The notes beneath the pieces are model-generated. The model searched no databases. It saw nothing but the letters and a program-made list of their open reading frames with translations, and was not told where the DNA came from. DNA of 64,000 nucleotides from Halovenus rubra (lineage in GTDB: Archaea > Halobacteriota > Halobacteria > Halobacteriales > Haloarculaceae), in assembly GCF_026586665.1 (NCBI RefSeq), contig NZ_JAODIY010000004.1:1-64000 (forward strand). The letters are read 5' to 3'. Shown one piece after another: positions 1-64,000 of this stretch. Position 1 is the stretch's first letter. Each line of letters starts with the position of its first letter. A program made the position numbers and the translations under genes.

Positions 1-215
1 TGTCGTTGTGTCTGCGTCTCGTTATTGCGATCACCAACTACGAACGAGGAGATAATCCGGGAAGCACGATCATCACGGTGTGACAAGAGTTCTATGACAC
101 CCTCAGTAATGTCTGCATCATTGGCGATATACTTCCGTGCTGTGGCTGTTCTGGACTCGGAAACCATTGTCTGCAGAAAATCTTTGATTGTTCGAAGCCC
201 AGATTCCCCTTCCAT
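1..215 (-). CDS. Partial hypothetical protein (N-terminal part)
   Basis: An open reading frame runs leftward off the window edge, starting at an ATG at 215 (GTG at 236 is an in-frame alternative). About 71 residues are visible, beginning MEGESGLRTIKDFLQT. The residues are helical and charged, with no signal peptide, membrane segment or metal motif. It is divergent from rpl44e, and the AT-rich 216-430 gap would hold both promoters. I do not recognise the family; the C-terminal part lies outside the window. Its reality rests on the uninterrupted frame and natural haloarchaeal composition. Confidence 0.55.
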   Translation of the reverse strand, partial: MEGESGLRTIKDFLQTMVSESRTATARKYIANDADITEGVIELLSHRDDRASRIISSFVVGDRNNETQTQR

Positions 216-388
216 ACTTTGTATTGTACGTTCCACAAAGAAATGCCTATGGTATACTAACACACGTACATATACCTATATATATATACGAGCAAACTCA
301 GCTACTGTCTGTGAGTATCTATCCCGTCTTGGCGTACTGTTCTCACTCTTGAACGTGGGTGCCTGTGCAAATCCTCGAACCGTACGGG

Positions 389-394
389 TTTTAA
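389..394 (+). promoter_or_regulatory. TATA-like element of the rpl44e operon
   Basis: A TTTTAA box lies about 37-42 bases before the rpl44e ATG, the spacing expected for a haloarchaeal transcript with a short leader. The region upstream (about 245-295) is unusually AT-rich and could also serve the leftward gene. Assignment is by position and composition only. Confidence 0.45.
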
Positions 395-430
395 CCGCTC
401 GCGTCAAACGGACCTCAAAGGTCGATATCT

Positions 431-712
431 ATGGAGATGCCACGCCGAATGAACACATACTGTCCGCATTGTAACGAGCACTACGAACACGAAGTTGAGA
501 AGGTCCGGTCCGGTCGCTCCTCAGGTATGAAAAAGGTCAATGACCGTCAGCGCGAGCGCCAGTCCGGTATCGGGAACGACGGTAAGTTCTCCAAGGTCCC
601 GGGTGGCGACAAGCCGACAAAAAAGACACAGCTCACCTACCGCTGTGGTGAATGTGGCAAGGCCCACCAGCGTGAAGGCTGGCGCGCCGGTCGCTTGAAG
701 TTCCAGGAGTGA
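431..712 (+). CDS. rpl44e: 50S ribosomal protein L44e (eL42)
   Basis: This 93-residue protein of the large ribosomal subunit sits near the tRNA exit site in family structures. It starts [14 protein letters not shown] and keeps the two zinc-binding CxxC pairs (YCPHC near residue 11 and RCGEC near residue 72) together with the conserved glycine-rich segment [20 protein letters not shown]. The length matches haloarchaeal homologues. It is the first gene of a translation operon and is followed after five bases by rps27e. The start is fixed by the family N-terminus and by the promoter-like element just upstream. Confidence 0.96.
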
Positions 713-717
713 TTATC

Positions 718-891
718 ATGGCTGGAAATTTCACACTGGTTGGCTGTCCGGATTGCGAAAACGAACAAGTCGTCTTCGAGAAAGCCGCGACATCAGTCGC
801 CTGCGCAGTTTGTGGGCACACGCTGGCCCACGCGACTGGCGGAAAAGCTGACCTCGAAGGCGAGGTCGTCGAAACGGTTGAAGCACGATGA
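718..891 (+). CDS. rps27e: 30S ribosomal protein S27e (eS27)
   Basis: This 57-residue zinc-ribbon protein of the small subunit has paired cysteines CPDC and CAVC about 20 residues apart and the conserved core [12 protein letters not shown] between them. I chose the ATG at 718 ([13 protein letters not shown]) over an upstream in-frame ATG at 709, because family members begin MAGNF and the earlier one overlaps the rpl44e stop. Its stop overlaps the start of eif2a (ATGA), so translation is probably coupled. Confidence 0.95.
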
Positions 892-1688
892 AATACAGCG
901 GCTGGCCGGAACCCGGGGAGCTCGTCGTCGGACGGGTCGATGACATCGAAGACTTCGGTGTCTTTGTCGACCTGCTGGAGTACGACGACAAGCGCGGTCT
1001 CAGCCATATCAGTGAGGTCGCCTCGGGCTGGATCAAAAACGTTCGTGATCACGTCAGCGAGGACCAACGCGTCGTCGCCAAGGTACTCGATGTTGACGAG
1101 GACTCCCAGCAGATCGATCTCTCACTGAAAGACGTCAACGACCATCAGCGCAAAGACAAAATTCAGGAGTGGAAAAACGAGCAGAAAGCCGACAATTGGA
1201 TGGAAATCGCGTTCGGCGAGGACCTCGAAGGAGACCGATACGCCGACATCGCAAACGCTCTGCTCGGAGAATTCGGAACACTCTATGACGGGTTCGAAAA
1301 AGCAGCGATTCACGGTGAAGAATCCCTCACTGAGACTGGTCTTCCAGACGACGACATTGACGCTATCGTCGAGACTGCTCGGGAAAACGTCTCAGTCCCG
1401 TACGTGACTGTCACCGGCTACGTCGATCTGGAGTGTCCTGCCAGCGACGGCGTAGATGTTGTCCAGGAGGCAATGCAGGCCGCCGAAGGGAACGGTGAGA
1501 TTCCCGAGGAAGTCGATCTTAACGTGACGTACGTCGGCTCACCCGAGTACCGCATCGAGGTGCAGGCTCCGGATTACAAGGTGGCCGAGTCACAGCTTGA
1601 GGCAAGTGCTGACCGAGCTGCTGATGTCATCAGCGACTACGATGGTACCGCTGAGTACCACCGTGAACGCCACGAGACAGAAGACTAG
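888..1688 (+). CDS. eif2a: Translation initiation factor aIF2 alpha subunit
   Basis: This 266-residue protein is the alpha subunit of the heterotrimeric aIF2 that carries initiator tRNA to the small subunit. An N-terminal S1/OB domain (residues about 8-85, with [20 protein letters not shown]) is followed by the helical domain and the C-terminal alpha-beta domain that contacts aIF2 gamma. Length and domain order match archaeal homologues. It overlaps rps27e by four bases and lies upstream of nop10, the usual archaeal translation cluster. No unusual feature is seen. Confidence 0.95.
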
Positions 1689-1701
1689 GTCGGTTTTAAT
1701 C

Positions 1702-1884
1702 GTGAAATCTGACATCCGCGTTTGCGCCGACTGGAAACGCGTTCATGAGCGTCCGGTATATACGCTCGGAGAGGAATGCCCGGACTGCGGCGGGAAAGCC
1801 ATCAACAGTTCACCAGCACCGTTTTCACCCGAGGACTCTCACGGTGAGTATCGACGCGCACTTAAGCGCCGCGAGCGGGAATAA
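1702..1884 (+). CDS. nop10: H/ACA ribonucleoprotein protein Nop10
   Basis: Nop10 is the small zinc-containing scaffold that binds the pseudouridine synthase Cbf5 in archaeal H/ACA RNPs. The 60-residue product starts at a GTG and reads VKSDIRVCADWKRVHERPVY, with the paired cysteines CPDC after one upstream cysteine and the conserved tail GEYRRALKRRERE. The GTG start is chosen because family members begin M-K-S-D-I-R; longer in-frame extension would run into the eif2a C-terminus. A candidate H/ACA guide RNA lies 7.3 kb downstream. Confidence 0.93.
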   Translation: MKSDIRVCADWKRVHERPVYTLGEECPDCGGKAINSSPAPFSPEDSHGEYRRALKRRERE

Positions 1885-1889
1885 TAGGT

Positions 1890-2642
1890 ATGGATGATTT
1901 CGATATCGAGCACGTTGCTGAGGTTGACCTACAGGACCCAGTGTTCGTAGAAGGACTGCCTGGTGTCGGTCACGTCGGCAAACTTGCCGCGGAACATCTT
2001 GTCGAAGAGTTAGAGAGCGAACTCGTGCGTCGGGTCTACTCAACCCATTTCCCACCGCAGGTGAGTGTCGAAGACGGGGTGACACAGCTGGCCTGTGCCG
2101 AAGTTCACGCTGTCTACGCCGAGGACACCGACCTTCTTGTGTTGACGGGCGATCATCAAGCACAGGATACAGTCGGCCACTACGGGCTGACAAACAATTT
2201 GCTCGATATTGTCGAGACGTTCGACGCCGAACCGGTGTACGCTCTGGGCGGCGTCCCGACGGGCGAGCTTATCGAGGAATATGATGTCATTGGTGCAACA
2301 ACGACCGAAGACCAGCGAGAACGCCTTTCAGAGTTTGGCGTCGAGTTCCGCGACAACGAACCTGAAGGTGGCATCGTCGGCATCAGCGGCCTGTTACTCG
2401 GTCTCGGCGAGCGCCGTGACATCGAAGCGGCCTGCATTATGGGTCAGACCAGTGGCTATCTCGTAGACCCAAAAAGTGCCAAAGCAGTTCTTGAAGTTCT
2501 TGAATCAGCTATCGGGTTCGAAGTTGACTTCGAGTCACTGGAAGACCGTGCTGACGAGATGGAAGATGTTGTCCGGAAGATTCAGGAGATGGAACAGGGG
2601 TCGCCTACAGGCTCGGACGAAGATCTCCGGTATATCGGATAA
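1890..2642 (+). CDS. PAC2-family protein (proteasome assembly chaperone-like)
   Basis: A 250-residue PAC2-family protein. The family signature is clear: VFVEGLPGVGHVGKLAAEHL near the N-terminus, a TGDHQAQ segment near residue 90, YALGGVPTGE near residue 115, and GLLLGLGERRDIEAACIMGQTSGY near residue 175. Eukaryotic relatives help assemble the 20S proteasome; the archaeal function is less certain, so the chaperone role is a family-based inference. The C-terminal 40 residues are acidic and likely helical. It starts five bases after nop10 and is the last gene of the translation operon, a common haloarchaeal arrangement. Confidence 0.9.
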   Translation: MDDFDIEHVAEVDLQDPVFVEGLPGVGHVGKLAAEHLVEELESELVRRVYSTHFPPQVSVEDGVTQLACAEVHAVYAEDTDLLVLTGDHQAQDTVGHYGLTNNLLDIVETFDAEPVYALGGVPTGELIEEYDVIGATTTEDQRERLSEFGVEFRDNEPEGGIVGISGLLLGLGERRDIEAACIMGQTSGYLVDPKSAKAVLEVLESAIGFEVDFESLEDRADEMEDVVRKIQEMEQGSPTGSDEDLRYIG

Positions 2643-2753
2643 CTGTCTCGGTCTCATTTCTTGTAAACCTCACAAGGCAGCGGTCACCGTTTTGCACTGA
2701 TGCCATCGAGAAGCTGTCGTAGTATTTTGCTTGGACTCTCAATCTAACAACAC

Positions 2754-3398
2754 TCAGGATAGATGTTCGCTGAATACACCCACAATCTTCTGTTCTGCGC
2801 GCCGGAGGTGGTCTTCAACAGTACGACGGCTGAGGTCGAACATCTCTGCGAGTTCTGTAGTTGTTACCTCCCGCGGAATCTCGTAGTATCCCTCCTGCCA
2901 AGCAGTTACGAGCACTGCCCGCTGACGGGGCGACAAGCTCGGAGAAAAGCCGCCTAGCTTTGGCATCGGTGATCCTGTCACTGGAACATTAACGGTCTGT
3001 GTGGAAGCGACATCTACTGAGAAGTCATCGTTAATATCGTTGAAAAAGTCCGTCAGCCGTTGACTCTCAAGCGCCAGTACTTGCACATGTTTCGCTCCGT
3101 TCTTGTATTGTAGTGGTGGGAGCAGGAGACAGTCGTGACGTTGCACGTACCGTTCTATATACCCTTGCTCGTGTTGCTTTAGACAATCCTCAGTAATAAT
3201 TACCCGCTCATCACCCTCTTGAATATCGTCCCGTACACCAACATGGTTGCTAACGTATTCGATTGCGTCGTCAGCAGGCCCGATGAGATGAAGCAGGTCA
3301 CAATGTTCGTTACACCAGAGCTTGATGACTGCTTCACTATCCTCAGTAGCCAACGCGTACGCCGTATTATCTTTAATCTGGATAGTTACCTGCTGCAT
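2754..3398 (-). CDS. Bat-type HTH-10 transcriptional regulator, probable hut regulator
   Basis: A 214-residue regulator. Residues 155-205 form the HTH-10 (bacterio-opsin activator) domain, seen as LSPRQRAVLVTAWQEGYYEI followed by PREVTTTELAEMFDLSRRTV. The N-terminal 150 residues are a sensory region without a recognisable cofactor motif. The gene is divergent from hutU with only about 105 bases between, so control of the histidine-utilisation operon is the natural inference. Two cysteine/histidine-containing stretches (LWCNEHCDLLH near residue 28 and the EDCLKQHE region) could sense a ligand, but nothing shows which. The regulatory link is unproven from sequence. Confidence 0.85.
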   Translation of the reverse strand: MQQVTIQIKDNTAYALATEDSEAVIKLWCNEHCDLLHLIGPADDAIEYVSNHVGVRDDIQEGDERVIITEDCLKQHEQGYIERYVQRHDCLLLPPLQYKNGAKHVQVLALESQRLTDFFNDINDDFSVDVASTQTVNVPVTGSPMPKLGGFSPSLSPRQRAVLVTAWQEGYYEIPREVTTTELAEMFDLSRRTVEDHLRRAEQKIVGVFSEHLS

Positions 3399-3503
3399 GA
3401 GTACAAACGAGGTTTTTGTAGATAATAGCCTGAAATACTTAAAAATGCATCTCCATATGGATCCCCTATTATTTTGGCTGAATCTACCGTACTATGATAC
3501 CGT
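3399..3503. promoter_or_regulatory. Divergent promoter region between the regulator and hutU
   Basis: This 105-base AT-rich gap must drive both the leftward regulator and the rightward hut operon. It holds a TTAAAAA stretch near 3438-3446 that could act as a TATA box in either direction, and a perfect CCATATGG palindrome at 3453-3460 that is a candidate operator half. Which element serves which gene cannot be decided by eye. Confidence 0.5.
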
Positions 3504-5276
3504 ATGACAAAACAGCAGGAAACTCACGAGCAGCAGGGTCACGATGGTGAACCATCGGACGTATGGCGCGAGTACAAGGGCGCTCGGACGGGGACAGATA
3601 TTGAGTGTAAGGGGTGGAAACAGGAGGCAGCACTCCGCATGCTGAACAACAACCTCGACCCTGAGGTTGCCGAGAAACCGGAGGAACTCGTCGTATACGG
3701 TGGGACGGGACAGGCAGCACGGACGTGGGATGACTATGAGACAATCGTTGAGGAACTCCGAGAGCTTGATGACAACGAGACGCTGCTCGTTCAGAGTGGG
3801 CGTCCGGTTGGTCGGTTCCCGACACACGAACGCGCACCGCGAGTACTGATTGCGAACTCGAATCTGGTTGGAAACTGGGACGACTGGGAGCACTTTCATG
3901 AACTCGAAGCCGAGGGCAAGATTATGTACGGCCAGATGACTGCCGGTTCGTGGGCCTATATCGGGACACAGGGAATCCTTCAGGGGACCTACGAGACACT
4001 GGCTGAAATCGGCCGGACGGAGTTTGACGAAACCCTCGCGGGCAAGCTTGTTGTCACTGCTGGACTCGGCGGAATGGGTGGCGCACAGCCGCTTGCGGTC
4101 ACGATGAACGAGGGGGTCTGTATTGCAGCGGAGGTCGACGAGAAGCGTATCGACCGCCGTATCGAGACTGGCTACTGCATGGAGAAGACCGATGACCTCG
4201 ATGTCGCGCTCGAACGCGCACAGGAGGCCGTTGAGTCTGAAGAGCCTCTCAGCATTGGACTCCATATGAACGCCGCAGACTTCCTCGAAGGACTGCTTGA
4301 GCGTGGCGTCGTCCCGGACGTAGTGACAGACCAGACGAGTGCCCACGACGAACTTGTCGGGTACTACCCGAGCGGGCACACGGTTGCGGAGGCTGACGAA
4401 CTCCGCGAGGAAGACCCCGAGACATACCGGGAAGAGAGTTTGGCGACGATGCAGCGCCACGTCGACGCAATCCTCGACTTGCAAGACGAAGGCGCGATTG
4501 CTGTTGAGTACGGGAATAACCTCCGTGGGCAGGTCAAACAGGAGTTCGACCGCGACGACGCCTTTGATTTCCCCGGGTTCGTTCCCGCGTACATCCGCCC
4601 GATGTTCTGTCGGGGCAAGGGTCCGTTCCGGTGGGCCGCCCTCTCTGGGGACCCCGACGACATTCGCCGGACCGACGAAGCTATCCGCAACCTGTTCCCC
4701 GAAAAAGAGGGACTGCTGCGCTGGATTGACCTCGCACAGGAACAAGTCGAGTACCAGGGGCTGCCCAGCCGGGTTTGCTGGCTCGGCTACGACACCGGTG
4801 AAGAGTCCGAAAGCGACGAAACCGCCAGAGCAGACGAGGCACTCACAGAACGCGCCCGGTTCGCAGTTCGTATCAACGAACTCGTCGCCGAGGGCGAAAT
4901 CGAGGCACCGGTCGTAGTGACACGGGACCACCTCGACGCTGGCTCTGTCGCAAGTCCGAACCGTGAGACGGAGGCAATGAAAGATGGGACAGATGCGGTG
5001 GCTGACTGGCCAATTCTGAACGCGCTCGTCAACTGTGCTGCCGGTGCAGATATCGTCAGCGTTCACGATGGCGGTGGCGTCGGCATTGGTAACTCATTGC
5101 ACACCAACAACCACGTCGTCCTCGATGGCACCGAGCAGGCTGCTGAGACTGCCCGGCGTGTGTTCACGACTGACCCCGGCATGGGTGTTATCCGGCATGC
5201 TGATGCAGGATACGAAGAAGCACTCGACGCGGCCGACGAGTCTGGTGTGGCGATTCCCACGCGTGATCGGCAGTGA
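3504..5276 (+). CDS. hutU: Urocanate hydratase
   Basis: Second enzyme of histidine breakdown, converting urocanate to 4-imidazolone-5-propionate with a tightly bound NAD. The 590-residue length is a little above the typical 550-560 because of an N-terminal extension. Visible family motifs are the NAD-site loop [12 protein letters not shown] (about residues 189-200), the [11 protein letters not shown] segment near residue 275, and the [17 protein letters not shown] segment with its catalytic-region cysteine at residue 369. It is the first gene of the hut operon and overlaps hutG by four bases. Start at the [15 protein letters not shown], with no better downstream Met before the conserved region. 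Confidence 0.97.
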
Positions 5277-6208
5277 GAAACGTTGCGCTTCGGTCCCCTG
5301 ATGAATGGACAGGGACAACGAAGGACCCACACGACGAACAGTTCGGCCATATTGTCGATACAACGACAGTTGATGGCGCGGGTGACTATCGCGCGGTCCT
5401 TGTCGGCGAACCCTACGATGGCGCTGTTATCGGCCGCCCCGGCGCTCGGGAGGGACCGGCAGCTATCCGTAACTCACTTGCAGGCGTGAAATCCCACCAC
5501 TTCGACGCCGGACCGGTTCAGTCGGTCGGTGATCTCGGCACGGTTGAGGTGCCGTCTGGCCATAGCGTCAGCGAGACACAAGCTGCTATCAGTGATGTGA
5601 CCGCCCGAATCCACGAACAAGAGACAGTACCGGTCTTTCTCGGCGGAGACAATTCGCTGACGTATCCCAACGTCGAACCGGTACTCGACCGCAAGGGAAG
5701 TGTCGGGGTTATTAGCCTCGACACGCACCTTGACTGTCGCGTCGTACAGGGAGAGCCATCCAGTGGCTCGCCTTACCGACAGCTCCACGAGGCAGGGCTT
5801 GACAACATGGCGGTTCTTGGTGCTCGACACTTCGAAACCTCGACGGCCTACGCCGACTACCTCCGTGAACAGGGTGGCGAGATCATCACCGCTGAGGAAG
5901 TCGGTGACGACCCTGTCGAAGCGGCTGACCGAGCATTGTCGGCTGTCGAGACAGACCATCTCTACGTTAGTGTCGATATCGACGTGCTCGACGCGACTGC
6001 GGGACCTGGTGTCTCGGCTCCGACACCTGGTGGTATCACGACACGTGAGTTGTTCCGGATGGTTCGACTACTTGCAAGCGTTGACCGGCTTGTGGGATTC
6101 GAAGTTGTCGAAACCGCGCCGTCACTGTGTCCGGATGGGCGGACTGCCGATGCTGCGGCGCGGACTGTTGCACACGCGCTTTCTACGCTCCGGGGTGACG
6201 GTGCATGA
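5273..6208 (+). CDS. hutG: Formimidoylglutamase (arginase/ureohydrolase family)
   Basis: Hydrolyses N-formimidoylglutamate to glutamate and formamide. The 311-residue protein shows the binuclear manganese motifs of the ureohydrolase fold: GGDNS at residues 124-128, DTHLD at 150-154 and [10 protein letters not shown] near residue 228. The usual histidine of GGDHS, a metal ligand, is replaced here by Asn127, which is worth noting. It starts at a GTG overlapping the hutU stop and overlaps hutI by four bases, so the operon is translationally coupled. Position between hutU and hutI makes the substrate assignment strong despite the substitution. Confidence 0.93.
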
Positions 6209-7467
6209 CTGACGTCCTTGTTCACGACGCGACGGAACTCGTCGTTGGCCCAGACAAGGGGTCCCTCAACCGTATCGAGAACGGTGCAGTGGCCATCGAA
6301 GACGGAACTGTTGTTGCCGTTGGACCAACGGAGACAGTCAGGAGCCAGCACCCAAACGCTACCCAATGTATCGATGCCAGCGGGCAAACAGTTTTACCCG
6401 GGTTCGTCGACCCACACACGCACGCCTTATTTGCGGGCGACCGGTCCGACGAGTTCGTCGCCCGTATCGAGGGGAAGAGCTACAACGAGATTATGGACGC
6501 TGGTGGGGGTATCGCGGTAACTGTCGAAGCAATCCGCGAGACAAGCGACGAAGAACTACTCGCCAACCTTCTCGCACAACTCGATGTGATGCTCGAACAC
6601 GGGACGACAACCGCGGAGGTCAAGTCCGGGTACGGACTCGATACGCAGACCGAGCTACGGATGCTCGATACCATCCAAACGGCTGACGAGCAACACCCTA
6701 TCGACCTCATCCCGACGTTCATGGGTGCACACGCAGTCCCTGCAGAGATGGAAACCGATGCGTACGTTGAGGAGGTTGTCGAAGAGCAACTCCCAGCGGT
6801 CGCCGAGCAAGGTGTTGCGGAGTTCTGTGATGTCTTCTGTGAGGAGGGTGTCTTTGATGTTGAACAGTCTCGCCGGATTCTTGTCGCTGGACGCGAGCAC
6901 GGGCTCGACCCAAAGATACACGCCGAGGAGTTTACGCGTATCGGCGGCGCACAACTTGCTGCCGAGCTTGAAGCCGCCAGCGCGGACCACCTGCTGTCAG
7001 CAAACGAGGCCGACGCAAACTCTCTTGTTGAGGCTGGTGTGGTGCCGACGCTGCTTCCAGCGACGGCGTTCTCACTGGACGAACCGTATGCCGATGCGGA
7101 GACGTTCCTCGACGTTGATGCCCCTGTCGCGCTCGGGAGCGACCTCAACCCGAGCTGTTTTGTCCACAGTATGGGACTCGTGGTTTCACTTGCCTGTCTC
7201 CGGATGAAGATGCAGCCTGACGAGGCTGTGCTGGGTGCAACAGCCAACGCCGCGGCTGCTATTGGCCAAGCAGACGGTGTCGGGACACTCCAAGAGGGAA
7301 CCCAAGCAGACCTCACAATCTTCGACCTGCCATCACTGGTTCACATTCCGTACAACGCCGGAACCAATCGCGTCGAGAAAGTACTGAAAGCGGGTGAGCT
7401 TGTTGTCGACGACGGACAGCGAACTGGCAGGTCCGTAGCAACACAGGAGGTGCCCGACGATGAGTGA
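6205..7467 (+). CDS. hutI: Imidazolonepropionase
   Basis: Third step of the pathway: opens the imidazolone ring to give N-formimidoylglutamate. This 420-residue amidohydrolase-superfamily enzyme has the metal-binding HTH at residues 71-73 (in [16 protein letters not shown]), a [14 protein letters not shown] substrate-loop segment near residue 140, [14 protein letters not shown] near 240 and the late aspartate in GSDLNPSCF. Length matches the family. It overlaps hutG (ATGA) and hutH by eight bases. Confidence 0.97.
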
Positions 7468-9055
7468 CGGGACCACCGTATCGGTCGGTGACGATTTGGC
7501 TCCGACAGATGTCGCGGCAGTAGCCCGTGACGATGCTCCCGTCGAGATATCTACGGCGGCTCGTGAGCGCGTCCAGGAGTCCCGGGAACGCGTCGAATCG
7601 GTCATCGACTCCGGCGAAGCGGTCTATGGGATCAACACCGGGTTTGGTGAACTCGTCACCGAGCGGATTCCCGGCGACGAGTTGGAAGAACTACAGACGA
7701 ATCTCATCCGAAGCCACGCTTCGGGACAGGGTGACCCGCTTGAGCGCGAGGAGGTTCGGACGCTGCTGTTGACCCGGCTACATGCGCTTTCGCTTGGCTA
7801 CTCCGGGGTTCGTGAGACTGTTGTTGAGACGCTCGCCGGAATGTTGAACGAGGGGGTACATCCGGTCGTCCGGACATACGGAAGCCTTGGAGCCAGCGGC
7901 GACCTCGCACCGCTTGCACATCTTGCGCTTGTCCTCATCGGTGAAGGCGAGGCCACAGTTGACGGCATTGAGGGTCGTCTCTCTGGTGAGAAAGCACTCC
8001 AAGAAGCGGGACTTGCTCCGCTTACCCTCGCGCCAAAGGAGGGGTTGGCACTCATCAACGGAACACAGCTTACCGCCGGGCTGGCGGCGTTGACTGTTGT
8101 CGACGCCGAGAGGCTCCTTGATGCCGCCGACACGGCTGGGGCACTGACAACTGAGGTCGGGATGGGAACGACAGTCACCAGCAGCGAGGCAATCGCATCA
8201 GTCCGTCCTCATACCGGCCACCAAGCAAGTGCGACAAACGTTCGGCGACTGACCGCAGAGTCCGAAATCGTCGAATCTCATCGCAACTGCGACCGCGTTC
8301 AGGACGCCTACTCTTTCCGGTGTCTCCCACAGGTTCATGGCGCTGTCAGGGAGGCCGTTACTCACCTTCGGGAGGCGGTCGAAACAGAGTTGAATAGTGC
8401 GACGGACAACCCGCTCATTTTCGACGCTGAATCGGTCGCCCCGCGAGCAAGCCAGACAGAGTCAGCAGCCGTTGTCTCTGGGGGTAACTTCCATGGCGCT
8501 CCACTTGCTCACCGGCTCGACTACGCTGCTAACGCGTTGACCGACCTCGGGGCAATGAGCGAGCGACGGGTCGACAGACTGCTCAATCCGAACTTGCAGG
8601 AATCTCACCTGCCACCGTTTCTCGCCGGCGAGAGCGGTGTCGAGTCGGGGATGATGATTGCCCAATACACCGCCGCATCGCTGGTCAACGACTGTCGGTC
8701 GGCTGGGTCGCCGGGGATAGACAACACTCCGGTCAGCGGCGGCCAAGAGGACCACGTCAGCATGAGTGCGACCAGTGCACTCGCGCTTCGGGACGTTGTC
8801 GAACAGACCCGGCGTATCCTCGCGATTGAACTGCTGTGTAGCGCAGAAGCCGCCGAGTACGTCGATGACTCACTCGAACACGGCATCGGCACTGCCGCCG
8901 CCTACGAGGCTGTGCGGGACCGGGTTCCAGCACTCGATGGCGACAGGTCGCTTGCCGGCGATATTGACGAACTTGCCGACGCAGTTCGGTCCGGCAAGCT
9001 ATTAGACCACGTCGAACACATGCTCGACGGCGGTTTTGTTTCCGCCTCTGAGTAA
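7460..9055 (+). CDS. hutH: Histidine ammonia-lyase
   Basis: First enzyme of the pathway, deaminating histidine to urocanate. The 531-residue protein carries the autocatalytic MIO triad Ala145-Ser146-Gly147 within GSLGASGDLAPLAHL, the active-site tyrosine in YGINTGFGEL (Tyr56), and downstream family motifs TDNPLIF and GNFHGAPLAH. Last gene of hutUGIH. Gene order puts the first-acting enzyme last, but overlap of all four genes should keep stoichiometry. No histidine permease is in the cluster, so uptake must be encoded elsewhere. Confidence 0.97.
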   Translation: MSDGTTVSVGDDLAPTDVAAVARDDAPVEISTAARERVQESRERVESVIDSGEAVYGINTGFGELVTERIPGDELEELQTNLIRSHASGQGDPLEREEVRTLLLTRLHALSLGYSGVRETVVETLAGMLNEGVHPVVRTYGSLGASGDLAPLAHLALVLIGEGEATVDGIEGRLSGEKALQEAGLAPLTLAPKEGLALINGTQLTAGLAALTVVDAERLLDAADTAGALTTEVGMGTTVTSSEAIASVRPHTGHQASATNVRRLTAESEIVESHRNCDRVQDAYSFRCLPQVHGAVREAVTHLREAVETELNSATDNPLIFDAESVAPRASQTESAAVVSGGNFHGAPLAHRLDYAANALTDLGAMSERRVDRLLNPNLQESHLPPFLAGESGVESGMMIAQYTAASLVNDCRSAGSPGIDNTPVSGGQEDHVSMSATSALALRDVVEQTRRILAIELLCSAEAAEYVDDSLEHGIGTAAAYEAVRDRVPALDGDRSLAGDIDELADAVRSGKLLDHVEHMLDGGFVSASE

Positions 9056-9219
9056 CGAGGCGGTCTTCTCTCTTCTGTGTGTCTGCCTGCGTAGCGGTGG
9101 TCTCTCTGGAATGAAGTTGACAGCAAAGAGTAACCGTTAACAGTGCTGACCGAATCTATTCTGGTGGGAACGCACGGCCGCAACTCTGACGTGCCGTCTG
9201 CTTGGACGGCTTGGGATTG

Positions 9220-9293
9220 CGGTAGTGTCGACCGCCGACCGCTGTTGTCGGTCAGCGACAGCCGTCAGGTCGGCGGATAGTGTCTACCGGACA
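9220..9293 (+). ncRNA. Candidate H/ACA guide RNA hairpin upstream of rps15
   Basis: Reading by eye gives a fold with all parts of an archaeal H/ACA hairpin. Lower stem CGGTAG (9220-9225) pairs with CTACCG (9284-9289). The pocket strands are TGTCGA (9226-9231) and ATAGTGT (9277-9283). A perfect nine-base-pair upper stem, CCGCCGACC (9232-9240) with GGTCGGCGG (9268-9276), carries a further seven-pair stem at its top (9241-9247 with 9256-9262, one G-U). ACA follows at 9291-9293. The distance from the top of the pocket to ACA is 14 bases, the canonical spacing. An upstream hairpin (9193-9210) may belong to the same transcript. A clear K-turn was not resolved, and a target was not identified. It could instead be an r-protein leader structure. 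Confidence 0.45.
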
Positions 9294-9343
9294 CCACGAC
9301 GACACCTCTCGCCGCTTTCGGTCTGTGTTCCAACCAGTAAACT

Positions 9344-9805
9344 ATGGCACGAATGCATACACGCCGCCGTGGCTCGTCCGATTCGGACAAGCCGGCGGTA
9401 GACGAACCACCGGAGTGGAGTGACGTCGACGCGGACGCCGTTGAGGACCGCGTCGTCGAACTAGCAGAACAGGGTCACAACCCCAGCGAAATCGGCATTA
9501 TCCTCCGTGACGAGGGTGTTCAGGGCACGCCGGTGCCCGATGTTTCGCTGGCAACTGACAAGAAAGTAACCGAGATTCTCGAAGAAAACGACGCAGAACC
9601 CGAGATTCCAGAAGATCTCTATAATCTGTTGGAGCGGGCTATTCGTCTCCATGACCACATGGATGAGAATCCGACCGACTATCACAACAAGCGGGCACTC
9701 CAGAACACGGAGTCGAAGATTCGCCGTCTGATGAACTACTACCGAGGCGACGAAATCGCCGAGGACTTCTCGTATAGTCCTGACAAGGCACGAGAACTGC
9801 TATAG
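9344..9805 (+). CDS. rps15: 30S ribosomal protein S15 (uS15)
   Basis: Small-subunit protein that binds the central domain of 16S rRNA. The 153-residue archaeal/eukaryal-type form has the N-terminal extension MARMHTRRRGSSDS, the acidic helical part with the HNPSEIGIILRDEGVQG motif, and the S15 core at the C-terminus (RAIRLHDHMDENPTDYHNKR then SKIRRLMNYYRG). It is directly followed by a RecJ-like gene with no gap, and preceded by a structured 290-base leader that may hold a guide RNA. Confidence 0.96.
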   Translation: MARMHTRRRGSSDSDKPAVDEPPEWSDVDADAVEDRVVELAEQGHNPSEIGIILRDEGVQGTPVPDVSLATDKKVTEILEENDAEPEIPEDLYNLLERAIRLHDHMDENPTDYHNKRALQNTESKIRRLMNYYRGDEIAEDFSYSPDKARELL

Positions 9806-10948
9806 ATGTCAACCACCGGCCGTCCCGAGAAGTCTGCCCCTGTGGCGAGTGATATCGCGTCTCGGATTCAAGACGCAGGCCTCGTCAGAGTCGTCGCCGC
9901 CGCGACCGGCGACGCAGTCGCTGCGACCGCTCTGTTGACGATGGCGCTCGACACACACGGCGTTGCTCACCAGAGTTCAGTTGTCGCTCTGCCGGAGCCG
10001 GCAGACCGGGATACCGATGCCGACGTGACTGTCGGCATTGGTCGCCCCGTTGCTGACGCCGAGGTCATTCTCGGCGCTGAGCAGGAGCCGGCAAGCGCGA
10101 CTGCGCTGTCAGTCGCAACTACACTCGGGACAGCCGACTACGAACTCGCTCTCGCAGGTATTATCGCCGGAGGGACAACACCCACCAGCGACGTACTCGC
10201 TGCTGCCGCGGACCGCGGTATCGACCGTCGTCCCGGCATCGCCACACCGACTTCGGACCGAGCGGATGGGCTTGCGTACTCGTCGCTTGTTCACGCGTCT
10301 TTCTCAGGTGATATCGAGGCTGCCAAAGAGGTTCTCGCAGAGATTGACGCCGACAGCGACGAAGAGATGAGACGCTCTCTTGGCTCATTTGTCGCGTTCG
10401 ATGTCTGTGCTGACGAGGCGAGTACGCCACAGGCAGCCGACGCGGTCGAACCGTTTCTTCGACCGCTTTCGGCCCCGGGCGGACGCCTCGATACTGTCGA
10501 GGGGTACGCTGACGTACTCGACGCGATTGCACGCGAACAGCCAGCAATGGCTATTGCACTCGCACTCGGCGGGGTTGACCCGACTGAGACCCTCGACGCC
10601 TGGCGCAGACATACCGAGTCGGCACACGAAGCCGTTCGGTCTGCCTCGACAGGCCGGTACGACGGCCTCTATGTCGTCCAGTGCGACGGTGACAAGCCGC
10701 TTGGAACCGTTGCTCGTCTCGTTGCTGACTATCGCTCTCCGGAACCGCTTGTGCTTGCTGTCGACGACAGCGAAGCCCTTGCCGTACCGGTCTCTCGTGA
10801 CGAGTTCACTGGGCATCTTGGCTCACGCCTCGACGAGGCCAGCACCGCTGTTGGCGGTATCGGCCGTGGAACAGCAACGCTCGGACGCGCACACCACGGC
10901 GGCGACCCGACGGACTTTATTGTCGCGTTCAGAGAGGGGGCACAATGA
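9806..10948 (+). CDS. RecJ-like (DHH-superfamily) protein lacking the DHH motif
   Basis: A 380-residue acidic protein with the layout of haloarchaeal RecJ-like proteins. The N-terminal region has Rossmann-type alternation (RVVAAATGDAVAATAL, residues about 29-44), and the C-terminus has a DHHA1-like glycine-rich segment GGIGRGTATLGRAHHGGDP that would bind nucleic acid. The catalytic Asp-His-His triad and other metal ligands of true DHH phosphoesterases are not visible, so nuclease activity is doubtful. The gene lies between rps15 and pcc1 with no spacing, overlapping pcc1 by four bases, so a translation- or RNA-linked role is more likely than DNA repair. Family assignment is from recognition of this conserved neighbourhood. 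Confidence 0.7.
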   Translation: MSTTGRPEKSAPVASDIASRIQDAGLVRVVAAATGDAVAATALLTMALDTHGVAHQSSVVALPEPADRDTDADVTVGIGRPVADAEVILGAEQEPASATALSVATTLGTADYELALAGIIAGGTTPTSDVLAAAADRGIDRRPGIATPTSDRADGLAYSSLVHASFSGDIEAAKEVLAEIDADSDEEMRRSLGSFVAFDVCADEASTPQAADAVEPFLRPLSAPGGRLDTVEGYADVLDAIAREQPAMAIALALGGVDPTETLDAWRRHTESAHEAVRSASTGRYDGLYVVQCDGDKPLGTVARLVADYRSPEPLVLAVDDSEALAVPVSRDEFTGHLGSRLDEASTAVGGIGRGTATLGRAHHGGDPTDFIVAFREGAQ

Positions 10949-11205
10949 CACGCCGTGCAGCTCTCGAATCGACATTCGAGAGCCACAAGACGGCAACACA
11001 GGTTGCCGCGGCGCTCCGGCCTGATAACACGCCGGAAATAGAGACCCGCGTCGACGGGACAACGGTAATCACAGAGATGAAACGCGAGACGACAGGTGGG
11101 TTACAAGCTACGATCGACGATTACGTCGTCAACTTGCAGGTCGCAGCACAGCTCGTAACCACGGACGGGGATACGTCCACGACGATACAACATAATCATG
11201 AGTGA
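10945..11205 (+). CDS. pcc1: KEOPS complex subunit Pcc1
   Basis: Pcc1 is the small dimerising subunit of the KEOPS complex, which makes the N6-threonylcarbamoyl modification at A37 of ANN-decoding tRNAs. The 86-residue product (MTRRAALESTFESHKTATQV) has the family pattern: a beta-strand start, a helix, a central paired strand VDGTTVITEMKRETTGGLQA, and a C-terminal helix TIDDYVVNLQVAAQLV. Length matches. It overlaps both neighbours (4 bases with the RecJ-like gene, 8 with rps3ae), pointing to a single transcript with the ribosomal genes. Confidence 0.85.
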   Translation: MTRRAALESTFESHKTATQVAAALRPDNTPEIETRVDGTTVITEMKRETTGGLQATIDDYVVNLQVAAQLVTTDGDTSTTIQHNHE

Positions 11206-11818
11206 ACGTTCAGTTTCACGACAGAAACAGCAGAAACGCTGGTACACCGCGCTTGCTCCGGAGCAGTTTGACCGCGAGGAGCTCGGTAAAACACCAGCTG
11301 ACGAACCGGACAAGGTACTTGGCCGAACCATCGAGACGACGCTGGGTGACCTTCGAAACGATGCAAGCGACAACAACACCAAACTGACCTTCAAAATCAA
11401 CGAGGTTGCAAGCGAGAACGCGTACACCGAGTTCACCAAACACGAACTCACGCGAGACTACATGCGCAGTCTCGTCCGCCGTGGCTCCTCGAAGGTTCAG
11501 GCGTACGTAACGGTGCTGACCACCGACGACTACCGCGTCCAGATTCAGCCCGTTGCGCTGACGACGAAGTCGGCCGACGAGAGCCAAGAGAAAGCAATCC
11601 GTCGGACGATGATTGACCTCGTCGAAGACGCTGCTGCCGACCGGACGTTCGAAGAACTTATCGACCGCGTTATTAACGGCGACCTTTCGTCGGCAATCTA
11701 CAACGACGCAAAGACCATCTACCCACTGCGCCGGGTCGAGGTCCAGAAGCTAACGCTTGAAGCGCGACCAGAAGAAGTCGCAGTCGAAGAAGAAACGAGC
11801 GTCGACGTCGACGAATAG
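11198..11818 (+). CDS. rps3ae: 30S ribosomal protein S3Ae (eS1)
   Basis: A 206-residue small-subunit protein restricted to archaea and eukaryotes. Recognisable segments are the N-terminal QKQQKRWYTALAPEQFDREE, the central LTFKINEVASENAYTEF and HELTRDYMRSLVRRGSSKVQ, and the C-terminal LRRVEVQKLTLEARPE. The acidic tail EEETSVDVDE is typical of haloarchaeal forms. It is the last gene of the rps15-recJ-pcc1-rps3ae unit, and its ATG lies inside the pcc1 3' end. Confidence 0.95.
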   Translation: MSERSVSRQKQQKRWYTALAPEQFDREELGKTPADEPDKVLGRTIETTLGDLRNDASDNNTKLTFKINEVASENAYTEFTKHELTRDYMRSLVRRGSSKVQAYVTVLTTDDYRVQIQPVALTTKSADESQEKAIRRTMIDLVEDAAADRTFEELIDRVINGDLSSAIYNDAKTIYPLRRVEVQKLTLEARPEEVAVEEETSVDVDE

Positions 11819-11843
11819 GCGATTCCGTTTGCGGTGCCACTTC

Positions 11844-12160
11844 CTATTCCCGAACTATCTCAAACAGCGTCGGCTGTAGACGACACTGTTCCCCCAAGTA
11901 CCGAGACAATGCTTGTGTCTCGTCTTTGTCGCCCCATGTGTGGCCAATTCGTCAAACGAGAGCTGCCTACGCGGGCGCCTCCAGATGGGTCCCCCGTCCC
12001 GTTTTTGGAACGCCCGACGTCTTGCTGTGAGTGGCAGCATCTTTTGTCTAATTGTGGCCTCCAGTGTCTCCAGCCGTTTCTCTCTCGTGGCTTCTGGAGT
12101 CGCTTCATATCCAGTCTCAATGGAGACACTGCCATGGGGGTATGGACCATACGTCGTCAT
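11844..12160 (-). pseudogene. Frame-disrupted small hypothetical gene
   Basis: Two natural-looking protein segments lie in different leftward frames. From an ATG at 12160 the frame reads MTTYGPYPHGSVSIETGYEA and continues with a helical, charged stretch to about residue 60. Near 11940 the frame changes, and a segment ending GEQCRLQPTLFEIVRE runs to a TAG at 11844-11846. The frame changes around 11930-11945, and possibly also near 11970-12000, break the gene. As read, the first frame ends at 11855. I do not recognise the family. It could also be an intact short protein with a fortuitous downstream segment; sequencing error is not excluded. Confidence 0.4.
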
Positions 12161-12213
12161 CGTAAAAAAGCACTTTCCGTACTCTCTTATTATAAATTCT
12201 CGAATACTATCAA

Positions 12214-13161
12214 TCACTTTTTAACTTTCTCGACAGCGATCACGTCGAGCTCATCATCAAGCGTCAGCTGTAGGCGCTCGTCTTCGACGGGGAATGTAAT
12301 GCGAAATTTGTAGGGGTCTTCTTGCAGAGTCGTGCCCGTGATGTCTTGCACGAACTGTCTGTTGTCCCACGTAACCTTTCGAAACGGAACCTTCTCGTTG
12401 TGTCCGTTTGTGTAGAGAAAGGCCGTGGCTGCAGGGTGGTTCAACGCGGCGTACCACAGCGGGAACGACCGGCTATACCGGCAGTCATCACACTGGAACG
12501 TGCCCCAATGCTCATACCGTGTCTCGCAGTTCGGGCAGCCACCATCATCATCGTGCTCGTGCTCCGAGCAAATCGTAAACGTCCGAGACACCTGCCCAGT
12601 ACACTCAGGGCAAATTCCCTTTATCATCGGCGAAATCTTCGAATCGTACAGCACATCGGCCGCATAGATAATCTCCTCGTAGTCACGACCGAGCAACCCT
12701 GCAGGGGGAAACTCGAAGTTCATCGTCGTTCCGTGAGGCACGTCTCTGGCAGTGAGACCAGCACAGTTCTCACACCGTAGATTGAGCGTCTCTTCTTCGT
12801 AGCTCATCTGTAGTTGTGTGTTACAGTAGAGGCACTCTTGGTTGGTCTCGTCCGAGGACATTGTTGGGTCCGATGTGATTGTTCCAGTGAGTACGGCCCG
12901 GACAACCTGCTCGCCGGCGAACCGGAGAGAGTAGCCTTCGTCGGTCTTTCTGATGAAGTGCCCGGCCAGCTTGCCCAGATGATAGCTAAAATTCCCCCTG
13001 TCGTCGGGAGCGACCGTTTTCTGTAACTCACTGAACGAACACGGCTCGTCGGCACGCCACAACTCTTGGAGTACCGCTATTCTTGTTTCGTTCCCGAGAA
13101 TGCTAAATGCTTTTTCGGCTGTTATCTCGTCTAACTCTGCAGCCGTTACCGGGACGTCCAT
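12214..13161 (-). CDS. ArsR-type winged-helix regulator with C-terminal zinc ribbons
   Basis: A 315-residue haloarchaeal regulator. Residues 15-95 form a winged helix (KAFSILGNETRIAVLQELWR, then GNFSYHLGKLAGHFI and the wing), similar to ArsR-like domains. The remainder contains several cysteine pairs of zinc-ribbon type: CLYCNTQL and CENC near residues 112-135, then CPEC, CPNC and CDDC between about 185 and 230. The C-terminal 80 residues are a beta-rich domain without recognised ligand motif. It stands alone, divergent from hmgA, separated by about 110 bases. The target is unknown; a haloarchaeal DUF7351-type family is likely but not verified. Confidence 0.8.
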   Translation of the reverse strand: MDVPVTAAELDEITAEKAFSILGNETRIAVLQELWRADEPCSFSELQKTVAPDDRGNFSYHLGKLAGHFIRKTDEGYSLRFAGEQVVRAVLTGTITSDPTMSSDETNQECLYCNTQLQMSYEEETLNLRCENCAGLTARDVPHGTTMNFEFPPAGLLGRDYEEIIYAADVLYDSKISPMIKGICPECTGQVSRTFTICSEHEHDDDGGCPNCETRYEHWGTFQCDDCRYSRSFPLWYAALNHPAATAFLYTNGHNEKVPFRKVTWDNRQFVQDITGTTLQEDPYKFRITFPVEDERLQLTLDDELDVIAVEKVKK

Positions 13162-13272
13162 ACACTCTTCTGACGGTCATGATAAAACAACGTTTGGATA
13201 CCGTCTCTATCTTTCGTGTTGCCGGCGGAAGTATCCGGAGCGCTTACAGTACGGGGACCCGAGATTCAAGCC

Positions 13273-14487
13273 ATGACGAACCCAGCGGACCTCGCTGACC
13301 AGCTTCGGTCCGGCGAGCTACGACTCTATGAACTGGAGGATCATGCTGATGCTGACACCGCTGCCGAGGCACGCCGTCGCTTCCTCGCCGAAGAGACTGG
13401 GGCGGACCTCGACGCGATTGGGGCGTACAGTTTTGAGGCCGCGAAGGCCTCGGGAGCGGCCGTCGAGAATATGGTTGGTGGTGCGCAGGTCCCACTTGGG
13501 GTTGCTGGACCGGTGGCTGTCGACGGCGGCTCGGCGACGGGCGAGTATTATCTGCCGCTGGCAACGACCGAGGGTGCGCTTGTCGCCAGTGTGAACCGCG
13601 GACTGTCGGCTATCGACGATGCTGGGGGCGCGACTGCCCGTGTTACTGACTCTGGCATGACTCGTGCTCCTGTGTTCCGAGTTAGTGGCGTTGCCGAGGC
13701 CGAAACTGTCATTCAGTGGGTCGACAAACATACCGACGAACTGCGTGAGACAGCTGAATCGACGACCAGCCACGGCAAACTGCTCGGTGTCGAACCCTAC
13801 GTCGTCGGCGATAACGTCTATCTACGTTTTGCTTATGACACGAAAGACGCGATGGGGATGAACATGACTACAATCGCAACGCGGGAGGCAGCTGAGCTTG
13901 TTGAAGCCGAGACGACTGCCGAACTTGTTGCTCTCTCTGGCAATCTCTGTAACGATAAGAAACCCGCCGCAATCAACGCTGTCGAGGGTCGCGGACGGAC
14001 GGTGACCGCGGACGTAGTCCTCGACCGTGACCTCGTCGAGGAGACACTCAATACGACTCCGGAAGCGATGGTCGAAGGGAACACCAGAAAGAACTTAATC
14101 GGCAGTGCAAAAGCTGGAAGCTTCGGCTTCAACGCCCATGCCGCCAACACGGTCGCGGCAACGTTCCTCGCGACAGGGCAGGATGAAGCACAAGTTGTCG
14201 AGGGTGCGAACGCGATTACAACGATGAACGCGCGAGAAGATGGCCTCTATGCCAGTATCTCGCTTGCGTCGCTTGAGGTTGGGACCGTCGGTGGCGGAAC
14301 GAAACTTGCGACACAGTCAGCCGCACTTGAGATGCTTGGCCTCGGCGGCAGCGGCGACCCGCCCGGGGCGAATGCCGACGCACTCGCAGAAGTTATCGCT
14401 GTCGGGGCACTCGCCGGTGAAATCTCTCTGATTGCTGCCTTTTGCTCGCGCCATCTGGCAAGCGCTCATGAGGACCTTGGCCGGTGA
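13273..14487 (+). CDS. hmgA: 3-hydroxy-3-methylglutaryl-CoA reductase
   Basis: Rate-setting enzyme of the mevalonate pathway that feeds archaeal isoprenoid lipids; reduces HMG-CoA to mevalonate with NADPH. The 404-residue class I enzyme shows the substrate motif ENMVGGAQVPLGVAGP, TEGALVASVNRG, the catalytic-lysine segment LCNDKKPAAINAVEGRG, the cofactor-binding DAMGMNM, and GTVGGGT near the C-terminus with the catalytic His in SRHLASAH. I chose the ATG at 13273 (MTNPADLADQL), which matches family N-termini, over an upstream in-frame ATG at 13216. Monocistronic, divergent from the zinc-ribbon regulator. Confidence 0.97.
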   Translation: MTNPADLADQLRSGELRLYELEDHADADTAAEARRRFLAEETGADLDAIGAYSFEAAKASGAAVENMVGGAQVPLGVAGPVAVDGGSATGEYYLPLATTEGALVASVNRGLSAIDDAGGATARVTDSGMTRAPVFRVSGVAEAETVIQWVDKHTDELRETAESTTSHGKLLGVEPYVVGDNVYLRFAYDTKDAMGMNMTTIATREAAELVEAETTAELVALSGNLCNDKKPAAINAVEGRGRTVTADVVLDRDLVEETLNTTPEAMVEGNTRKNLIGSAKAGSFGFNAHAANTVAATFLATGQDEAQVVEGANAITTMNAREDGLYASISLASLEVGTVGGGTKLATQSAALEMLGLGGSGDPPGANADALAEVIAVGALAGEISLIAAFCSRHLASAHEDLGR

Positions 14488-14562
14488 CGACGAACGTGTT
14501 TGTTAGCCCGCTTGGAGACCGTTGAAGTAACGCTTTTTGTGATTGCCCGCCGAGACGGAGGT

Positions 14563-14844
14563 ATGCGGTGGAAACTTTTCGCTACGCTCGCCGAGACAGC
14601 TGGTGACACGATGGTCGAAGTATCTCTTGACACCGACGAGCCGACGCTTCGAGACGCGCTAGATGCCCTCACAGCGACACACCCGGAGCTCGACGCCGAG
14701 ATTACCGACGATGAGGGTAAACTACACTCTCACGTTCGACTGCTCTGTGACGGCGCTGACCCGTTCCATGAGGCTGGGGGCTGGGAAACATCGGTGACTG
14801 ACATCGACGAATGTGCGCTGTTTCCCCCAGTCTCTGGCGGGTAA
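14563..14844 (+). CDS. samp1: Small archaeal modifier protein SAMP1 (ubiquitin-like)
   Basis: A 93-residue beta-grasp protein of the MoaD/ThiS type, starting MRWKLFATLAETAGDTMVEV and ending PPVSGG, the end expected of SAMP1. In haloarchaea the C-terminal Gly-Gly is activated by UbaA and joined to lysines of target proteins, and the same protein carries sulfur for molybdopterin synthesis. The start at 14563 is fixed by the MxWKLF family N-terminus. It lies 75 bases after hmgA and is convergent with the next gene, whose end is only three bases away. Confidence 0.92.
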   Translation: MRWKLFATLAETAGDTMVEVSLDTDEPTLRDALDALTATHPELDAEITDDEGKLHSHVRLLCDGADPFHEAGGWETSVTDIDECALFPPVSGG

Positions 14845-14847
14845 CGA

Positions 14848-15897
14848 TTACTCGGGGCGCTCTCGCTCCCGCTGGCGGGCGAGGAGACGCTTGAGGGCTT
14901 TCCCTGGACCGCCGTCGATTGGCCACCCGTGTTGTCGCCACGTTGGTGGCTCGGGTTCGAACTGCGGACAGGAACGCGAACACTCACGCTGTGTCTGGTG
15001 TGAGTCCTTTGCTGTACAGGCTGGACGCGCCACTGCTTCTTTCGGGGCAAGTTCGAAATACCGGCAGTCTGGTCGCATCGAGTCAGCGTAGGACCGCCAT
15101 CCTCGCTCGTAGGCTCGCTCGGCGATTTCGAGGCGCTTGTTCGCCTTCCAGTCAGCGTCGGCAACCTCAAACCGACAGGCAGAGTCGTCGAACTCGCCTC
15201 CGTCAGGGCGCTCGATAATCCGTGTTCCCGGCTCAACTGGAGCGAGACTCCGGGGTTGCCAAGCTACCTCAGCCACTCCAGACCCACGGTTTCCCTCCTC
15301 GACAGTGAGGATACCAGCGTCTACAGGAACATCTTCAAGCAAAACCGGCTCGACAGGGCCATCCGTGCGACGAGTCGCAACCCAGACCTCATCCGCGAGA
15401 CCGAGAGCGACATCACGTTCGAGTTGTGGAGCGAGCGCACGGGCGGCGCTGGCGTTTAGATCTGGCTTGTTCTCGATAGCAACGATACGTGTAACCCAGC
15501 TGGGATAGTGCCATTTCCGGCGTAGCTCGATTCGGCCGTTCGAGCCCTGGCGACGGTCGACAACACCCCGGTCGGCTGCTCGGTGGACAGCCTCACGAAC
15601 GTATCGCCAAGGGTAGTCAGGGTCAGGCAGCGCATCACGGTACCATGCCCACTCTTCGGGTGCGTTCCTCACGACATGAAGTAAGTCAGAATCCAACGCC
15701 TCGGAGCCGAAGTTGGCCCGGGCGGCCAGTCCGTCGGGATTACACTCCAGAACGACAGTATCCCACCGACGGTGTTTCGTCCCAAGCTGGCGGGCGACAA
15801 CCACTGGTGTGTCGTTTCCGGACGGTGGCCAGTGCTGTTCTGCCCACTGACAGACCTGTAACTCGAAACCGAACTCCGTTTTCACGTCGGTTACCAC
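14848..15897 (-). CDS. DUF5787-like protein, possible PD-(D/E)XK nuclease with cysteine cluster
   Basis: A 349-residue haloarchaeal protein that I associate with the DUF5787 family from memory. It has the elements of a restriction-endonuclease-like core: Asp46 and Glu51 in WDTVVLECN, and Glu142-x-Lys144 in IVAIENKPDL followed by a helix and the strand DEVWVATRR. Near the C-terminus four cysteines (CRYFELAPKEA, then ACTAKD and ECSRSC) are spaced in a way that recalls the iron-sulfur cluster of Cas4/AddB-type nucleases. The start is a GTG at 15897; a second in-frame GTG four codons later is also possible. Nuclease function is an inference. Confidence 0.7.
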   Translation of the reverse strand: MVTDVKTEFGFELQVCQWAEQHWPPSGNDTPVVVARQLGTKHRRWDTVVLECNPDGLAARANFGSEALDSDLLHVVRNAPEEWAWYRDALPDPDYPWRYVREAVHRAADRGVVDRRQGSNGRIELRRKWHYPSWVTRIVAIENKPDLNASAARALAPQLERDVALGLADEVWVATRRTDGPVEPVLLEDVPVDAGILTVEEGNRGSGVAEVAWQPRSLAPVEPGTRIIERPDGGEFDDSACRFEVADADWKANKRLEIAERAYERGWRSYADSMRPDCRYFELAPKEAVARPACTAKDSHQTQRECSRSCPQFEPEPPTWRQHGWPIDGGPGKALKRLLARQRERERPE

Positions 15898-15933
15898 AAG
15901 GTCTGTGCTGAATTTGTATGTTGTGTCCGCTGC

Positions 15934-17034
15934 TCACTGCATTGCCTGGTCACGGATATCTGGGTTCTCTCGGACGAAGTCGACCAGCTCATCGACGTAG
16001 GTCTCAAATGGTGGGCATTCAATATCTGTTCCGGCAAAGGCGGCTGTGGTCTTTGGACAGGCGTAGCGAGTCGGGTGGTCGAGATAATCGAGCGTTGCCG
16101 ATTCGGCGGGCAATCCTCCGGCCTCAAGTGTGTTGAGGAGCGACTTCATTGCCGATTTTGGACCGGGGACCGAGACGACTCGATGACCGGCTGCGTCTGC
16201 AAGTGCGTCGACAAACGCAGGGACCGACAGCGGTCCGGGGTCACAGAGCTGGTACACTTCGCCGATGGTGTCCTCGTGGTCGCTTAGATGGGCAATTCCA
16301 TCGACAACATAATCTCGCGGCACGACATTTAGCTCGGCGTCGCTCGCCCCCGGAATGCTGGTCAACACCGAGCAGGCAACAGGCTGTGCGAGGAGCAATC
16401 GGAGCATGTAGTAGGGGCCGTCGTACTTTCGTGTCTCTCCGCTTTCGCTGTCGCCGACGACGATTGCGGGACGATAAATTGTTGCTGGGAGTCCCTCTGC
16501 CATGCGCTCTTGGACTGCAACCTCCGCCTCGAATTTCGTTCGTTCGTAGTGGTTGTTGAACGACTGTCCCTCCTGTAGGTCAGACCCGGTGAATAGGCCG
16601 TCGTACCGGCCACTGACGTAGCAGGTACTCACGTAGTGAAACCGTTCGACCTCGAGGGTCTCGGCGACGTCGAGGACGTGTTCGGTCCCGCCGACGTTGA
16701 CTGCCTCTGCGAGACTGGCATCGACAGCGAGGTCGTAGACTGCGGCAAGATGGTATAGCTCTGTGACCGATGTGAGTGAATCGAACGCGTCTCCAAGGCC
16801 GATATCCGGTTCAGTGATATCACCTTCGTACAGCTGAATTTCTTCCCCATCCTCAGTGAGTTGTGCTGCCCGGCGTTGAGCCTGTTCGCGGTATTGTGAC
16901 TGGACGAGACAGGCAATTGGACCGTCTCCGCGGTCAAGCAGTCGTTTGATCAGTGCTGACCCGAGGAATCCGGGAAAGCCAGTGAGGAGAGTGCGTGGCG
17001 GCGCTGATTGGGTGTGTCCACTATCGCTGCTCAT
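15934..17034 (-). CDS. NAD(P)-dependent epimerase/dehydratase (extended SDR family)
   Basis: A 366-residue extended short-chain dehydrogenase. The Rossmann glycine motif TGFPGFLGSALI is near residue 18 and the catalytic Tyr-x-x-x-Lys is in NNHYERTKFEAEV near residue 160. The overall layout resembles thioester-reductase-like and NAD-dependent epimerase proteins; substrate cannot be read. The start at 17034 (MSSDSGHTQ) overlaps the stop of the aldehyde dehydrogenase by four bases, so the two are co-translated. A longer frame to 17115 exists but would lie deep inside the upstream gene. Confidence 0.85.
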   Translation of the reverse strand: MSSDSGHTQSAPPRTLLTGFPGFLGSALIKRLLDRGDGPIACLVQSQYREQAQRRAAQLTEDGEEIQLYEGDITEPDIGLGDAFDSLTSVTELYHLAAVYDLAVDASLAEAVNVGGTEHVLDVAETLEVERFHYVSTCYVSGRYDGLFTGSDLQEGQSFNNHYERTKFEAEVAVQERMAEGLPATIYRPAIVVGDSESGETRKYDGPYYMLRLLLAQPVACSVLTSIPGASDAELNVVPRDYVVDGIAHLSDHEDTIGEVYQLCDPGPLSVPAFVDALADAAGHRVVSVPGPKSAMKSLLNTLEAGGLPAESATLDYLDHPTRYACPKTTAAFAGTDIECPPFETYVDELVDFVRENPDIRDQAMQ

Positions 17035-18635
17035 GAGAGTAACCGACCGATTCCCGGTACCTTTGTGAGACGACCCTTGAGATGACTCATCGTCATGAGC
17101 GAGCGGGCATACCACGACGTGGGCATGCCCGGCGGTACGGTCAGTGGCCCAACCTTCGATGTCGCAACCGTCCGAGATTCGAGAAAGCGCTTGATTCCTT
17201 CGGGACCCTGTCGGCGGCCAAGCCCAGAGTCGCCGAACCCACCCATTGGCGCATCAACAGCTGCCCACCCCGAGGTGAATCCGTCGTTGACACAGACTGT
17301 CCCACAGTCGACCTGCTCGGCAACAGCGATACCACGCTCACGGTCACCTGTCCAGACGCTCCCGTTGAGTCCGTACTCGGAGTCGTTCGCTGCTGTAATT
17401 GCTGCTGAGGTGTCAGGTACTGATTCGACGGTGACAACAGGGCCAAACGTCTCTTCGCAGGCGAGTGTCGTCTCGTCGTCAACGTCGGTGAGTACTGTTG
17501 GCTCATAGACGTATGGGCCAACGTCCGGTCGGTGTCTCCCTCCTGTCAGAAGCGTTGCGCCATCATTGAGTGCATCATTGACATGGCTCTTGACACGGGC
17601 CAACTGGTCGGCGCTGATGAGAGAGCCAACATCTGGCTCGTAGCTAAGCTCCGTGCCAAGGGTTAGCTGTCGGGTGGCCCCAACGAATGCATCGAGGAAC
17701 TCATCGTAGATGGCCTCGTCGACGTAGATTCGCTCGGCAGACAGACAGAGCTGGCCAGCGTTGGTGAAACAGGCCTGAACGGCTCCGCGAGCTGTTTTCG
17801 TTGGGTCAGCATCGTCAAGAACAAGCAGCGGGTTCTTTCCACCGAGTTCGAGTGATGTGTCAATAAGGTTCCGACCCGCCTGTTCGGCAACAACCCGCCC
17901 AGTCTCAGTCCCGCCGGTAAACGCAATATAGTCAACCTGGTCGATGAGTGCCGGACCGGTAACCTCGCCTTGGCCAGTGACAACCTCCAGTACGCCATCA
18001 GGCAGCCCTGCTTTTTCGAGGAGTTCGGCGAGCATGAGCGCAACAAAAGGCGTCTGCTCGTCTGGCTTGAGAACGACGGTGTTGCCGGCGACGAGAGCCG
18101 GAATCACGTCAGCCATCGCGAGTGTTACGGGGTAGTTCCACGGGGAGATAACGCCCACGACGCCAACCGACTCGTAGGTGACTTTGGCTGTTGTGACCAA
18201 CGGGAAGGCACCGGTGCGGCGGTCACTTGCAAGCACATCTGGCGCGTTGCTTGCACAGTACGAGCAGTTTATCGAGATATCGGCTACTTCCTCAACTGCA
18301 TGTTTTCGTGATTTACCGGTCTCTAGCTGGAGGATATCGAGTACTGTGTCCCGGTGCTCGTAGACGAGAGTGCCAAAGCGGTCGAGTATCTCTGCTCTGT
18401 CTTCGGGGTCACGGTTGGCCCAAGACTCCTGTACGTTTCGTGTGCGTTCGACAGCCGTTTCGACAGCTGCTTGACCACAGTTCGGAACGGTACCGAGTGG
18501 CTCCTCTGTTGCTGACTCTCGGACAGTAAGCTGTCCACTCTCTTTACTGCTCACCCGGGAAGAAAGGGCTTGGAGTCGTTCCTGTGACACTGTCGCGTCT
18601 GTTATCCTTGGTGACTGCTTGGTCTCGTGAGTCAT
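17031..18635 (-). CDS. Aldehyde dehydrogenase family protein (succinate-semialdehyde-dehydrogenase-like)
   Basis: A 534-residue NAD(P)-dependent aldehyde dehydrogenase. It shows the catalytic-site pieces VISPWNYPVTLAMAD, the glutamate in LELGGKNPLLVLDDAD, the nucleophilic cysteine in FTNAGQLCLSAERIYVD, and EETFGPVVTVE. A C-terminal extension of about 45 residues beyond the core (TSWYARSLMTMSHLKGRLTK) is amphipathic and might contact the membrane. Translationally coupled to the SDR downstream, suggesting a shared pathway acting on a hydrophobic or acyl-derived aldehyde, which is inference. Substrate is not determined by sequence. Confidence 0.88.
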   Translation of the reverse strand: MTHETKQSPRITDATVSQERLQALSSRVSSKESGQLTVRESATEEPLGTVPNCGQAAVETAVERTRNVQESWANRDPEDRAEILDRFGTLVYEHRDTVLDILQLETGKSRKHAVEEVADISINCSYCASNAPDVLASDRRTGAFPLVTTAKVTYESVGVVGVISPWNYPVTLAMADVIPALVAGNTVVLKPDEQTPFVALMLAELLEKAGLPDGVLEVVTGQGEVTGPALIDQVDYIAFTGGTETGRVVAEQAGRNLIDTSLELGGKNPLLVLDDADPTKTARGAVQACFTNAGQLCLSAERIYVDEAIYDEFLDAFVGATRQLTLGTELSYEPDVGSLISADQLARVKSHVNDALNDGATLLTGGRHRPDVGPYVYEPTVLTDVDDETTLACEETFGPVVTVESVPDTSAAITAANDSEYGLNGSVWTGDRERGIAVAEQVDCGTVCVNDGFTSGWAAVDAPMGGFGDSGLGRRQGPEGIKRFLESRTVATSKVGPLTVPPGMPTSWYARSLMTMSHLKGRLTKVPGIGRLLS

Positions 18636-18710
18636 CTGGTGGTTTCTTTTGGGCGTGAACCATTATTACATCACGGGCTTGCACAGGTGAGCAAAGTTAA
18701 CGCACGAGAC

Positions 18711-18717
18711 TTTATAA
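18711..18717 (+). promoter_or_regulatory. TATA box of the dodecin gene
   Basis: TTTATAA centred about 30 bases before the dodecin ATG gives a leaderless transcript, the common haloarchaeal arrangement. Confidence 0.65.
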
Positions 18718-18744
18718 CACACCCAAGCGAAACGAGGGGATGCA

Positions 18745-18945
18745 ATGGTGTTCAAGAAAATCGACCTAATCGGAACAAGTGAAGAATCGTTCGAGGATGC
18801 TATCGATGACGCTATCGACCGCGCCGAAACGACCCTAGAGAACGTTCATTGGGTCGACGTAGAAGAACTCGGGGTTGAAGTCGCGTCTGTTGAAAAACGG
18901 GAGTACCAGGCTGAAGTTGAGATAGCGTTCCAACTGGAAGCGTAA
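18745..18945 (+). CDS. Dodecin (flavin-storage protein)
   Basis: A 66-residue protein forming a hollow dodecamer that in Halobacterium binds riboflavin and related flavins in stacked pairs. It starts [20 protein letters not shown] and keeps the flavin-sandwiching Trp36 and the hydrogen-bonding Gln55 of the characterised haloarchaeal protein. Length matches. Leaderless TATA promoter upstream. Its stop codon is immediately adjacent to the stop of the convergent ErpA-like gene, with no base between. Confidence 0.95.
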
Positions 18946-19308
18946 TTACGTGCGGAAACTTTCGCCACAGCCACACTCGCTGACGACGTTCGGATTCTCG
19001 ACGTGGAAGCCTTCGCCTTGTAAGCCACCTTCGTATTCCAGAACTGACCCTTCGATGTAATTCATGCTCGCAGGGTCGACAAACACGCGTAACTCGTGGT
19101 GCTCGAATATTGTGTCGTCTTTTTCTGGCTCGTTATCGAAACGCATCCCATAGGAGAGCCCGGCACAGCCACCTTGCTGGACGTACAGACGAAGCCCAGC
19201 GATATCGGTATCCATGCCTTCTCCTTCGAGCAGCCCTATGGCCTCTGCTGCGGCCTGTTCAGTCACTGAAATACTGGTACCCTGGGATGGCTCCTCGGTG
19301 GTGCTCAT
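18946..19308 (-). CDS. Iron-sulfur cluster insertion protein, ErpA/IscA family
   Basis: An A-type carrier of 120 residues that delivers iron-sulfur clusters to target enzymes. The three invariant cysteines are present: Cys48 in QQGGCAGLSYG and Cys112/Cys114 in SECGCGESF. The segment FVDPASMNYIEGSVLEYEGG is also typical of the family. Acidic N-terminal extension of about 14 residues. Monocistronic and leftward, convergent with dodecin at zero spacing. Whether it is ErpA, IscA or HesB type is not resolved. Confidence 0.93.
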   Translation of the reverse strand: MSTTEEPSQGTSISVTEQAAAEAIGLLEGEGMDTDIAGLRLYVQQGGCAGLSYGMRFDNEPEKDDTIFEHHELRVFVDPASMNYIEGSVLEYEGGLQGEGFHVENPNVVSECGCGESFRT

Positions 19309-19348
19309 ACAGAATCATATTCGCCCAACATTGTTAACTCTTACACCA

Positions 19349-20623
19349 TCATGTGGCTTCATCGCTGGTCGCTTCCTCTGCTGTCTCCTGAATGAGGCGG
19401 ATTCGCTCGGGAATTGGTGGGTGCTGGTGATTGAACGCGGCGTACCACGGATGTGGGAAGGGGTTCGATAGGTTTTCAGTGGCCAACTGTGACAGCGCAC
19501 CAACCATCGGTTCGCCTTCACCCATCACATCGACGGCGAAGGCGTCAGCCTCTCTTTCGTGTGCCAGCGAGAGTTTATTCACCAGCGGTGCAGTGAGTTC
19601 GAATATCGGCATGACAAACAGGAGTGCGATAAACAGGCCGGCGTACGTCGCATCTGCTGGCAGGTCGAACAGAGAGAATACCCAGTCTGTTGTCAGCAGA
19701 TAGCCCAATACGGCGAGAACAACACCAAGTTGGACAACGGTGGCTCCGAGGCGCTTCCAGATGTGATTTCGCTTCCAGTGGGCAAGTTCGTGAGCGAGAA
19801 CGCCTTCGATTTCAGCCCCTTCCAACGTCTCGACCAGCGTATCGAAAAGGACGACGCGTTTTGTCCGACCAAAGCCGATGAAGTATGCGTTGAGCCGGCT
19901 TGACCGACGACTGGCATCCATTGTGTATATCTCCTCGGCTTCGAAGCCAGCGCGGTCGAACACCGACTCGATTCGGTCACGGAGCTCTCCTGTTTTGACT
20001 GGTTCGAAATCGTTGAACAGCGGAGCGATAACGCGTGGATAAAGCACCTGTATAAGCAACAGGAACGCAACAATAAGTAGCCAACCGCCGGCCACCCACA
20101 GTGCTGTCTTGAACAATTCGATGAGTATGAGTAACGCTCCCGAGAGGGTTCCGAGCAACACGACCCCAACTAACGTCTCGACAACGAGGTCCCGAAGCCA
20201 GAGCTGCGGTGAGGTCTCGTTGAAATTAAATTGCTCGTCGATGACGAACGTGTTGTAAAGGTCGAATGGAACTCCGACGATGCGGTTGGCGGCAAACAGC
20301 CCGATAAAAAAGAGAACTCCCTGTGTAGCCGGATGCAGACCGGTTTCGTTCAGCCAGTCGACGGCTCCAGTCACGACGCCCGTATACAGGGCACCGAGCA
20401 AAAGAACCACAGAAACCCACGACTGTATCAACGACAGCCCAGTTCCGGCACGCTGATAGTTGATAATCTCGCCAGAATCCTGAATATCAAGATACTCTCT
20501 GAGCCAGTCGGCCTTTTGATGCATTTCGCTGGCCCCGTACCGCACATTCAGTATCGAAAGCACTGTCGAGAGGAGTGTCGTTCCACCCACTAGTGCCAAC
20601 AGAAGGGCGTGATATTTCAACAT
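19349..20623 (-). CDS. M48-family membrane zinc metalloprotease (Ste24/CaaX protease-like)
   Basis: A 424-residue integral membrane protease. The zinc motif HELAH sits near residue 277 in GVLAHELAHWKRNHIWKRLG, and the third ligand is in HEREADAFAVD about 80 residues later. At least six hydrophobic segments surround it. The N-terminal third with NTFVIDEQFNFN and the cytosolic MDASRRSSRLNAYFIGFG segment match Ste24-type enzymes rather than the shorter HtpX. Archaea lack CaaX prenylation of the yeast kind, so a membrane protein quality-control role is likelier. It is a single gene with its own upstream region. Confidence 0.9.
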   Translation of the reverse strand: MLKYHALLLALVGGTTLLSTVLSILNVRYGASEMHQKADWLREYLDIQDSGEIINYQRAGTGLSLIQSWVSVVLLLGALYTGVVTGAVDWLNETGLHPATQGVLFFIGLFAANRIVGVPFDLYNTFVIDEQFNFNETSPQLWLRDLVVETLVGVVLLGTLSGALLILIELFKTALWVAGGWLLIVAFLLLIQVLYPRVIAPLFNDFEPVKTGELRDRIESVFDRAGFEAEEIYTMDASRRSSRLNAYFIGFGRTKRVVLFDTLVETLEGAEIEGVLAHELAHWKRNHIWKRLGATVVQLGVVLAVLGYLLTTDWVFSLFDLPADATYAGLFIALLFVMPIFELTAPLVNKLSLAHEREADAFAVDVMGEGEPMVGALSQLATENLSNPFPHPWYAAFNHQHPPIPERIRLIQETAEEATSDEAT

Positions 20624-20777
20624 ACGTAATTGTCAACGCACCACTCCGATGTTTGTTGTGGTCTATTCACTCAATCGAGAGTAGAACTATGCTCCACAAT
20701 ACCATGTATCGCGTTACTAAATCACACTGACGGCGTAGATAACAAGGCTCAAGTAGGAATTTTTGCAAGTGTCAATA

Positions 20778-20948
20778 ATGAGCCTCAAAGAGCGGCAAAC
20801 GGCAGAGTCAACTGACAGCCCCAACACAGACGACGGCTGGGACCTCACGAAGGAACTCAAAATAATCTGTACCCTCTGGCTTTCGACGGCGTTGCTCGTT
20901 GGTTTTGTGTTTATCGCGTTTAGCGACGTCATTGCAGGACTGGCATAG
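20778..20948 (+). CDS. Small single-span membrane protein, unknown
   Basis: A 56-residue protein starting MSLKERQTAESTDSPNTDDG: a polar acidic N-terminal half and one hydrophobic segment IICTLWLSTALLVGFVFIAF followed by a short tail. Start chosen at 20778; an in-frame upstream Met at 20763 adds five residues. It lies 55 bases before the DUF429 gene on the same strand. I do not recognise a family. The membrane topology is plausible from the hydrophobic run; reality as a gene is moderately supported. Confidence 0.6.
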   Translation: MSLKERQTAESTDSPNTDDGWDLTKELKIICTLWLSTALLVGFVFIAFSDVIAGLA

Positions 20949-21003
20949 AAGCCACCAAATACGGTGCACGTACTTTTTACGAGGCAGTGTCTGTGTTTAG
21001 TAT

Positions 21004-21732
21004 ATGTACGTCGGTGTGGACTGGAGTGATGACTCGTGGCTCGCAGTTGTGTTCGACAGCGATGGGTACGACCAAGCAGAGGTGTTTGCAGAGATTGGTG
21101 ACCTCTGGTACCAGTACGAAGAACTCGCAGAGTTGGTCTTGGTCGATGTTCCAATCGGTCTCATCGAAGAAGGAACTGCCAGCCGAAGGTGTGACATACT
21201 CGCAAGCGATATTGTGGGCTCACGCGCTTCATCTCTGATTGAGCCTCCCGTCCGGGAGGCAACGAGAAAACGACGATACCCCGCTGCAAAACGAGTTCAC
21301 GAACGCAAAACGGGAACAGCCCTCTCCGAGCGAGCGTTCACACTGAGCGATTCGATTGCGGCTGTCGATGACCTGTTGCGTAATGTGCCTGAGGCTCGGA
21401 TGACATTCCGTCAGTCACATCCCGAACTATGCTTTCGCGCACTTGGCGACGAACCGCTGGAATATCCAAAACGAACTGCTGCGGGGTACGCTGAACGGAT
21501 GCGAACGCTTGCTGGGTTTGACACTGACGCGCCGCCGGTTGTCCAAGCGGTCGCTGAGGAAACGGGCGGCGCTGGCGTGGCTGTCGACGATGTGCTTGAT
21601 GCAGTTGTCCTAGCATACACTGCACAGCCTGGCCCCGGTTCGCTTTACTCGCTCCCACCAGAACCGCCGACTGACGCCAAGGGACTACCAATGGAACTCG
21701 TTTACCGAGCGGAAACGCCACTCAGGCAGTAA
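21004..21732 (+). CDS. DUF429 family protein (predicted RNase H-like fold)
   Basis: A 242-residue DUF429 protein. The start MYVGVDWSDDSWLAVVFDSD shows the acidic beta-strand motif of RNase H-like folds, then LVLVDVPIGLIEEGTASRRCD, the basic patch YPAAKRVHERKTG, and RQSHPELCFRALGDEP in the middle. A DDVLDAVVLAYTA segment near residue 195 supplies a further aspartate. Biochemical activity is undetermined for the family; nuclease-like chemistry is an inference from the fold. It is convergent with the next gene, with 12 bases between stops. Confidence 0.82.
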   Translation: MYVGVDWSDDSWLAVVFDSDGYDQAEVFAEIGDLWYQYEELAELVLVDVPIGLIEEGTASRRCDILASDIVGSRASSLIEPPVREATRKRRYPAAKRVHERKTGTALSERAFTLSDSIAAVDDLLRNVPEARMTFRQSHPELCFRALGDEPLEYPKRTAAGYAERMRTLAGFDTDAPPVVQAVAEETGGAGVAVDDVLDAVVLAYTAQPGPGSLYSLPPEPPTDAKGLPMELVYRAETPLRQ

Positions 21733-21744
21733 ATCGACCAGACG

Positions 21745-22359
21745 TTACAGTTCTGTCGCCTCTTCAGGCTCTTTGCCGACAAGCGGTTCCCAACGCTCGT
21801 GTGTGAATTTACCGAGAATTGTCCCATCAATCGTTTTGAAGTAGGTGTTGAGGCAGCCGTATTCCTCGCCGTTTTCGACCATTCCTTTCCCGCGTGTCGG
21901 GTCGTACGAACAGGCGACAAATATCGACCGCTGGCGGTCCGGGTCGATGAACTCGGTGACCAAGAACACAAACGATTCGATAGGCTTGCCGTAAGCGAGG
22001 AACTCGGAGAACTCCGACTCATCGTAGATATCCGAAATCACATCAGCGTGATTGTTAGGGACGATGTGATGAAGGCCAAACCGGTCGTGTTGTCCCATGT
22101 CTTTCGAAACTGCGTCTGTATGTGCGGCGATAACTGTGTGTGTCTCCCAGCCGTCATTTTTCCGGTCTGTTGCGAGTACTTCCATCTCTTCAAGGACCGC
22201 TTGCCATGCCTGTTCATGAACGTCTCCATAGCTTTCTAGACGGGCTTTGTGTAACTCTTCGTTCTGGGCATCGCCTTTCCCAACGTGGGGGTCTTCTATG
22301 TCGTCCATATCATCGGGGAGGGAACCATTGTCATCGTCGGTTTTCTCGTCGGTAGGCAT
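21745..22359 (-). CDS. Conserved haloarchaeal hypothetical protein
   Basis: A 204-residue acidic protein starting MPTDEKTDDDNGSLPDDMDD. The first 45 residues are very acidic and probably unstructured. The rest is an alpha-beta domain with HDRFGLHHIVPNNHADVISD, SFVFLVTEFIDPDRQRSIFV and YFKTIDGTILGKFTHERWEPL. No catalytic motif is visible. An in-frame start at 22422 would add 21 residues of poorer composition. I believe it corresponds to a haloarchaeal DUF family (DUF7529 is a guess) but cannot confirm it. No operon partner. Confidence 0.75.
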   Translation of the reverse strand: MPTDEKTDDDNGSLPDDMDDIEDPHVGKGDAQNEELHKARLESYGDVHEQAWQAVLEEMEVLATDRKNDGWETHTVIAAHTDAVSKDMGQHDRFGLHHIVPNNHADVISDIYDESEFSEFLAYGKPIESFVFLVTEFIDPDRQRSIFVACSYDPTRGKGMVENGEEYGCLNTYFKTIDGTILGKFTHERWEPLVGKEPEEATEL

Positions 22360-22524
22360 GTGAAACACTCCGGAGACGAAGGTAGATAACTCTTGAGGTT
22401 GTGTACTGGTAGAACTATGCATGACCCGCCCGATAGACCGTTGTCATCGACCTGCCTGTACTGTTTCGAAAAAGCTCAGACCTGTCCGGAGTAACCCGAT
22501 ACTAACGAGTCTCAGTACCCTGTC

Positions 22525-23067
22525 TTAGACAACGCCAAAATATGTTTCCATCGCAAATGAGACGCCGAACACGAGCAAGCTTGCCAGAAACAACTTCCCA
22601 CCAACCGTGATGCGGTTGTCGGGCAACGGCGGGTGGACCCACCTGTTGGGGGGCACTGTCTGTACAAGTTGCTGGAACCGGGAGAGGTCTCTGTCACTGA
22701 GCGTCTCCAGTACATCGTCGCCTTTTGTGGCGTCTTGCATGCTCTCGCGCAACTGTCTGGCATCGTCGCTCGTGCCGTGGTTTTGATTGGGTTCTTCGTC
22801 ATCGGAGCCAAACGAGAAACTGAGCAAGTTACGCGACGGCATATCTGATTTCCACCGCGAGGACGGCCACAACTTCACGCTCCCGAGTGTCATTAGCAGC
22901 CAGCCTACGACAAAAAGAAAGATCTTCCCGCGGACGAAGCCACCACCGGTTGCAATGCCCAAGATGATAGCAACAACACTGATGACAGCAGTCAGAACAA
23001 CAGCGTAGCTGACTGCGTCAACACAAACACGGGTTAGTTCGACTGTCCGGCTCTCTGACCTATCCAT
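22525..23067 (-). CDS. Predicted membrane protein, unknown
   Basis: A 180-residue protein starting MDRSESRTVELTRVCVDAVS. Two hydrophobic segments near residues 18-40 and 47-65 are followed by a soluble acidic region of about 90 residues, then a third segment near the C-terminus (KLFLASLLVFGVSFAMETYF). The soluble region contains SDRDLSRFQQLVQTVPPNRWVH and looks helical. Its start lies six bases from the stop of the DppF gene upstream, so it may be the tail of the transporter operon. Function not recognisable. Confidence 0.75.
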   Translation of the reverse strand: MDRSESRTVELTRVCVDAVSYAVVLTAVISVVAIILGIATGGGFVRGKIFLFVVGWLLMTLGSVKLWPSSRWKSDMPSRNLLSFSFGSDDEEPNQNHGTSDDARQLRESMQDATKGDDVLETLSDRDLSRFQQLVQTVPPNRWVHPPLPDNRITVGGKLFLASLLVFGVSFAMETYFGVV

Positions 23068-23073
23068 TTGCTG

Positions 23074-24417
23074 TCAGTACCGCTCGTCGAGTACTTCCGA
23101 CGGGCGAGCGTGCTCCTCGGAATGGCGATGACAGAAGCTCTGTCGCCCTGTCTCACTAACTGTGGAATACTCAGGAGACTCTTTCTCACAGACACTGCCG
23201 AACTCTTCTGTGAGGACTGCAAGCGCTTGGTCTTCGTCGTTATCGGCTGCATAGTCGACAATTTCGTCGAGGACCGATGCAGCATCTTGGGGAATGTTCA
23301 GATGTCCGAACAGGTCATCGTACGTCTCATCGACGCTTGCAAACCGGGTCTGTCGTCCGAGACGTTCACGAATTCGTTCCCGGAGCGAGCGGTCCGCGCG
23401 CTGTCGCTCTAACAGCACGTCACGGAGTGTGTTGATACCCATCCAAATCTCATCGTCAAGTTGTTCGTACTCTGGTGGGCGGATTCGGGCTGGACAACGC
23501 GTGTTGAACGGACAGCCATTAGGCGGATACCGTGGGTTCGGGGGAGTCCCGTGAAGCGTTATTCGATCGGCAGTGGCGGTTGGATCCGGCTTCGGAATGG
23601 CCGACAGAAGCGAGTGTGTATATGGGTTTGCCGGATTGTTGAATAGCTCATCTGTTGGTCCGATCTCCATGATGTTGCCCAGATACATGACTGCGACGCG
23701 GTCACAGATGTGCTGGACGACAGACAGGTCGTGCGCAATAAATAGGTATGTTAGCCCGAACTCTTCTTGTAGGTCTTCGAGTAGGTTGATAATCTCGGCC
23801 TGAACAGAGACGTCAAGTGCACTCACCGGCTCGTCAAGCACCATAAAATCAGGCTCCAATGCGAGCGTCCGAGCGATACCGATACGTTGACGCTGCCCTC
23901 CCGAGAACTGGTGGGGATAGCGGTAGTAGTGCTCGGGCCGGAGTCCGACTATATCCAACAACTCTTTGACGTGTTCTCTGCACTCTTGGGGGGTTCCCCA
24001 TTCGTAGACATCAAGCGGTTCCCGGACAATCTCTCCGACAGTCATCCGGTCGTTAAGACTGGAGTCAGGGTCTTGGAACACCATCTGTGCATTCCGGCGC
24101 CACTGATAAAGCTCGTCGCCGCTTAACTCGGTGATGTCGGTTCCATCGTACCGGACTTCGCCACCGGTTGCGTCTTCGAGTTGAAGCAACGTTCGACCAA
24201 GTGTTGTCTTCCCACAGCCTGACTCACCGACCAGCCCCAACGTTTCGCCATTGAAAATATCGAATGAAACACCGTCGACAGCTTTGACTGGACGGCCGCC
24301 AAACAGGCCGGACTCGCCGTAGTACGTCTTTAGGTTGCGAATTTCGACCAGCTTTTCACGCTCCCGCCGTCGGTCGCTCGATACCTCAGCGCCGGATTCA
24401 ACTAGGTTCTGGCTCAT
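23074..24417 (-). CDS. dppF: Dipeptide/oligopeptide ABC transporter ATPase, DppF type, with C-terminal insertion
   Basis: One of the two nucleotide-binding subunits of the peptide importer. Walker A is GESGCGKT near residue 60; the signature [17 protein letters not shown], Walker B with DEPVSALD and the switch His in FIAHDLSVV follow. The 447-residue length exceeds the usual 320-330. After the oligopeptide-domain cysteine segment [14 protein letters not shown] comes about 85 extra residues (a charged helical stretch) before the segment [13 protein letters not shown] resumes the family end. It overlaps the dppD stop (ATGA). Confidence 0.93.
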
Positions 24418-25781
24418 TGCTTCTCACCTCGCATTCTGTCGCCGTCTCCCGCCTTACCTTTCTCCCTGTGCAGACTGACTGCTCCTGCTTGTGACTTCTC
24501 TTCGGGGTACAGCAGGCAGGCGGCGGTGTGATCGTTCTGTTCAGAAACCTCTACGTGCTTCGGGTGAACTACGTCACAGGCGTCGAACGCTTTAGGACAG
24601 CGCTGTGCGAATCGACAGTAGTCTGCGGGCTCGTTCGGTGTCGGAACGTTCCCTTCGATTGTTTGTAGGCGGTCTCCTCCCTGTCCACCCGGTATTGATT
24701 GGAGGAGCCCACGAGTGTAGGGGTGTTTTGGATTCTCAAACAGCGAGATAACGTCCGCTTTCTCGATAACCTCGCCAGCATACATCACATTCACTCTATC
24801 AGATACTTCGGCGATGACACCCATATCGTGGGTAATGAACATAATACCGATATCACGCTCTTCTTGAATCTCTTCGAGTAACTCGAGGATTTGGGCCTGA
24901 ATCGTTACGTCGAGTGCTGTCGTTGGCTCGTCACAGATGAGTAACTCCGGCTCACATGCCAGTGCCATCGCGATGACGGCACGCTGGCGCATTCCTCCCG
25001 AAAACTGGTGTGGATACTCGTCGACACGCCGACCAGCGTCGGGAATCCCAACTGCTTCAAGAAGTTCGACGGCTTCGCGGGTTGCTTCTTCGCCGGTGAG
25101 CCCGCGGTGTAGGTCTAGGGCCTCTTTTATCTGATTTCCAACTGTAAATACAGGGTTCAGACTCGTCAGCGGGTCCTGAAACACCATCGTAATTCGGCCA
25201 CCGCGCATCTTGCGTTGCATCTCTCCTTCGAGGCGCGTGAGCTCGATGAAACCGCTCGTAATATTTTCTGGCCGATTACCGCTTCGGCCTGTGATGAACA
25301 CACAATCGCGTTCGCTTGTGATACCCAACTTGTCACCGTAGCCGGCGGCGAGAATGTCAGTTAGCGTAATATCGCTTCTGTTGTCTCGGTCGAATGTTTC
25401 GGGTGAGATATCCGACTGTATTCTGTCGAGCAGGTCCTGTGGATTGTGCTGATCCCGTAGTTGAGAGACTTCGACGGTATGATCCGAGAACTCTGATGCA
25501 TATGCCTTGACAGTCTCAAGTTGGTGGAATCGAGCACTGCTCCCTTTGAGAATCTGTCCGGGCTTTTCGACGAGTCCCATTATCGAACGGGCGGTCACAC
25601 TCTTGCCAGACCCACTCTCTCCGACGATACCGACAGTTTCGCCTGCATCAATGTTCACTGAGATACCATCAACGGCTCGGATGGTTTCTTTGTCAGTGAA
25701 AAACGCTGTTTGTAGGTTCCGGACATCGATAAGCGGCTTCTCGTTCGAACGCTGGTCTTGTGTTGTTGTCTCTATCGACAT
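24414..25781 (-). CDS. dppD: Dipeptide/oligopeptide ABC transporter ATPase, DppD type, with internal insertion
   Basis: The second ATPase subunit. Walker A GESGSGKS is at residues 54-61 but the Q-loop [12 protein letters not shown] does not come until about residue 199, whereas 40-50 residues is usual. The extra segment of roughly 95 residues (about 81-178) is charged and helical, with no motif recognised. The rest is normal: [25 protein letters not shown] and the C-terminal oligopeptide domain ([14 protein letters not shown]). It overlaps dppF by four bases and abuts dppC by one base. Confidence 0.93.
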
Positions 25782-27544
25782 CAGGCACCACCTCCGGAGC
25801 CACCTGCGTTTGCTTCGGCTTGCGGGTCGATCGCATCGCGGATGCCGTCACCAAGTGCGTTAAAGCCAGTCACAACGATCGCAATCATTGCGCCTGACAC
25901 CGTCGAGACGTGCCACGATTGGGTCGAGACAGCGTTCCGTCCCGAAGCAATCAGTCGGCCCCACTCGGGTGTCGGCTCGGATACCCCATACCCGAGGAAC
26001 GAGAGCGCCGAGGTGACAATAATCATGCCACCGACGAGCAGTGAGCCATAGATGATGAGATAGCTCATCACGTAGGGAGCCATATGCTTGCGCATGATTG
26101 CAAGTGGGGTCTGTCCGTAACTCTTTGCCGCGTCAACCCACTCTTCTTCGGCAACCTGTAGCGATGGGCCACGAATTGAGCGCCACATTCCCGGCATATA
26201 TGCGAACGCGAAAATCAGCGCGAGGAGCAACCCTCCATCCATCGGCTCCGCAATCCAGACATCTCCCTGCTGGAACACGACGGACATCATCAATACCAAG
26301 ACAAAAATCGGGATGGAAATGATGGTATCGGTCCCGATAATCGCCATTAGGTCAATTATCCCACCGTAATATGCGCTTGCCAGTGACAACAACATCGCTA
26401 TTCCCAGTGCGAGGAACAGTGCAATCAGGCCAATAGAGAGTGATGTCTGTGCACCGTATGCGATATGTGTCATCAGATCCTCGCCTGACGTCGTCGTCCC
26501 AAGCGGTGCATATCGGCCATAATCATCATATTGGTTGATTCCGACGTTTTGCGACCCAGCTCCCTGCGACCTGCTGTTGATGTTCGCGTCGCCATGAAGT
26601 GCTGTCTGGACTTCACCAGCCTCTTCGTTGAAATATTTAAACTCGGAATCTTGTGAGTACGGTTCGTACACGTTTTCTTGAATTGGATAGGTCGCTATCA
26701 CCGGTGCAAACAATGCGAGCACAATAAAGCCAATCACGACAACGAGACCAAACCGTCCCCAGTTGTGGCTTCGGAGCCGGTCAATAACGTCGTCACGCGG
26801 CGTCCAGTCCATTCTTCGGTAATGTTCCCGGTAGACATTGTAGCCGCGCCAGAGCCAACTCATAACAACTGCCGCGTACACCCAAACCATGGTAAATCGG
26901 ACGAGCCAAGCGCTCCGTGCAGAGAGGCCAAGGAACGTTCCCTCCCAACTCCCGCTTGCTGTCTGGTATCCGTGGTTGGGAATTGTCTCCCTGCTGAGCA
27001 GTGTTTGGGTGTCTGCAAGCGAATCTAGTATTCCAACATAGAAGCCAACCTCATTCTTGAGGGCAGCACCAATCGGTGTAAACACTAGTACACTCACAAC
27101 GGCTGCAAGCACTGCTGTGACGAATCCACGCTCGAACCAGAGATGACGACTCCGGCTGAGGTCAAGGCCAAGTTTTTCATCAGGATGAAACGGGAGATAT
27201 GCCCGCAAGAACACCGCGACAATAAACAATAAGAGCAGTGACGTAATATCTGAGGCGACTGCACCCGCAACAAAGCCAAGAGTGCCCTCGAAGTTTGACC
27301 CAACCCAAGTGGGAGTGGCCACGATTCCATCAAGTATGAACTTGATACCACCGCCGATGGTAAGGGCCCAATCGACGAATCGTCCCAACTCAACGGCAAC
27401 GAGCAATGCAAGACCGGCAAGCCAGATGGCTGCTGGTTCGGGATTACTCAACACTCGTTGACGGAGTGATTGTTTTGTCTCGGTTCCACCATCAGTCCGC
27501 ACCGCTGTGTCAGTCATGGATTGTTCGGATTCTGTGTTGCTCAT
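25781..27544 (-). CDS. dppC: Dipeptide ABC transporter permease, DppC type, with long N-terminal extension
   Basis: The 587-residue permease is about twice the usual DppC length. The C-terminal 300 residues hold the transport domain: GTTTSGEDLMTHIAYGAQTS, the EAA-loop region EEEWVDAAKSYGQTPLAIMR and the last membrane segments. The N-terminal 280 residues contain several additional hydrophobic stretches (for example AAIWLAGLALLVAVELG and a segment near residue 85), an extension of the kind I associate with haloarchaeal versions. The start at 27544 overlaps the dppB stop by four bases. An in-frame Met ten residues in is an alternative start. Confidence 0.9.
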   Translation of the reverse strand: MSNTESEQSMTDTAVRTDGGTETKQSLRQRVLSNPEPAAIWLAGLALLVAVELGRFVDWALTIGGGIKFILDGIVATPTWVGSNFEGTLGFVAGAVASDITSLLLLFIVAVFLRAYLPFHPDEKLGLDLSRSRHLWFERGFVTAVLAAVVSVLVFTPIGAALKNEVGFYVGILDSLADTQTLLSRETIPNHGYQTASGSWEGTFLGLSARSAWLVRFTMVWVYAAVVMSWLWRGYNVYREHYRRMDWTPRDDVIDRLRSHNWGRFGLVVVIGFIVLALFAPVIATYPIQENVYEPYSQDSEFKYFNEEAGEVQTALHGDANINSRSQGAGSQNVGINQYDDYGRYAPLGTTTSGEDLMTHIAYGAQTSLSIGLIALFLALGIAMLLSLASAYYGGIIDLMAIIGTDTIISIPIFVLVLMMSVVFQQGDVWIAEPMDGGLLLALIFAFAYMPGMWRSIRGPSLQVAEEEWVDAAKSYGQTPLAIMRKHMAPYVMSYLIIYGSLLVGGMIIVTSALSFLGYGVSEPTPEWGRLIASGRNAVSTQSWHVSTVSGAMIAIVVTGFNALGDGIRDAIDPQAEANAGGSGGGA

Positions 27545-28596
27545 TGGTCGTATCCCACCCGTGGGTCGATAATTGTATACAGAATATCTTGGAGAATATT
27601 AAGGAAGATGATAATTACCGTGAACAAGAACACGATCGAGCCTGCAAGCGGAACGTCAGCAGTCTGTATCGCCCGGAAATACATCCGGCCGAGTCCGTTG
27701 ATGTTGAAAATCTGTTCCATAATGACCGAGCCACCGATAAGAATGAACGCCTCATTCGTAACAATCGGTACGAGTGGAATGAGGGCGTTCCGGAATACGT
27801 GCTTCCAGACGATGGTTCGACCTTTGAGGCCCTTTGCTTTGGCAGTTTCCACGTAATTCGAGTTGACATTTTCGAGGACTGCTGTCCTGCCAAGCCGGAG
27901 CTCTGCAGCCATCGATGATGAACCGAGAATAATCGCTGCAGGCAAAATGAGTTTAACGTCTACGAAAAATGCAGACCAGTCCATTCCGGTGAGCATTGGC
28001 GCTCCGAATACATCACCAATTGTAGCAAAGTCGAGGTTCGGTGTCCCGACGGCGCTTTGGGTGGTTGGTCCAAAGGTATACCAGTCGAACCCGAACGGTC
28101 CACTTCCATTGCCGGTTGAGCGGAGGAACGCGAGTGCGAGGACGGCAAGCCAGAAGTTTGGCATTGACCGCCAAATTATCCCGGTCACATTCGCCATAAT
28201 ATCACTTGCCGAGTTGGGATGCAGGCCGGCATAGAAGCCGAGTGGAAGCCCGATAAACAGCGGCAAGACGATAGCCCAGACACCCAACCAGATGGTCGGG
28301 CCAGCAACTTCAAGAAGCATATCGCTGACGTCGGTACCGTTACGAACCACCCACGATTCGCCCGAAAACGTCACCGTCTCAACGAGGTAGTCTGCGAACT
28401 GTTCCCAGAGCGGGTCGTCTAGTCCGATTTCTTCACGCAACCGCTGTACATTTGCACCCTGTGCATTTTGACCAAGTCGGGCAGCAATTGGATCAAGCGG
28501 CCCGAGTCGGAGGACCAAAAATAGGAACGTGATAACAGAGAACACGACCGGCACTGACATTGCAATGCGCTGTGCGAGATAGCGCCACCGGCTCAT
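27541..28596 (-). CDS. dppB: Dipeptide ABC transporter permease, DppB type
   Basis: The 351-residue inner-membrane permease pairs with DppC. It starts MSRWRYLAQRIAMSVPVVFS with the first membrane segment, and has the EAA-type loop NYVETAKAKGLKGRTIVWKH near residue 240 and the family ending IDPRVGYDQ. Predicted six membrane segments. It is the first gene after a 305-base gap downstream of the binding-protein gene, and is followed by dppC, dppD and dppF in tight overlap. Confidence 0.93.
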   Translation of the reverse strand: MSRWRYLAQRIAMSVPVVFSVITFLFLVLRLGPLDPIAARLGQNAQGANVQRLREEIGLDDPLWEQFADYLVETVTFSGESWVVRNGTDVSDMLLEVAGPTIWLGVWAIVLPLFIGLPLGFYAGLHPNSASDIMANVTGIIWRSMPNFWLAVLALAFLRSTGNGSGPFGFDWYTFGPTTQSAVGTPNLDFATIGDVFGAPMLTGMDWSAFFVDVKLILPAAIILGSSSMAAELRLGRTAVLENVNSNYVETAKAKGLKGRTIVWKHVFRNALIPLVPIVTNEAFILIGGSVIMEQIFNINGLGRMYFRAIQTADVPLAGSIVFLFTVIIIFLNILQDILYTIIDPRVGYDQ

Positions 28597-28901
28597 TGTC
28601 CCTCACCGACGGAGTGGCCGTCTCGAAATTCTCTGTAGTTCCACGGCTGACGGAGCATATATCCAATGTTGCTTGCCTCTGCAATATATATCCTGCTTTC
28701 GACTCCGTCTCCTGCCTTGTCGTCACACGGCATGAATCGGCAATATCTTTCGGTTGTCTGGCCACTGTAGCCATTTGTCCAACTGTTTAGACGTACGTTC
28801 GTCTGTCGGGCTGAGGGTATCATTTATAGTAAGGGGACACAAACGGATGTCGACGAAATATTAGTGAACGATTCGACGGCGAGTCGGTCTACACTGCTGT
28901 G
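28597..28901. other. Intergenic gap between the binding-protein gene and dppB
   Basis: No convincing coding frame is present in these 305 bases. On the leftward strand an AT-rich ATATATA stretch around 28683-28690 could act as a second promoter for dppBCDF, about 90 bases before its start. A perfect ACGTACGT palindrome lies near 28791-28798. A separate internal promoter would allow the binding protein to be made in excess over the membrane subunits; this is inference. Confidence 0.4.
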
Positions 28902-30860
28902 TTACTGGTTTTCCGAGAGGTTGACATGCCAGTCGAGGTAATACCCGTTGTTGTCTTCGGGCATACCGGAGGTGTCGGTGTTTTTCGGCTCGAAGCCGAA
29001 GTGACCGTACGCGACACTCTCCCAGCTCCATGCCCATCCAAGCGAGTACATCTGAAGGTCGCCGTCGTACCCACGCTGGATGAGGTCCGAGAACGCGGCC
29101 TCTTCGAGCGTGAAGTTGACACTTGTTGAGGCGAGCTTATCTCGGACGAGTGCTGCTGCATCCTGGTAGGTCGGACTCTTGTAGGTCGTGACGGTGAACT
29201 CAGTCTCCTCGATATTATTCTCTTCGAGGAGCTGAGTTGCGGCCTGGACGTTGCTTGCGCCGGGTTCGTCTTCTGTTCCGTATGGCCATTCAGAGACCCA
29301 TTGGTCGTAGCCGTCGGTTCCAGTCGGCCAGATCGACGGCGGTGTGAAGCTGAATGCCGGCTCTTTCCGACCTTCGAAGACTTGATCGTTGATTTCGTTC
29401 TGCCCGAGCACGTATGCGATTGCCTTTCGAACTGGTCGCTCGGTGTTTGCAACGTTGAACCCAAAGTAGCGGGTAACGAGCGACGTGAACCGCTGGTAGC
29501 CAAGGTCAACGTCGTTTTGTTCGAGATAATACGTTCCTACTCCGCGACCACGGTCGTCAGTTTCGTTGACCGTGTAGTTGTTTCGGTTATAGAACGACGT
29601 CGGGATGCTGAAGATATCGAGGTTCTCCTCGAGGATAAGTGTCCACCGTGGCTCGGGGTCTTCAACGATACGGTAAATAATTTCTGCCTGCTCTGCTGTC
29701 GAGCCGTAGTAGTCATCGAACCGGCTCAGCAACATCTCTTCGTTTTGGGACCACGATTCGAGCTGCCACGGTCCTGTTCCGAACGTCTGCTGGGTCCGGA
29801 GCGTGTCGACGCCAACTTCTCCGTCGTATCCCTCAATGTCTCCGATGAGTCCTTCCGGCAGGATACCGAACGCCTGATACGTTAAGACGTCCATAACAGC
29901 CGGGTTGGGGACTTCGGTCGTCACTTTGAGCGTATAGTCGTCGACGATTTCAATTGCCAGCGAGTCTGGCACGACTTCCTCGCTCTCATTACCCTCGTCG
30001 TCTGTGACAGTCTCGGTCTCGTGTGCAATCCCTGCACCGTTTGGTGCGTCGAAGACGAACTCTGCACGAACGCTTTGGTCTGCCTCTGCAAGCCGACGAA
30101 TCGTGTACTTCACGTCGCTTGCAGTCAACTCGTCACCGTTCTGGAACATGACGCCCTCTTTCAGGCTGAACGTGTAGGTGAGTCCGTCGTCGGACAGTTC
30201 GAAGGAATCAAGCACCTGATTTTGGAGTTCTGGAACGCCCTGTGGGTAGTGGACCAGTTTATCGTAACACTTGTGGATAACGGTCGCCGACGCGGTGTCG
30301 TCAGATTCGACCGGGTCAAGTGAAGAGTTGGTTGAGTTAACAAGCTGCAGCCTGTCCGACCCTTCGACTGAGGTTGTCTTGTGCTGGTGATAGGAGCCGC
30401 CGAGTGCACCTGTGCGGTCCCAGTCAACCTTCGGATACCAGAAGTTCTCGGTGATGTCGTGTGCAAAGTTGATCATCACCATATCGTCGCGTACAGCTTC
30501 TTCGATCTCGACATATGCCTCGTTCCGGAGGTCCTGATCTTTCGGCGAGGGGTTGTTAGCTACAGTCTCCCAGGCAGCCTGTGCCTTATCTGCGTGGGTC
30601 ATGTCTCCGCCGTCTTCACCATCTTCACCGTCGCTGCTACCGCCATCTTCACCATCTTCACCGTCGCTGCTACCGCCATCTTCACCATCTTCGCCGTCTC
30701 CGCTAGGGGTAGGGGTTTCTCCGCCGTCTTCGCCATCCTCGTCGTCTCCGCCAAAGATTGCTGAACAACCAGCGAGGGCTACGCTGGCGCTCCCGCCCAG
30801 GGCGGCGAGAAGTCGGCGTCGTGTACGATCCGGTTTACTGCCGTCTGCGTTTCTGGACAT
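28902..30860 (-). CDS. Peptide/solute-binding lipoprotein of the ABC importer (DppA/OppA family)
   Basis: A 652-residue extracytoplasmic solute-binding protein. It begins MSRNADGSKPDRTRRRLLAA: a twin-arginine Tat signal and a lipobox LAGC near residue 38, so it should be exported folded and lipid-anchored. The next 55 residues are a Gly-Glu-Asp-Ser linker made of 11-residue repeats, then the SBP_bac_5 domain with TYTFSLKEGVMFQNGDELTASDVKYTIRRL and FGTGPWQLESW. The start at 30860 follows a TATA box about 30 bases away; an in-frame upstream Met at 30908 precedes that box and is rejected. First gene of the transporter locus. Confidence 0.93.
   Translation of the reverse strand: MSRNADGSKPDRTRRRLLAALGGSASVALAGCSAIFGGDDEDGEDGGETPTPSGDGEDGEDGGSSDGEDGEDGGSSDGEDGEDGGDMTHADKAQAAWETVANNPSPKDQDLRNEAYVEIEEAVRDDMVMINFAHDITENFWYPKVDWDRTGALGGSYHQHKTTSVEGSDRLQLVNSTNSSLDPVESDDTASATVIHKCYDKLVHYPQGVPELQNQVLDSFELSDDGLTYTFSLKEGVMFQNGDELTASDVKYTIRRLAEADQSVRAEFVFDAPNGAGIAHETETVTDDEGNESEEVVPDSLAIEIVDDYTLKVTTEVPNPAVMDVLTYQAFGILPEGLIGDIEGYDGEVGVDTLRTQQTFGTGPWQLESWSQNEEMLLSRFDDYYGSTAEQAEIIYRIVEDPEPRWTLILEENLDIFSIPTSFYNRNNYTVNETDDRGRGVGTYYLEQNDVDLGYQRFTSLVTRYFGFNVANTERPVRKAIAYVLGQNEINDQVFEGRKEPAFSFTPPSIWPTGTDGYDQWVSEWPYGTEDEPGASNVQAATQLLEENNIEETEFTVTTYKSPTYQDAAALVRDKLASTSVNFTLEEAAFSDLIQRGYDGDLQMYSLGWAWSWESVAYGHFGFEPKNTDTSGMPEDNNGYYLDWHVNLSENQ
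30609..30695 (-). repeat. 33-bp in-frame tandem repeats encoding an acidic linker
   Basis: Within the binding-protein gene, a 33-base unit coding for GEDGEDGGSSD is repeated nearly perfectly, forming the acidic linker after the lipid anchor. Such linkers separate haloarchaeal lipoproteins from the membrane. The copies are close to identical at DNA level, so copy number is likely to vary between strains. Confidence 0.85.
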
Positions 30861-31316
30861 TCTATACTGACAAACCAATCCAAACGGTATAAAATTATCG
30901 CCATACACTCTCTCGACAGGCCGTTATACACAACTTCCATCGGTGAAACATCTCCTGGTGATAAAATCGCCTCAATTTTGACTTGGCAAACGTCACTGTT
31001 TGTCCACATATACCATAGTTTAGTCAGTTTATGACAGATGAATTATGATATTTCTATCACCTTTGCTATTCTCCGAGTGGTCTGTTGTCTTCTTGTTGCT
31101 ACAGCAAAGTGCACCATGTTGCGGTTAGTAGATCCATTTCGATACGTTAGACCACCCCTCCATTTTCTCGACAGCTCGTTCCCGGCGTCGGGCTACTGTT
31201 CGAGCGTGCGCATGAGATAATAAGTATTTCTTGTAGATACTGTGATTGCTTACGAATATCTGGCACAATCGTTCACAATACGCAAAAGCAGCTGCTTAAT
31301 GGTTAATTCAGAGAAG
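30861..31316. other. Gap between the binding-protein gene and the tRNA genes
   Basis: Apart from the promoter at 30888-30894, no convincing gene is seen in these 456 bases. Frames on both strands are short and lack natural composition. The stretch near 31030-31260 is AT-rich and might hold the end of the tRNA transcript. Confidence 0.5.
30888..30894 (-). promoter_or_regulatory. TATA box of the binding-protein gene
   Basis: TTTTATA on the minus strand lies about 28-34 bases before the ATG at 30860, predicting an essentially leaderless transcript. This supports that start over the upstream in-frame Met. Confidence 0.65.
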
Positions 31317-31389
31317 CGCCCGGAGCGGGATTTGAACCCGCGTCACGACCGTGACAGGGTCGTATGATGGGCCACTACACCATCCGGGC
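31317..31389 (-). tRNA. tRNA-Asp (GUC), copy 2
   Basis: A 73-base cloverleaf on the minus strand. The acceptor stem GCCCGGA/TCCGGGC closes perfectly with a G discriminator, the anticodon loop is CTGTCAC giving anticodon GUC (Asp), and GGTTCAAATCC forms the T loop region. CCA is not encoded. It is transcribed after the identical copy at 31430-31502. Confidence 0.97.
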
Positions 31390-31429
31390 TTCCTGCAATA
31401 CTCTGTAATTGGGTTTCAATTCAGAGAAG

Positions 31430-31502
31430 CGCCCGGAGCGGGATTTGAACCCGCGTCACGACCGTGACAGGGTCGTATGATGGGCCACTACACCATCCGG
31501 GC
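31430..31502 (-). tRNA. tRNA-Asp (GUC), copy 1
   Basis: Identical in all 73 bases to the tRNA at 31317-31389, and promoter-proximal. Acceptor stem, GUC anticodon and T arm are intact, and CCA is not encoded. A 40-base spacer separates the two copies, so a joint precursor is likely. Confidence 0.97.
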
Positions 31503-31532
31503 TTCCTTCACTACTCCGTATCGGGGTTTCAG

Positions 31533-31539
31533 TATTAAG
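31533..31539 (-). promoter_or_regulatory. TATA-like element of the tRNA-Asp genes
   Basis: CTTAATA on the minus strand lies 31-37 bases before the 5' end of the first tRNA, the expected distance for a short 5' leader. There is no equivalent between the two tRNAs, favouring one transcript. Confidence 0.5.
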
Positions 31540-31727
31540 CCTTTCCAATCAAAGTTGTCACGCAAGGTATTTTATACCACGACACAAAATCACACGTGTC
31601 TAGTAATCCCTGACCCATATTCGGGGTCTGGTAGCTGTGCAAGACGTATTTGATAAGGGTTATATGCTTTGCAGAGATATGGTACTGTAGTATCTACGAA
31701 CAGATTCTTCGCCGGTAAGCCACACTC

Positions 31728-31955
31728 ATGGTAGATGTAACCAACCACGAACTCGTGCCCGACCATACCGTCCTCGACGATGAGGAGCTCGAGGAGGTAC
31801 TTCAGGAGTATAACATCGACAAACCAGACTTGCCGAAAATACAACGGACTGACTCTGCACTGCCCAAGGAGGCCGAAGTGGGCGATGTAATCAAGATTAC
31901 CCGAGATTCACGGACAACAGAGACAGCCGTCGTATACCGATTGGTGGTGAAATAA
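31728..31955 (+). CDS. rpoH: DNA-directed RNA polymerase subunit H (Rpb5 homologue)
   Basis: A 75-residue archaeal RpoH, equal to the C-terminal domain of eukaryotic Rpb5. It starts [20 protein letters not shown] and includes [20 protein letters not shown] and the end VYRLVVK, all standard. It opens the RNA polymerase operon and its stop overlaps the rpoB2 start by one base. A TATA-like TTATAT at about 31660-31665 lies some 65 bases upstream, giving a leader of roughly 35-40 bases. Confidence 0.96.
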
Positions 31956-33517
31956 TGGATATTGAGGACAAACGCGAAATTTCACGGGAGTACTTTTCAC
32001 GAGAACGGCTCGCAGAACATCATTTCCGCTCGTTCAACAACTTCCTCGGCCGGGGCATGCAAGAGGTTGTCGACGAGAAGGAGACTATCGACACCGACAT
32101 CGGAGACAAAGAAGGCGAAGAACCGGTGTACGTTGAGTTGGGTGACGTGCGCGTCGTCACGCCCCGTGTCCGGGAGGCTGATGGGAGTGAGGAGCTACTG
32201 TACCCACAGGAAGCCCGACTCCGGAACATTACCTACTCCGCACCGGTGTTCATGGAGATGGCCGTTATCAAAGGCGGCGAAGAAGAAGAAGAGATGGTTG
32301 TCGACCAGACCGAGACAAAAATCGGCCGGATGCCAATCATGGTCGGCTCAGATAAATGTAACATCGCGAACTTCACGCGCGAAGAACTCATCGATATCGG
32401 TGAGGACCCTGCCGACCCTGGTGGCTACTTTATTGTCAATGGCTCCGAGCGCGTCCTGATGACGAGTGAGGACCTCGCGCCAAACAAGATTCTGGCAGAG
32501 ACGGACACGAAATACGGTGACCAGATTGAGGTCGCCAAGACGTTCTCACAGCGCCGTGGGTACCGTGCGCTCGTGCTCTGTGAGCGGACTCGCGACGGTC
32601 TACTCGAGGTGTCGTTCCCCTCCGTCTCGGGCAGCGTCAACTTCGTCACTCTGGTCCGAGCACTCGGGCTAGAATCGGACGAAGAGATTGTCCACCGGGT
32701 CAGCGACGACCCCGAAATTGTGAAGTTCATGCTTGAGAATCTGGAGGCTGCCGATGTCCAGACAACTGAAGGCGCAATCGAGGCACTCGGAAAACGTGTT
32801 GCCTCGGGACAAGGCAAGAACTACCAGCTCAAACGGGCCAACTACGTCATCGACCGTTACCTACTTCCCCATCTCCACGAGGAAGGTGTCGAAGAGGAGG
32901 ACGTTCGTATCAACAAGGCCTACTACCTTTGTCGGATGGCCGAGGCCTGCTTCGAACTGGCACTCGACCGCCGTGAAGCAGATGACAAAGACCACTACGC
33001 GAACAAGCGCCTGAAGGTTTCTGGTGACCTGATGCGTGACCTGTTCCGGACGGCGCTCAACAAACTAGCCCGGGACGTGAAATACCAGCTCGAACGCGCA
33101 AACATGCGGAACCGTCAACTTTCAGTGTCGACGGTGGTTCGGTCGGATGTGTTGACCGAACGGCTTGAACACCCAATTGCAACCGGTAACTGGGTCGGTG
33201 GTCGTTCTGGTGTCTCACAACTGGTCGACCGGACAGACTACATGGGTGTCCTCAGCCACCTGCGGCGACTTCGCTCGCCGCTCAGCCGGTCTCAGCCACA
33301 CTTCGAGGCACGAGACCTGCACGCGACGCAGTGGGGACGAATTTGCCCGTCGGAAACGCCCGAGGGGCCAAACTGTGGGCTTGTGAAAAACTTCGCGCAG
33401 GCGATGGAGCTCTCACAGAATGTCGAAGACGAACAGGAGCTGAAACAGGAACTTGCCGGGATGGGTGTCGAAGGCATCCCAGGCATCGAGGGCATTGAAG
33501 CCCCCGCGGACGACTAA
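31955..33517 (+). CDS. rpoB2: DNA-directed RNA polymerase subunit B''
   Basis: The 520-residue N-terminal half of the second-largest subunit, which haloarchaea encode as two genes. Visible elements include [20 protein letters not shown], the [20 protein letters not shown] and [20 protein letters not shown] segments, and the fork-region [20 protein letters not shown] close to the C-terminus. Length is typical. It is followed after four bases by rpoB1 on the same transcript. The split falls after the conserved [11 protein letters not shown] motif, as in other haloarchaea. Confidence 0.97.
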
Positions 33518-33521
33518 ACTC

Positions 33522-35348
33522 ATGAGCCAGGGACGAGAAGCCAAAGTATACGTAAACGGGAGTTTGGTTGGGACACACCCCGACCCGGAACAGCTCGCAG
33601 AACAGATCCGACAGTCGCGCCGACGAGGCGAAGTCAGCGATATGGTCAACGTATCGGTCAAGGACCGCACACGGGAAGTTATCATCAACGCTGACGCTGG
33701 CCGTGCTCGACGACCGCTACTGGTGGTCGAAAACGGTGACCCGCTTATTTCTGACAACGAGGTTGACGCACTCAAGGAAGGCGAAGTCGAGTTCCAAGAC
33801 CTTGTTGAGCGTGGTTACGTCGAGTTCATCGATGCAGAGGAAGAGGAAGATATCCTCGTCGCGGTTGATTCAGATGAACTGACAGAAGACCACACCCATC
33901 TGGAAATTGACCCACAACTGATGTTCGGTATCGGTGCAGGCATGATTCCGTATCCCGAACACAACGCTTCACCGCGTATCACCATGGGGTCAGGAATGAT
34001 CAAGCAGTCACTTGGTCTGCCCTCGGCAAACTATCGAATTCGGCCCGATACGCGCCAGCATCTTCTGCACTACCCACAGCTGTCGCTGGTCAAGACACAG
34101 ACAACTGAGCAGATTGGGTACGACGACCGCCCGGCTGCACAGAACTTTGTTGTCGCCGTGATGAGCTACGAGGGGTTCAATATCGAGGATGCCCTTGTGA
34201 TGAACAAGGGGTCAGTCGAGCGTGCACTTGCCCGCTCCCATTTCTTCCGGACCTACGAGGGCGAAGAACGGCGGTACCCCGGTGGACAAGAAGACCGATT
34301 CGAGATTCCGGACGACGAGGTTCGAGGAGCGCGTGGCGAAGAAGCGTACACCCATCTTGACGAGGACGGCCTCGTCAACCCAGAAGAAGAAGTCGGCGAA
34401 AACGCCGTCTTGCTCGGGAAAACGTCACCGCCACGATTCCTCGAAGAACCTGACGACATGGGCGGCCTTTCGCCCCAGAAGCGCCGCGAAACGAGTGTGA
34501 CGATGCGCTCGGGTGAGTCTGGTGTTGTCGATACAGTAACGCTGATGGAAGGCGAAGACGGCTCGAAGCTATCGAAAGTCTCTGTCCGTGACGAACGAAT
34601 ACCGGAACTCGGAGACAAGTTTGCTTCACGACACGGACAGAAGGGAGTCGTCGGCCACATCGCACCACAGGAAGACATGCCATTTACCGGTGACGGCGTT
34701 GTCCCGGACCTTATTCTCAACCCACACGCACTGCCGTCACGGATGACTGTCGGTCACATCCTTGAGATGATTGGTGGAAAAGTTGGCTCGCTTGAGGGAC
34801 GGCGTGTCGACGGGACACCCTTTACCGGAGAAGACGAGGACGAACTTCGCGGTGCACTCGAAGACCGTGGCTTCAAATCCAGCGGGAAAGAGGTCATGTA
34901 CTCAGGTATTACGGGTGAAAAAATCGAGGCCGAAATCTTCGTTGGCACTATTTTCTACCAGAAGCTCTACCACATGGTGTCGAACAAGATTCACGCCCGG
35001 TCCCGTGGCCCGGTACAGGTGCTCACCCGGCAGCCAACTGAAGGGCGTGCTCGGGAAGGTGGGCTCCGTATCGGAGAGATGGAACGTGACGTTTTCATCG
35101 GTCACGGCGCGGCCATGACGCTCAAGGAGCGTCTTCTGGACGAATCGGACCGCGAGTTCATCAACGTCTGTGGCAACTGTGGAATGGCTGCAGTCGAGAA
35201 CGTCGAGCAACGGCGTGTCTACTGTCCTAACTGTGACGAAGAGACAGAGATACACTCCATCGAGATGTCCTACGCGTTCAAGCTTTTGCTCGACGAGATG
35301 AAAGCGCTCGGAATTGCCCCGCGAATCGAACTGGAGGACGCAGTCTAA
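33522..35348 (+). CDS. rpoB1: DNA-directed RNA polymerase subunit B'
   Basis: The 608-residue C-terminal half of the second-largest subunit. It contains the catalytic-region segment [20 protein letters not shown], the conserved [13 protein letters not shown] loop, and a C-terminal zinc ribbon CGNCGMAAV and YCPNCDEE. The start is [17 protein letters not shown] at 33522; a frame reaching back to 33453 would overlap rpoB2 heavily and is not used. One base separates its stop from the rpoA1 ATG. Confidence 0.97.
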
Positions 35349-35349
35349 C

Positions 35350-38262
35350 ATGAGTCAGCACGCACCAAAAGAAATCAGCGAGATAACGTTTGGCCTGATG
35401 GATCCCGAGGAGTACCGTGAGATGAGCGCTACCAAGGTCATCACGGCCGACACGTACGACGACGACGGCTTCCCAATTGACATGGGTCTCATGGACCCCC
35501 GTCTGGGAGTCATCGACCCCGGATTGGAGTGCAAAACCTGTGGCCAGCACAGTGGTTCGTGTAACGGCCACTTCGGCCACATCGAACTTGCAGCACCTGT
35601 TATCCACGTCGGATTCTCGAAGCTGATTCGCCGTCTGCTTCGTGGCACCTGTCGTGAATGTTCTCGGCTCCTGCTTCAAGATGACGAGAAACAGGAGTTC
35701 CATGAACGTCTCAAACGGGCACGGGACCTCGATGAAGGGCTCAACGACGTAACGAAAGCTGCTGTGAGGCAGGCACGAAAAAAAGACCGCTGTCCCCACT
35801 GTGGCGAACCTCAGTTCGACGTCCAGCATGAAAAGCCGACAACGTACTACGAGGTCCAGCAGGTTCTCTCCTCGGAGTACCCCGACCGTATTGCGTCGGC
35901 AATGGAGCCTGACGAAGAAGATGGGCAGCGCATCAGCCCAACAGAACTTGCCGAGGAAACCGGCATCGATGCCGGTCGTGTTCAAGAGATACTCTCCGGT
36001 GACTTCCGTCCACGGCAGGACGACCGCGAGGCAATCGAGTCGGCACTCGATGTCGACCTGACCGAAGAAGACATGAACAAGCTGATGCCGTCTGATATCC
36101 GGGACTGGTTTGAGGCGATTCCGGATCAAGACCTTGATGTCCTCGGAATTAACCCTGACCGTTCCCGGCCAGAATGGATGATTCTGACGGTCCTGCCGGT
36201 TCCGCCGGTGACAGCTCGGCCGTCGATTACGCTCGACAACGGTCAGCGTTCGGAGGACGACCTCACGCACAAGCTGGTCGACATTATCCGTATCAACCAG
36301 CGGTTCATGGAGAACCGTGAAGCCGGTGCGCCACAGCTCATTATCGAGGACCTCTGGGAGCTGTTGCAGTACCACGTCACGACGTTCATGGACAACGAAA
36401 TTTCGGGGACACCACCGGCCCGACACCGCTCGGGTCGTCCCCTGAAGACCCTCTCTCAGCGTCTTAAAGGCAAAGAGGGTCGGTTCCGCGGTTCACTGTC
36501 CGGGAAACGGGTAAACTTCTCGGCACGGACAGTCATTTCGCCGGACCCGACACTCAGTCTCAACGAGGTCGGCGTCCCTGATCGGATCGCCAGCGAGATG
36601 ACACAGACGATGAACGTCAACGAGCGCAATCTCGAAGACGCTCGTCGGTACGTCAGCAACGGCCCTGAGGAGCATCCGGGAGCCAACTATGTCAGGCGCT
36701 CGGACGGTCGCCGGCTGAAAGTTACCGAGAAAAACTGTGAGGAACTCGCAGAGAAAGTCGAATCTGGGTGGGAAGTTTCCCGTCATCTGACCGACGGCGA
36801 CATTGTCATCTTCAACCGGCAGCCGTCGCTACACCGGATGTCAATCATGGCCCACGAAGTCGTCGTAATGCCATACAAGACGTTCCGTCTGAACACGACA
36901 GTCTGTCCACCGTACAACGCTGACTTCGACGGTGACGAGATGAACATGCACGCGCTGCAAAACGAGGAGGCCCGAGCGGAGGCCCGTGTGCTAATGCGTG
37001 TTCAAGAACAGATGCTCAGCCCAAAAGAAGGGCGAAACATTATCGGCGCAATTCAGGACCACATTACAGGAACCTACCTGTTGACCAACAAGAACCCCCG
37101 GTTCAACGAGACACAGGCGCTTGATTTGCTCCGGACAACTCGCATCGACGAACTGCCGGAGTCAGACGGGACAGAAGACGGGAAAGCGTACTGGACGGGG
37201 CGGACGATTTTCTCGGAGCTGTTGCCGGATGACCTCAACCTAGAGTTCACTTCGAATGCTGGAGACAACGTTGTTATCGAAGACGGCCAGCTACTCGAAG
37301 GAACTGTGGATGCTGACGCCGTCGGTGCGTTCGGCGGTGAGATAGTTGATAGCATTGCGAAACTATACTCCAAGACGCGGGGCCGCATCTTCATCAACGA
37401 GGTCTCTTCGCTTGCAGTCCGGACCATCATGCACTTTGGGTTCTCAATCAGTATCGACGATGAGTCGATTCCACCGGAGGCCCAGGCACAGGTCGACGAG
37501 GCAATCGAGGAAGCAAACGAGCGCGTCGAGGAACTCATCGACATCTACCAGCAGGGTGAACTCGAACCACTGCCGGGTCGTTCAGTCGACGAGACAGTCG
37601 AGATGAAAATCATGCAGGCACTGGGACAGGCACGTGACAGCGCAGGAGAAATCGCCGAGGAACACTTTGGCGATGAGAACCCAGCGGTCATCATGGCCGA
37701 CTCCGGTGCTCGTGGGTCAATGTTGAATCTTACACAGATGACCGGCTGTGTCGGTCAGCAGTCCGTCCGCGGAGAGCGAATCAACCGCGGGTACGAAGAC
37801 CGGACACTGAGCCACTTCGCTGAGGGTGACCTCTCGGCGGATGCACGCGGCTTCGTCGAGCACTCTTACCGTGAAGGACTCGATCCAAAGGAGTTCTTCT
37901 TCCACGCGATGGGTGGACGTGAAGGATTGGTCGATACAGCAGTCCGGACATCGAAGTCCGGATACCTCCAGCGTCGCCTCATCAACGCGTTGACCGAACT
38001 CGAAGCACAGTACGACGGAACTGTTCGAGACACATCAGACACTATTGTCCAGTTCGAGTTCGGTGAGGACGGAACCTCACCGACGAAGGTATCGAGTGAC
38101 GTGACAGAGCCGGCAGTCGATGTCGACCAGATTGCCGACAAGGTGCTCGACAGTGAGTTTGACGACACAACAGAGAAACAGCGCTTCCTGGGTGAGACGA
38201 GAGAACCAACCAACCTCTCCGAGCACGCCGACGACTGGTGGCTCGCCCAGACCGACGACTGA
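35350..38262 (+). CDS. rpoA1: DNA-directed RNA polymerase subunit A'
   Basis: The 970-residue N-terminal part of the largest subunit. It holds the zinc sites CKTCGQHSGSCNGHFGH near residue 59 and the CREC and CPHC pairs near residues 100-155, the clamp and lid segments (GRPLKTLSQRLKGKEGRFRG, SGKRVNFSARTVISPDPTL), the universal active-site aspartates in NADFDGDEMNMH, and the start of the bridge region GSMLNLTQMTGCVGQQSVRG. A haloarchaeal insert of low conservation lies at about residues 180-250. Start at MSQHAPKEISEITFG. It is followed after nine bases by rpoA2. Confidence 0.98.
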   Translation: MSQHAPKEISEITFGLMDPEEYREMSATKVITADTYDDDGFPIDMGLMDPRLGVIDPGLECKTCGQHSGSCNGHFGHIELAAPVIHVGFSKLIRRLLRGTCRECSRLLLQDDEKQEFHERLKRARDLDEGLNDVTKAAVRQARKKDRCPHCGEPQFDVQHEKPTTYYEVQQVLSSEYPDRIASAMEPDEEDGQRISPTELAEETGIDAGRVQEILSGDFRPRQDDREAIESALDVDLTEEDMNKLMPSDIRDWFEAIPDQDLDVLGINPDRSRPEWMILTVLPVPPVTARPSITLDNGQRSEDDLTHKLVDIIRINQRFMENREAGAPQLIIEDLWELLQYHVTTFMDNEISGTPPARHRSGRPLKTLSQRLKGKEGRFRGSLSGKRVNFSARTVISPDPTLSLNEVGVPDRIASEMTQTMNVNERNLEDARRYVSNGPEEHPGANYVRRSDGRRLKVTEKNCEELAEKVESGWEVSRHLTDGDIVIFNRQPSLHRMSIMAHEVVVMPYKTFRLNTTVCPPYNADFDGDEMNMHALQNEEARAEARVLMRVQEQMLSPKEGRNIIGAIQDHITGTYLLTNKNPRFNETQALDLLRTTRIDELPESDGTEDGKAYWTGRTIFSELLPDDLNLEFTSNAGDNVVIEDGQLLEGTVDADAVGAFGGEIVDSIAKLYSKTRGRIFINEVSSLAVRTIMHFGFSISIDDESIPPEAQAQVDEAIEEANERVEELIDIYQQGELEPLPGRSVDETVEMKIMQALGQARDSAGEIAEEHFGDENPAVIMADSGARGSMLNLTQMTGCVGQQSVRGERINRGYEDRTLSHFAEGDLSADARGFVEHSYREGLDPKEFFFHAMGGREGLVDTAVRTSKSGYLQRRLINALTELEAQYDGTVRDTSDTIVQFEFGEDGTSPTKVSSDVTEPAVDVDQIADKVLDSEFDDTTEKQRFLGETREPTNLSEHADDWWLAQTDD

Positions 38263-38271
38263 GGTGAAACC

Positions 38272-39465
38272 ATGACAGGACACGACGTATCCGACGACAT
38301 TGAAGTCTTCGTTGAGGAGACAAATCTTCCGATTCGTCTCCGAAACGAACTGTACAGCACGCTCGAAGAACGAGACGTAACAACAGATCAGGCCGAAAAA
38401 ATCGTACAGGCGACAGTCAGCGAGTACGAAGAGTCGCGGGTTGATCCGCTTGACCCTGTCGGAACCGTCAGCGCCCAGAGTATTGGGGAACCCGGGACCC
38501 AGATGACGATGAACACCTTCCACTTCGCAGGGGTCGCCGAGATTGACGTGACCCAAGGGCTACCTCGGCTGATTGAACTGGTCGACGCCCGGAAAGAGCC
38601 GGACACGCCGATGATGAACGTCTTCCTCGAAGATGAGTACGCCGAAAATCGCGAGCGTGCCCACGAGGTTGTCTGGAAAATCGAGGCGACGAATATTCTC
38701 CAGCTCGGAGATGTCTCAACAAATGTCGCCGATATGCTCGTTCAGGTATCGCTCAACGAAGATACACTCGACGAGCGCTGGCCGACTGTTGATGACCCAG
38801 TTCAGGTCGCCGAAGAGATTGCGGCAACTATCGAATCAAATCTTGATGTCGAGACAGTCCAACAAGGACTCAGCATCGAGTTCGGTCCTGAGGAACCATC
38901 GTATCGCGACCTACTCCAACTCGTTGAGGAGCTTCGTGAAATCACGTTCAAAGGAATCGAAGAGGTTTCGCGGGTCGTTATCCGAAAGGAAGAGACAGAC
39001 CAAGGCGAGCAATTTGTCCTCTATACCGAGGGGTCGGCCTTCGGTGACGTTCTTGAACTCGAAGGTGTCGACGCCAGCCGGACAACCTGTAACAACGTCC
39101 ACGAGATTCACAAGAACCTCGGTATCGAGGCGGCCCGTGAGTCCATCATCGATGAGACGATGAACACGCTCGAAGAGCAGGGGCTTGGCGAGGTAAATAT
39201 CCGCCACCTCATGCTCGTCGCGGATATTATGACCAACAACGGCGAAATCGAGTCTATTGGTCGTCACGGTATCTCGGGCTCGAAGAACTCTGTGCTTGCG
39301 CGTGCAGCCTTCGAGGTGACGGTCAGTCACCTGCTTGATGCCGCAATCCACGGAGAAATCGACGAACTCGATGGCGTCACGGAGAACGTCATCGTCGGGA
39401 AACCCATCAAGCTCGGAACTGGTGACGTTGACCTGCGGATGAGTGCCGAACAACAGGCCGACTGA
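38272..39465 (+). CDS. rpoA2: DNA-directed RNA polymerase subunit A''
   Basis: The 397-residue C-terminal part of the largest subunit. The trigger-loop segment [20 protein letters not shown] and NTFHFAG begins near residue 60, and the jaw and C-terminal clamp parts follow, ending with [19 protein letters not shown]. Length is typical for haloarchaea. It is encoded directly after rpoA1 and three bases before nusA, without frame problems. Confidence 0.97.
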
Positions 39466-39467
39466 GC

Positions 39468-39893
39468 ATGGGGTTTACGCTCTCGGACGAAGCACGGCAG
39501 TATGCGGCGCTGTTCGAGGAAGAGACAGAGGCTACTGTCCGGGACTGCGTGGTAGATGACGAGTACGACCGCGTTGTCTTCCTAATCAAGGCCGGCGAGA
39601 TGGGCAAAGCCATCGGGGCAGACGGTGAGCATGTCCGTCAAGTTGAACAGCGTCTTGGACGCACAATCAAACTCGTCGAAGACGCGTCTTTCGCCGAGGA
39701 CCTCGTCGCAAATGCGCTTGCACCCGCTGCGGTGTATAACGTGACGATCAGCGAGAACGATGACTTGGTGGCCTACGCCGAGGTGGCACAGGAAGACCAC
39801 GGCGCGGCAATCGGGACGGATGGTCGGAATATCGAAGCTGCACGAACACTGGCTCGCCGCCATCACGATATCGACGATATTCAGCTGACCTGA
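39468..39893 (+). CDS. nusA: NusA-like KH-domain transcription factor
   Basis: The short archaeal NusA of 141 residues contains only the two KH domains. The KH signatures are visible as GEMGKAIGADGEHVRQVEQR (first) and HGAAIGTDGRNIEAARTLA (second). It binds RNA and is thought to assist elongation or termination. Last gene of the rpo operon here. In many archaea rps12 and rps7 follow; in this window an unrelated aldehyde dehydrogenase comes next. Confidence 0.95.
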   Translation: MGFTLSDEARQYAALFEEETEATVRDCVVDDEYDRVVFLIKAGEMGKAIGADGEHVRQVEQRLGRTIKLVEDASFAEDLVANALAPAAVYNVTISENDDLVAYAEVAQEDHGAAIGTDGRNIEAARTLARRHHDIDDIQLT

Positions 39894-39906
39894 ACTGTGC
39901 CGCTTC

Positions 39907-39921
39907 CAGCCACTCTGGCTG
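39907..39921 (+). terminator. Possible hairpin after nusA
   Basis: CAGCCA and TGGCTG form a perfect six-pair stem with a three-base loop just after the nusA stop, with an ATTTTA stretch some ten bases later. Archaeal termination depends mainly on T-tracts, which are weak here, so the call is tentative. Confidence 0.3.
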
Positions 39922-40112
39922 TGAACTGCATTTTAGAAACGAAGCCAACTCACACGTAGCGACTTGCTCTCGTTGGACCAGAGATCCAACTTTGTCTATC
40001 TATCCGACACAATCACAATGTCGGAGTGGTATCTATCGCATTCGCAGCGATTCCGAGGCTCGGACCGCCGTATCAACCAGAATCTATTACTCCACAGCAC
40101 GGGAACGAGAGT

Positions 40113-41570
40113 ATGACGATGACCAATACATACGGAAATTACATCGATGGGGAGTGGCAGGAATCAGCGAGTGGTGAGACGGTTACTGTGCATAACCCGG
40201 CAGATGTGACAGAGACGATTGGCGAGTTCCAGTACTCGTCTGCAGCAGATGTTACCACCGCAGTAACAGCAGCAACCGAAGCACAGACAGAGTGGGCAGA
40301 TCGTCAGGCAACCGAGCGTGGCGACGTTCTCCGACGTGTTGCAGAAGAGATTCGTGCTCGAAGCGACGAACTCGCGGAGACTCTGACACGCGAGGAAGGG
40401 AAGACCGTTCCTGAAGCCGCTGGCGAAGTCTCCCGTGCCATCGATATCCTCTACTATTACGCCGAGCGAGTTCGGGACTTCGGCCACGACAAAAAAGCAT
40501 CCAGCACACCGGATAAGGACCTTTCTGTCGTCCGTGAGCCTGTCGGTGTCGCTGGCCTCATTACGGCTTGGAACTATCCGTTTGTCATTCCGGTCTGGAA
40601 GATGGCACCTGCTATTGCGACCGGGAACGCAGTTGTGTTCAAGCCCGCAAGCAACGCGCCAAACTGCACGCGTAAGCTGTTTGAATGCTTCGACGAGGCT
40701 GGTGTCCCTGACGGCGTCGTCAACTACGTTACCGGCTCTGGGAGTGAAGTTGGTAACGCAATTCTTGAGCACGATGCTGTCGATGCCGTCTCCTTTACGG
40801 GAAGCAAATCCGTCGGCTACTCGGTGTACGATGGGGCGACCGAGGATATGAAGCGCGTCCAGACTGAGATGGGTGGCAAGAATCCCCTCATCGTCTCCGA
40901 TACTGCGGATATGGAGCGTGCGCTCTCGATTGCTCGCTGGGGTGCGTTTGGCGTAACAGGACAGGCCTGTACCGCCACCTCACGAGCCATCGTCTACGAG
41001 GATGTCTACGATGAGTTTGTCGAGGGCATCGTTGAGCGCGCCGAAGATATCGACGTTGGGCATGGATTAGACGGTGCTGATATGGGTCCACAGGCCTCCG
41101 AAGGGGAACTCGAAGGAACACTTGATTATATCGACGTGGGCGTGACCGAAGGAGCAAGGCTTGCTACCGGTGGCGAGGAGTTAGCTGGTGGCAGCCACGA
41201 GGATGGCTACTTCGTCGAGCCGACAGTGTTTACAGACGTAGACCATGAGATGCGAATCGCACAAGAGGAGATTTTCGGTCCTGTCCTCGCGGTATTGAAA
41301 GTTTCGGGCTACGAGGAGGCCCTCGAAGTCGCCAACGATGTTGATTATGGGCTCTCTGCGAGCATCGCGACACAAGACCTTGCCGAGGCAAAGCAGTTCG
41401 CGGACGATATCGAATCTGGCATCGTCAAAATCAACGAACAGACGTCGGGAACAGAGCTACACGTCCCATTTGGCGGGTTCAAAGACTCTTCGAGCAACAC
41501 GTACCGTGAATCTGGTGACGAGGGGCTTCGATTCTTTACCAGCACGAAGACAATTTACGAAAACTGGTAA
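40113..41570 (+). CDS. Aldehyde dehydrogenase, ketoglutarate-semialdehyde-dehydrogenase-like
   Basis: A 485-residue NAD(P)-dependent aldehyde dehydrogenase. The catalytic cysteine is in GVTGQACTATSRAIVYE, the glutamate in TEMGGKNPLIVSDTAD, and the EEIFGPVLAVLKV motif follows. The GQxCTATSR surrounding and the C-terminal VPFGGFKDSSSNTYRESGDE resemble alpha-ketoglutarate-semialdehyde dehydrogenases of sugar-acid catabolism (XacF-like), but no other gene of such a pathway is near, so the substrate is uncertain. Start at MTMTNTYGNYIDGEWQ; upstream frame to 40026 lacks family similarity. Monocistronic, convergent with a histidine kinase. Confidence 0.87.
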   Translation: MTMTNTYGNYIDGEWQESASGETVTVHNPADVTETIGEFQYSSAADVTTAVTAATEAQTEWADRQATERGDVLRRVAEEIRARSDELAETLTREEGKTVPEAAGEVSRAIDILYYYAERVRDFGHDKKASSTPDKDLSVVREPVGVAGLITAWNYPFVIPVWKMAPAIATGNAVVFKPASNAPNCTRKLFECFDEAGVPDGVVNYVTGSGSEVGNAILEHDAVDAVSFTGSKSVGYSVYDGATEDMKRVQTEMGGKNPLIVSDTADMERALSIARWGAFGVTGQACTATSRAIVYEDVYDEFVEGIVERAEDIDVGHGLDGADMGPQASEGELEGTLDYIDVGVTEGARLATGGEELAGGSHEDGYFVEPTVFTDVDHEMRIAQEEIFGPVLAVLKVSGYEEALEVANDVDYGLSASIATQDLAEAKQFADDIESGIVKINEQTSGTELHVPFGGFKDSSSNTYRESGDEGLRFFTSTKTIYENW

Positions 41571-41618
41571 CGCCAGATAATTTTTGCTCTGATTTCTTTA
41601 CTCTTGCTCTCATTTGGC

Positions 41619-42791
41619 TTATTGTTCTACAAGCCAGCTTTGTCGAACTCCCTCGCTAACGTTTACATCATCAATCTCGAACCGTGCACCACCGTCCGCG
41701 CTATCGGTTGCTCGTACCGTCCAGCCATGAGCGGTGACCAGTTTCTTGACGATACTCAACCCAAAGCCAGTCCCCTGAGTCTGTGTCGTCACGCCTGACT
41801 CAAACAGGTGTGCGTGTACTGCATCCGGTAGTCCCGCCCCATCATCCTCAACGTAGAACCCGTTTGCAAGAGTACCGACACGGACAGTCAACTGGGAACT
41901 CTCTCTAGTCTCAACGGCTGCCTCTTTTTGTCGAGCCTGTGCGTTTGGCTCTGTGGGTCCATGTTCTACGGCGTTGCGAAACAGGTTCTCCAAGATGTGT
42001 TCTAGGGCAGCCCTGTCGGCTTGGAGGTATACAGCGTCAGCGATCGCTATGCTGGCTCCATCCGTCTTGACGTTTCCCCAAGCAGAGTCAGCAACATCAA
42101 CCAGTGAGACCCGTTCAACTTCCTCAATAGCCTGCCCCTCGCGAGCCATCGTTAGCACATCATCGATAATCTGTTCCATCCGGGCCAGGGAAGTTTCGAC
42201 TTCGCCGATCGAGTCACGGGTATCGCTATCAGCGCTCTGCTTGATGTTCTCTATTTGGAGTGTTGCAACGTTGAGCGGGTTGCGAAGGTCATGTGAGACA
42301 ATGCCCGCGAACTCGTCGAGCTCTTCGGTCTGCTGTTTGAGCTTGTTCCGTTCACGTTCGAGTTTTGCCTCGTAGCGGCGATTCCTCGCGTTTAGCCAGC
42401 CGAGAATTAGCCCAACGAACGCGCCGATACTCATGCTGTTTACCGTCACGAACGGTGCGTATGTGATTGACCCCCCGCGGATAATCTCGTGTGTAATCGT
42501 CCAAGTGATGAGCAATCCAAACACAGTCATCCCAAGAAAGACACCGCCGCCAATCCGAAGCATCGATGTGCCGTTGAGTTCTCGTATCCAGAGCCGTATT
42601 CCTGTTCCGACGAGTGCGACACTGACGAGTATTGGCGTGAATACGTATGGTGCCTCACTGGCATTGAAGCTAGTGCTAAGGACATGCGATAACGCAAACA
42701 GGGTTGTCGCAACCCCAGTCCCGACAACCAGTGCCAGGCCGAGGTAGCCCTGTCGGGTCGGTGTGCCAAAGACACCTACTTTCCCCGCCAT
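41619..42791 (-). CDS. Membrane sensor histidine kinase
   Basis: A 390-residue histidine kinase. The first 135 residues carry four or more hydrophobic segments (for example GYLGLALVVGTGVATTLFAL), followed by a short coiled linker. The HisKA box FAGIVSHDLRNPLNVATLQI gives the phospho-accepting histidine; the ATPase domain has the N box ENLFRNAVEHG, the G1 box EDDGAGLP and the G2 box GTGFGLSIVKKL. The sensor is built of membrane helices with no extracellular or PAS domain visible. No response regulator is adjacent, so the partner is elsewhere. Confidence 0.9.
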   Translation of the reverse strand: MAGKVGVFGTPTRQGYLGLALVVGTGVATTLFALSHVLSTSFNASEAPYVFTPILVSVALVGTGIRLWIRELNGTSMLRIGGGVFLGMTVFGLLITWTITHEIIRGGSITYAPFVTVNSMSIGAFVGLILGWLNARNRRYEAKLERERNKLKQQTEELDEFAGIVSHDLRNPLNVATLQIENIKQSADSDTRDSIGEVETSLARMEQIIDDVLTMAREGQAIEEVERVSLVDVADSAWGNVKTDGASIAIADAVYLQADRAALEHILENLFRNAVEHGPTEPNAQARQKEAAVETRESSQLTVRVGTLANGFYVEDDGAGLPDAVHAHLFESGVTTQTQGTGFGLSIVKKLVTAHGWTVRATDSADGGARFEIDDVNVSEGVRQSWLVEQ

Positions 42792-43040
42792 AATAGGCCT
42801 GATTTGTCTGCAACCGTTAAGTAAACGTGGATTTACTACACTGGACAGTTGGCAATGCAGGCCGGCGAACTGTACGATGTCAATACGGCTGGGAGTCGGT
42901 ATTCAATGTCTTTAGCTCTCGACATGGCCCTAACAGGGAGTACCCTGCGGTCAGTCCGAACTTCTCAACTTCTCTTATTGGCGTTTGTGAGGGCCTCAGC
43001 ACAACACGACCTGGTACTCAGGAAGAAATGTTGATAACGC

Positions 43041-43046
43041 TTATAA
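43041..43046 (+). promoter_or_regulatory. TATA box of the AglG-like glycosyltransferase gene
   Basis: TTATAA lies 25-30 bases before the ATG at 43071, within CGCTTATAAGAC, a good haloarchaeal box that predicts a leaderless message. Confidence 0.6.
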
Positions 43047-43070
43047 GACAACCGTTGAAACTGATGAACA

Positions 43071-43991
43071 ATGAGGGTTTCAGTTCTTATCTGTACGTAC
43101 ACGATGGATCTGTACGACGACTTTGAGGACGCTGTCGACAGCATTTTACAGCAGACATACGACGACGTAGAGCTTGTGTTGGTCTCAGATGGAGACGACA
43201 CAGTATACCAGCAGATGCTTGCGGATTACGAGGACACACCCAATGTCATTGTGACACGCACTGAGGAAAACGTCGGTATCAGCGCAGCACGGAACAAGGG
43301 ACTAGAACTGGCAACAGGCGATATTGTCGCACAGATAGATGACGATGCAGTTGCAGACCGAGACTGGATCGCCGAACTGGTCCGTGTCTATGAGGAGACT
43401 GATGCGGTTGCTGCCGGTGGACATATGACGCCAGAATGGGTTGCGGGAAAACCGAACTTTCTCCCCGAAGAGTTCTACTGGCTCATCGGTGTCAACGACC
43501 GCTGGTTCGCTGAGCCACTGGAAGAAGTCCGGAACACCTACGCCTCGAATATCTCGTTCCGGACGGAGGTAATCGAAGAACTTGGCGGGTTTAATCCCAG
43601 CGTTGGCCGCAAAGGCGACGCCGAAATCCAGGCAACAGAATCGGAGATTGGAACACGACTACGCGAGGAGTTTGACCGTGGCGTCATCTACAACCCGGAT
43701 GCGAAGGTCGCACACAAAATATTCGACTACCGCACTGACCCTGTCTGGCTTGCGAAACGTGCCTTCTGGCAGGGGTACTCCAAGCGAGGCTTGGAGGTAC
43801 TGATTCCTGAGGCAAACACGGACGAAGAAACGGACTTTCTTCAGTTTCTTCTCCTTGATGCTGTCCCTCGTCGTCTCAAAGGGATTGTAAGCAATCCTTC
43901 GATTGCCGGTGTGAGCCAGTTAATTTGGCTCGTTTTACTTACGGGCCTCGTCGGAATGGGGTACCTCTACGGTATCGTTAAATGGCGATGA
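43071..43991 (+). CDS. Family 2 glycosyltransferase, AglG-like
   Basis: A 306-residue GT-A transferase resembling haloarchaeal AglG, which adds a glucuronic acid to lipid-linked glycan in N-glycosylation. It begins MRVSVLICTYTMDLYDDFED with the donor-binding aspartates DDDAVAD near residue 89, then the motifs GHMTPEWVAGKPNFLPEEFY and NTYASNISFRTEVIEELGGF, and ends with a hydrophobic C-terminal segment that may anchor it. AglG similarity is from recognition of the segment order; the donor and acceptor are not proven. First gene of the surface-glycan island. Confidence 0.85.
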   Translation: MRVSVLICTYTMDLYDDFEDAVDSILQQTYDDVELVLVSDGDDTVYQQMLADYEDTPNVIVTRTEENVGISAARNKGLELATGDIVAQIDDDAVADRDWIAELVRVYEETDAVAAGGHMTPEWVAGKPNFLPEEFYWLIGVNDRWFAEPLEEVRNTYASNISFRTEVIEELGGFNPSVGRKGDAEIQATESEIGTRLREEFDRGVIYNPDAKVAHKIFDYRTDPVWLAKRAFWQGYSKRGLEVLIPEANTDEETDFLQFLLLDAVPRRLKGIVSNPSIAGVSQLIWLVLLTGLVGMGYLYGIVKWR

Positions 43992-44092
43992 AAACGAAAC
44001 CAACAGCGATGTAACCGTCTTTCTATCGTTCGATACTAAACACGTTTACCAAACCGACAGTCTAACAAACACCAGTCACGCAAGAGACTGTC

Positions 44093-45370
44093 ATGAACAA
44101 AACGAATACAGAACGTGTTGGCGTCGTCGGCCTCGGATATATTGGCCTCCCGCTCGCACTGTCTATGATAGATGCTGGCTACGATGTGGTCGGTGTCGAT
44201 ATTAATGACGGGCGTATCTCGCAACTTGACGACGGGAAATCCTACGTTACAGATGTCTCGAACGAGCGTATCAGGACTGCTCTCGAACGTGGCTTTACAC
44301 CCACAACTGATTACGAGGACCTCGATGAGGTTACTGGTGTGGCTGTTTGCGTTCCGACTCCACTTCGGAAGACCGGGTCACCAAACATGTCCTACGTCGT
44401 TGATGCCGTTGAGAGGCTGGCGGCAGTTGTCCGCGAGGGAACAACAATTATCACCGAAAGTACAGTCTATCCGGGAGCCACTAGTGAACTTGTGGTCCCT
44501 GCATTCGAGGATGCAGGATTTGTCGTCGGAGAAGATATTTTCTTAGCATTTTCTCCTGAACGGATCGATCCGGGGAACGAAGAGTATGCTCCACACGAAA
44601 TACCAAAAGTGCTTGGTGGGGTGACCGACGAATGTGGTAACCGAGCAGAGGCATTGTATACACCTGTTTTCGACGAGATAATCCGTGTAAACTCTGCCAC
44701 TGAAGCAGAACTTGTGAAGCTACTTGAAAATACGTTCCGTGCCGTAAATATTGGCCTTATCAACGAACTTGCCCAGGTTGCCTACGAGCTTGATGTCGAT
44801 ATCTGGTCAGCTATTGATGCTGCCTCGACGAAGCCATTTGGGTTCATGCCATTCTATCCAGGGCCCGGGCTGGGTGGTCACTGTATTCCAGTCGATCCGA
44901 CATTTCTCTCATGGAAAGCAAATCAGCAAGACCTCGAAACACGGTTTATCGATCTTGCTGACCGGATTAATCGCGAGATGCCTGAACACGTTGTTCATCG
45001 CGTGACCAAACTCGTTAACGACAACAGCATCGCGCTCCCTGACGCTCGCGTCCTAATCGTCGGTGCCGCGTACAAACCCGATGTCTCAGACACTCGAGAA
45101 TCGCCCGCCCATGATGTTATTCAATTGTTGGAAGAACGCGGTACCGATGTCGTATACCACGACCCACACGTACCTGAGTTCGAAACTGATGGTCGTACGT
45201 ATGAATCTGTTTCTCTGACTCCAGATACACTCAAGACGTGCGATATCGCTGTCATTCTAACAAACCACGATGCAGTTGAAATAGGTGATATTATTGAGAG
45301 TGCTCCCCTTGTGTTCGATACACGAAACGCGACTCGCGGAGACCAGAAATCGACCATCCACAGATTGTAG
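44093..45370 (+). CDS. UDP-sugar 6-dehydrogenase (nucleotide sugar dehydrogenase)
   Basis: A 425-residue NAD-dependent enzyme of the UDP-glucose/UDP-N-acetyl-hexosamine dehydrogenase family. It has the Rossmann motif VGLGYIGLPLALSMIDAGYD at the N-terminus, the TVYPGATSELV loop, and the catalytic cysteine in PGPGLGGHCIPVDPTFLSWK. The latter form is typical of WbpA/WecC-type enzymes making UDP-uronates. With the neighbouring AglG-like glucuronosyl-type transferase, it likely provides the UDP-glucuronate donor (the AglM role in Haloferax); the exact substrate is inference. A T-run follows its stop. Confidence 0.92.
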   Translation: MNKTNTERVGVVGLGYIGLPLALSMIDAGYDVVGVDINDGRISQLDDGKSYVTDVSNERIRTALERGFTPTTDYEDLDEVTGVAVCVPTPLRKTGSPNMSYVVDAVERLAAVVREGTTIITESTVYPGATSELVVPAFEDAGFVVGEDIFLAFSPERIDPGNEEYAPHEIPKVLGGVTDECGNRAEALYTPVFDEIIRVNSATEAELVKLLENTFRAVNIGLINELAQVAYELDVDIWSAIDAASTKPFGFMPFYPGPGLGGHCIPVDPTFLSWKANQQDLETRFIDLADRINREMPEHVVHRVTKLVNDNSIALPDARVLIVGAAYKPDVSDTRESPAHDVIQLLEERGTDVVYHDPHVPEFETDGRTYESVSLTPDTLKTCDIAVILTNHDAVEIGDIIESAPLVFDTRNATRGDQKSTIHRL

Positions 45371-45417
45371 ACAATGGTGACTGAGGGGGTCTCTACCGGA
45401 TGTGAGTTTGCTGAAAG

Positions 45418-45425
45418 TTTTTTTT
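45418..45425 (+). terminator. T-tract after the UDP-sugar dehydrogenase gene
   Basis: A run of eight T lies about 50 bases after the stop codon at 45370, in a non-coding stretch before the next gene. T-tracts are the main archaeal termination signal. No stable hairpin precedes it. Confidence 0.5.
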
Positions 45426-45592
45426 GTGTTGGTACTTCTGAACCACTTCCCTCTATATTGGTCGGATTTAAAAAACATTAGTGTCTCACAAACAGAACAG
45501 AGCAAGCCGATGAATGCTGGCTAATAATGCAACTACAGTAGTTATACAGTTCGTTAGATATATTGTGTCAGACTGATTGTCTTTATATTAGA

Positions 45593-46600
45593 ATGAGTTC
45601 GCTCGAACAAGCTAATGAAGTTTACAACAAGTATGGTGCATACGAGTTGATGAAGAGAGGTATTAGTGAGGGACTTCGACACCTTTCTGCACCGTATGAG
45701 AACCTACAAACAGAAGACCAGTGGGTCGGTGCAAAGTATTACGGGAACTTCGCAGGATTTCATAATAACTTTGGAGGGAATCTAGCAGAGACTAAATGTA
45801 GAACTGCCTCGGGTAATCCCCCACAAATAGAGACAACACAAGAGAGCGAAGAGCTAGAGGCTGCGATGGAACTACGGCATAATGGATACACTAAAATCGG
45901 AAATATTTACGATGAAGACGTAATTGATGAAGTTGTCTCACGGTATAATAACATAATCGAGAACAAAGAGCACACAAAGTCATCACATTCGAACGATCCG
46001 GGTGATGGAAACGTGTATATACGAGGTATCGACAGTCCACAAGAAGAGTACTTTCCAGAAGCTGAGCAGTTAGTGACAGAAAAGGTCAAGAACATATTGC
46101 GGAACTACTACCGTTCTCATATACAAATTCGGAACCTTCGGGCATACCGCACGCATCATATTCCTCCCGAACTTATGGAGTCAAAAGAAGTGTATAACAA
46201 CCACTGGCACTGTGACGGAAAAACAAGCGACCATATCAAATTGTTCGTCTGTCTCGGAGAGACAACGGAAGAAGATGGTCCGTTGCATATCATGCCAAAA
46301 AAATACACCCGAGAATATGCAAAGCGGAACGCGAGCTTCGACCGTGAAACCGACGGTGCCCCGAATAATGTAGTAGAAGAACACGGAGAGCCAGTCAAGT
46401 TTACTGGAGTGGCAGGTGATGTCATGCTTGCAAATACACAGACCTGCCTTCACCGAGCCGGCGTTCCAGACGAAGGTCGTTCTCGGGACCTCGTTCAGCT
46501 TTACATTGCACCATCGTCGGAACCATTGCCTGAAAACTGGATTGACAGTGAACTTGAAGGCGCCGACCCGAACGTCTGGAGCAGACTACTCAAGTACTGA
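45593..46600 (+). CDS. PhyH-like Fe(II)/2-oxoglutarate dioxygenase
   Basis: A 335-residue protein of the phytanoyl-CoA dioxygenase superfamily. The iron-binding facial triad is visible: HxD in YNNHWHCDGKTSDHIK (about residue 202-204) and the distal histidine in NTQTCLHRAGVPDEGRSRDL, where the following arginine would hold 2-oxoglutarate. The N-terminal 80 residues, with MSSLEQANEVYNKYGAYELM and ENLQTEDQWVGAKYYGNFAG, are not part of the catalytic core. It lies in the glycan island and overlaps the next gene by one base. It may hydroxylate a glycan or lipid; the substrate is unknown. Confidence 0.8.
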   Translation: MSSLEQANEVYNKYGAYELMKRGISEGLRHLSAPYENLQTEDQWVGAKYYGNFAGFHNNFGGNLAETKCRTASGNPPQIETTQESEELEAAMELRHNGYTKIGNIYDEDVIDEVVSRYNNIIENKEHTKSSHSNDPGDGNVYIRGIDSPQEEYFPEAEQLVTEKVKNILRNYYRSHIQIRNLRAYRTHHIPPELMESKEVYNNHWHCDGKTSDHIKLFVCLGETTEEDGPLHIMPKKYTREYAKRNASFDRETDGAPNNVVEEHGEPVKFTGVAGDVMLANTQTCLHRAGVPDEGRSRDLVQLYIAPSSEPLPENWIDSELEGADPNVWSRLLKY

Positions 46601-47556
46601 TGCCTTCGATTACTGCCACGGTGAGAGAACGCTATCAGAAACAGGGACTCCTCGCCGCCACATACAGTGGGGTAAGATACGGATTCGGATGGTTGAGCTA
46701 TAAACATAGAGAAATTAATAAACTAATAAATAGTAAAACCCAGACAAAATCTGGTGTTGATGTTCTTTCAGAAAGCTGGGATAACCTTCTTCTCCTTGAT
46801 GCTTGCCGGTATGATGCGTTTGCAGACTGTATCGAGATGGAGGGAAAACTCGAATCACGGATATCGAAAGGCGGGCAGAGTCTAGAGTTTCTGGAAGAAA
46901 ATTTTGATTCGGGACCGTACAATGATGTTGTTTATGTCTCTGCAAACCCCTACACAGGCAAAATCGATACAGAATTTTTCGAATTGATTAACGTCTGGGA
47001 TTCTGGGTGGAATTCAAAATACCAGACAGTACTTCCAGAAACGGTGACACAAGCGGCGATCGAAGCGCATGAGAAGTACCCGAACAAGCGGCTGATTGTT
47101 CACTATATGCAGCCACATCTGCCGTTTATCGGAGAACAGGGTATGGAGTACCGGCGAACGTATGGTCTCGACGACCCAGAGGGTGACACATCTCTGTCTG
47201 TCGGACCTGCACTCCACTATGGCTTGACAGATATAACTACCGAGGAGGCTTGGAACGGATACATAGAGAACCTCTCGATTGTGCTTGATTCGGTGGCCGA
47301 GTTGTTAGATGCCGTCGATGGAAAAAGTGTACTCACAGCTGACCACGGCGAACTGTTTGGCGAATGGATTGGGCCAGTTCCGACACCGATGTATGGCCAT
47401 ACTCCTGAGATACGGAAAGAAGAACTCGTCAAGGTTCCGTGGTTCAAGCCAGAGTTTGAGTCAAGAAGAGAGATCGTCGAAGGTTCATCAACACAGACAG
47501 CAGATTCTGACCCGGCGCCAACTAAAGATCGGTTGCGCGACCTTGGCTATCTTTGA
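46600..47556 (+). CDS. Alkaline-phosphatase-superfamily protein (sulfatase/LTA-synthase-like)
   Basis: A 318-residue enzyme-like protein. The metal-binding start LLLLDACRYDAFADCIEMEG and the later LTADHGELFGEWIGPVPTP (Asp-His) are the marks of the sulfatase/phosphopentomutase fold. The catalytic residue position is not a C/S-x-P-x-R sulfatase signature, so activity on phosphate or a phosphosugar link is as likely as on sulfate. No signal peptide is obvious. Translationally coupled to the PhyH-like gene (TGATG). The C-terminal RLRDLGYL echoes the ending HLEDLGYM of the second member at 52195. Confidence 0.8.
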   Translation: MPSITATVRERYQKQGLLAATYSGVRYGFGWLSYKHREINKLINSKTQTKSGVDVLSESWDNLLLLDACRYDAFADCIEMEGKLESRISKGGQSLEFLEENFDSGPYNDVVYVSANPYTGKIDTEFFELINVWDSGWNSKYQTVLPETVTQAAIEAHEKYPNKRLIVHYMQPHLPFIGEQGMEYRRTYGLDDPEGDTSLSVGPALHYGLTDITTEEAWNGYIENLSIVLDSVAELLDAVDGKSVLTADHGELFGEWIGPVPTPMYGHTPEIRKEELVKVPWFKPEFESRREIVEGSSTQTADSDPAPTKDRLRDLGYL

Positions 47557-47561
47557 GGTGG

Positions 47562-49037
47562 CTACTTTTCAGCCAAGAGTACCCGGTTTACTGATTCGAA
47601 CGGGAGATTTCGACTAACAATCTGTCGAAATTGACCTGATATTATCAGCAATGAGATAACATACGTTCCTGCCCCAATAAATACCAACCCAAGCACGATT
47701 GCAAAATTGTGTTGGACGATTCTGGTTTCACGGACCAGAACATCTAAGATTTTCACGAGGCACCCCATACCAAGTGCAGCAGCCACCTGATTTGCAATCT
47801 CATTCGTTGGTGGCTTGATTGTGACCACCTGAACAACCAGCAGGTAACTCACTATCAATCCAAGTAACGCAGAAGTTGCACTCGCAATTGCAGCACCGAC
47901 CCAACCAAGAGCCCAGATCAAAATGATGTTCAGGGTGATATTTGAGCCTAAAAAGACAACATTAGTCCAGAAAGCGAGGTCAGGACGGTCAATTGCGTTT
48001 AAGGAGTTTAGAAGCTGTTGGAGATATGTATAAAAGACCATAGACACAAGCAACAACCACAGTATCTCTGTTCCCTGAACAAACTCCGTGCCATATATTT
48101 TGAGTAGTCGGTCTGCCAACAGGCTACCCCCTACGAGTCCAGGAATAACAACAAACCCGCCATACGTCAGCGAATCCTCTATTAATCCTGCAGCAGCTTC
48201 TTTTGACTCTTGTGCAGATATTTCACTTATCTCAGGAAAAAGAGCTGTGCTGACTGCTACTCCAAACATATCGAGAAATTTCGTAATTGTCCAGGCTACA
48301 GAATAGATCCCAACCAACGATTTTGAAACAAAGATTCCCAAAAGAAGAATGTCAATATCGTTGTATGCTCGGGACTTGAGGCCACTTAACCAAGAGTATT
48401 TTGCGTAATTTGCGATGTTTTTAAAATGACGTAAACCTGGCATTTTTGGACGAACGGTGACAAAATAGGAACCAAGCAAGACTACCAGCAAAGCTCCCAA
48501 AGCATAGCCAAATAGCATCCCAATCAAGCCCCATCCAATAATAACGAGTGAGACTTGGATGACACTCCGTAACCCGATTTGCAGCGTTTTCAACATAGCC
48601 GATACGTGCACCAGATGCGTCGAATTCAGAACAACTCTAATATATCCTCTCAACCAATTCACCACAACTAGCCCTGAAATAACCCAGACCACTGAAACGG
48701 GAGATATTTCGGCAAATCCCTCAACGTATGACTCAAGCAAAGAATCTGCAAAGAAGATGACCACTAGTGGTACTATTATCAGTGCCCCGGACAGCAACAT
48801 TCCAGTCGACAGATAAGCGCCTGGCTCATTGCCTTCGCTTATACGCTTACTCGTCGCTTTTCCGATCCCAATATTCCCAATGAGATTAAACCAGGCCGTG
48901 AGTGCGATAATGATGGAATATATTCCGAGTACTTCTGCCCCTAACTCCCGAGCGAAATAAATAGTAGCAACAAATCCAAAGACAGAAGCTAACACCTTCG
49001 ATACAAAAGTTATGAGAGATGTTTGTCCAATTCTCAT
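47562..49037 (-). CDS. Oligosaccharide flippase (Wzx/MOP-type membrane protein)
   Basis: A 491-residue polytopic membrane protein with roughly twelve to fourteen hydrophobic segments. It starts MRIGQTSLITFVSKVLASVF and has the family pattern of a polysaccharide flippase: FARELGAEVLGIYSIIIALT near residue 30, YSWLSGLKSRAYNDIDILLL near the middle and LNALDRP-like loop LNSLNAIDRPDLAFWTN later. It would move a lipid-linked glycan across the membrane (the AglR role in Haloferax). Convergent with the gene at 46600, whose stop is five bases away. Confidence 0.9.
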   Translation of the reverse strand: MRIGQTSLITFVSKVLASVFGFVATIYFARELGAEVLGIYSIIIALTAWFNLIGNIGIGKATSKRISEGNEPGAYLSTGMLLSGALIIVPLVVIFFADSLLESYVEGFAEISPVSVVWVISGLVVVNWLRGYIRVVLNSTHLVHVSAMLKTLQIGLRSVIQVSLVIIGWGLIGMLFGYALGALLVVLLGSYFVTVRPKMPGLRHFKNIANYAKYSWLSGLKSRAYNDIDILLLGIFVSKSLVGIYSVAWTITKFLDMFGVAVSTALFPEISEISAQESKEAAAGLIEDSLTYGGFVVIPGLVGGSLLADRLLKIYGTEFVQGTEILWLLLVSMVFYTYLQQLLNSLNAIDRPDLAFWTNVVFLGSNITLNIILIWALGWVGAAIASATSALLGLIVSYLLVVQVVTIKPPTNEIANQVAAALGMGCLVKILDVLVRETRIVQHNFAIVLGLVFIGAGTYVISLLIISGQFRQIVSRNLPFESVNRVLLAEK

Positions 49038-49484
49038 GATAATAATTGGAACAGTATAGTCTCTATTTTATGTTTCAATGTCTTACTGCTTGTGTACCAA
49101 TTGCAACTTTATATTTCGTTGGATTCTAGTGGATTATCTAGTCTACATTCTGTCGACAACATGACCTTTTCTCTCAGTTATCAACACAACGCCTGAACTG
49201 ATTCAACTGGCCACAGACACCAATCGTTCTCTCACACAGCATTCTTTTTACCCAAATACACGCTTTCCTATACCGCGATTCCTTCAGTGGAGCAACTGCT
49301 ATCTCTGTGACAACGTCAATGTATCGTGCCTACCTGATTAAATAGGTCCCACTTGACAGCTCTCTCACGTCCGCTATGTCAATAGAATCAAGTAGAATCA
49401 AGAGAATTGGAAAACTGATTCAAGAAAGGGCTACTGCTGTTTTGATCTACTGACCCAAACAGCTAATTCACACCATAATTTCTG
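49038..49484. other. AT-rich gap in the glycan island with a short gene remnant
   Basis: No full gene is visible in these 447 bases, which are AT-rich on both strands and would contain the promoter of the leftward flippase. A 25-codon frame at 49376-49453 (MSIESSRIKRIGKLIQERAT) follows a TTAAAT box by about 35 bases and has natural codon content; it may be the 5' stub of a lost gene. Evidence for this stub is weak. Confidence 0.35.
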
Positions 49485-50912
49485 CTACCCCAAAACGTCT
49501 TTTTGTAGTATCTCACACTGCTTTTGTATTGCGTCGTCCAATCTATCTCCATGTTTATTACTTGGGGTAGGGTAACTCTCTTTAAAGATTGCAGTGAGAT
49601 ACGCAATCAACTCAGACTCGTATTTATCTGTGTGTACGTACTCTGAAATAGCAGACTGAAGAATATCTGATAATCTTTTAGGATCTCCTGCCTGGTATAT
49701 CTGGGGAAGGATACTATAGTGTGGTTCTCCAAAAGTGACTACTGGTTTCTTGTAGAGGGCACCCTCCAGTCCAGCTGTACCAGTAACGGTTGTAACTGCT
49801 GTAGATTGTTTGATTAGTTCATGAGAATCTACATTTGGGTGAATAAGTGTGGTGTTCGGAAGATCGCTAATCTCTTTATAATATTTTGGATTTCGAGTTT
49901 TATAATTATACAATGCTGGGTGCTCTTTTACATATAATCTATGATTAATTGGCAAACTCTTGCTAATATTTCGAATGACATCTGGTAACTCGACATACAT
50001 TGGTGCCTTGACCATCGTAGACGCTTCTGGCTGTAGGTGTAATGGAAAATAAACGTACTTTTTGTCGTAGTTCGGTTTTTTGAACAGACTTTTCTTTTTA
50101 ATGTACTTTCTCCAGAACAACCGCTTGAGAGACACTTTTATTCGGTTTCGCGTCGTACCGTGATAGAAATCGTTCTTGTAATATCGAAAATTCTTTTCAT
50201 ACCAGTACTCAACCGCTTCTTGAAGCTTTGATGATTCTTTTTCTGGCGAAGAGTCTCCGCCGGTATATCCCGGTGTAAGACCTTCTGTACGGAACTTATT
50301 CAGAAACGTGGTCGCTTTCTCGTGAGAGTCTGGGTACTTCTTTCCAGCATTAGATTCTATCTGGTTGTACCGATTCCAGATCGCCTCAAACTGATCGGAC
50401 ACTGTCTTTTGCAATCCTTTCCGGTCAAGGACCCTTGTATGCCCTTTTTGTACGGCAGTTCCGTAATCTTCCGTAACAATTCGGAAAGGTATCCAAGTGT
50501 AGGCCGAATCCACGTCCGACGTCATGTATACGTCTGGCTCAAACCTCTCAAAAGTCTTGATGAAAAAGTCAAACCACCCACGGAGTAACGCCTTTTGCTT
50601 CTTTGGAGGGTACTCAGTATATTTTCGATCCGCCAGCAGCGCAGGCCATAAGTTAGGAACTCCATAGCGGTCTTCAAGCTCTGCAAGCTTCACAGATGTG
50701 GCCTGTTGTTCCGTAATTGTATTATGTAGGTCCTGCACGCAGTACAGTGGATCATAATTAACCTCGTCTTGCTGTTTGAGAAATTTGTATGCCCTCCGCC
50801 CTACAACTGTAGCTCCCACCTTGTCTACACTGGCACGATTGAGTAGCTCACAGGTCACGTCATGATACGCCTCCGTCGAACCCCAATTGTAGTTTATGAA
50901 CAGGTTTGTCAT
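49485..50912 (-). CDS. Capsule polysaccharide synthesis-like protein
   Basis: A 475-residue cytosolic protein with the GT-B-like core of KpsS/capsule-synthesis proteins. Visible segments are YVYFPLHLQPEASTMVKAPM near residue 290, LYVKEHPALYNYKTRNPKYY near 340, and TTVTGTAGLEGALYKKPVVT near 393, the nucleotide-sugar-phosphate binding region of the family. The N-terminal half is charged and less conserved. The role is probably transfer of a sugar or polyol phosphate onto a surface glycan. Alone on its strand, divergent from a GT4 gene. Confidence 0.8.
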   Translation of the reverse strand: MTNLFINYNWGSTEAYHDVTCELLNRASVDKVGATVVGRRAYKFLKQQDEVNYDPLYCVQDLHNTITEQQATSVKLAELEDRYGVPNLWPALLADRKYTEYPPKKQKALLRGWFDFFIKTFERFEPDVYMTSDVDSAYTWIPFRIVTEDYGTAVQKGHTRVLDRKGLQKTVSDQFEAIWNRYNQIESNAGKKYPDSHEKATTFLNKFRTEGLTPGYTGGDSSPEKESSKLQEAVEYWYEKNFRYYKNDFYHGTTRNRIKVSLKRLFWRKYIKKKSLFKKPNYDKKYVYFPLHLQPEASTMVKAPMYVELPDVIRNISKSLPINHRLYVKEHPALYNYKTRNPKYYKEISDLPNTTLIHPNVDSHELIKQSTAVTTVTGTAGLEGALYKKPVVTFGEPHYSILPQIYQAGDPKRLSDILQSAISEYVHTDKYESELIAYLTAIFKESYPTPSNKHGDRLDDAIQKQCEILQKDVLG

Positions 50913-51128
50913 GAATTCCTGTGCTTTGAATATTCTGTGTTACTATTGTAATATGCAGGCAGATACTCAGCGTTTTGTAAACAGTCTATACACATACTCT
51001 CCTAGCCTAATTGTATCTGTTATCTGCTACAAAAAGCCGATACATAACTGTCCCGATTTGCCTTGTTTTCTGTGTGTTACATTAGTACCGAAAACTAAAT
51101 TCCCATCCGCGTATCATGATGATTCAAT

Positions 51129-52169
51129 ATGAATGTATTGCACGTACTTGGAAATATTAGCGGAACAACGATTCCGGTAGAGATTGCGTCTGCAACTGAT
51201 AGACTTCCGGACACAAATGTTTCTCTGGTCTCGAAGGACCCATTACCTCAAGAGCTCCCAGACACCGTCGAGAACGATCAAGTACTCACTGATTTGTGCG
51301 GGTTCGACGACTTTAGTACATTACTACACGATGTGGGAAAGCGATACGATATCGTTCACACCCACACTGTCGCGGAGGCGGCAAAGGTCGGATACCATGC
51401 AATCAGACAACCAATTCATCACGTCAATACACAGCACGGCCACCTTCACTATACTCGTGAAGAAAAAGTCAAAAACATACCTGGTCTCCTGCTAGCAGAC
51501 ACAATTATTTACAACTCGCAGTGTACGTCACGCTCATACAATCTGATTGAAAAGGCTCTCAAATCTCGGGCCAATGAATACGTGGTGCATAATGGTGTAA
51601 ATATCGATGCAATTCAGTCTTCTCCAACTCCTACCAGTACGTCTCAAACTGTGGTAACTGCAACGCGGCTCATCAAACGAAAAAATCTTGGAACGTTGAT
51701 TCGGGCAATCGCACACACTGATAACATCTCGCTTCGGATTATTGGTGATGGGCCATATAAATCAGAACTACAGCAGATGACGCGGAAAGCTGGCGTTGAA
51801 TCACGGGTTGAATTCCTTGGTTATCTTCCAGACCGACAAGACGTGTATGCTGAAATCGCAAACGGAGATGTGTTTGCCCTGCCTTCGCACGGAGAGGGGT
51901 TCTGCGTTGCAGTCACAGAAGGGATGGCTGTTGGTCTGCCAGTTGTTGTCAGTGATATCCCGATATTTCATGAGGTTGTTGGTGATGCGGGTGTTTTTGT
52001 TGACAGAACAGACCCAGTGTCAATTGCAAACGCTCTTCGAGAACTCCTTGAGAATCCACAAAAAGCCCAGACGATTGGTGAACAGAACCGCACCCGTATC
52101 AGAGAGGAGTTCACGCTGGAAGACTGTGCTCGTGGCTATCGTGACGTGTATCGAGCAGAGCTCAGTTAA
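51129..52169 (+). CDS. Family 4 glycosyltransferase
   Basis: A 346-residue GT-B transferase. It starts MNVLHVLGNISGTTIPVEIA, has IVHTHTVAEAAKVGYHAIRQ in the N domain, VVTATRLIKRKNLGTLIRAI at the start of the C domain, and the donor-binding motif SHGEGFCVAVTEGMAVGLPVVVSDIPIFHEV with the E-x7-E. The C-terminus is FTLEDCARGYRDVYRAELS. Substrate is not readable. It is in the glycan island between two leftward genes. Confidence 0.9.
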   Translation: MNVLHVLGNISGTTIPVEIASATDRLPDTNVSLVSKDPLPQELPDTVENDQVLTDLCGFDDFSTLLHDVGKRYDIVHTHTVAEAAKVGYHAIRQPIHHVNTQHGHLHYTREEKVKNIPGLLLADTIIYNSQCTSRSYNLIEKALKSRANEYVVHNGVNIDAIQSSPTPTSTSQTVVTATRLIKRKNLGTLIRAIAHTDNISLRIIGDGPYKSELQQMTRKAGVESRVEFLGYLPDRQDVYAEIANGDVFALPSHGEGFCVAVTEGMAVGLPVVVSDIPIFHEVVGDAGVFVDRTDPVSIANALRELLENPQKAQTIGEQNRTRIREEFTLEDCARGYRDVYRAELS

Positions 52170-52194
52170 CCCGACACTCTACGGTTGGATACGT

Positions 52195-53172
52195 TCACAT
52201 GTATCCTAAGTCTTCGAGGTGGCTTTTGACTTGATTATCTGTCTTATCTTCTTGTTCGTTATCGCTCCATCGAGACCCGGTCTGGTGGCTTCGGTGTCCA
52301 AGAGACGACTCGATGACGTTACGGACACCAGTAACACTAGAAATATTGGCGAGCAGATCTGGGTCAGTACTTGAGATCATCGCTTCTTCTGTATGTAAAC
52401 CGTCCTGAAGTCCATGGTCACTCACAAGAATTAGCACATCCTTGTCTGTGAGGTCATCGAGGAGTTCACCGACAAACTGGTCAATCTCCTCATATGCCTG
52501 TCGTTGCATTTCGGGCCGATCGTGAGAGACATGTCCAATCAGGTCAAGGCCACTGGTGTACCCAAATACCAGTTGGTTCTGCTGGCTCCTGACAGCGCGG
52601 CGGACACGCGCGATACGAATCATAACCATTTCTATGCACATCTCGTAAAATTCGGCCACATCTGACGAAGTGTGTCCTCCTTTTGCCTCTGGATCTCGCT
52701 CAAAAAGGTCTCCCATTCTTCGCCGAAGTTGGTGTTCGCGGTCCTCTGAATCCGGATCCGTAACGTAATTTGGAACACCAATTACTTCGGCGACAGCCTC
52801 ATCGAACACCGTTGAAAGACCGTTCTCCTCGTAGTAGGTTGCTGGAATCCGAAATGCATCTTGTGACGTATTGTTCAGTAACCACGCCCCCAACCTTGTC
52901 TGTAGGCTATCGGGGATTGCATAGTCACTCACTCTAGAGGCCGTCTTGAGAAGCGAACTTTCCCAAGCAACACCGTCATCAAGCAATATTCCATGTTCGT
53001 CAGGCTTTTTTCCCGTAATAATCGTTGGCCAGAGTTCGTGGGTGCTTGGATCACCCGCCGAACTGACAATTGTCTCGATCCGCTCGAACTGGTTAAGTGT
53101 CAGATTTGGATACTTTTCACGACCAACCAGATCCGGGTCGAGTGCATCGATACCAAGAACGACTACAGTCAT
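52195..53172 (-). CDS. Alkaline-phosphatase-superfamily phosphodiesterase-like protein
   Basis: A 325-residue cytosolic protein of the type I phosphodiesterase fold. It begins MTVVVLGIDALDPDLVGREK with the metal aspartate, has ELWPTIITGKKPDEHGILLD with the threonine nucleophile, FGYTSGLDLIGHVSHDRPEM and DVLILVSDHGLQDGLH with further metal ligands. No signal peptide. It is the second member of the superfamily in the island and shares the C-terminal DLGY ending with the first. It faces the GT4 gene at 51129, with a 25-base gap between stops. Confidence 0.85.
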   Translation of the reverse strand: MTVVVLGIDALDPDLVGREKYPNLTLNQFERIETIVSSAGDPSTHELWPTIITGKKPDEHGILLDDGVAWESSLLKTASRVSDYAIPDSLQTRLGAWLLNNTSQDAFRIPATYYEENGLSTVFDEAVAEVIGVPNYVTDPDSEDREHQLRRRMGDLFERDPEAKGGHTSSDVAEFYEMCIEMVMIRIARVRRAVRSQQNQLVFGYTSGLDLIGHVSHDRPEMQRQAYEEIDQFVGELLDDLTDKDVLILVSDHGLQDGLHTEEAMISSTDPDLLANISSVTGVRNVIESSLGHRSHQTGSRWSDNEQEDKTDNQVKSHLEDLGYM

Positions 53173-53209
53173 GCGTCGGAGTACCTGTGCACAACAGTTA
53201 TACGTTTCG

Positions 53210-54358
53210 TCACTTCAACGAAATCTCCTGTAAGATATTCTCGTAACGACTGACAGCTGCCTTGAAGCTGTACTCGGTCTCGATCAGCTCTCGTGCTGCC
53301 CTACTAATGTCATCTATCTCTTCGCTTTCGAGAATCGCTGTCACTTCATCTGCAAGAACCGTGGAATCAACCTGATGCATTATAAACCCTGTCTCCTCGT
53401 TGTGTACGACATCTGGAACCCCCGAAACAGGCGTTGCATAGGATGGCGTTCCACAGGCCATTCCTTCAAGAACTGTCGTTGGGAGTCCTTCTGTTTCTGC
53501 AGAGGGCAACAACAACAACCGAAATCGGTTATACTGATTTGATACCTCATCGTGAGAAACCCAGCCTGGTACCTCGACTTTTCCAGCTGATATTTCTTCA
53601 GATAGTTCTTCTTCGAGATATGTCCGATACTCTCCATCACCAACGAAGACGATACGAATGTCGTCCGGAAGGTGTTTAACCATCTCCACGAGCACCGGGA
53701 TTTGCTTTTCGACATCTAATCGCCCAACGAATCCAACTGTTCGGCCACGGTCCTCAAACGGCGTTTGTACGGCGAACTCATCGGTGTCGATGAACCTGGC
53801 ACCATGGGGATAGAGTTTATCGTCGTACTGGTCTGCGCCGAGCGTCTCTGCCATCGATGGGGTATAGGTTATGATTGCGTGGGCGGTTCGGTAGCCAGCC
53901 TCTTCAAGAGTGGAAACACACTGTGCGAGAAAACGTGCTAACTGATCTGGCAACTGTCTTTCCCACCGAAGTTGGACTGATAACGCAACATCTCCCCGTG
54001 GCAGAAGTACAACCTGCTTCCCAACTAGACGAGCAACAATTATCGGGAGGAGATATGATGTCGTACCGAAAAACAGCACGATTCTCTCTTCGCGCGCCAC
54101 TAGCGACCGACACAGACGTAGCTGGTTGAGAACGAACTGAACCAGCTCGGTGATGATATGGCCGCCAGCACTACGTGAACTATACTCGATAACGTCTTGC
54201 TCTGCTCTGAGCGGTGACTCGTCGCCAATGTTGGCGGTGAGAACGACAATAGAGGTTAACTCGCTTAGTATTCGAGCCAAGTCCCGCTCATGGCTTTTTT
54301 CTTCGTGGTCTCCTCCCGGTTGCGTAACGATACAGACATCGTCTATTTCACTGGTCAT
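53210..54358 (-). CDS. Family 4 glycosyltransferase
   Basis: A 382-residue GT-B transferase. Segments are DDVCIVTQPGGDHEEKSHER, a central VVLLPRGDVALSVQLRWERQ, HAIITYTPSMAETLGADQYD, the C-domain VGFVGRLDVEKQIPVLVEMV, and the donor site LPSAETEGLPTTVLEGMACG. I chose the ATG at 54358; an in-frame GTG at 54370 adds four residues. Divergent from the acetyltransferase gene, about 230 bases apart. Substrate unknown. Confidence 0.9.
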   Translation of the reverse strand: MTSEIDDVCIVTQPGGDHEEKSHERDLARILSELTSIVVLTANIGDESPLRAEQDVIEYSSRSAGGHIITELVQFVLNQLRLCRSLVAREERIVLFFGTTSYLLPIIVARLVGKQVVLLPRGDVALSVQLRWERQLPDQLARFLAQCVSTLEEAGYRTAHAIITYTPSMAETLGADQYDDKLYPHGARFIDTDEFAVQTPFEDRGRTVGFVGRLDVEKQIPVLVEMVKHLPDDIRIVFVGDGEYRTYLEEELSEEISAGKVEVPGWVSHDEVSNQYNRFRLLLLPSAETEGLPTTVLEGMACGTPSYATPVSGVPDVVHNEETGFIMHQVDSTVLADEVTAILESEEIDDISRAARELIETEYSFKAAVSRYENILQEISLK

Positions 54359-54554
54359 CTCTTGTCTCACTTTTTAATTGGTGGAACAGCGGTCTCAAGT
54401 TGTCTCATTAGAACACTGTGTTGGACGTCGTGTCTATGTACGTACTTATGAGCGGACAAATTGAGTGTATCGGTTCACGTGTAACCTCCGCCCTTGGATA
54501 CGCTGTTCGACATAGACTGTTCGACTCTCCAAGCGGAGCATTGACCAACCTACG

Positions 54555-54564
54555 TTTATAATAA
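54555..54564 (+). promoter_or_regulatory. TATA box of the acetyltransferase gene
   Basis: TTTATAATAA lies 23-32 bases before the ATG at 54587, predicting a leaderless transcript and favouring that start over the GTG at 54569. Confidence 0.6.
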
Positions 54565-54586
54565 TCGCGTGCAAACGAGACATGAT

Positions 54587-55039
54587 ATGACGTTAGTATC
54601 TCGATTCATTAGGCGTGTAGAGTCAGATGGACTACTAATGACACTCCATCTGACAGTTGCGTATCTAATTGGAATAAACTTAATAAATATATACAACGCT
54701 ATCCGCTTCCGTAAACACAAGATTTTCACATCCTGTGATATATCGATACCACTCCCACAGAGTACAACATTGCCACACCCAGTTGGTATCGTAGTTGGGC
54801 ACGAGGTAGAGATCGGTAAAAACGTTCGGATTCAACAAAATGTCACAATCGGCAGACCTGAACCAGACCCAGAAGCGGGATATCCAACAATCGGAGACAA
54901 CGTGCGGATCGGTGCCGGATCCGTTGTGCTTGGTAATATCGAATTAAATGATGGGTGTGTTGTTGGTGCAAATGCAGTTGTGGTAGATGATGTCAGTGCG
55001 AACACAACTGTTGTTGGTGCGCCGGCCGAGGAAAAATAG
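54587..55039 (+). CDS. Hexapeptide-repeat (LbH) acetyltransferase, serine-acetyltransferase-like
   Basis: A 150-residue left-handed beta-helix acyltransferase. It begins MTLVSRFIRRVESDGLLMTL. The hexapeptide repeats run through HPVGIVVGHEVEIGKNVRIQ, then VTIGRPEPDPEAGYPTIGDN and VRIGAGSVVLGNIELNDGCV, ending VVGAPAEEK. The HEVEIG histidine is the usual catalytic position. CysE-like, but in this context it more likely acetylates a glycan sugar. Followed immediately by a carbamoyltransferase remnant. Confidence 0.85.
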   Translation: MTLVSRFIRRVESDGLLMTLHLTVAYLIGINLINIYNAIRFRKHKIFTSCDISIPLPQSTTLPHPVGIVVGHEVEIGKNVRIQQNVTIGRPEPDPEAGYPTIGDNVRIGAGSVVLGNIELNDGCVVGANAVVVDDVSANTTVVGAPAEEK

Positions 55040-55058
55040 AAGCCACCGTCCACCCTAC

Positions 55059-55348
55059 ATGCAAGACGGTCCATCACAGACAGTCCGCGAAGAACAAAAT
55101 ACGCGATACTACCGACTAATTAGCGAGTTCGATTCTATTACTGGTGTCTGGGTATTGCTGAATATGTCGTTCAACGACCACGGCGAACCAATTGTGACGA
55201 CTCCAACAGACCCAATCAAAGACTTCTACAGAGAAGCAGGCAGAGTGCCTCGGGGCTTGACCCCGAGGCAGTCCACGGGATGGGTCTTGATGTGCTCGTG
55301 ATTGATAATCTCTTGCTCGAAAGGCCAGACACCCACCTAGAACAGTGA
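55059..55348 (+). pseudogene. 3' remnant of a carbamoyltransferase gene with inserted palindrome
   Basis: The segment reading DGPSQTVREEQNTRYYRLIS, then GVWVLLNMSFNDHGEPIVTT and PTDPIKDFYREAG, is the C-terminal part of the NodU/CmcH carbamoyltransferase family, in which VPVLLNTSFN-x-GEPIV is the typical match. After about 38 inserted bases a second frame resumes GMGLDVLVIDNLLLERPDTH and ends at a TGA at 55346-55348, the proper end of the family. The N-terminal 500 or so residues are absent. The decayed gene starts about where the acetyltransferase ends, so the two may once have formed a glycan-decorating pair. Confidence 0.75.
55246..55270. mobile_element. Ten-pair hairpin in the carbamoyltransferase remnant, possible IS-end scar
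   Basis: TGCCTCGGGG and CCCCGAGGCA form a perfect ten-pair stem with a five-base loop (CTTGA). It lies in an insertion of about 38 bases that splits the remnant's C-terminus and shifts the frame. GC-rich perfect hairpins of this type occur at the ends of IS200/IS605-family elements and related short palindromic elements in haloarchaea. No transposase is present here. Confidence 0.5.
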
Positions 55349-55561
55349 CTCCTTCCTGAGAAACGTATTCTGAAGAGAAGTTGATCTACTTGGCAAAGAG
55401 ACCGGCTAATTCTCTTTTTTGTTGCTCTGTTGAATTTTCGGTAGCGCTCTGTTACTGACAACTATTCAGCTGATCTGTTTTGTCACCTTCTGTTAAAACA
55501 CTCTCGTTGCTGTACGTACCAGCGTATGTTTGATAGTGGGTGTCTGAGGAAAGGCGTCAGT
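55349..55561. other. Gap between the remnant and secD
   Basis: This 213-base stretch has no convincing gene. A T-run near 55411-55417 might end rightward transcription. The rest is AT-rich with no clear repeat or known element end. Confidence 0.4.
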
Positions 55562-57160
55562 TCACGACCGCTTGACGTCGTCGAGCATCAGCTTCCGGAG
55601 CACGTCACCGTAGGCCGGACGGGTGATGCCAACCCCGATGAGAACACCGATAATCGTGATGATGGCAAATCCTTGGAGATCTCCAAGGCTCAGGACCGCC
55701 AGTGGACTCATGGCGATAATGGTCGTTCCGGCGGCCATTGCGATGATCCAGAACGCTTTGCGGAACCGGCTCTGGAATACCCGTCCCGTCTCAACTCTTT
55801 CTTTCCGTTGTAAGATTTCATCAGCCATGATGATCAGGTCGTCTAACCCTGTTCCAATGACGGCAATGAGCCCGGCGATGTGGGAGAGGTCCAGCGCCAT
55901 CCCAAAGGAGGCCGCAAAGCCAAGCAACAGGAACACCTCACTCGTTGCAGTGAGGAACATCGGGACAGCAACACGAACATCGCGGTACCAGATGTAAACG
56001 ACGAACGCAACGGTTATCCACGCTGTAATCGCGGTCAAGAGCGCGAGTGGTTTGAACTGTTGTGCCTGACTGGGTGAGATGAAACTCGCTGATTCGATAC
56101 TCAGTTCGGTTGGCAACGCTCCGGACCGGAGATTAATTTCGAGTTGCTGGGCCTCCTCAAAGTTACCGGTTTGCAGGATGAACGAAGGAGTCGTGAGGAA
56201 GCTGCCCGAGTTAATCGACTCGGCGAGGTCCGGACTCATGCTGGCCCCATAAACGTATTCCCCGTCGACGACTGTGTAGAGACACCATTCGCCCTCTTGT
56301 GGACCGCTGTGGGTAGCCGCATCAAACGAACACCGACCAATCCCGTTGCTCGTGAATCCACCTTCCTGCATGACAGTTGCGTATCGTTCTCCGGCTTGAC
56401 TCTCAAGTGTGACCGGAACGTTTGCCGCTGGGTTCTGTTCGTTGGCAGGCTCTGCAGGCGCGATGCTTGAGAAGTCTTCACCAGTGAGTACTTGCTCGGT
56501 TCGCAGCTCCGTTCCGTTTGAGCTCTCAACGGGGTAGCCAGCGATAATCTGAACCCGGCCGGCGTCACCGATGAGTTCTTTAACCGACTCGCGGTCCTCT
56601 CCTGGAACCTCGACGTCGATGAAGTTCCCGCCGGTTGCGGAGCCAATTGTTGTTACACTTGACCCGCCAAGCCCTGTTTTGTCGATACGTTCGGATAACG
56701 TATCAACGGCAGCACTTCTGCTCTCGCCCGTGACACCGTCTCTGATGTCGTCAACAGTTATGTCAACACCAACTGTTGAGAGTGCATCAACGAAATCCGA
56801 TTTCGTAACGGATTTATTGAACACTTCAACGTCTGCACTGTTCTGTCCGCGCTGGCGAACAGTAACGTCGATACCCTCAAGACCGAGCTCGTCAGCGATA
56901 CTCCGCTCGACCGAGCCTTGGTCTTCAGCCGAGATTGAGACTCCCTCAGTGGTCATCCCGATTAGCTTCCCACGAATACGTGTTCCGCCCGAGAGGTCAA
57001 GTCCGTACTGAAGATTCGTCGGGTCGTCGAAGCTCTGTTCACTCTCGTTAAGACCAGTCTCACCGGCGTCAGCGCCGAGTGGGCCAAAGAGTGCGAGTGC
57101 AGCCAGCACGCAGAGCCCGAGCAACAGTAGCACTCGCCAGTTATCCCGTACGTCTATCAT
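55562..57160 (-). CDS. secD: Preprotein translocase subunit SecD
   Basis: The 532-residue SecD is an accessory membrane subunit of the Sec translocon, thought to use the proton or ion gradient to help release exported proteins. It has one N-terminal membrane segment (VLLLLGLCVLAALALFGPLG), the conserved NLQYGLDLSGGTRIRG, a large extracytoplasmic region, and five C-terminal membrane segments with the conserved IGTGLDDLIIMADEILQRKE. It overlaps secF by four bases. Length is typical of archaea. Confidence 0.96.
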   Translation of the reverse strand: MIDVRDNWRVLLLLGLCVLAALALFGPLGADAGETGLNESEQSFDDPTNLQYGLDLSGGTRIRGKLIGMTTEGVSISAEDQGSVERSIADELGLEGIDVTVRQRGQNSADVEVFNKSVTKSDFVDALSTVGVDITVDDIRDGVTGESRSAAVDTLSERIDKTGLGGSSVTTIGSATGGNFIDVEVPGEDRESVKELIGDAGRVQIIAGYPVESSNGTELRTEQVLTGEDFSSIAPAEPANEQNPAANVPVTLESQAGERYATVMQEGGFTSNGIGRCSFDAATHSGPQEGEWCLYTVVDGEYVYGASMSPDLAESINSGSFLTTPSFILQTGNFEEAQQLEINLRSGALPTELSIESASFISPSQAQQFKPLALLTAITAWITVAFVVYIWYRDVRVAVPMFLTATSEVFLLLGFAASFGMALDLSHIAGLIAVIGTGLDDLIIMADEILQRKERVETGRVFQSRFRKAFWIIAMAAGTTIIAMSPLAVLSLGDLQGFAIITIIGVLIGVGITRPAYGDVLRKLMLDDVKRS

Positions 57161-58029
57161 CGTTTCACCCCCTCGTATTTGTACCAGCGAAGTAGACTCA
57201 TGTTGAGCAAGTACGTGTTCATCAGGTCTGTTGCGAGACCAAACACGAGAATAAGCGCCACCTCCGGGAGCAGGTCAATTCCGAAGTAATAAGAGACAAT
57301 TCCCATTGTCGTCATAGCTGCCAACGACGTCAGTGTCATCGAGATACCCGTTCGCATCGCCTGATACGCGCTCTCGTAGAAGTCACCGCGGCGTCGCAGA
57401 ACGTGGTTATTTAATAGGATATCTGAGTCCACGCTATATCCAATAATCATCAGCAGCGCGGCGACTGCGCCGAGGCTGAGCTTGATGCCAAAGACATTCA
57501 TCAGCGCAACTGGAACAACGATGTCCGAAAATGCTGATGCAACCACTGCCACGCTCGGAATTAGTGCCCGGAACATCGCTGCCACAAGCACGCTCATTCC
57601 GACGAATGCAATTATGATACCGAGTAATGCTTCTTGTTGTGTGTCACTCCCGAACGTCGCGGAGCGAGTATCGATTGACTGGATTGCATTGTCACCGTAT
57701 TCATCTGTAATTACTGACTCCAGTTGTGCAGTCTCTTCGAGTTGTGTCTCGACTTCGTAATCACTGCCAAAGCCGATTGCTCGAACCGATTCAATGTCGA
57801 ACTCTGCCTCCAGCACGTCACGGACATCACCGGTTGACGCGTCCTCGGCAGTAAACTGGACTGTGGTACCACCTGTAAATTCAAAGCCTAGTGCAACTGG
57901 TGTCCCCGTCACCAGATACGCAATGAGAATAATTCCCAGAGCGAGAGCAAGAACCGCCAAAGGTATGGCCGCTAACTGACGGTTAGAGTAGTCTTGATAG
58001 GGGACCCTCTCTACGTCGATACGTCCCAT
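57157..58029 (-). CDS. secF: Preprotein translocase subunit SecF
   Basis: The 290-residue partner of SecD. It starts MGRIDVERVPYQDYSNRQLA, with a membrane segment near residue 30, ALGFEFTGGTTVQFTAEDAS (the SecF FTGG motif), and five C-terminal segments with IGYSVDSDILLNNHVLRRRG. First gene of the leftward secF-secD pair, with AT-rich upstream DNA. Confidence 0.96.
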   Translation of the reverse strand: MGRIDVERVPYQDYSNRQLAAIPLAVLALALGIILIAYLVTGTPVALGFEFTGGTTVQFTAEDASTGDVRDVLEAEFDIESVRAIGFGSDYEVETQLEETAQLESVITDEYGDNAIQSIDTRSATFGSDTQQEALLGIIIAFVGMSVLVAAMFRALIPSVAVVASAFSDIVVPVALMNVFGIKLSLGAVAALLMIIGYSVDSDILLNNHVLRRRGDFYESAYQAMRTGISMTLTSLAAMTTMGIVSYYFGIDLLPEVALILVFGLATDLMNTYLLNMSLLRWYKYEGVKR

Positions 58030-58176
58030 GGGATTTGGTGGTACACCGGGCTGAATAAGCTTTTTCTTCTATCCCTCTCGGAACATCTCTTTTATTGTCA
58101 TTTGTATACTGGTGCCATGCGCTGGTCAGTAGCATTTTCTGCAGTGCATCTGAACTACTAGTCAAGTGAACCCAAT

Positions 58177-58308
58177 ATGAAATTTGATATAATACACGGC
58201 GACATCGCACAGCAGTCAGCCGACGTACTGGGTACCGCTGCGGGGACGACCCTACAGATGGGGTCAGGCGTTGCCGGTGCGCTCCGTCGCGGTGCTGGCT
58301 TTTCTTGA
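58177..58308 (+). pseudogene. Truncated macrodomain (ADP-ribose-binding) gene
   Basis: A 43-codon frame begins MKFDIIHGDIAQQSADVLGT and continues MGSGVAGALRRGAGFS before a TGA. It matches the N-terminal strand-loop of macrodomain proteins, which bind ADP-ribose (GDIx2QxxDxxVxxA and GxGVAGALRRxAG). The rest of the domain, about 130 residues, is missing; the DNA passes straight to the start of the amidohydrolase. It is therefore a 5' fragment left by deletion. Expression as a short peptide is possible but would not fold as a macrodomain. Confidence 0.75.
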
Positions 58309-58364
58309 TGCCGTGCCGGCCGGTTTCCAAACCGTTAACGCTGTCGCGCTCGGTAGCCAGTAGC

Positions 58365-59891
58365 ATGACTCAAGCCGCTGACGTTATTTTGACCAACGGG
58401 GCTGTCCACCCGCTTACGAACGGCGAAACAGGAGCGCCACGGGCCGAAGCTGTCGCCGTCAAAGACGGCACCATCGTGCGAGTCGACTCCGCGTACGAAG
58501 TCGACTTCTTGAACGGTGTGGAGACAGACGTTGTTGATCTTGAAGGCCGGACGCTCCTACCCGGATTTATCGACGCTCACACACATATGGTGATGGTGGG
58601 GCGTTACGCTGCGGAGGCCGATCTCTCCGGCGTTGCTGACCCCCAGAGTTGTCTGGACCTGTTAGCCAACCAGCGCGACGAGAGTGAGGGATGGGTTCTT
58701 GGCTTTGGTTACGATGAGAGCAACTGGGGTGGCGACTACCTCACACGCGACCAACTTGACAACATCAGCACGGAGCGACCGGTCGTGGCCTACCGAGAGG
58801 ACATGCACCTTGCCTCAGTCAACAGTGTGGTCCTCAACGGTTACCAAGACCAGATGCCCACCGGTGACGTTCGGACCGAGAGTGGCGAGCCGACTGGTGT
58901 GCTCGTTGAGGACGCGCTTGACGTCCTCTGGGATGAAATTAGTCCCGACCCTGCCGGAATGCGTGAATATCTTCGCGCGGCGCAGGACGAAGCAAACAGT
59001 CTTGGTATTACCGGTGTCCACGATATGGTCCGTCAGTCCCACGCTCCGCGGGTCTATCGGGACATGGATATGGACGACGAACTTTCGCTTCGGGTACGTA
59101 TCAATTACTGGCGTGACCATCTTGATGCGGTACTAGAGGCGGGCCTCCGAACGAACCATGGTAGCGACCGCGTGCAAGTTGGCGGAATCAAGACATTTAC
59201 TGATGGGAGTATTGGTGGCCGGACGGCCCGCCTGTCTGAACCGTACGACGACGCCGACGAGGTTGGTGATTGGGTGGTCGACCCAGAAACCGTCCGGGAA
59301 CTTGTCGAACAGGTTGACGATGCCGGGTTACAGATGACAATTCACGCAATCGGCGATAACGCCATTGAACTCGCACTTGACGCATACGAGTCGGCCGACG
59401 GTGAGCGACACCGTATCGAACATGTCGAAGTGGTACGGGATGACCTCGTCGAGCGTCTTGCCGATGATGATGTAGTGGTTTCGGCACAGCCAAACTTCCT
59501 CAAGTGGGCACGAGAGGACGGGCTGTACGCTGATAGGCTCGGTGAGGAACGCCGGACAGCATCGAACCCGCTTGGCACCTTACTAGCTGCTGGGGCTACC
59601 CTTGCATTCGGCAGTGACTGCATGCCGATGGACCCGCTTTTTGGTATCGACCAGACAGTAAATGCACCGGCAAGCGGACAAGAACTCTCAGTTACGGATG
59701 CGCTCCGTGGCTATACTTCTGGAGCGGCCTACGCCGGGTTCGACGAGGACCGCCTCGGTACAATCGAGGAGGGCAACTGCGCCGACTTCGTAGCGCTGGC
59801 AGAGTCACCGTGGGAAACCGACGATATCGCTGGCATTGATGTGTCGATGACTGTTGTCGGCGGGGACGTTGTGTATGACGCTCGCGAGTAA
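58365..59891 (+). CDS. Amidohydrolase family protein, YtcJ-like
   Basis: A 508-residue metal-dependent hydrolase. The metal-binding HTH is in PGFIDAHTHMVMVGRYAAEA near residue 68; the segment GFGYDESNWGGDYLTRDQLD, DGSIGGRTARLSEPYDDADE, the histidines in LQMTIHAIGDNAIELALDAY and RIEHVEVVRDDLVERLADDD, and the late GSDCMPMDPLFGI are all YtcJ-type. Substrate is not predictable; related enzymes act on amides and formamides. Start MTQAADVILTNGAVHPLTNG at 58365; the frame back to 58305 overlaps the macrodomain remnant and is not used. Monocistronic. Confidence 0.88.
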   Translation: MTQAADVILTNGAVHPLTNGETGAPRAEAVAVKDGTIVRVDSAYEVDFLNGVETDVVDLEGRTLLPGFIDAHTHMVMVGRYAAEADLSGVADPQSCLDLLANQRDESEGWVLGFGYDESNWGGDYLTRDQLDNISTERPVVAYREDMHLASVNSVVLNGYQDQMPTGDVRTESGEPTGVLVEDALDVLWDEISPDPAGMREYLRAAQDEANSLGITGVHDMVRQSHAPRVYRDMDMDDELSLRVRINYWRDHLDAVLEAGLRTNHGSDRVQVGGIKTFTDGSIGGRTARLSEPYDDADEVGDWVVDPETVRELVEQVDDAGLQMTIHAIGDNAIELALDAYESADGERHRIEHVEVVRDDLVERLADDDVVVSAQPNFLKWAREDGLYADRLGEERRTASNPLGTLLAAGATLAFGSDCMPMDPLFGIDQTVNAPASGQELSVTDALRGYTSGAAYAGFDEDRLGTIEEGNCADFVALAESPWETDDIAGIDVSMTVVGGDVVYDARE

Positions 59892-59954
59892 CTAGCTCGC
59901 ACTCTTAGAAGGGGAAACCACTACACCATTAAGCCTACCACACGAACAAACCAT

Positions 59955-60875
59955 ATGAATGTAAGCCCAGTCCGGGTCGACGCGGCTGTCGACCTCAGCT
60001 ATGGCGTCTTAATTTTTGCCGCAGTCCTCGTTATGATTCTCGGTCCCGAATCAGTCGGACTGGCATTTGGTATCGGTGTTTTGCTCTCGTATGTTATCCA
60101 CGTCGTTTGGAAGATGGCACGATTCGACGCTGAGTGGATGACCCGGACCGTACAGGAAACTGTCGACGAAACAGTTGGCAAAACTGTCGAGGACACTGTC
60201 GGCGAGAAGATGGACGAGACGGTCGAACAGTCGGTCGGAGAGGCTGTCGAAGACACCGTTTCGAAGGAGGTTAGCCAGCAGGTCGAGGCAACTGTTGAAC
60301 AGACAGTCGAAGGTGCCGTCGAGCAGTCTGTTGAAGGAACTGTCGAAGAATCCGTTGAGAGTGCAGTCGAAGAGTCCGTTGAACAGACCGTTGAAGGGGC
60401 CGTCGAGGAAACGGTTGAGAGTGCAGTCGAAGAATCCGTTGAAGAGACGGTTGAAGGGGCCGTCGAGGGAACGGTAGAGGGTGCAGTCGAGGAATCCGTC
60501 GAAGAGACTGTTGAAGGTGCAGTCGAAGAGTCCGTAGAGGAGACAGTCGAAGGTGCTGTCGAGGAAACGGTAGAGGGTGCAGTCGAGGAGTCCGTCGAAG
60601 AGACCGTTGAAGGGGCCGTCGAGGAAACGGTTGAAAGTGCAGTCGAGGAATCTGTTGAGAGTGCAGTCGAGGAGTCCGTTGAAGAGACCGTCGAAGGTGC
60701 AGTCGAAGAGTCCGTAGAGGAGACAGTCGAAGGTGCTGTCGAGGAAACGGTAGAGGGTGCAGTCGAAGAGTCCGTTGAAGAGACTGTCGAAGGTGCCGTA
60801 GAAGAAGCGGTTACAGAGGCAGTACAGGAGATGGAGGGACCATCACGACCAGAGAGCGACGACGGAGAGACATAA
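59955..60875 (+). CDS. Membrane-anchored tetrapeptide-repeat protein, unknown
   Basis: A 306-residue acidic protein. Residues 10-55 hold two hydrophobic segments (SYGVLIFAAVLVMILGPESV and GLAFGIGVLLSYVIHVVWK). From about residue 64 to 290 the sequence is more than fifty tandem four-residue units of form [T/S/A]-V-E-[E/G/S/Q], for example TVEGAVEESVEETVEG. The tail is EMEGPSRPESDDGET. Valine at every fourth position with acidic neighbours suggests a long single helix or solenoid, very negatively charged. No catalytic motif and no family I recognise. It lies alone between the amidohydrolase and PfkB-like genes, with its own upstream region. Confidence 0.8.
   Translation: MNVSPVRVDAAVDLSYGVLIFAAVLVMILGPESVGLAFGIGVLLSYVIHVVWKMARFDAEWMTRTVQETVDETVGKTVEDTVGEKMDETVEQSVGEAVEDTVSKEVSQQVEATVEQTVEGAVEQSVEGTVEESVESAVEESVEQTVEGAVEETVESAVEESVEETVEGAVEGTVEGAVEESVEETVEGAVEESVEETVEGAVEETVEGAVEESVEETVEGAVEETVESAVEESVESAVEESVEETVEGAVEESVEETVEGAVEETVEGAVEESVEETVEGAVEEAVTEAVQEMEGPSRPESDDGET
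60126..60830 (+). repeat. 12-base-period coding repeats
   Basis: The DNA repeats every 12 bases (one tetrapeptide), with blocks at a higher order. Positions 60513-60586 and 60693-60766 are identical over 74 bases at a spacing of 180, showing a recent duplication of a 60-residue block. Synonymous variation elsewhere shows older copies. Confidence 0.85.
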
Positions 60876-60921
60876 CCCGGAAGACCAGTTATGTTAAGCC
60901 ATTCGGTGTAAATTGATAGGT

Positions 60922-61887
60922 ATGAACGAGCTTGTAACATTTGGGGAGACGCCGTTACGACTGTCCCCGCCTGGCAAGACACGTGTCGAGAGTGCAGGAC
61001 AGATGGAACTGTTCGCTGATGGGACCGAAAGCAATGTTGCTGTTGCTGCTTCAACACTTGGGACTGATGCACTTTGGGTGAGTAAACTCCCAGACACTGC
61101 TGTCGGAAAAAACGTCACACGACAAATCACGTCAACTGGTGTCGAAACGTCGATTACGTGGTCCGATGCGGACCACCGCCAAGGAATCTCGTTTCGCGAA
61201 GCGGCGGCATCACCACGAGAGAGCACGTACTGGCACGACCGTGACCGGACGGCACTGGCGACTACAGCGCCGGGTGACCTTCCCATGGAACAGATACAGG
61301 AGGCGTCTGTTGTCTACACCTCGTTGAGCAGTGCTGTTCTTTCGGAGGCCGCGACAAACACCGCCGAGGCGATGCTTCGCGCGGGCACTGGAGGCGGTGC
61401 TGTAACTGCTGTCGAACTGGATTATACACCCGGTCTGGAGTCTGCTAATTCGTACGCTCACGCTTTCGACCAAGTCAAAAGCGAAGTTGATGTGCTCATT
61501 ACCTCTGAGGAGGCGGTTTCCGATGTGCTTGAGGAGACGGGTTCACCACGGGAACTGACGAATACGCTATCGGCGCTCTATGACCTCCAGATTGTCGTTA
61601 TCAGGCGTGACGATGGGAGTGCCATTGCGCTTCACGACACTCCCGGGACAAACGTCGTTCACGAACGCTCAGAAATCCCGTCTGACTCCGTTGATCCGAC
61701 TGGTGAAGCTAGTGCATTCACTGGTGGTTTCCTCCACGAGCTCATCCAGGGCTCGGATACTGCGCGTGCTGTCACTGTCGGAGTCGCGTGTTCCGTCTTT
61801 GCAAAAACCCTCTCGGGACCATTCTTGCGCGTTGAACCCGAGGAAATCGAACCGATTGCAGACGAAGTCGTCGATCACTCACAATAA
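60922..61887 (+). CDS. PfkB-like sugar kinase family protein with altered catalytic motif
   Basis: A 321-residue ribokinase-fold protein. It begins MNELVTFGETPLRLSPPGKT, with GQMELFADGTESNVAVAAST (the first PfkB signature region with the N-A-V-A pattern). In the second signature, where families have TGAGDAF with the catalytic aspartate, this protein reads DPTGEASAFTGGFL: Ser264 replaces the base. Kinase activity is therefore doubtful; binding or regulatory function is possible. Haloarchaeal relatives resemble 2-keto-3-deoxygluconate kinase in outline. It is followed four bases later by a YgfZ-like gene. Confidence 0.8.
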   Translation: MNELVTFGETPLRLSPPGKTRVESAGQMELFADGTESNVAVAASTLGTDALWVSKLPDTAVGKNVTRQITSTGVETSITWSDADHRQGISFREAAASPRESTYWHDRDRTALATTAPGDLPMEQIQEASVVYTSLSSAVLSEAATNTAEAMLRAGTGGGAVTAVELDYTPGLESANSYAHAFDQVKSEVDVLITSEEAVSDVLEETGSPRELTNTLSALYDLQIVVIRRDDGSAIALHDTPGTNVVHERSEIPSDSVDPTGEASAFTGGFLHELIQGSDTARAVTVGVACSVFAKTLSGPFLRVEPEEIEPIADEVVDHSQ

Positions 61888-61891
61888 TGCT

Positions 61892-62986
61892 ATGATTTTG
61901 CTCACGGACGTCCACAACGAACACGGTGCACAGTTCGGTAAACGCGGCGGGAAAGATGTCGTCACCCAGTACGGCCGTCCGGAGCGGTCACACCGTGCCG
62001 TCCGCAACGCTGCGGGCGTCATCGAGTACGGTTCTGATATCCTCACGGTCACCGGTGAGGACCGACGTGAATTTGTCGATAATGCTGTCTCGAATGTCGT
62101 TCCTGACGCTGATGGCCACGGGGTATACTCACTTCTCTTGACGCCTCAGGGTCGGATTCGGACGGACATGTACATCTTCAACGCTGGCGAGCGCCTGCTC
62201 ATCTTCCTTCCGCATGGGCTCGGTAAAGAAATTGCCGAGGACTGGGACGAAAAGACATTCATCCAAGATGTAACGATTGAGTCTGCAAGCGACGAGTTCG
62301 CTCGGTTCGGCGTCCACGGACCCAAGGCAACTGAAAAGATTGCCAGTGTGTTTTCGGCTGAGACGCCACGTGAACCGCTCACGTTTTCTCGTGGGTCGAT
62401 GGGTGATATTGGTGTTACTGTCATCCGGACCGACGGGCAGACCGGAGAAGAGGGATACGATGTCATTGCTGGTGCCGACGATGCAATGTACGTCTTTGAT
62501 ACGCTGGTGAACCGAGGGCAGAACGCTGCTCCGTTTGGCTACCGGACATGGGAGTCACTCACGCTCGAGGCTGGCACTCCGCTATTTCGATCAGAACTCG
62601 AAGACGGAGTGCCGAACAACCTTGACCTCGACAACGCTGTCGACTTCGACAAAGGGTGTTTTGTCGGCCAAGAGGTCGTTTCCCGGGTCGAAAACCGCGG
62701 TGAACCGACAAAGCGACTCGTCGGTCTCGTCACTGAGGAACTCACAACGGCCGGTGCTGCAGTGTTCGATGGTGACGAACACGCCGGCGAAATTACGCGA
62801 ACGATGGAGAGTCCGCTCCGCGACACACCATTTGCGTTTGCAATCGTTAATCGAGAGATTGGAGAGAAAATCGGCGAGGATGCTGCACTTTCAGTTCGGG
62901 CCGACGGCGAGGAGGTCGTTGCAACTGCACTTTCACTCCCGTTCGTTGACGGCTCAGAAGAGTCGGCGCGGCTCCCGAGTCTGTAG
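61892..62986 (+). CDS. YgfZ/GcvT-family folate-binding-type protein
   Basis: A 364-residue protein of the YgfZ/GcvT superfamily. It starts MILLTDVHNEHGAQFGKRGG, has YSLLLTPQGRIRTDMYIFNA in the first domain, FARFGVHGPKATEKIASVFS and GEEGYDVIAGADDAM in the second, and the YgfZ hallmark FDKGCFVGQEVVSRVENRGE (K-G-C-x-x-G-Q-E) near residue 255. YgfZ proteins assist maturation of some iron-sulfur enzymes with folate; GcvT members are aminomethyltransferases. The KGCFVGQE motif favours the YgfZ side. Co-transcribed with the PfkB-like gene. Confidence 0.88.
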   Translation: MILLTDVHNEHGAQFGKRGGKDVVTQYGRPERSHRAVRNAAGVIEYGSDILTVTGEDRREFVDNAVSNVVPDADGHGVYSLLLTPQGRIRTDMYIFNAGERLLIFLPHGLGKEIAEDWDEKTFIQDVTIESASDEFARFGVHGPKATEKIASVFSAETPREPLTFSRGSMGDIGVTVIRTDGQTGEEGYDVIAGADDAMYVFDTLVNRGQNAAPFGYRTWESLTLEAGTPLFRSELEDGVPNNLDLDNAVDFDKGCFVGQEVVSRVENRGEPTKRLVGLVTEELTTAGAAVFDGDEHAGEITRTMESPLRDTPFAFAIVNREIGEKIGEDAALSVRADGEEVVATALSLPFVDGSEESARLPSL

Positions 62987-63020
62987 GTCTCTTTGAGACC
63001 GCCGTTCTTGAATAGCTGCG

Positions 63021-63371
63021 CTATTCTTCGTAGGCGAGGTTCATCACAAACTGGGAGAACAGCTCGCTTTGTGGGTCAACTTCCTCGTCGCCGACGAACG
63101 GCGAGAGCATGTCACCGGCCATCAGTAGCGAGAATTCGAGGTCCTTTGCGGTTGGCGACAAATAGTAGGTGTTGTGTCCCTCGTACACTGTCTCCTCGCG
63201 GTTGATGAGGTCTTCCTCACTGAGAGAGTCAACGATACGACTCCCCTTTCTGGATGACACATCGAGCTCTTTCCAGAAGTTACTCTGATGAATCCCGCCC
63301 GTTTCACGAACGAGTTCCAGCCCTCGGCGCTCATCTTCGGAGAGTTCATTCTCCGCCGATGTGGTGCTCAT
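63021..63371 (-). CDS. Small HTH (MarR/DUF7343-like) regulator
   Basis: A 116-residue winged-helix protein. The DNA-binding part is RRGLELVRETGGIHQSNFWK then LDVSSRKGSRIVDSLSEEDL, followed by the wing LINREETVYEGHNTYYLSPT. The C-terminal 40 residues (LLMAGDMLSPFVGDEEVDPQ) may be a dimer or ligand element. It is convergent with the YgfZ-like gene and about 70 bases from the upstream NRDE gene. Target unknown. Confidence 0.8.
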   Translation of the reverse strand: MSTTSAENELSEDERRGLELVRETGGIHQSNFWKELDVSSRKGSRIVDSLSEEDLINREETVYEGHNTYYLSPTAKDLEFSLLMAGDMLSPFVGDEEVDPQSELFSQFVMNLAYEE

Positions 63372-63440
63372 GTACAGTCTTTGTCACTGCTCTACTAAAA
63401 TAGTAGCTTCGATTCATCCCTGGTCGGAGAGTCCCACCGC

Positions 63441-64000
63441 TTAGACCGACGCATTGACGCGCTCGAACGCCGTCTCACAGGGTGGCCCGTCCGCATACTC
63501 ATAGGTACGTTCGTCCGCGCCAAGTTTGACCAGTGATGCGCTCCTGGTGCCAAACCCGTCGTCATGGACACAGACGCTATACTCGTGGTTACCGAGTATC
63601 TCAGAGGCTCGGTCGAGCCACTCCTCTGCTTGTGCACCCGGTTCGGGCTTGAGCGTCTCGCGCACGGCGTCGGCGTTTGCGGCCTGCCCTCTGGCAGCCT
63701 CTTGTCGATGTGCTGGAATGGAGTACCCTCCATCGGCACCGACGTTCACGACGACGTGGACGCCGGGCGTAAGATTCGTCACTGTTCGCTCCTGTCCCGA
63801 CTCTACGAGCATTGCGGCGTGTTCGTCTGCTGCCAGCAGGTAGCATCCATCGTAGATTCGCTCGTCGAGTTCCTGCTCGACGGCTCTGATGGCGTCTTCG
63901 GCCGTCTCGGACGCCAGCGCGTCGCGGACGAGTAGACCCCGCGAACGCTCGCCCTCTCTGTCAGCGTCGAGCCAGCGGTTCGTCACGCCGACGAGGACGC
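63441..64000 (-). CDS. NRDE-family protein (TANGO2-like), N-terminus outside the window
   Basis: A leftward gene cut at the window edge; 186 residues of the C-terminal part are seen. The frame reads into the edge as VLVGVTNRWLDADREGERSR, which matches the NRDE family where VTNR follows an N-terminal Asn-Arg-Asp-Glu segment not present here. Later segments YDGCYLLAADEHAAMLVESG and NHEYSVCVHDDGFGTRSASL match the family. A GTG at 63986 is internal, not the start. NRDE proteins belong to the Ntn-hydrolase-like TANGO2 group, whose function is not settled. Confidence 0.85.
   Translation of the reverse strand, partial: VLVGVTNRWLDADREGERSRGLLVRDALASETAEDAIRAVEQELDERIYDGCYLLAADEHAAMLVESGQERTVTNLTPGVHVVVNVGADGGYSIPAHRQEAARGQAANADAVRETLKPEPGAQAEEWLDRASEILGNHEYSVCVHDDGFGTRSASLVKLGADERTYEYADGPPCETAFERVNASV

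Follow-up and report, generated by a model that had tools for sequence, protein, structure and literature searches.

We analysed a 64,000-nucleotide stretch of DNA from Halovenus rubra (hereafter the window), and found that one of its genes belongs to a haloarchaeal family in which a conserved membrane hairpin carries a tail with a strict four-residue valine period. We propose, with a probability of about 0.5, that its product serves a CysP-like oxyanion permease of the PiT superfamily as an accessory membrane subunit, with an acidic helical tail in the cytoplasm. The role is proposed because of synteny with a PiT-family permease, which is the best functional clue. The features of the gene and its surroundings are collected in Table 1. 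The window also contains two tandem tRNA-Asp(gtc) genes at 31305-31531 (113-bp repeated unit, 94% identity) and a 33-bp tandem repeat in three copies at 30607-30705.

Table 1. The tail-protein gene, its parts and the adjoining genes, in window coordinates
Feature	Coordinates	Strand	Basis
Whole gene, two-TM domain and tetrad-repeat tail	59955..60875	+	ORF of 306 aa with ATG start; family membership
Conserved membrane hairpin domain (predicted), residues 1-63	59955..60143	+	18 invariant columns of 61; predicted helices; flanking K/R
57 tetrads [T/A/S]-V-E-[E/G/S/Q], valine in 56	60147..60830	+	Sequence; low-confidence predicted helices
Polar C-terminus (short), including the stop codon	60831..60875	+	Sequence
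Amidohydro_3 gene, upstream neighbour	58365..59891	+	Pfam
PfkB sugar kinase family gene, downstream neighbour	60925..61887	+	Pfam
GcvT-like aminomethyltransferase gene, second downstream neighbour	61955..62986	+	Pfam

The membrane hairpin and its family

An earlier sequence-only reading had described a membrane protein with two segments, and two N-terminal helices were indeed predicted at residues 5-29 and 32-56. AlphaFold, run with 45 relatives, gave the hairpin a pLDDT of about 82. Lysine and arginine are found at either flank of the hairpin, with almost none in between, so that by the positive-inside rule both ends of the hairpin, and with them the tail, would lie in the cytoplasm. Alignment over 30 relatives showed that 18 of 61 hairpin positions are invariant, with the pattern PxRVDxxxDxxYG ... 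AFGxG ... Y..H..WKMxRxDxxWM.

With the first 67 residues as query, relatives turned up in 24 of 39 genera and in 37 of the 59 related genomes. The N-terminal search in other haloarchaea that the sequence-only reading had suggested gave profile matches in 81 of 116 well-assembled Halobacteria genomes (about 70%); the genomes sampled from the rest of the phylum, beyond the order to which the window belongs, gave none. A scan of GTDB confirmed 198 candidate stretches, from which 80 named loci were kept, the closest being from Halovenus; no viral relative was confirmed in IMG/VR. The hairpin had no match in Pfam or NCBIfam, its profile had none in the PDB, and annotated plasmid records label the family gene 'hypothetical protein'. 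Judged by these comparisons, the hairpin defines an undescribed haloarchaeal family, in agreement with the earlier view that the protein belongs to no named one. That reading had also warned that matches to the repeats only would point to a low-complexity artefact; it is the hairpin that is conserved, and that finds relatives throughout the haloarchaea.

Several named families were considered for the full protein and rejected. DUF445 (PF04286) scored 31.0 bits against a cut-off of 33.8 with only the low-complexity tail aligned, and COMPASS-Shg1 (PF05205) reached 30.7 over the whole protein (> 24), with no stretch significant alone and the best one in the repeats. The Pfam and NCBIfam matches to EcsC, GerPC, DksA, MamT and GvpQ were below cut-off or within the repeats, and the PDB match to ribosomal protein L17 (E 0.0045) was to the tail alone. 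A literature search on tetrapeptide repeats and haloarchaeal PiT proteins found nothing direct.

The four-residue valine period of the tail

Residues 65-292 of the window protein form 57 uninterrupted tetrads, in 56 of which position 2 is valine; the single exception is KMDE, and the remaining positions are T/A/S, E and E/G. When the tail was shuffled 20,000 times, the best phase held at most 26 valines in 57 tetrads, which upholds the earlier count of more than fifty acidic tetrads with a strict period. The tail has a net charge of -81 and a pI of 4.05. When the window genome was searched with the tail, no further gene scored below E 0.1.

The sequence-only reading treated the array as a single odd protein, but the tetrad tail is the rule in the family. 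All 98 complete relatives have a tail of their own (53-261 aa, median 183), and in these tails 90.6% of valine-to-valine spacings are exactly 4. The tail sequence differs between members, many of which mix in lysine and arginine, and the tetrad typical of the family reads V-[E/G/S/D]-[E/K/D]-T. Among 29 close pairs, amino-acid change per comparison was 5.3% at valine sites, compared with 22% at glutamate and 20% at threonine, a comparison that the repeat alignment may tilt somewhat in favour of valine. Valine is thus the most constrained tail position and is under selection. A C-terminal motif resembling RVDRRPRxxE was found in 38 of the 98 relatives, while the window protein does not have it; it occurs in the shortest relatives and is possibly the ancestral end of the protein.

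We also considered whether the tail is a low-complexity expansion by replication slippage, with little function beyond halophilic solubility, so that the hairpin alone would matter. DNA duplications of 60 and 180 bp overlie the tetrads in the window tail, others of 144 bp occur in Haloferax relatives, tail length varies and short-tailed members exist, all of which speaks for this reading. At a 12-bp lag, however, third codon positions in the window tail match at 29%, near random, while amino acids match at 51%, and the valine codons are mixed (30 GTC, 18 GTT and 8 GTA). These results indicate that the DNA underlying the tetrads is old, that the valine has been kept, and that the array is neither a recent DNA repeat nor a local repeat artefact; the 60- and 180-bp duplications are more recent. 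Together with the dominance of spacing 4 across the 98 members and the constraint on the valines, this makes slippage an improbable explanation. GTG is absent from the 56 tail valine codons compared with 20% in neighbouring genes (P ~3e-6), but we rejected this absence as a meaningful trait and regard it as local, since GTG makes up 13% of tail valines family-wide.

The hydrophobic period of the tail peaks at 90-94 degrees per residue (3.83-4.0 residues) in all 98 complete relatives, and at exactly 90 degrees in 53 of them. α-Helical coiled coils have periods of 3.5 (heptad), 3.67 (hendecad), 3.75 (pentadecad) and locally 3.8 in YadA, with a suggested upper limit of about 3.9 residues per turn (PMC4786415). 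Taking a hydrophobic periodicity of about 3.33 to about 3.9 residues per turn as the mark of such coiled coils, we found that the window protein, at 90 degrees or 4.0, lies outside the range, so the earlier description of a non-heptad array holds; 12 members, with peaks at 93-94 degrees, lie narrowly within it. Like coiled coils, the tail has hydrophobic residues at regular intervals among charged ones in a predicted helix, but it differs in its period, which is 4.0 over 228 residues, family-wide and above the limit. By helix geometry, a valine at period 4.0 would wind round the helix, so that no single continuous valine core could form. The structure prediction called for in the sequence-only reading gave two long helices in the tail (59-170 and 180-293), at a low pLDDT of about 47-70. 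The tail helix is therefore a prediction and not a result; valine, threonine and glycine are poor helix formers. It is doubtful, though conceivable, that the tail represents a new repeat architecture, in which a selected exact four-residue valine period would give an ordered assembly beyond the coiled-coil range on a haloarchaea-specific transporter subunit.

Linkage to a subclade of PiT-family permeases

Gene neighbourhoods could be called in 75 loci, which were the closest to the window protein rather than a random draw, with genes called by a simple script. In 37 of them, representing 21 genera, a PHO4/PiT permease gene (PF01384) is the immediate neighbour of the family gene. The family gene lies upstream of the permease gene and co-directional with it in 17 linked loci, 15 of which have a gap of 0 bp or less (touching or overlapping), and most other pairs are divergent; the family gene often overlaps the permease start codon. 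The pair was present in all four annotated plasmid loci examined (a fifth plasmid locus is unannotated), and Haloferax also carries it. In a comparison of coordinates in 12 genomes of distinct genera, an adjoining PHO4 gene was found in 6, for which a simple random-order model that ignores shared ancestry gives a chance of about 7e-13. The linked permeases are concentrated in one 48-tip PiT clade (36 of 40), the other four belonging to a neighbouring clade and none to the other large haloarchaeal clade (40 tips).

No permease adjoins the family gene in about half of the loci, among them those Halovenus loci for which the context is available. The window genome has four PHO4 genes, none of them next to the tail-protein gene, and one of them is a retained permease of the linked subclade located elsewhere. 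The order amidohydrolase, tail-protein gene, PfkB-GcvT is conserved in Halovenus, where the gene has left the transporter neighbourhood. In many Halorubrum loci the neighbour is not a PiT permease but an amino-acid permease, after which comes a UspA-like protein. These other neighbours, the free variation in tail length and the strong acidity of the tail are consistent with a general membrane organiser or spacer, in which a hairpin-anchored acidic rod would determine distances or the local charge on the cytoplasmic face of the membrane and the permease linkage would be an ancestral or regulatory neighbourhood. We consider this possible but unlikely overall, since the pairing is seen again and again across 21 genera and on plasmids, comes in two gene arrangements and involves mainly one PiT subclade. 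The rod, spacer or charge organiser suggested in the sequence-only reading thus remains a candidate for the tail itself, whereas the main clue, the neighbouring PiT-family permease, was missed there.

When the linked permeases were aligned with the structure 6l85, both signature aspartates were found to be lost (GAND to GGST and GAND to GTSN). These PiT aspartates are reported to be essential for phosphate, and the CysP sulfate permease is reported to have G and N in their place (PMC5840216); the linked permeases share this loss. The best NCBIfam model was that of the CysP sulfate permease (NF053884), at 156 bits, far below its equivalog cut-off of 400 bits. The other haloarchaeal PHO4 clade also has no such aspartates and scores lower on the CysP model. 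The lost aspartates and the best model tentatively favour sulfate or another oxyanion as the substrate of the linked permeases, sulfate being more likely than phosphate. PHO4 genes number 2-7 per haloarchaeal genome, and the examined clades do not have the GANDVANA aspartates, which makes the annotation of these genes as 'phosphate transporter' appear doubtful. The CysP/PiT family (NF053884, PF01384, 6l85) is that of the neighbour; the window protein is a candidate partner and not a permease.

A candidate accessory subunit and its meaning

In the accessory-subunit reading, the conserved hairpin would be embedded in the membrane, its two ends facing the cytoplasm, and would contact the permease, forming a complex with it. 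The acidic tail would reach into the cytoplasm as a long helix with the valine stripe winding round it, and would probably self-associate or dock a partner along its length rather than form one classical coiled coil. The subunit would probably serve in transporter assembly, clustering or activity control; any mechanism for the tail is speculative. We think it very improbable that the tail acts as a cation or metal buffer, a polyacidic array that would keep cations close to the intracellular opening of a cation-coupled permease: carriers of the PiT superfamily work by symport with H+ or Na+ (PMC5840216) and the net charge of the window tail would suit this, but lysine and arginine are mixed into the tails of many relatives, and charge alone needs no valine every fourth residue. 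Genomes without the hairpin family still carry PHO4 genes, which shows that the family is not required for every PHO4 permease.

Bacterial DUF47 proteins are encoded beside PiT transporters. The window protein resembles PhoU_div/DUF47 (PF01865) in being predicted helical, but it has a membrane hairpin, and PF01865 is not among its Pfam matches. No PF01865 protein was found in the window genome, and among 13 haloarchaeal genomes the family was present in just 5, not beside their PHO4 genes, so DUF47 was rejected as the usual PiT partner in these genomes. Since the genomes that we checked either had no DUF47 protein or had it away from their PHO4 genes, the hairpin family could fill an analogous place.

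What looked like an odd sequence can now be tested as a family, which occurs in about 70% of the sampled haloarchaeal genomes and shows linkage to an oxyanion permease; neither the substrate nor the regulation of this permease appears to have been studied in haloarchaea. Haloferax is genetically tractable and carries the gene pair, so a direct test of the pair is possible. The family also raises a structural question, namely how a peptide behaves whose valines recur at an exact spacing of four, when the coiled-coil limit lies near 3.9 residues per turn.
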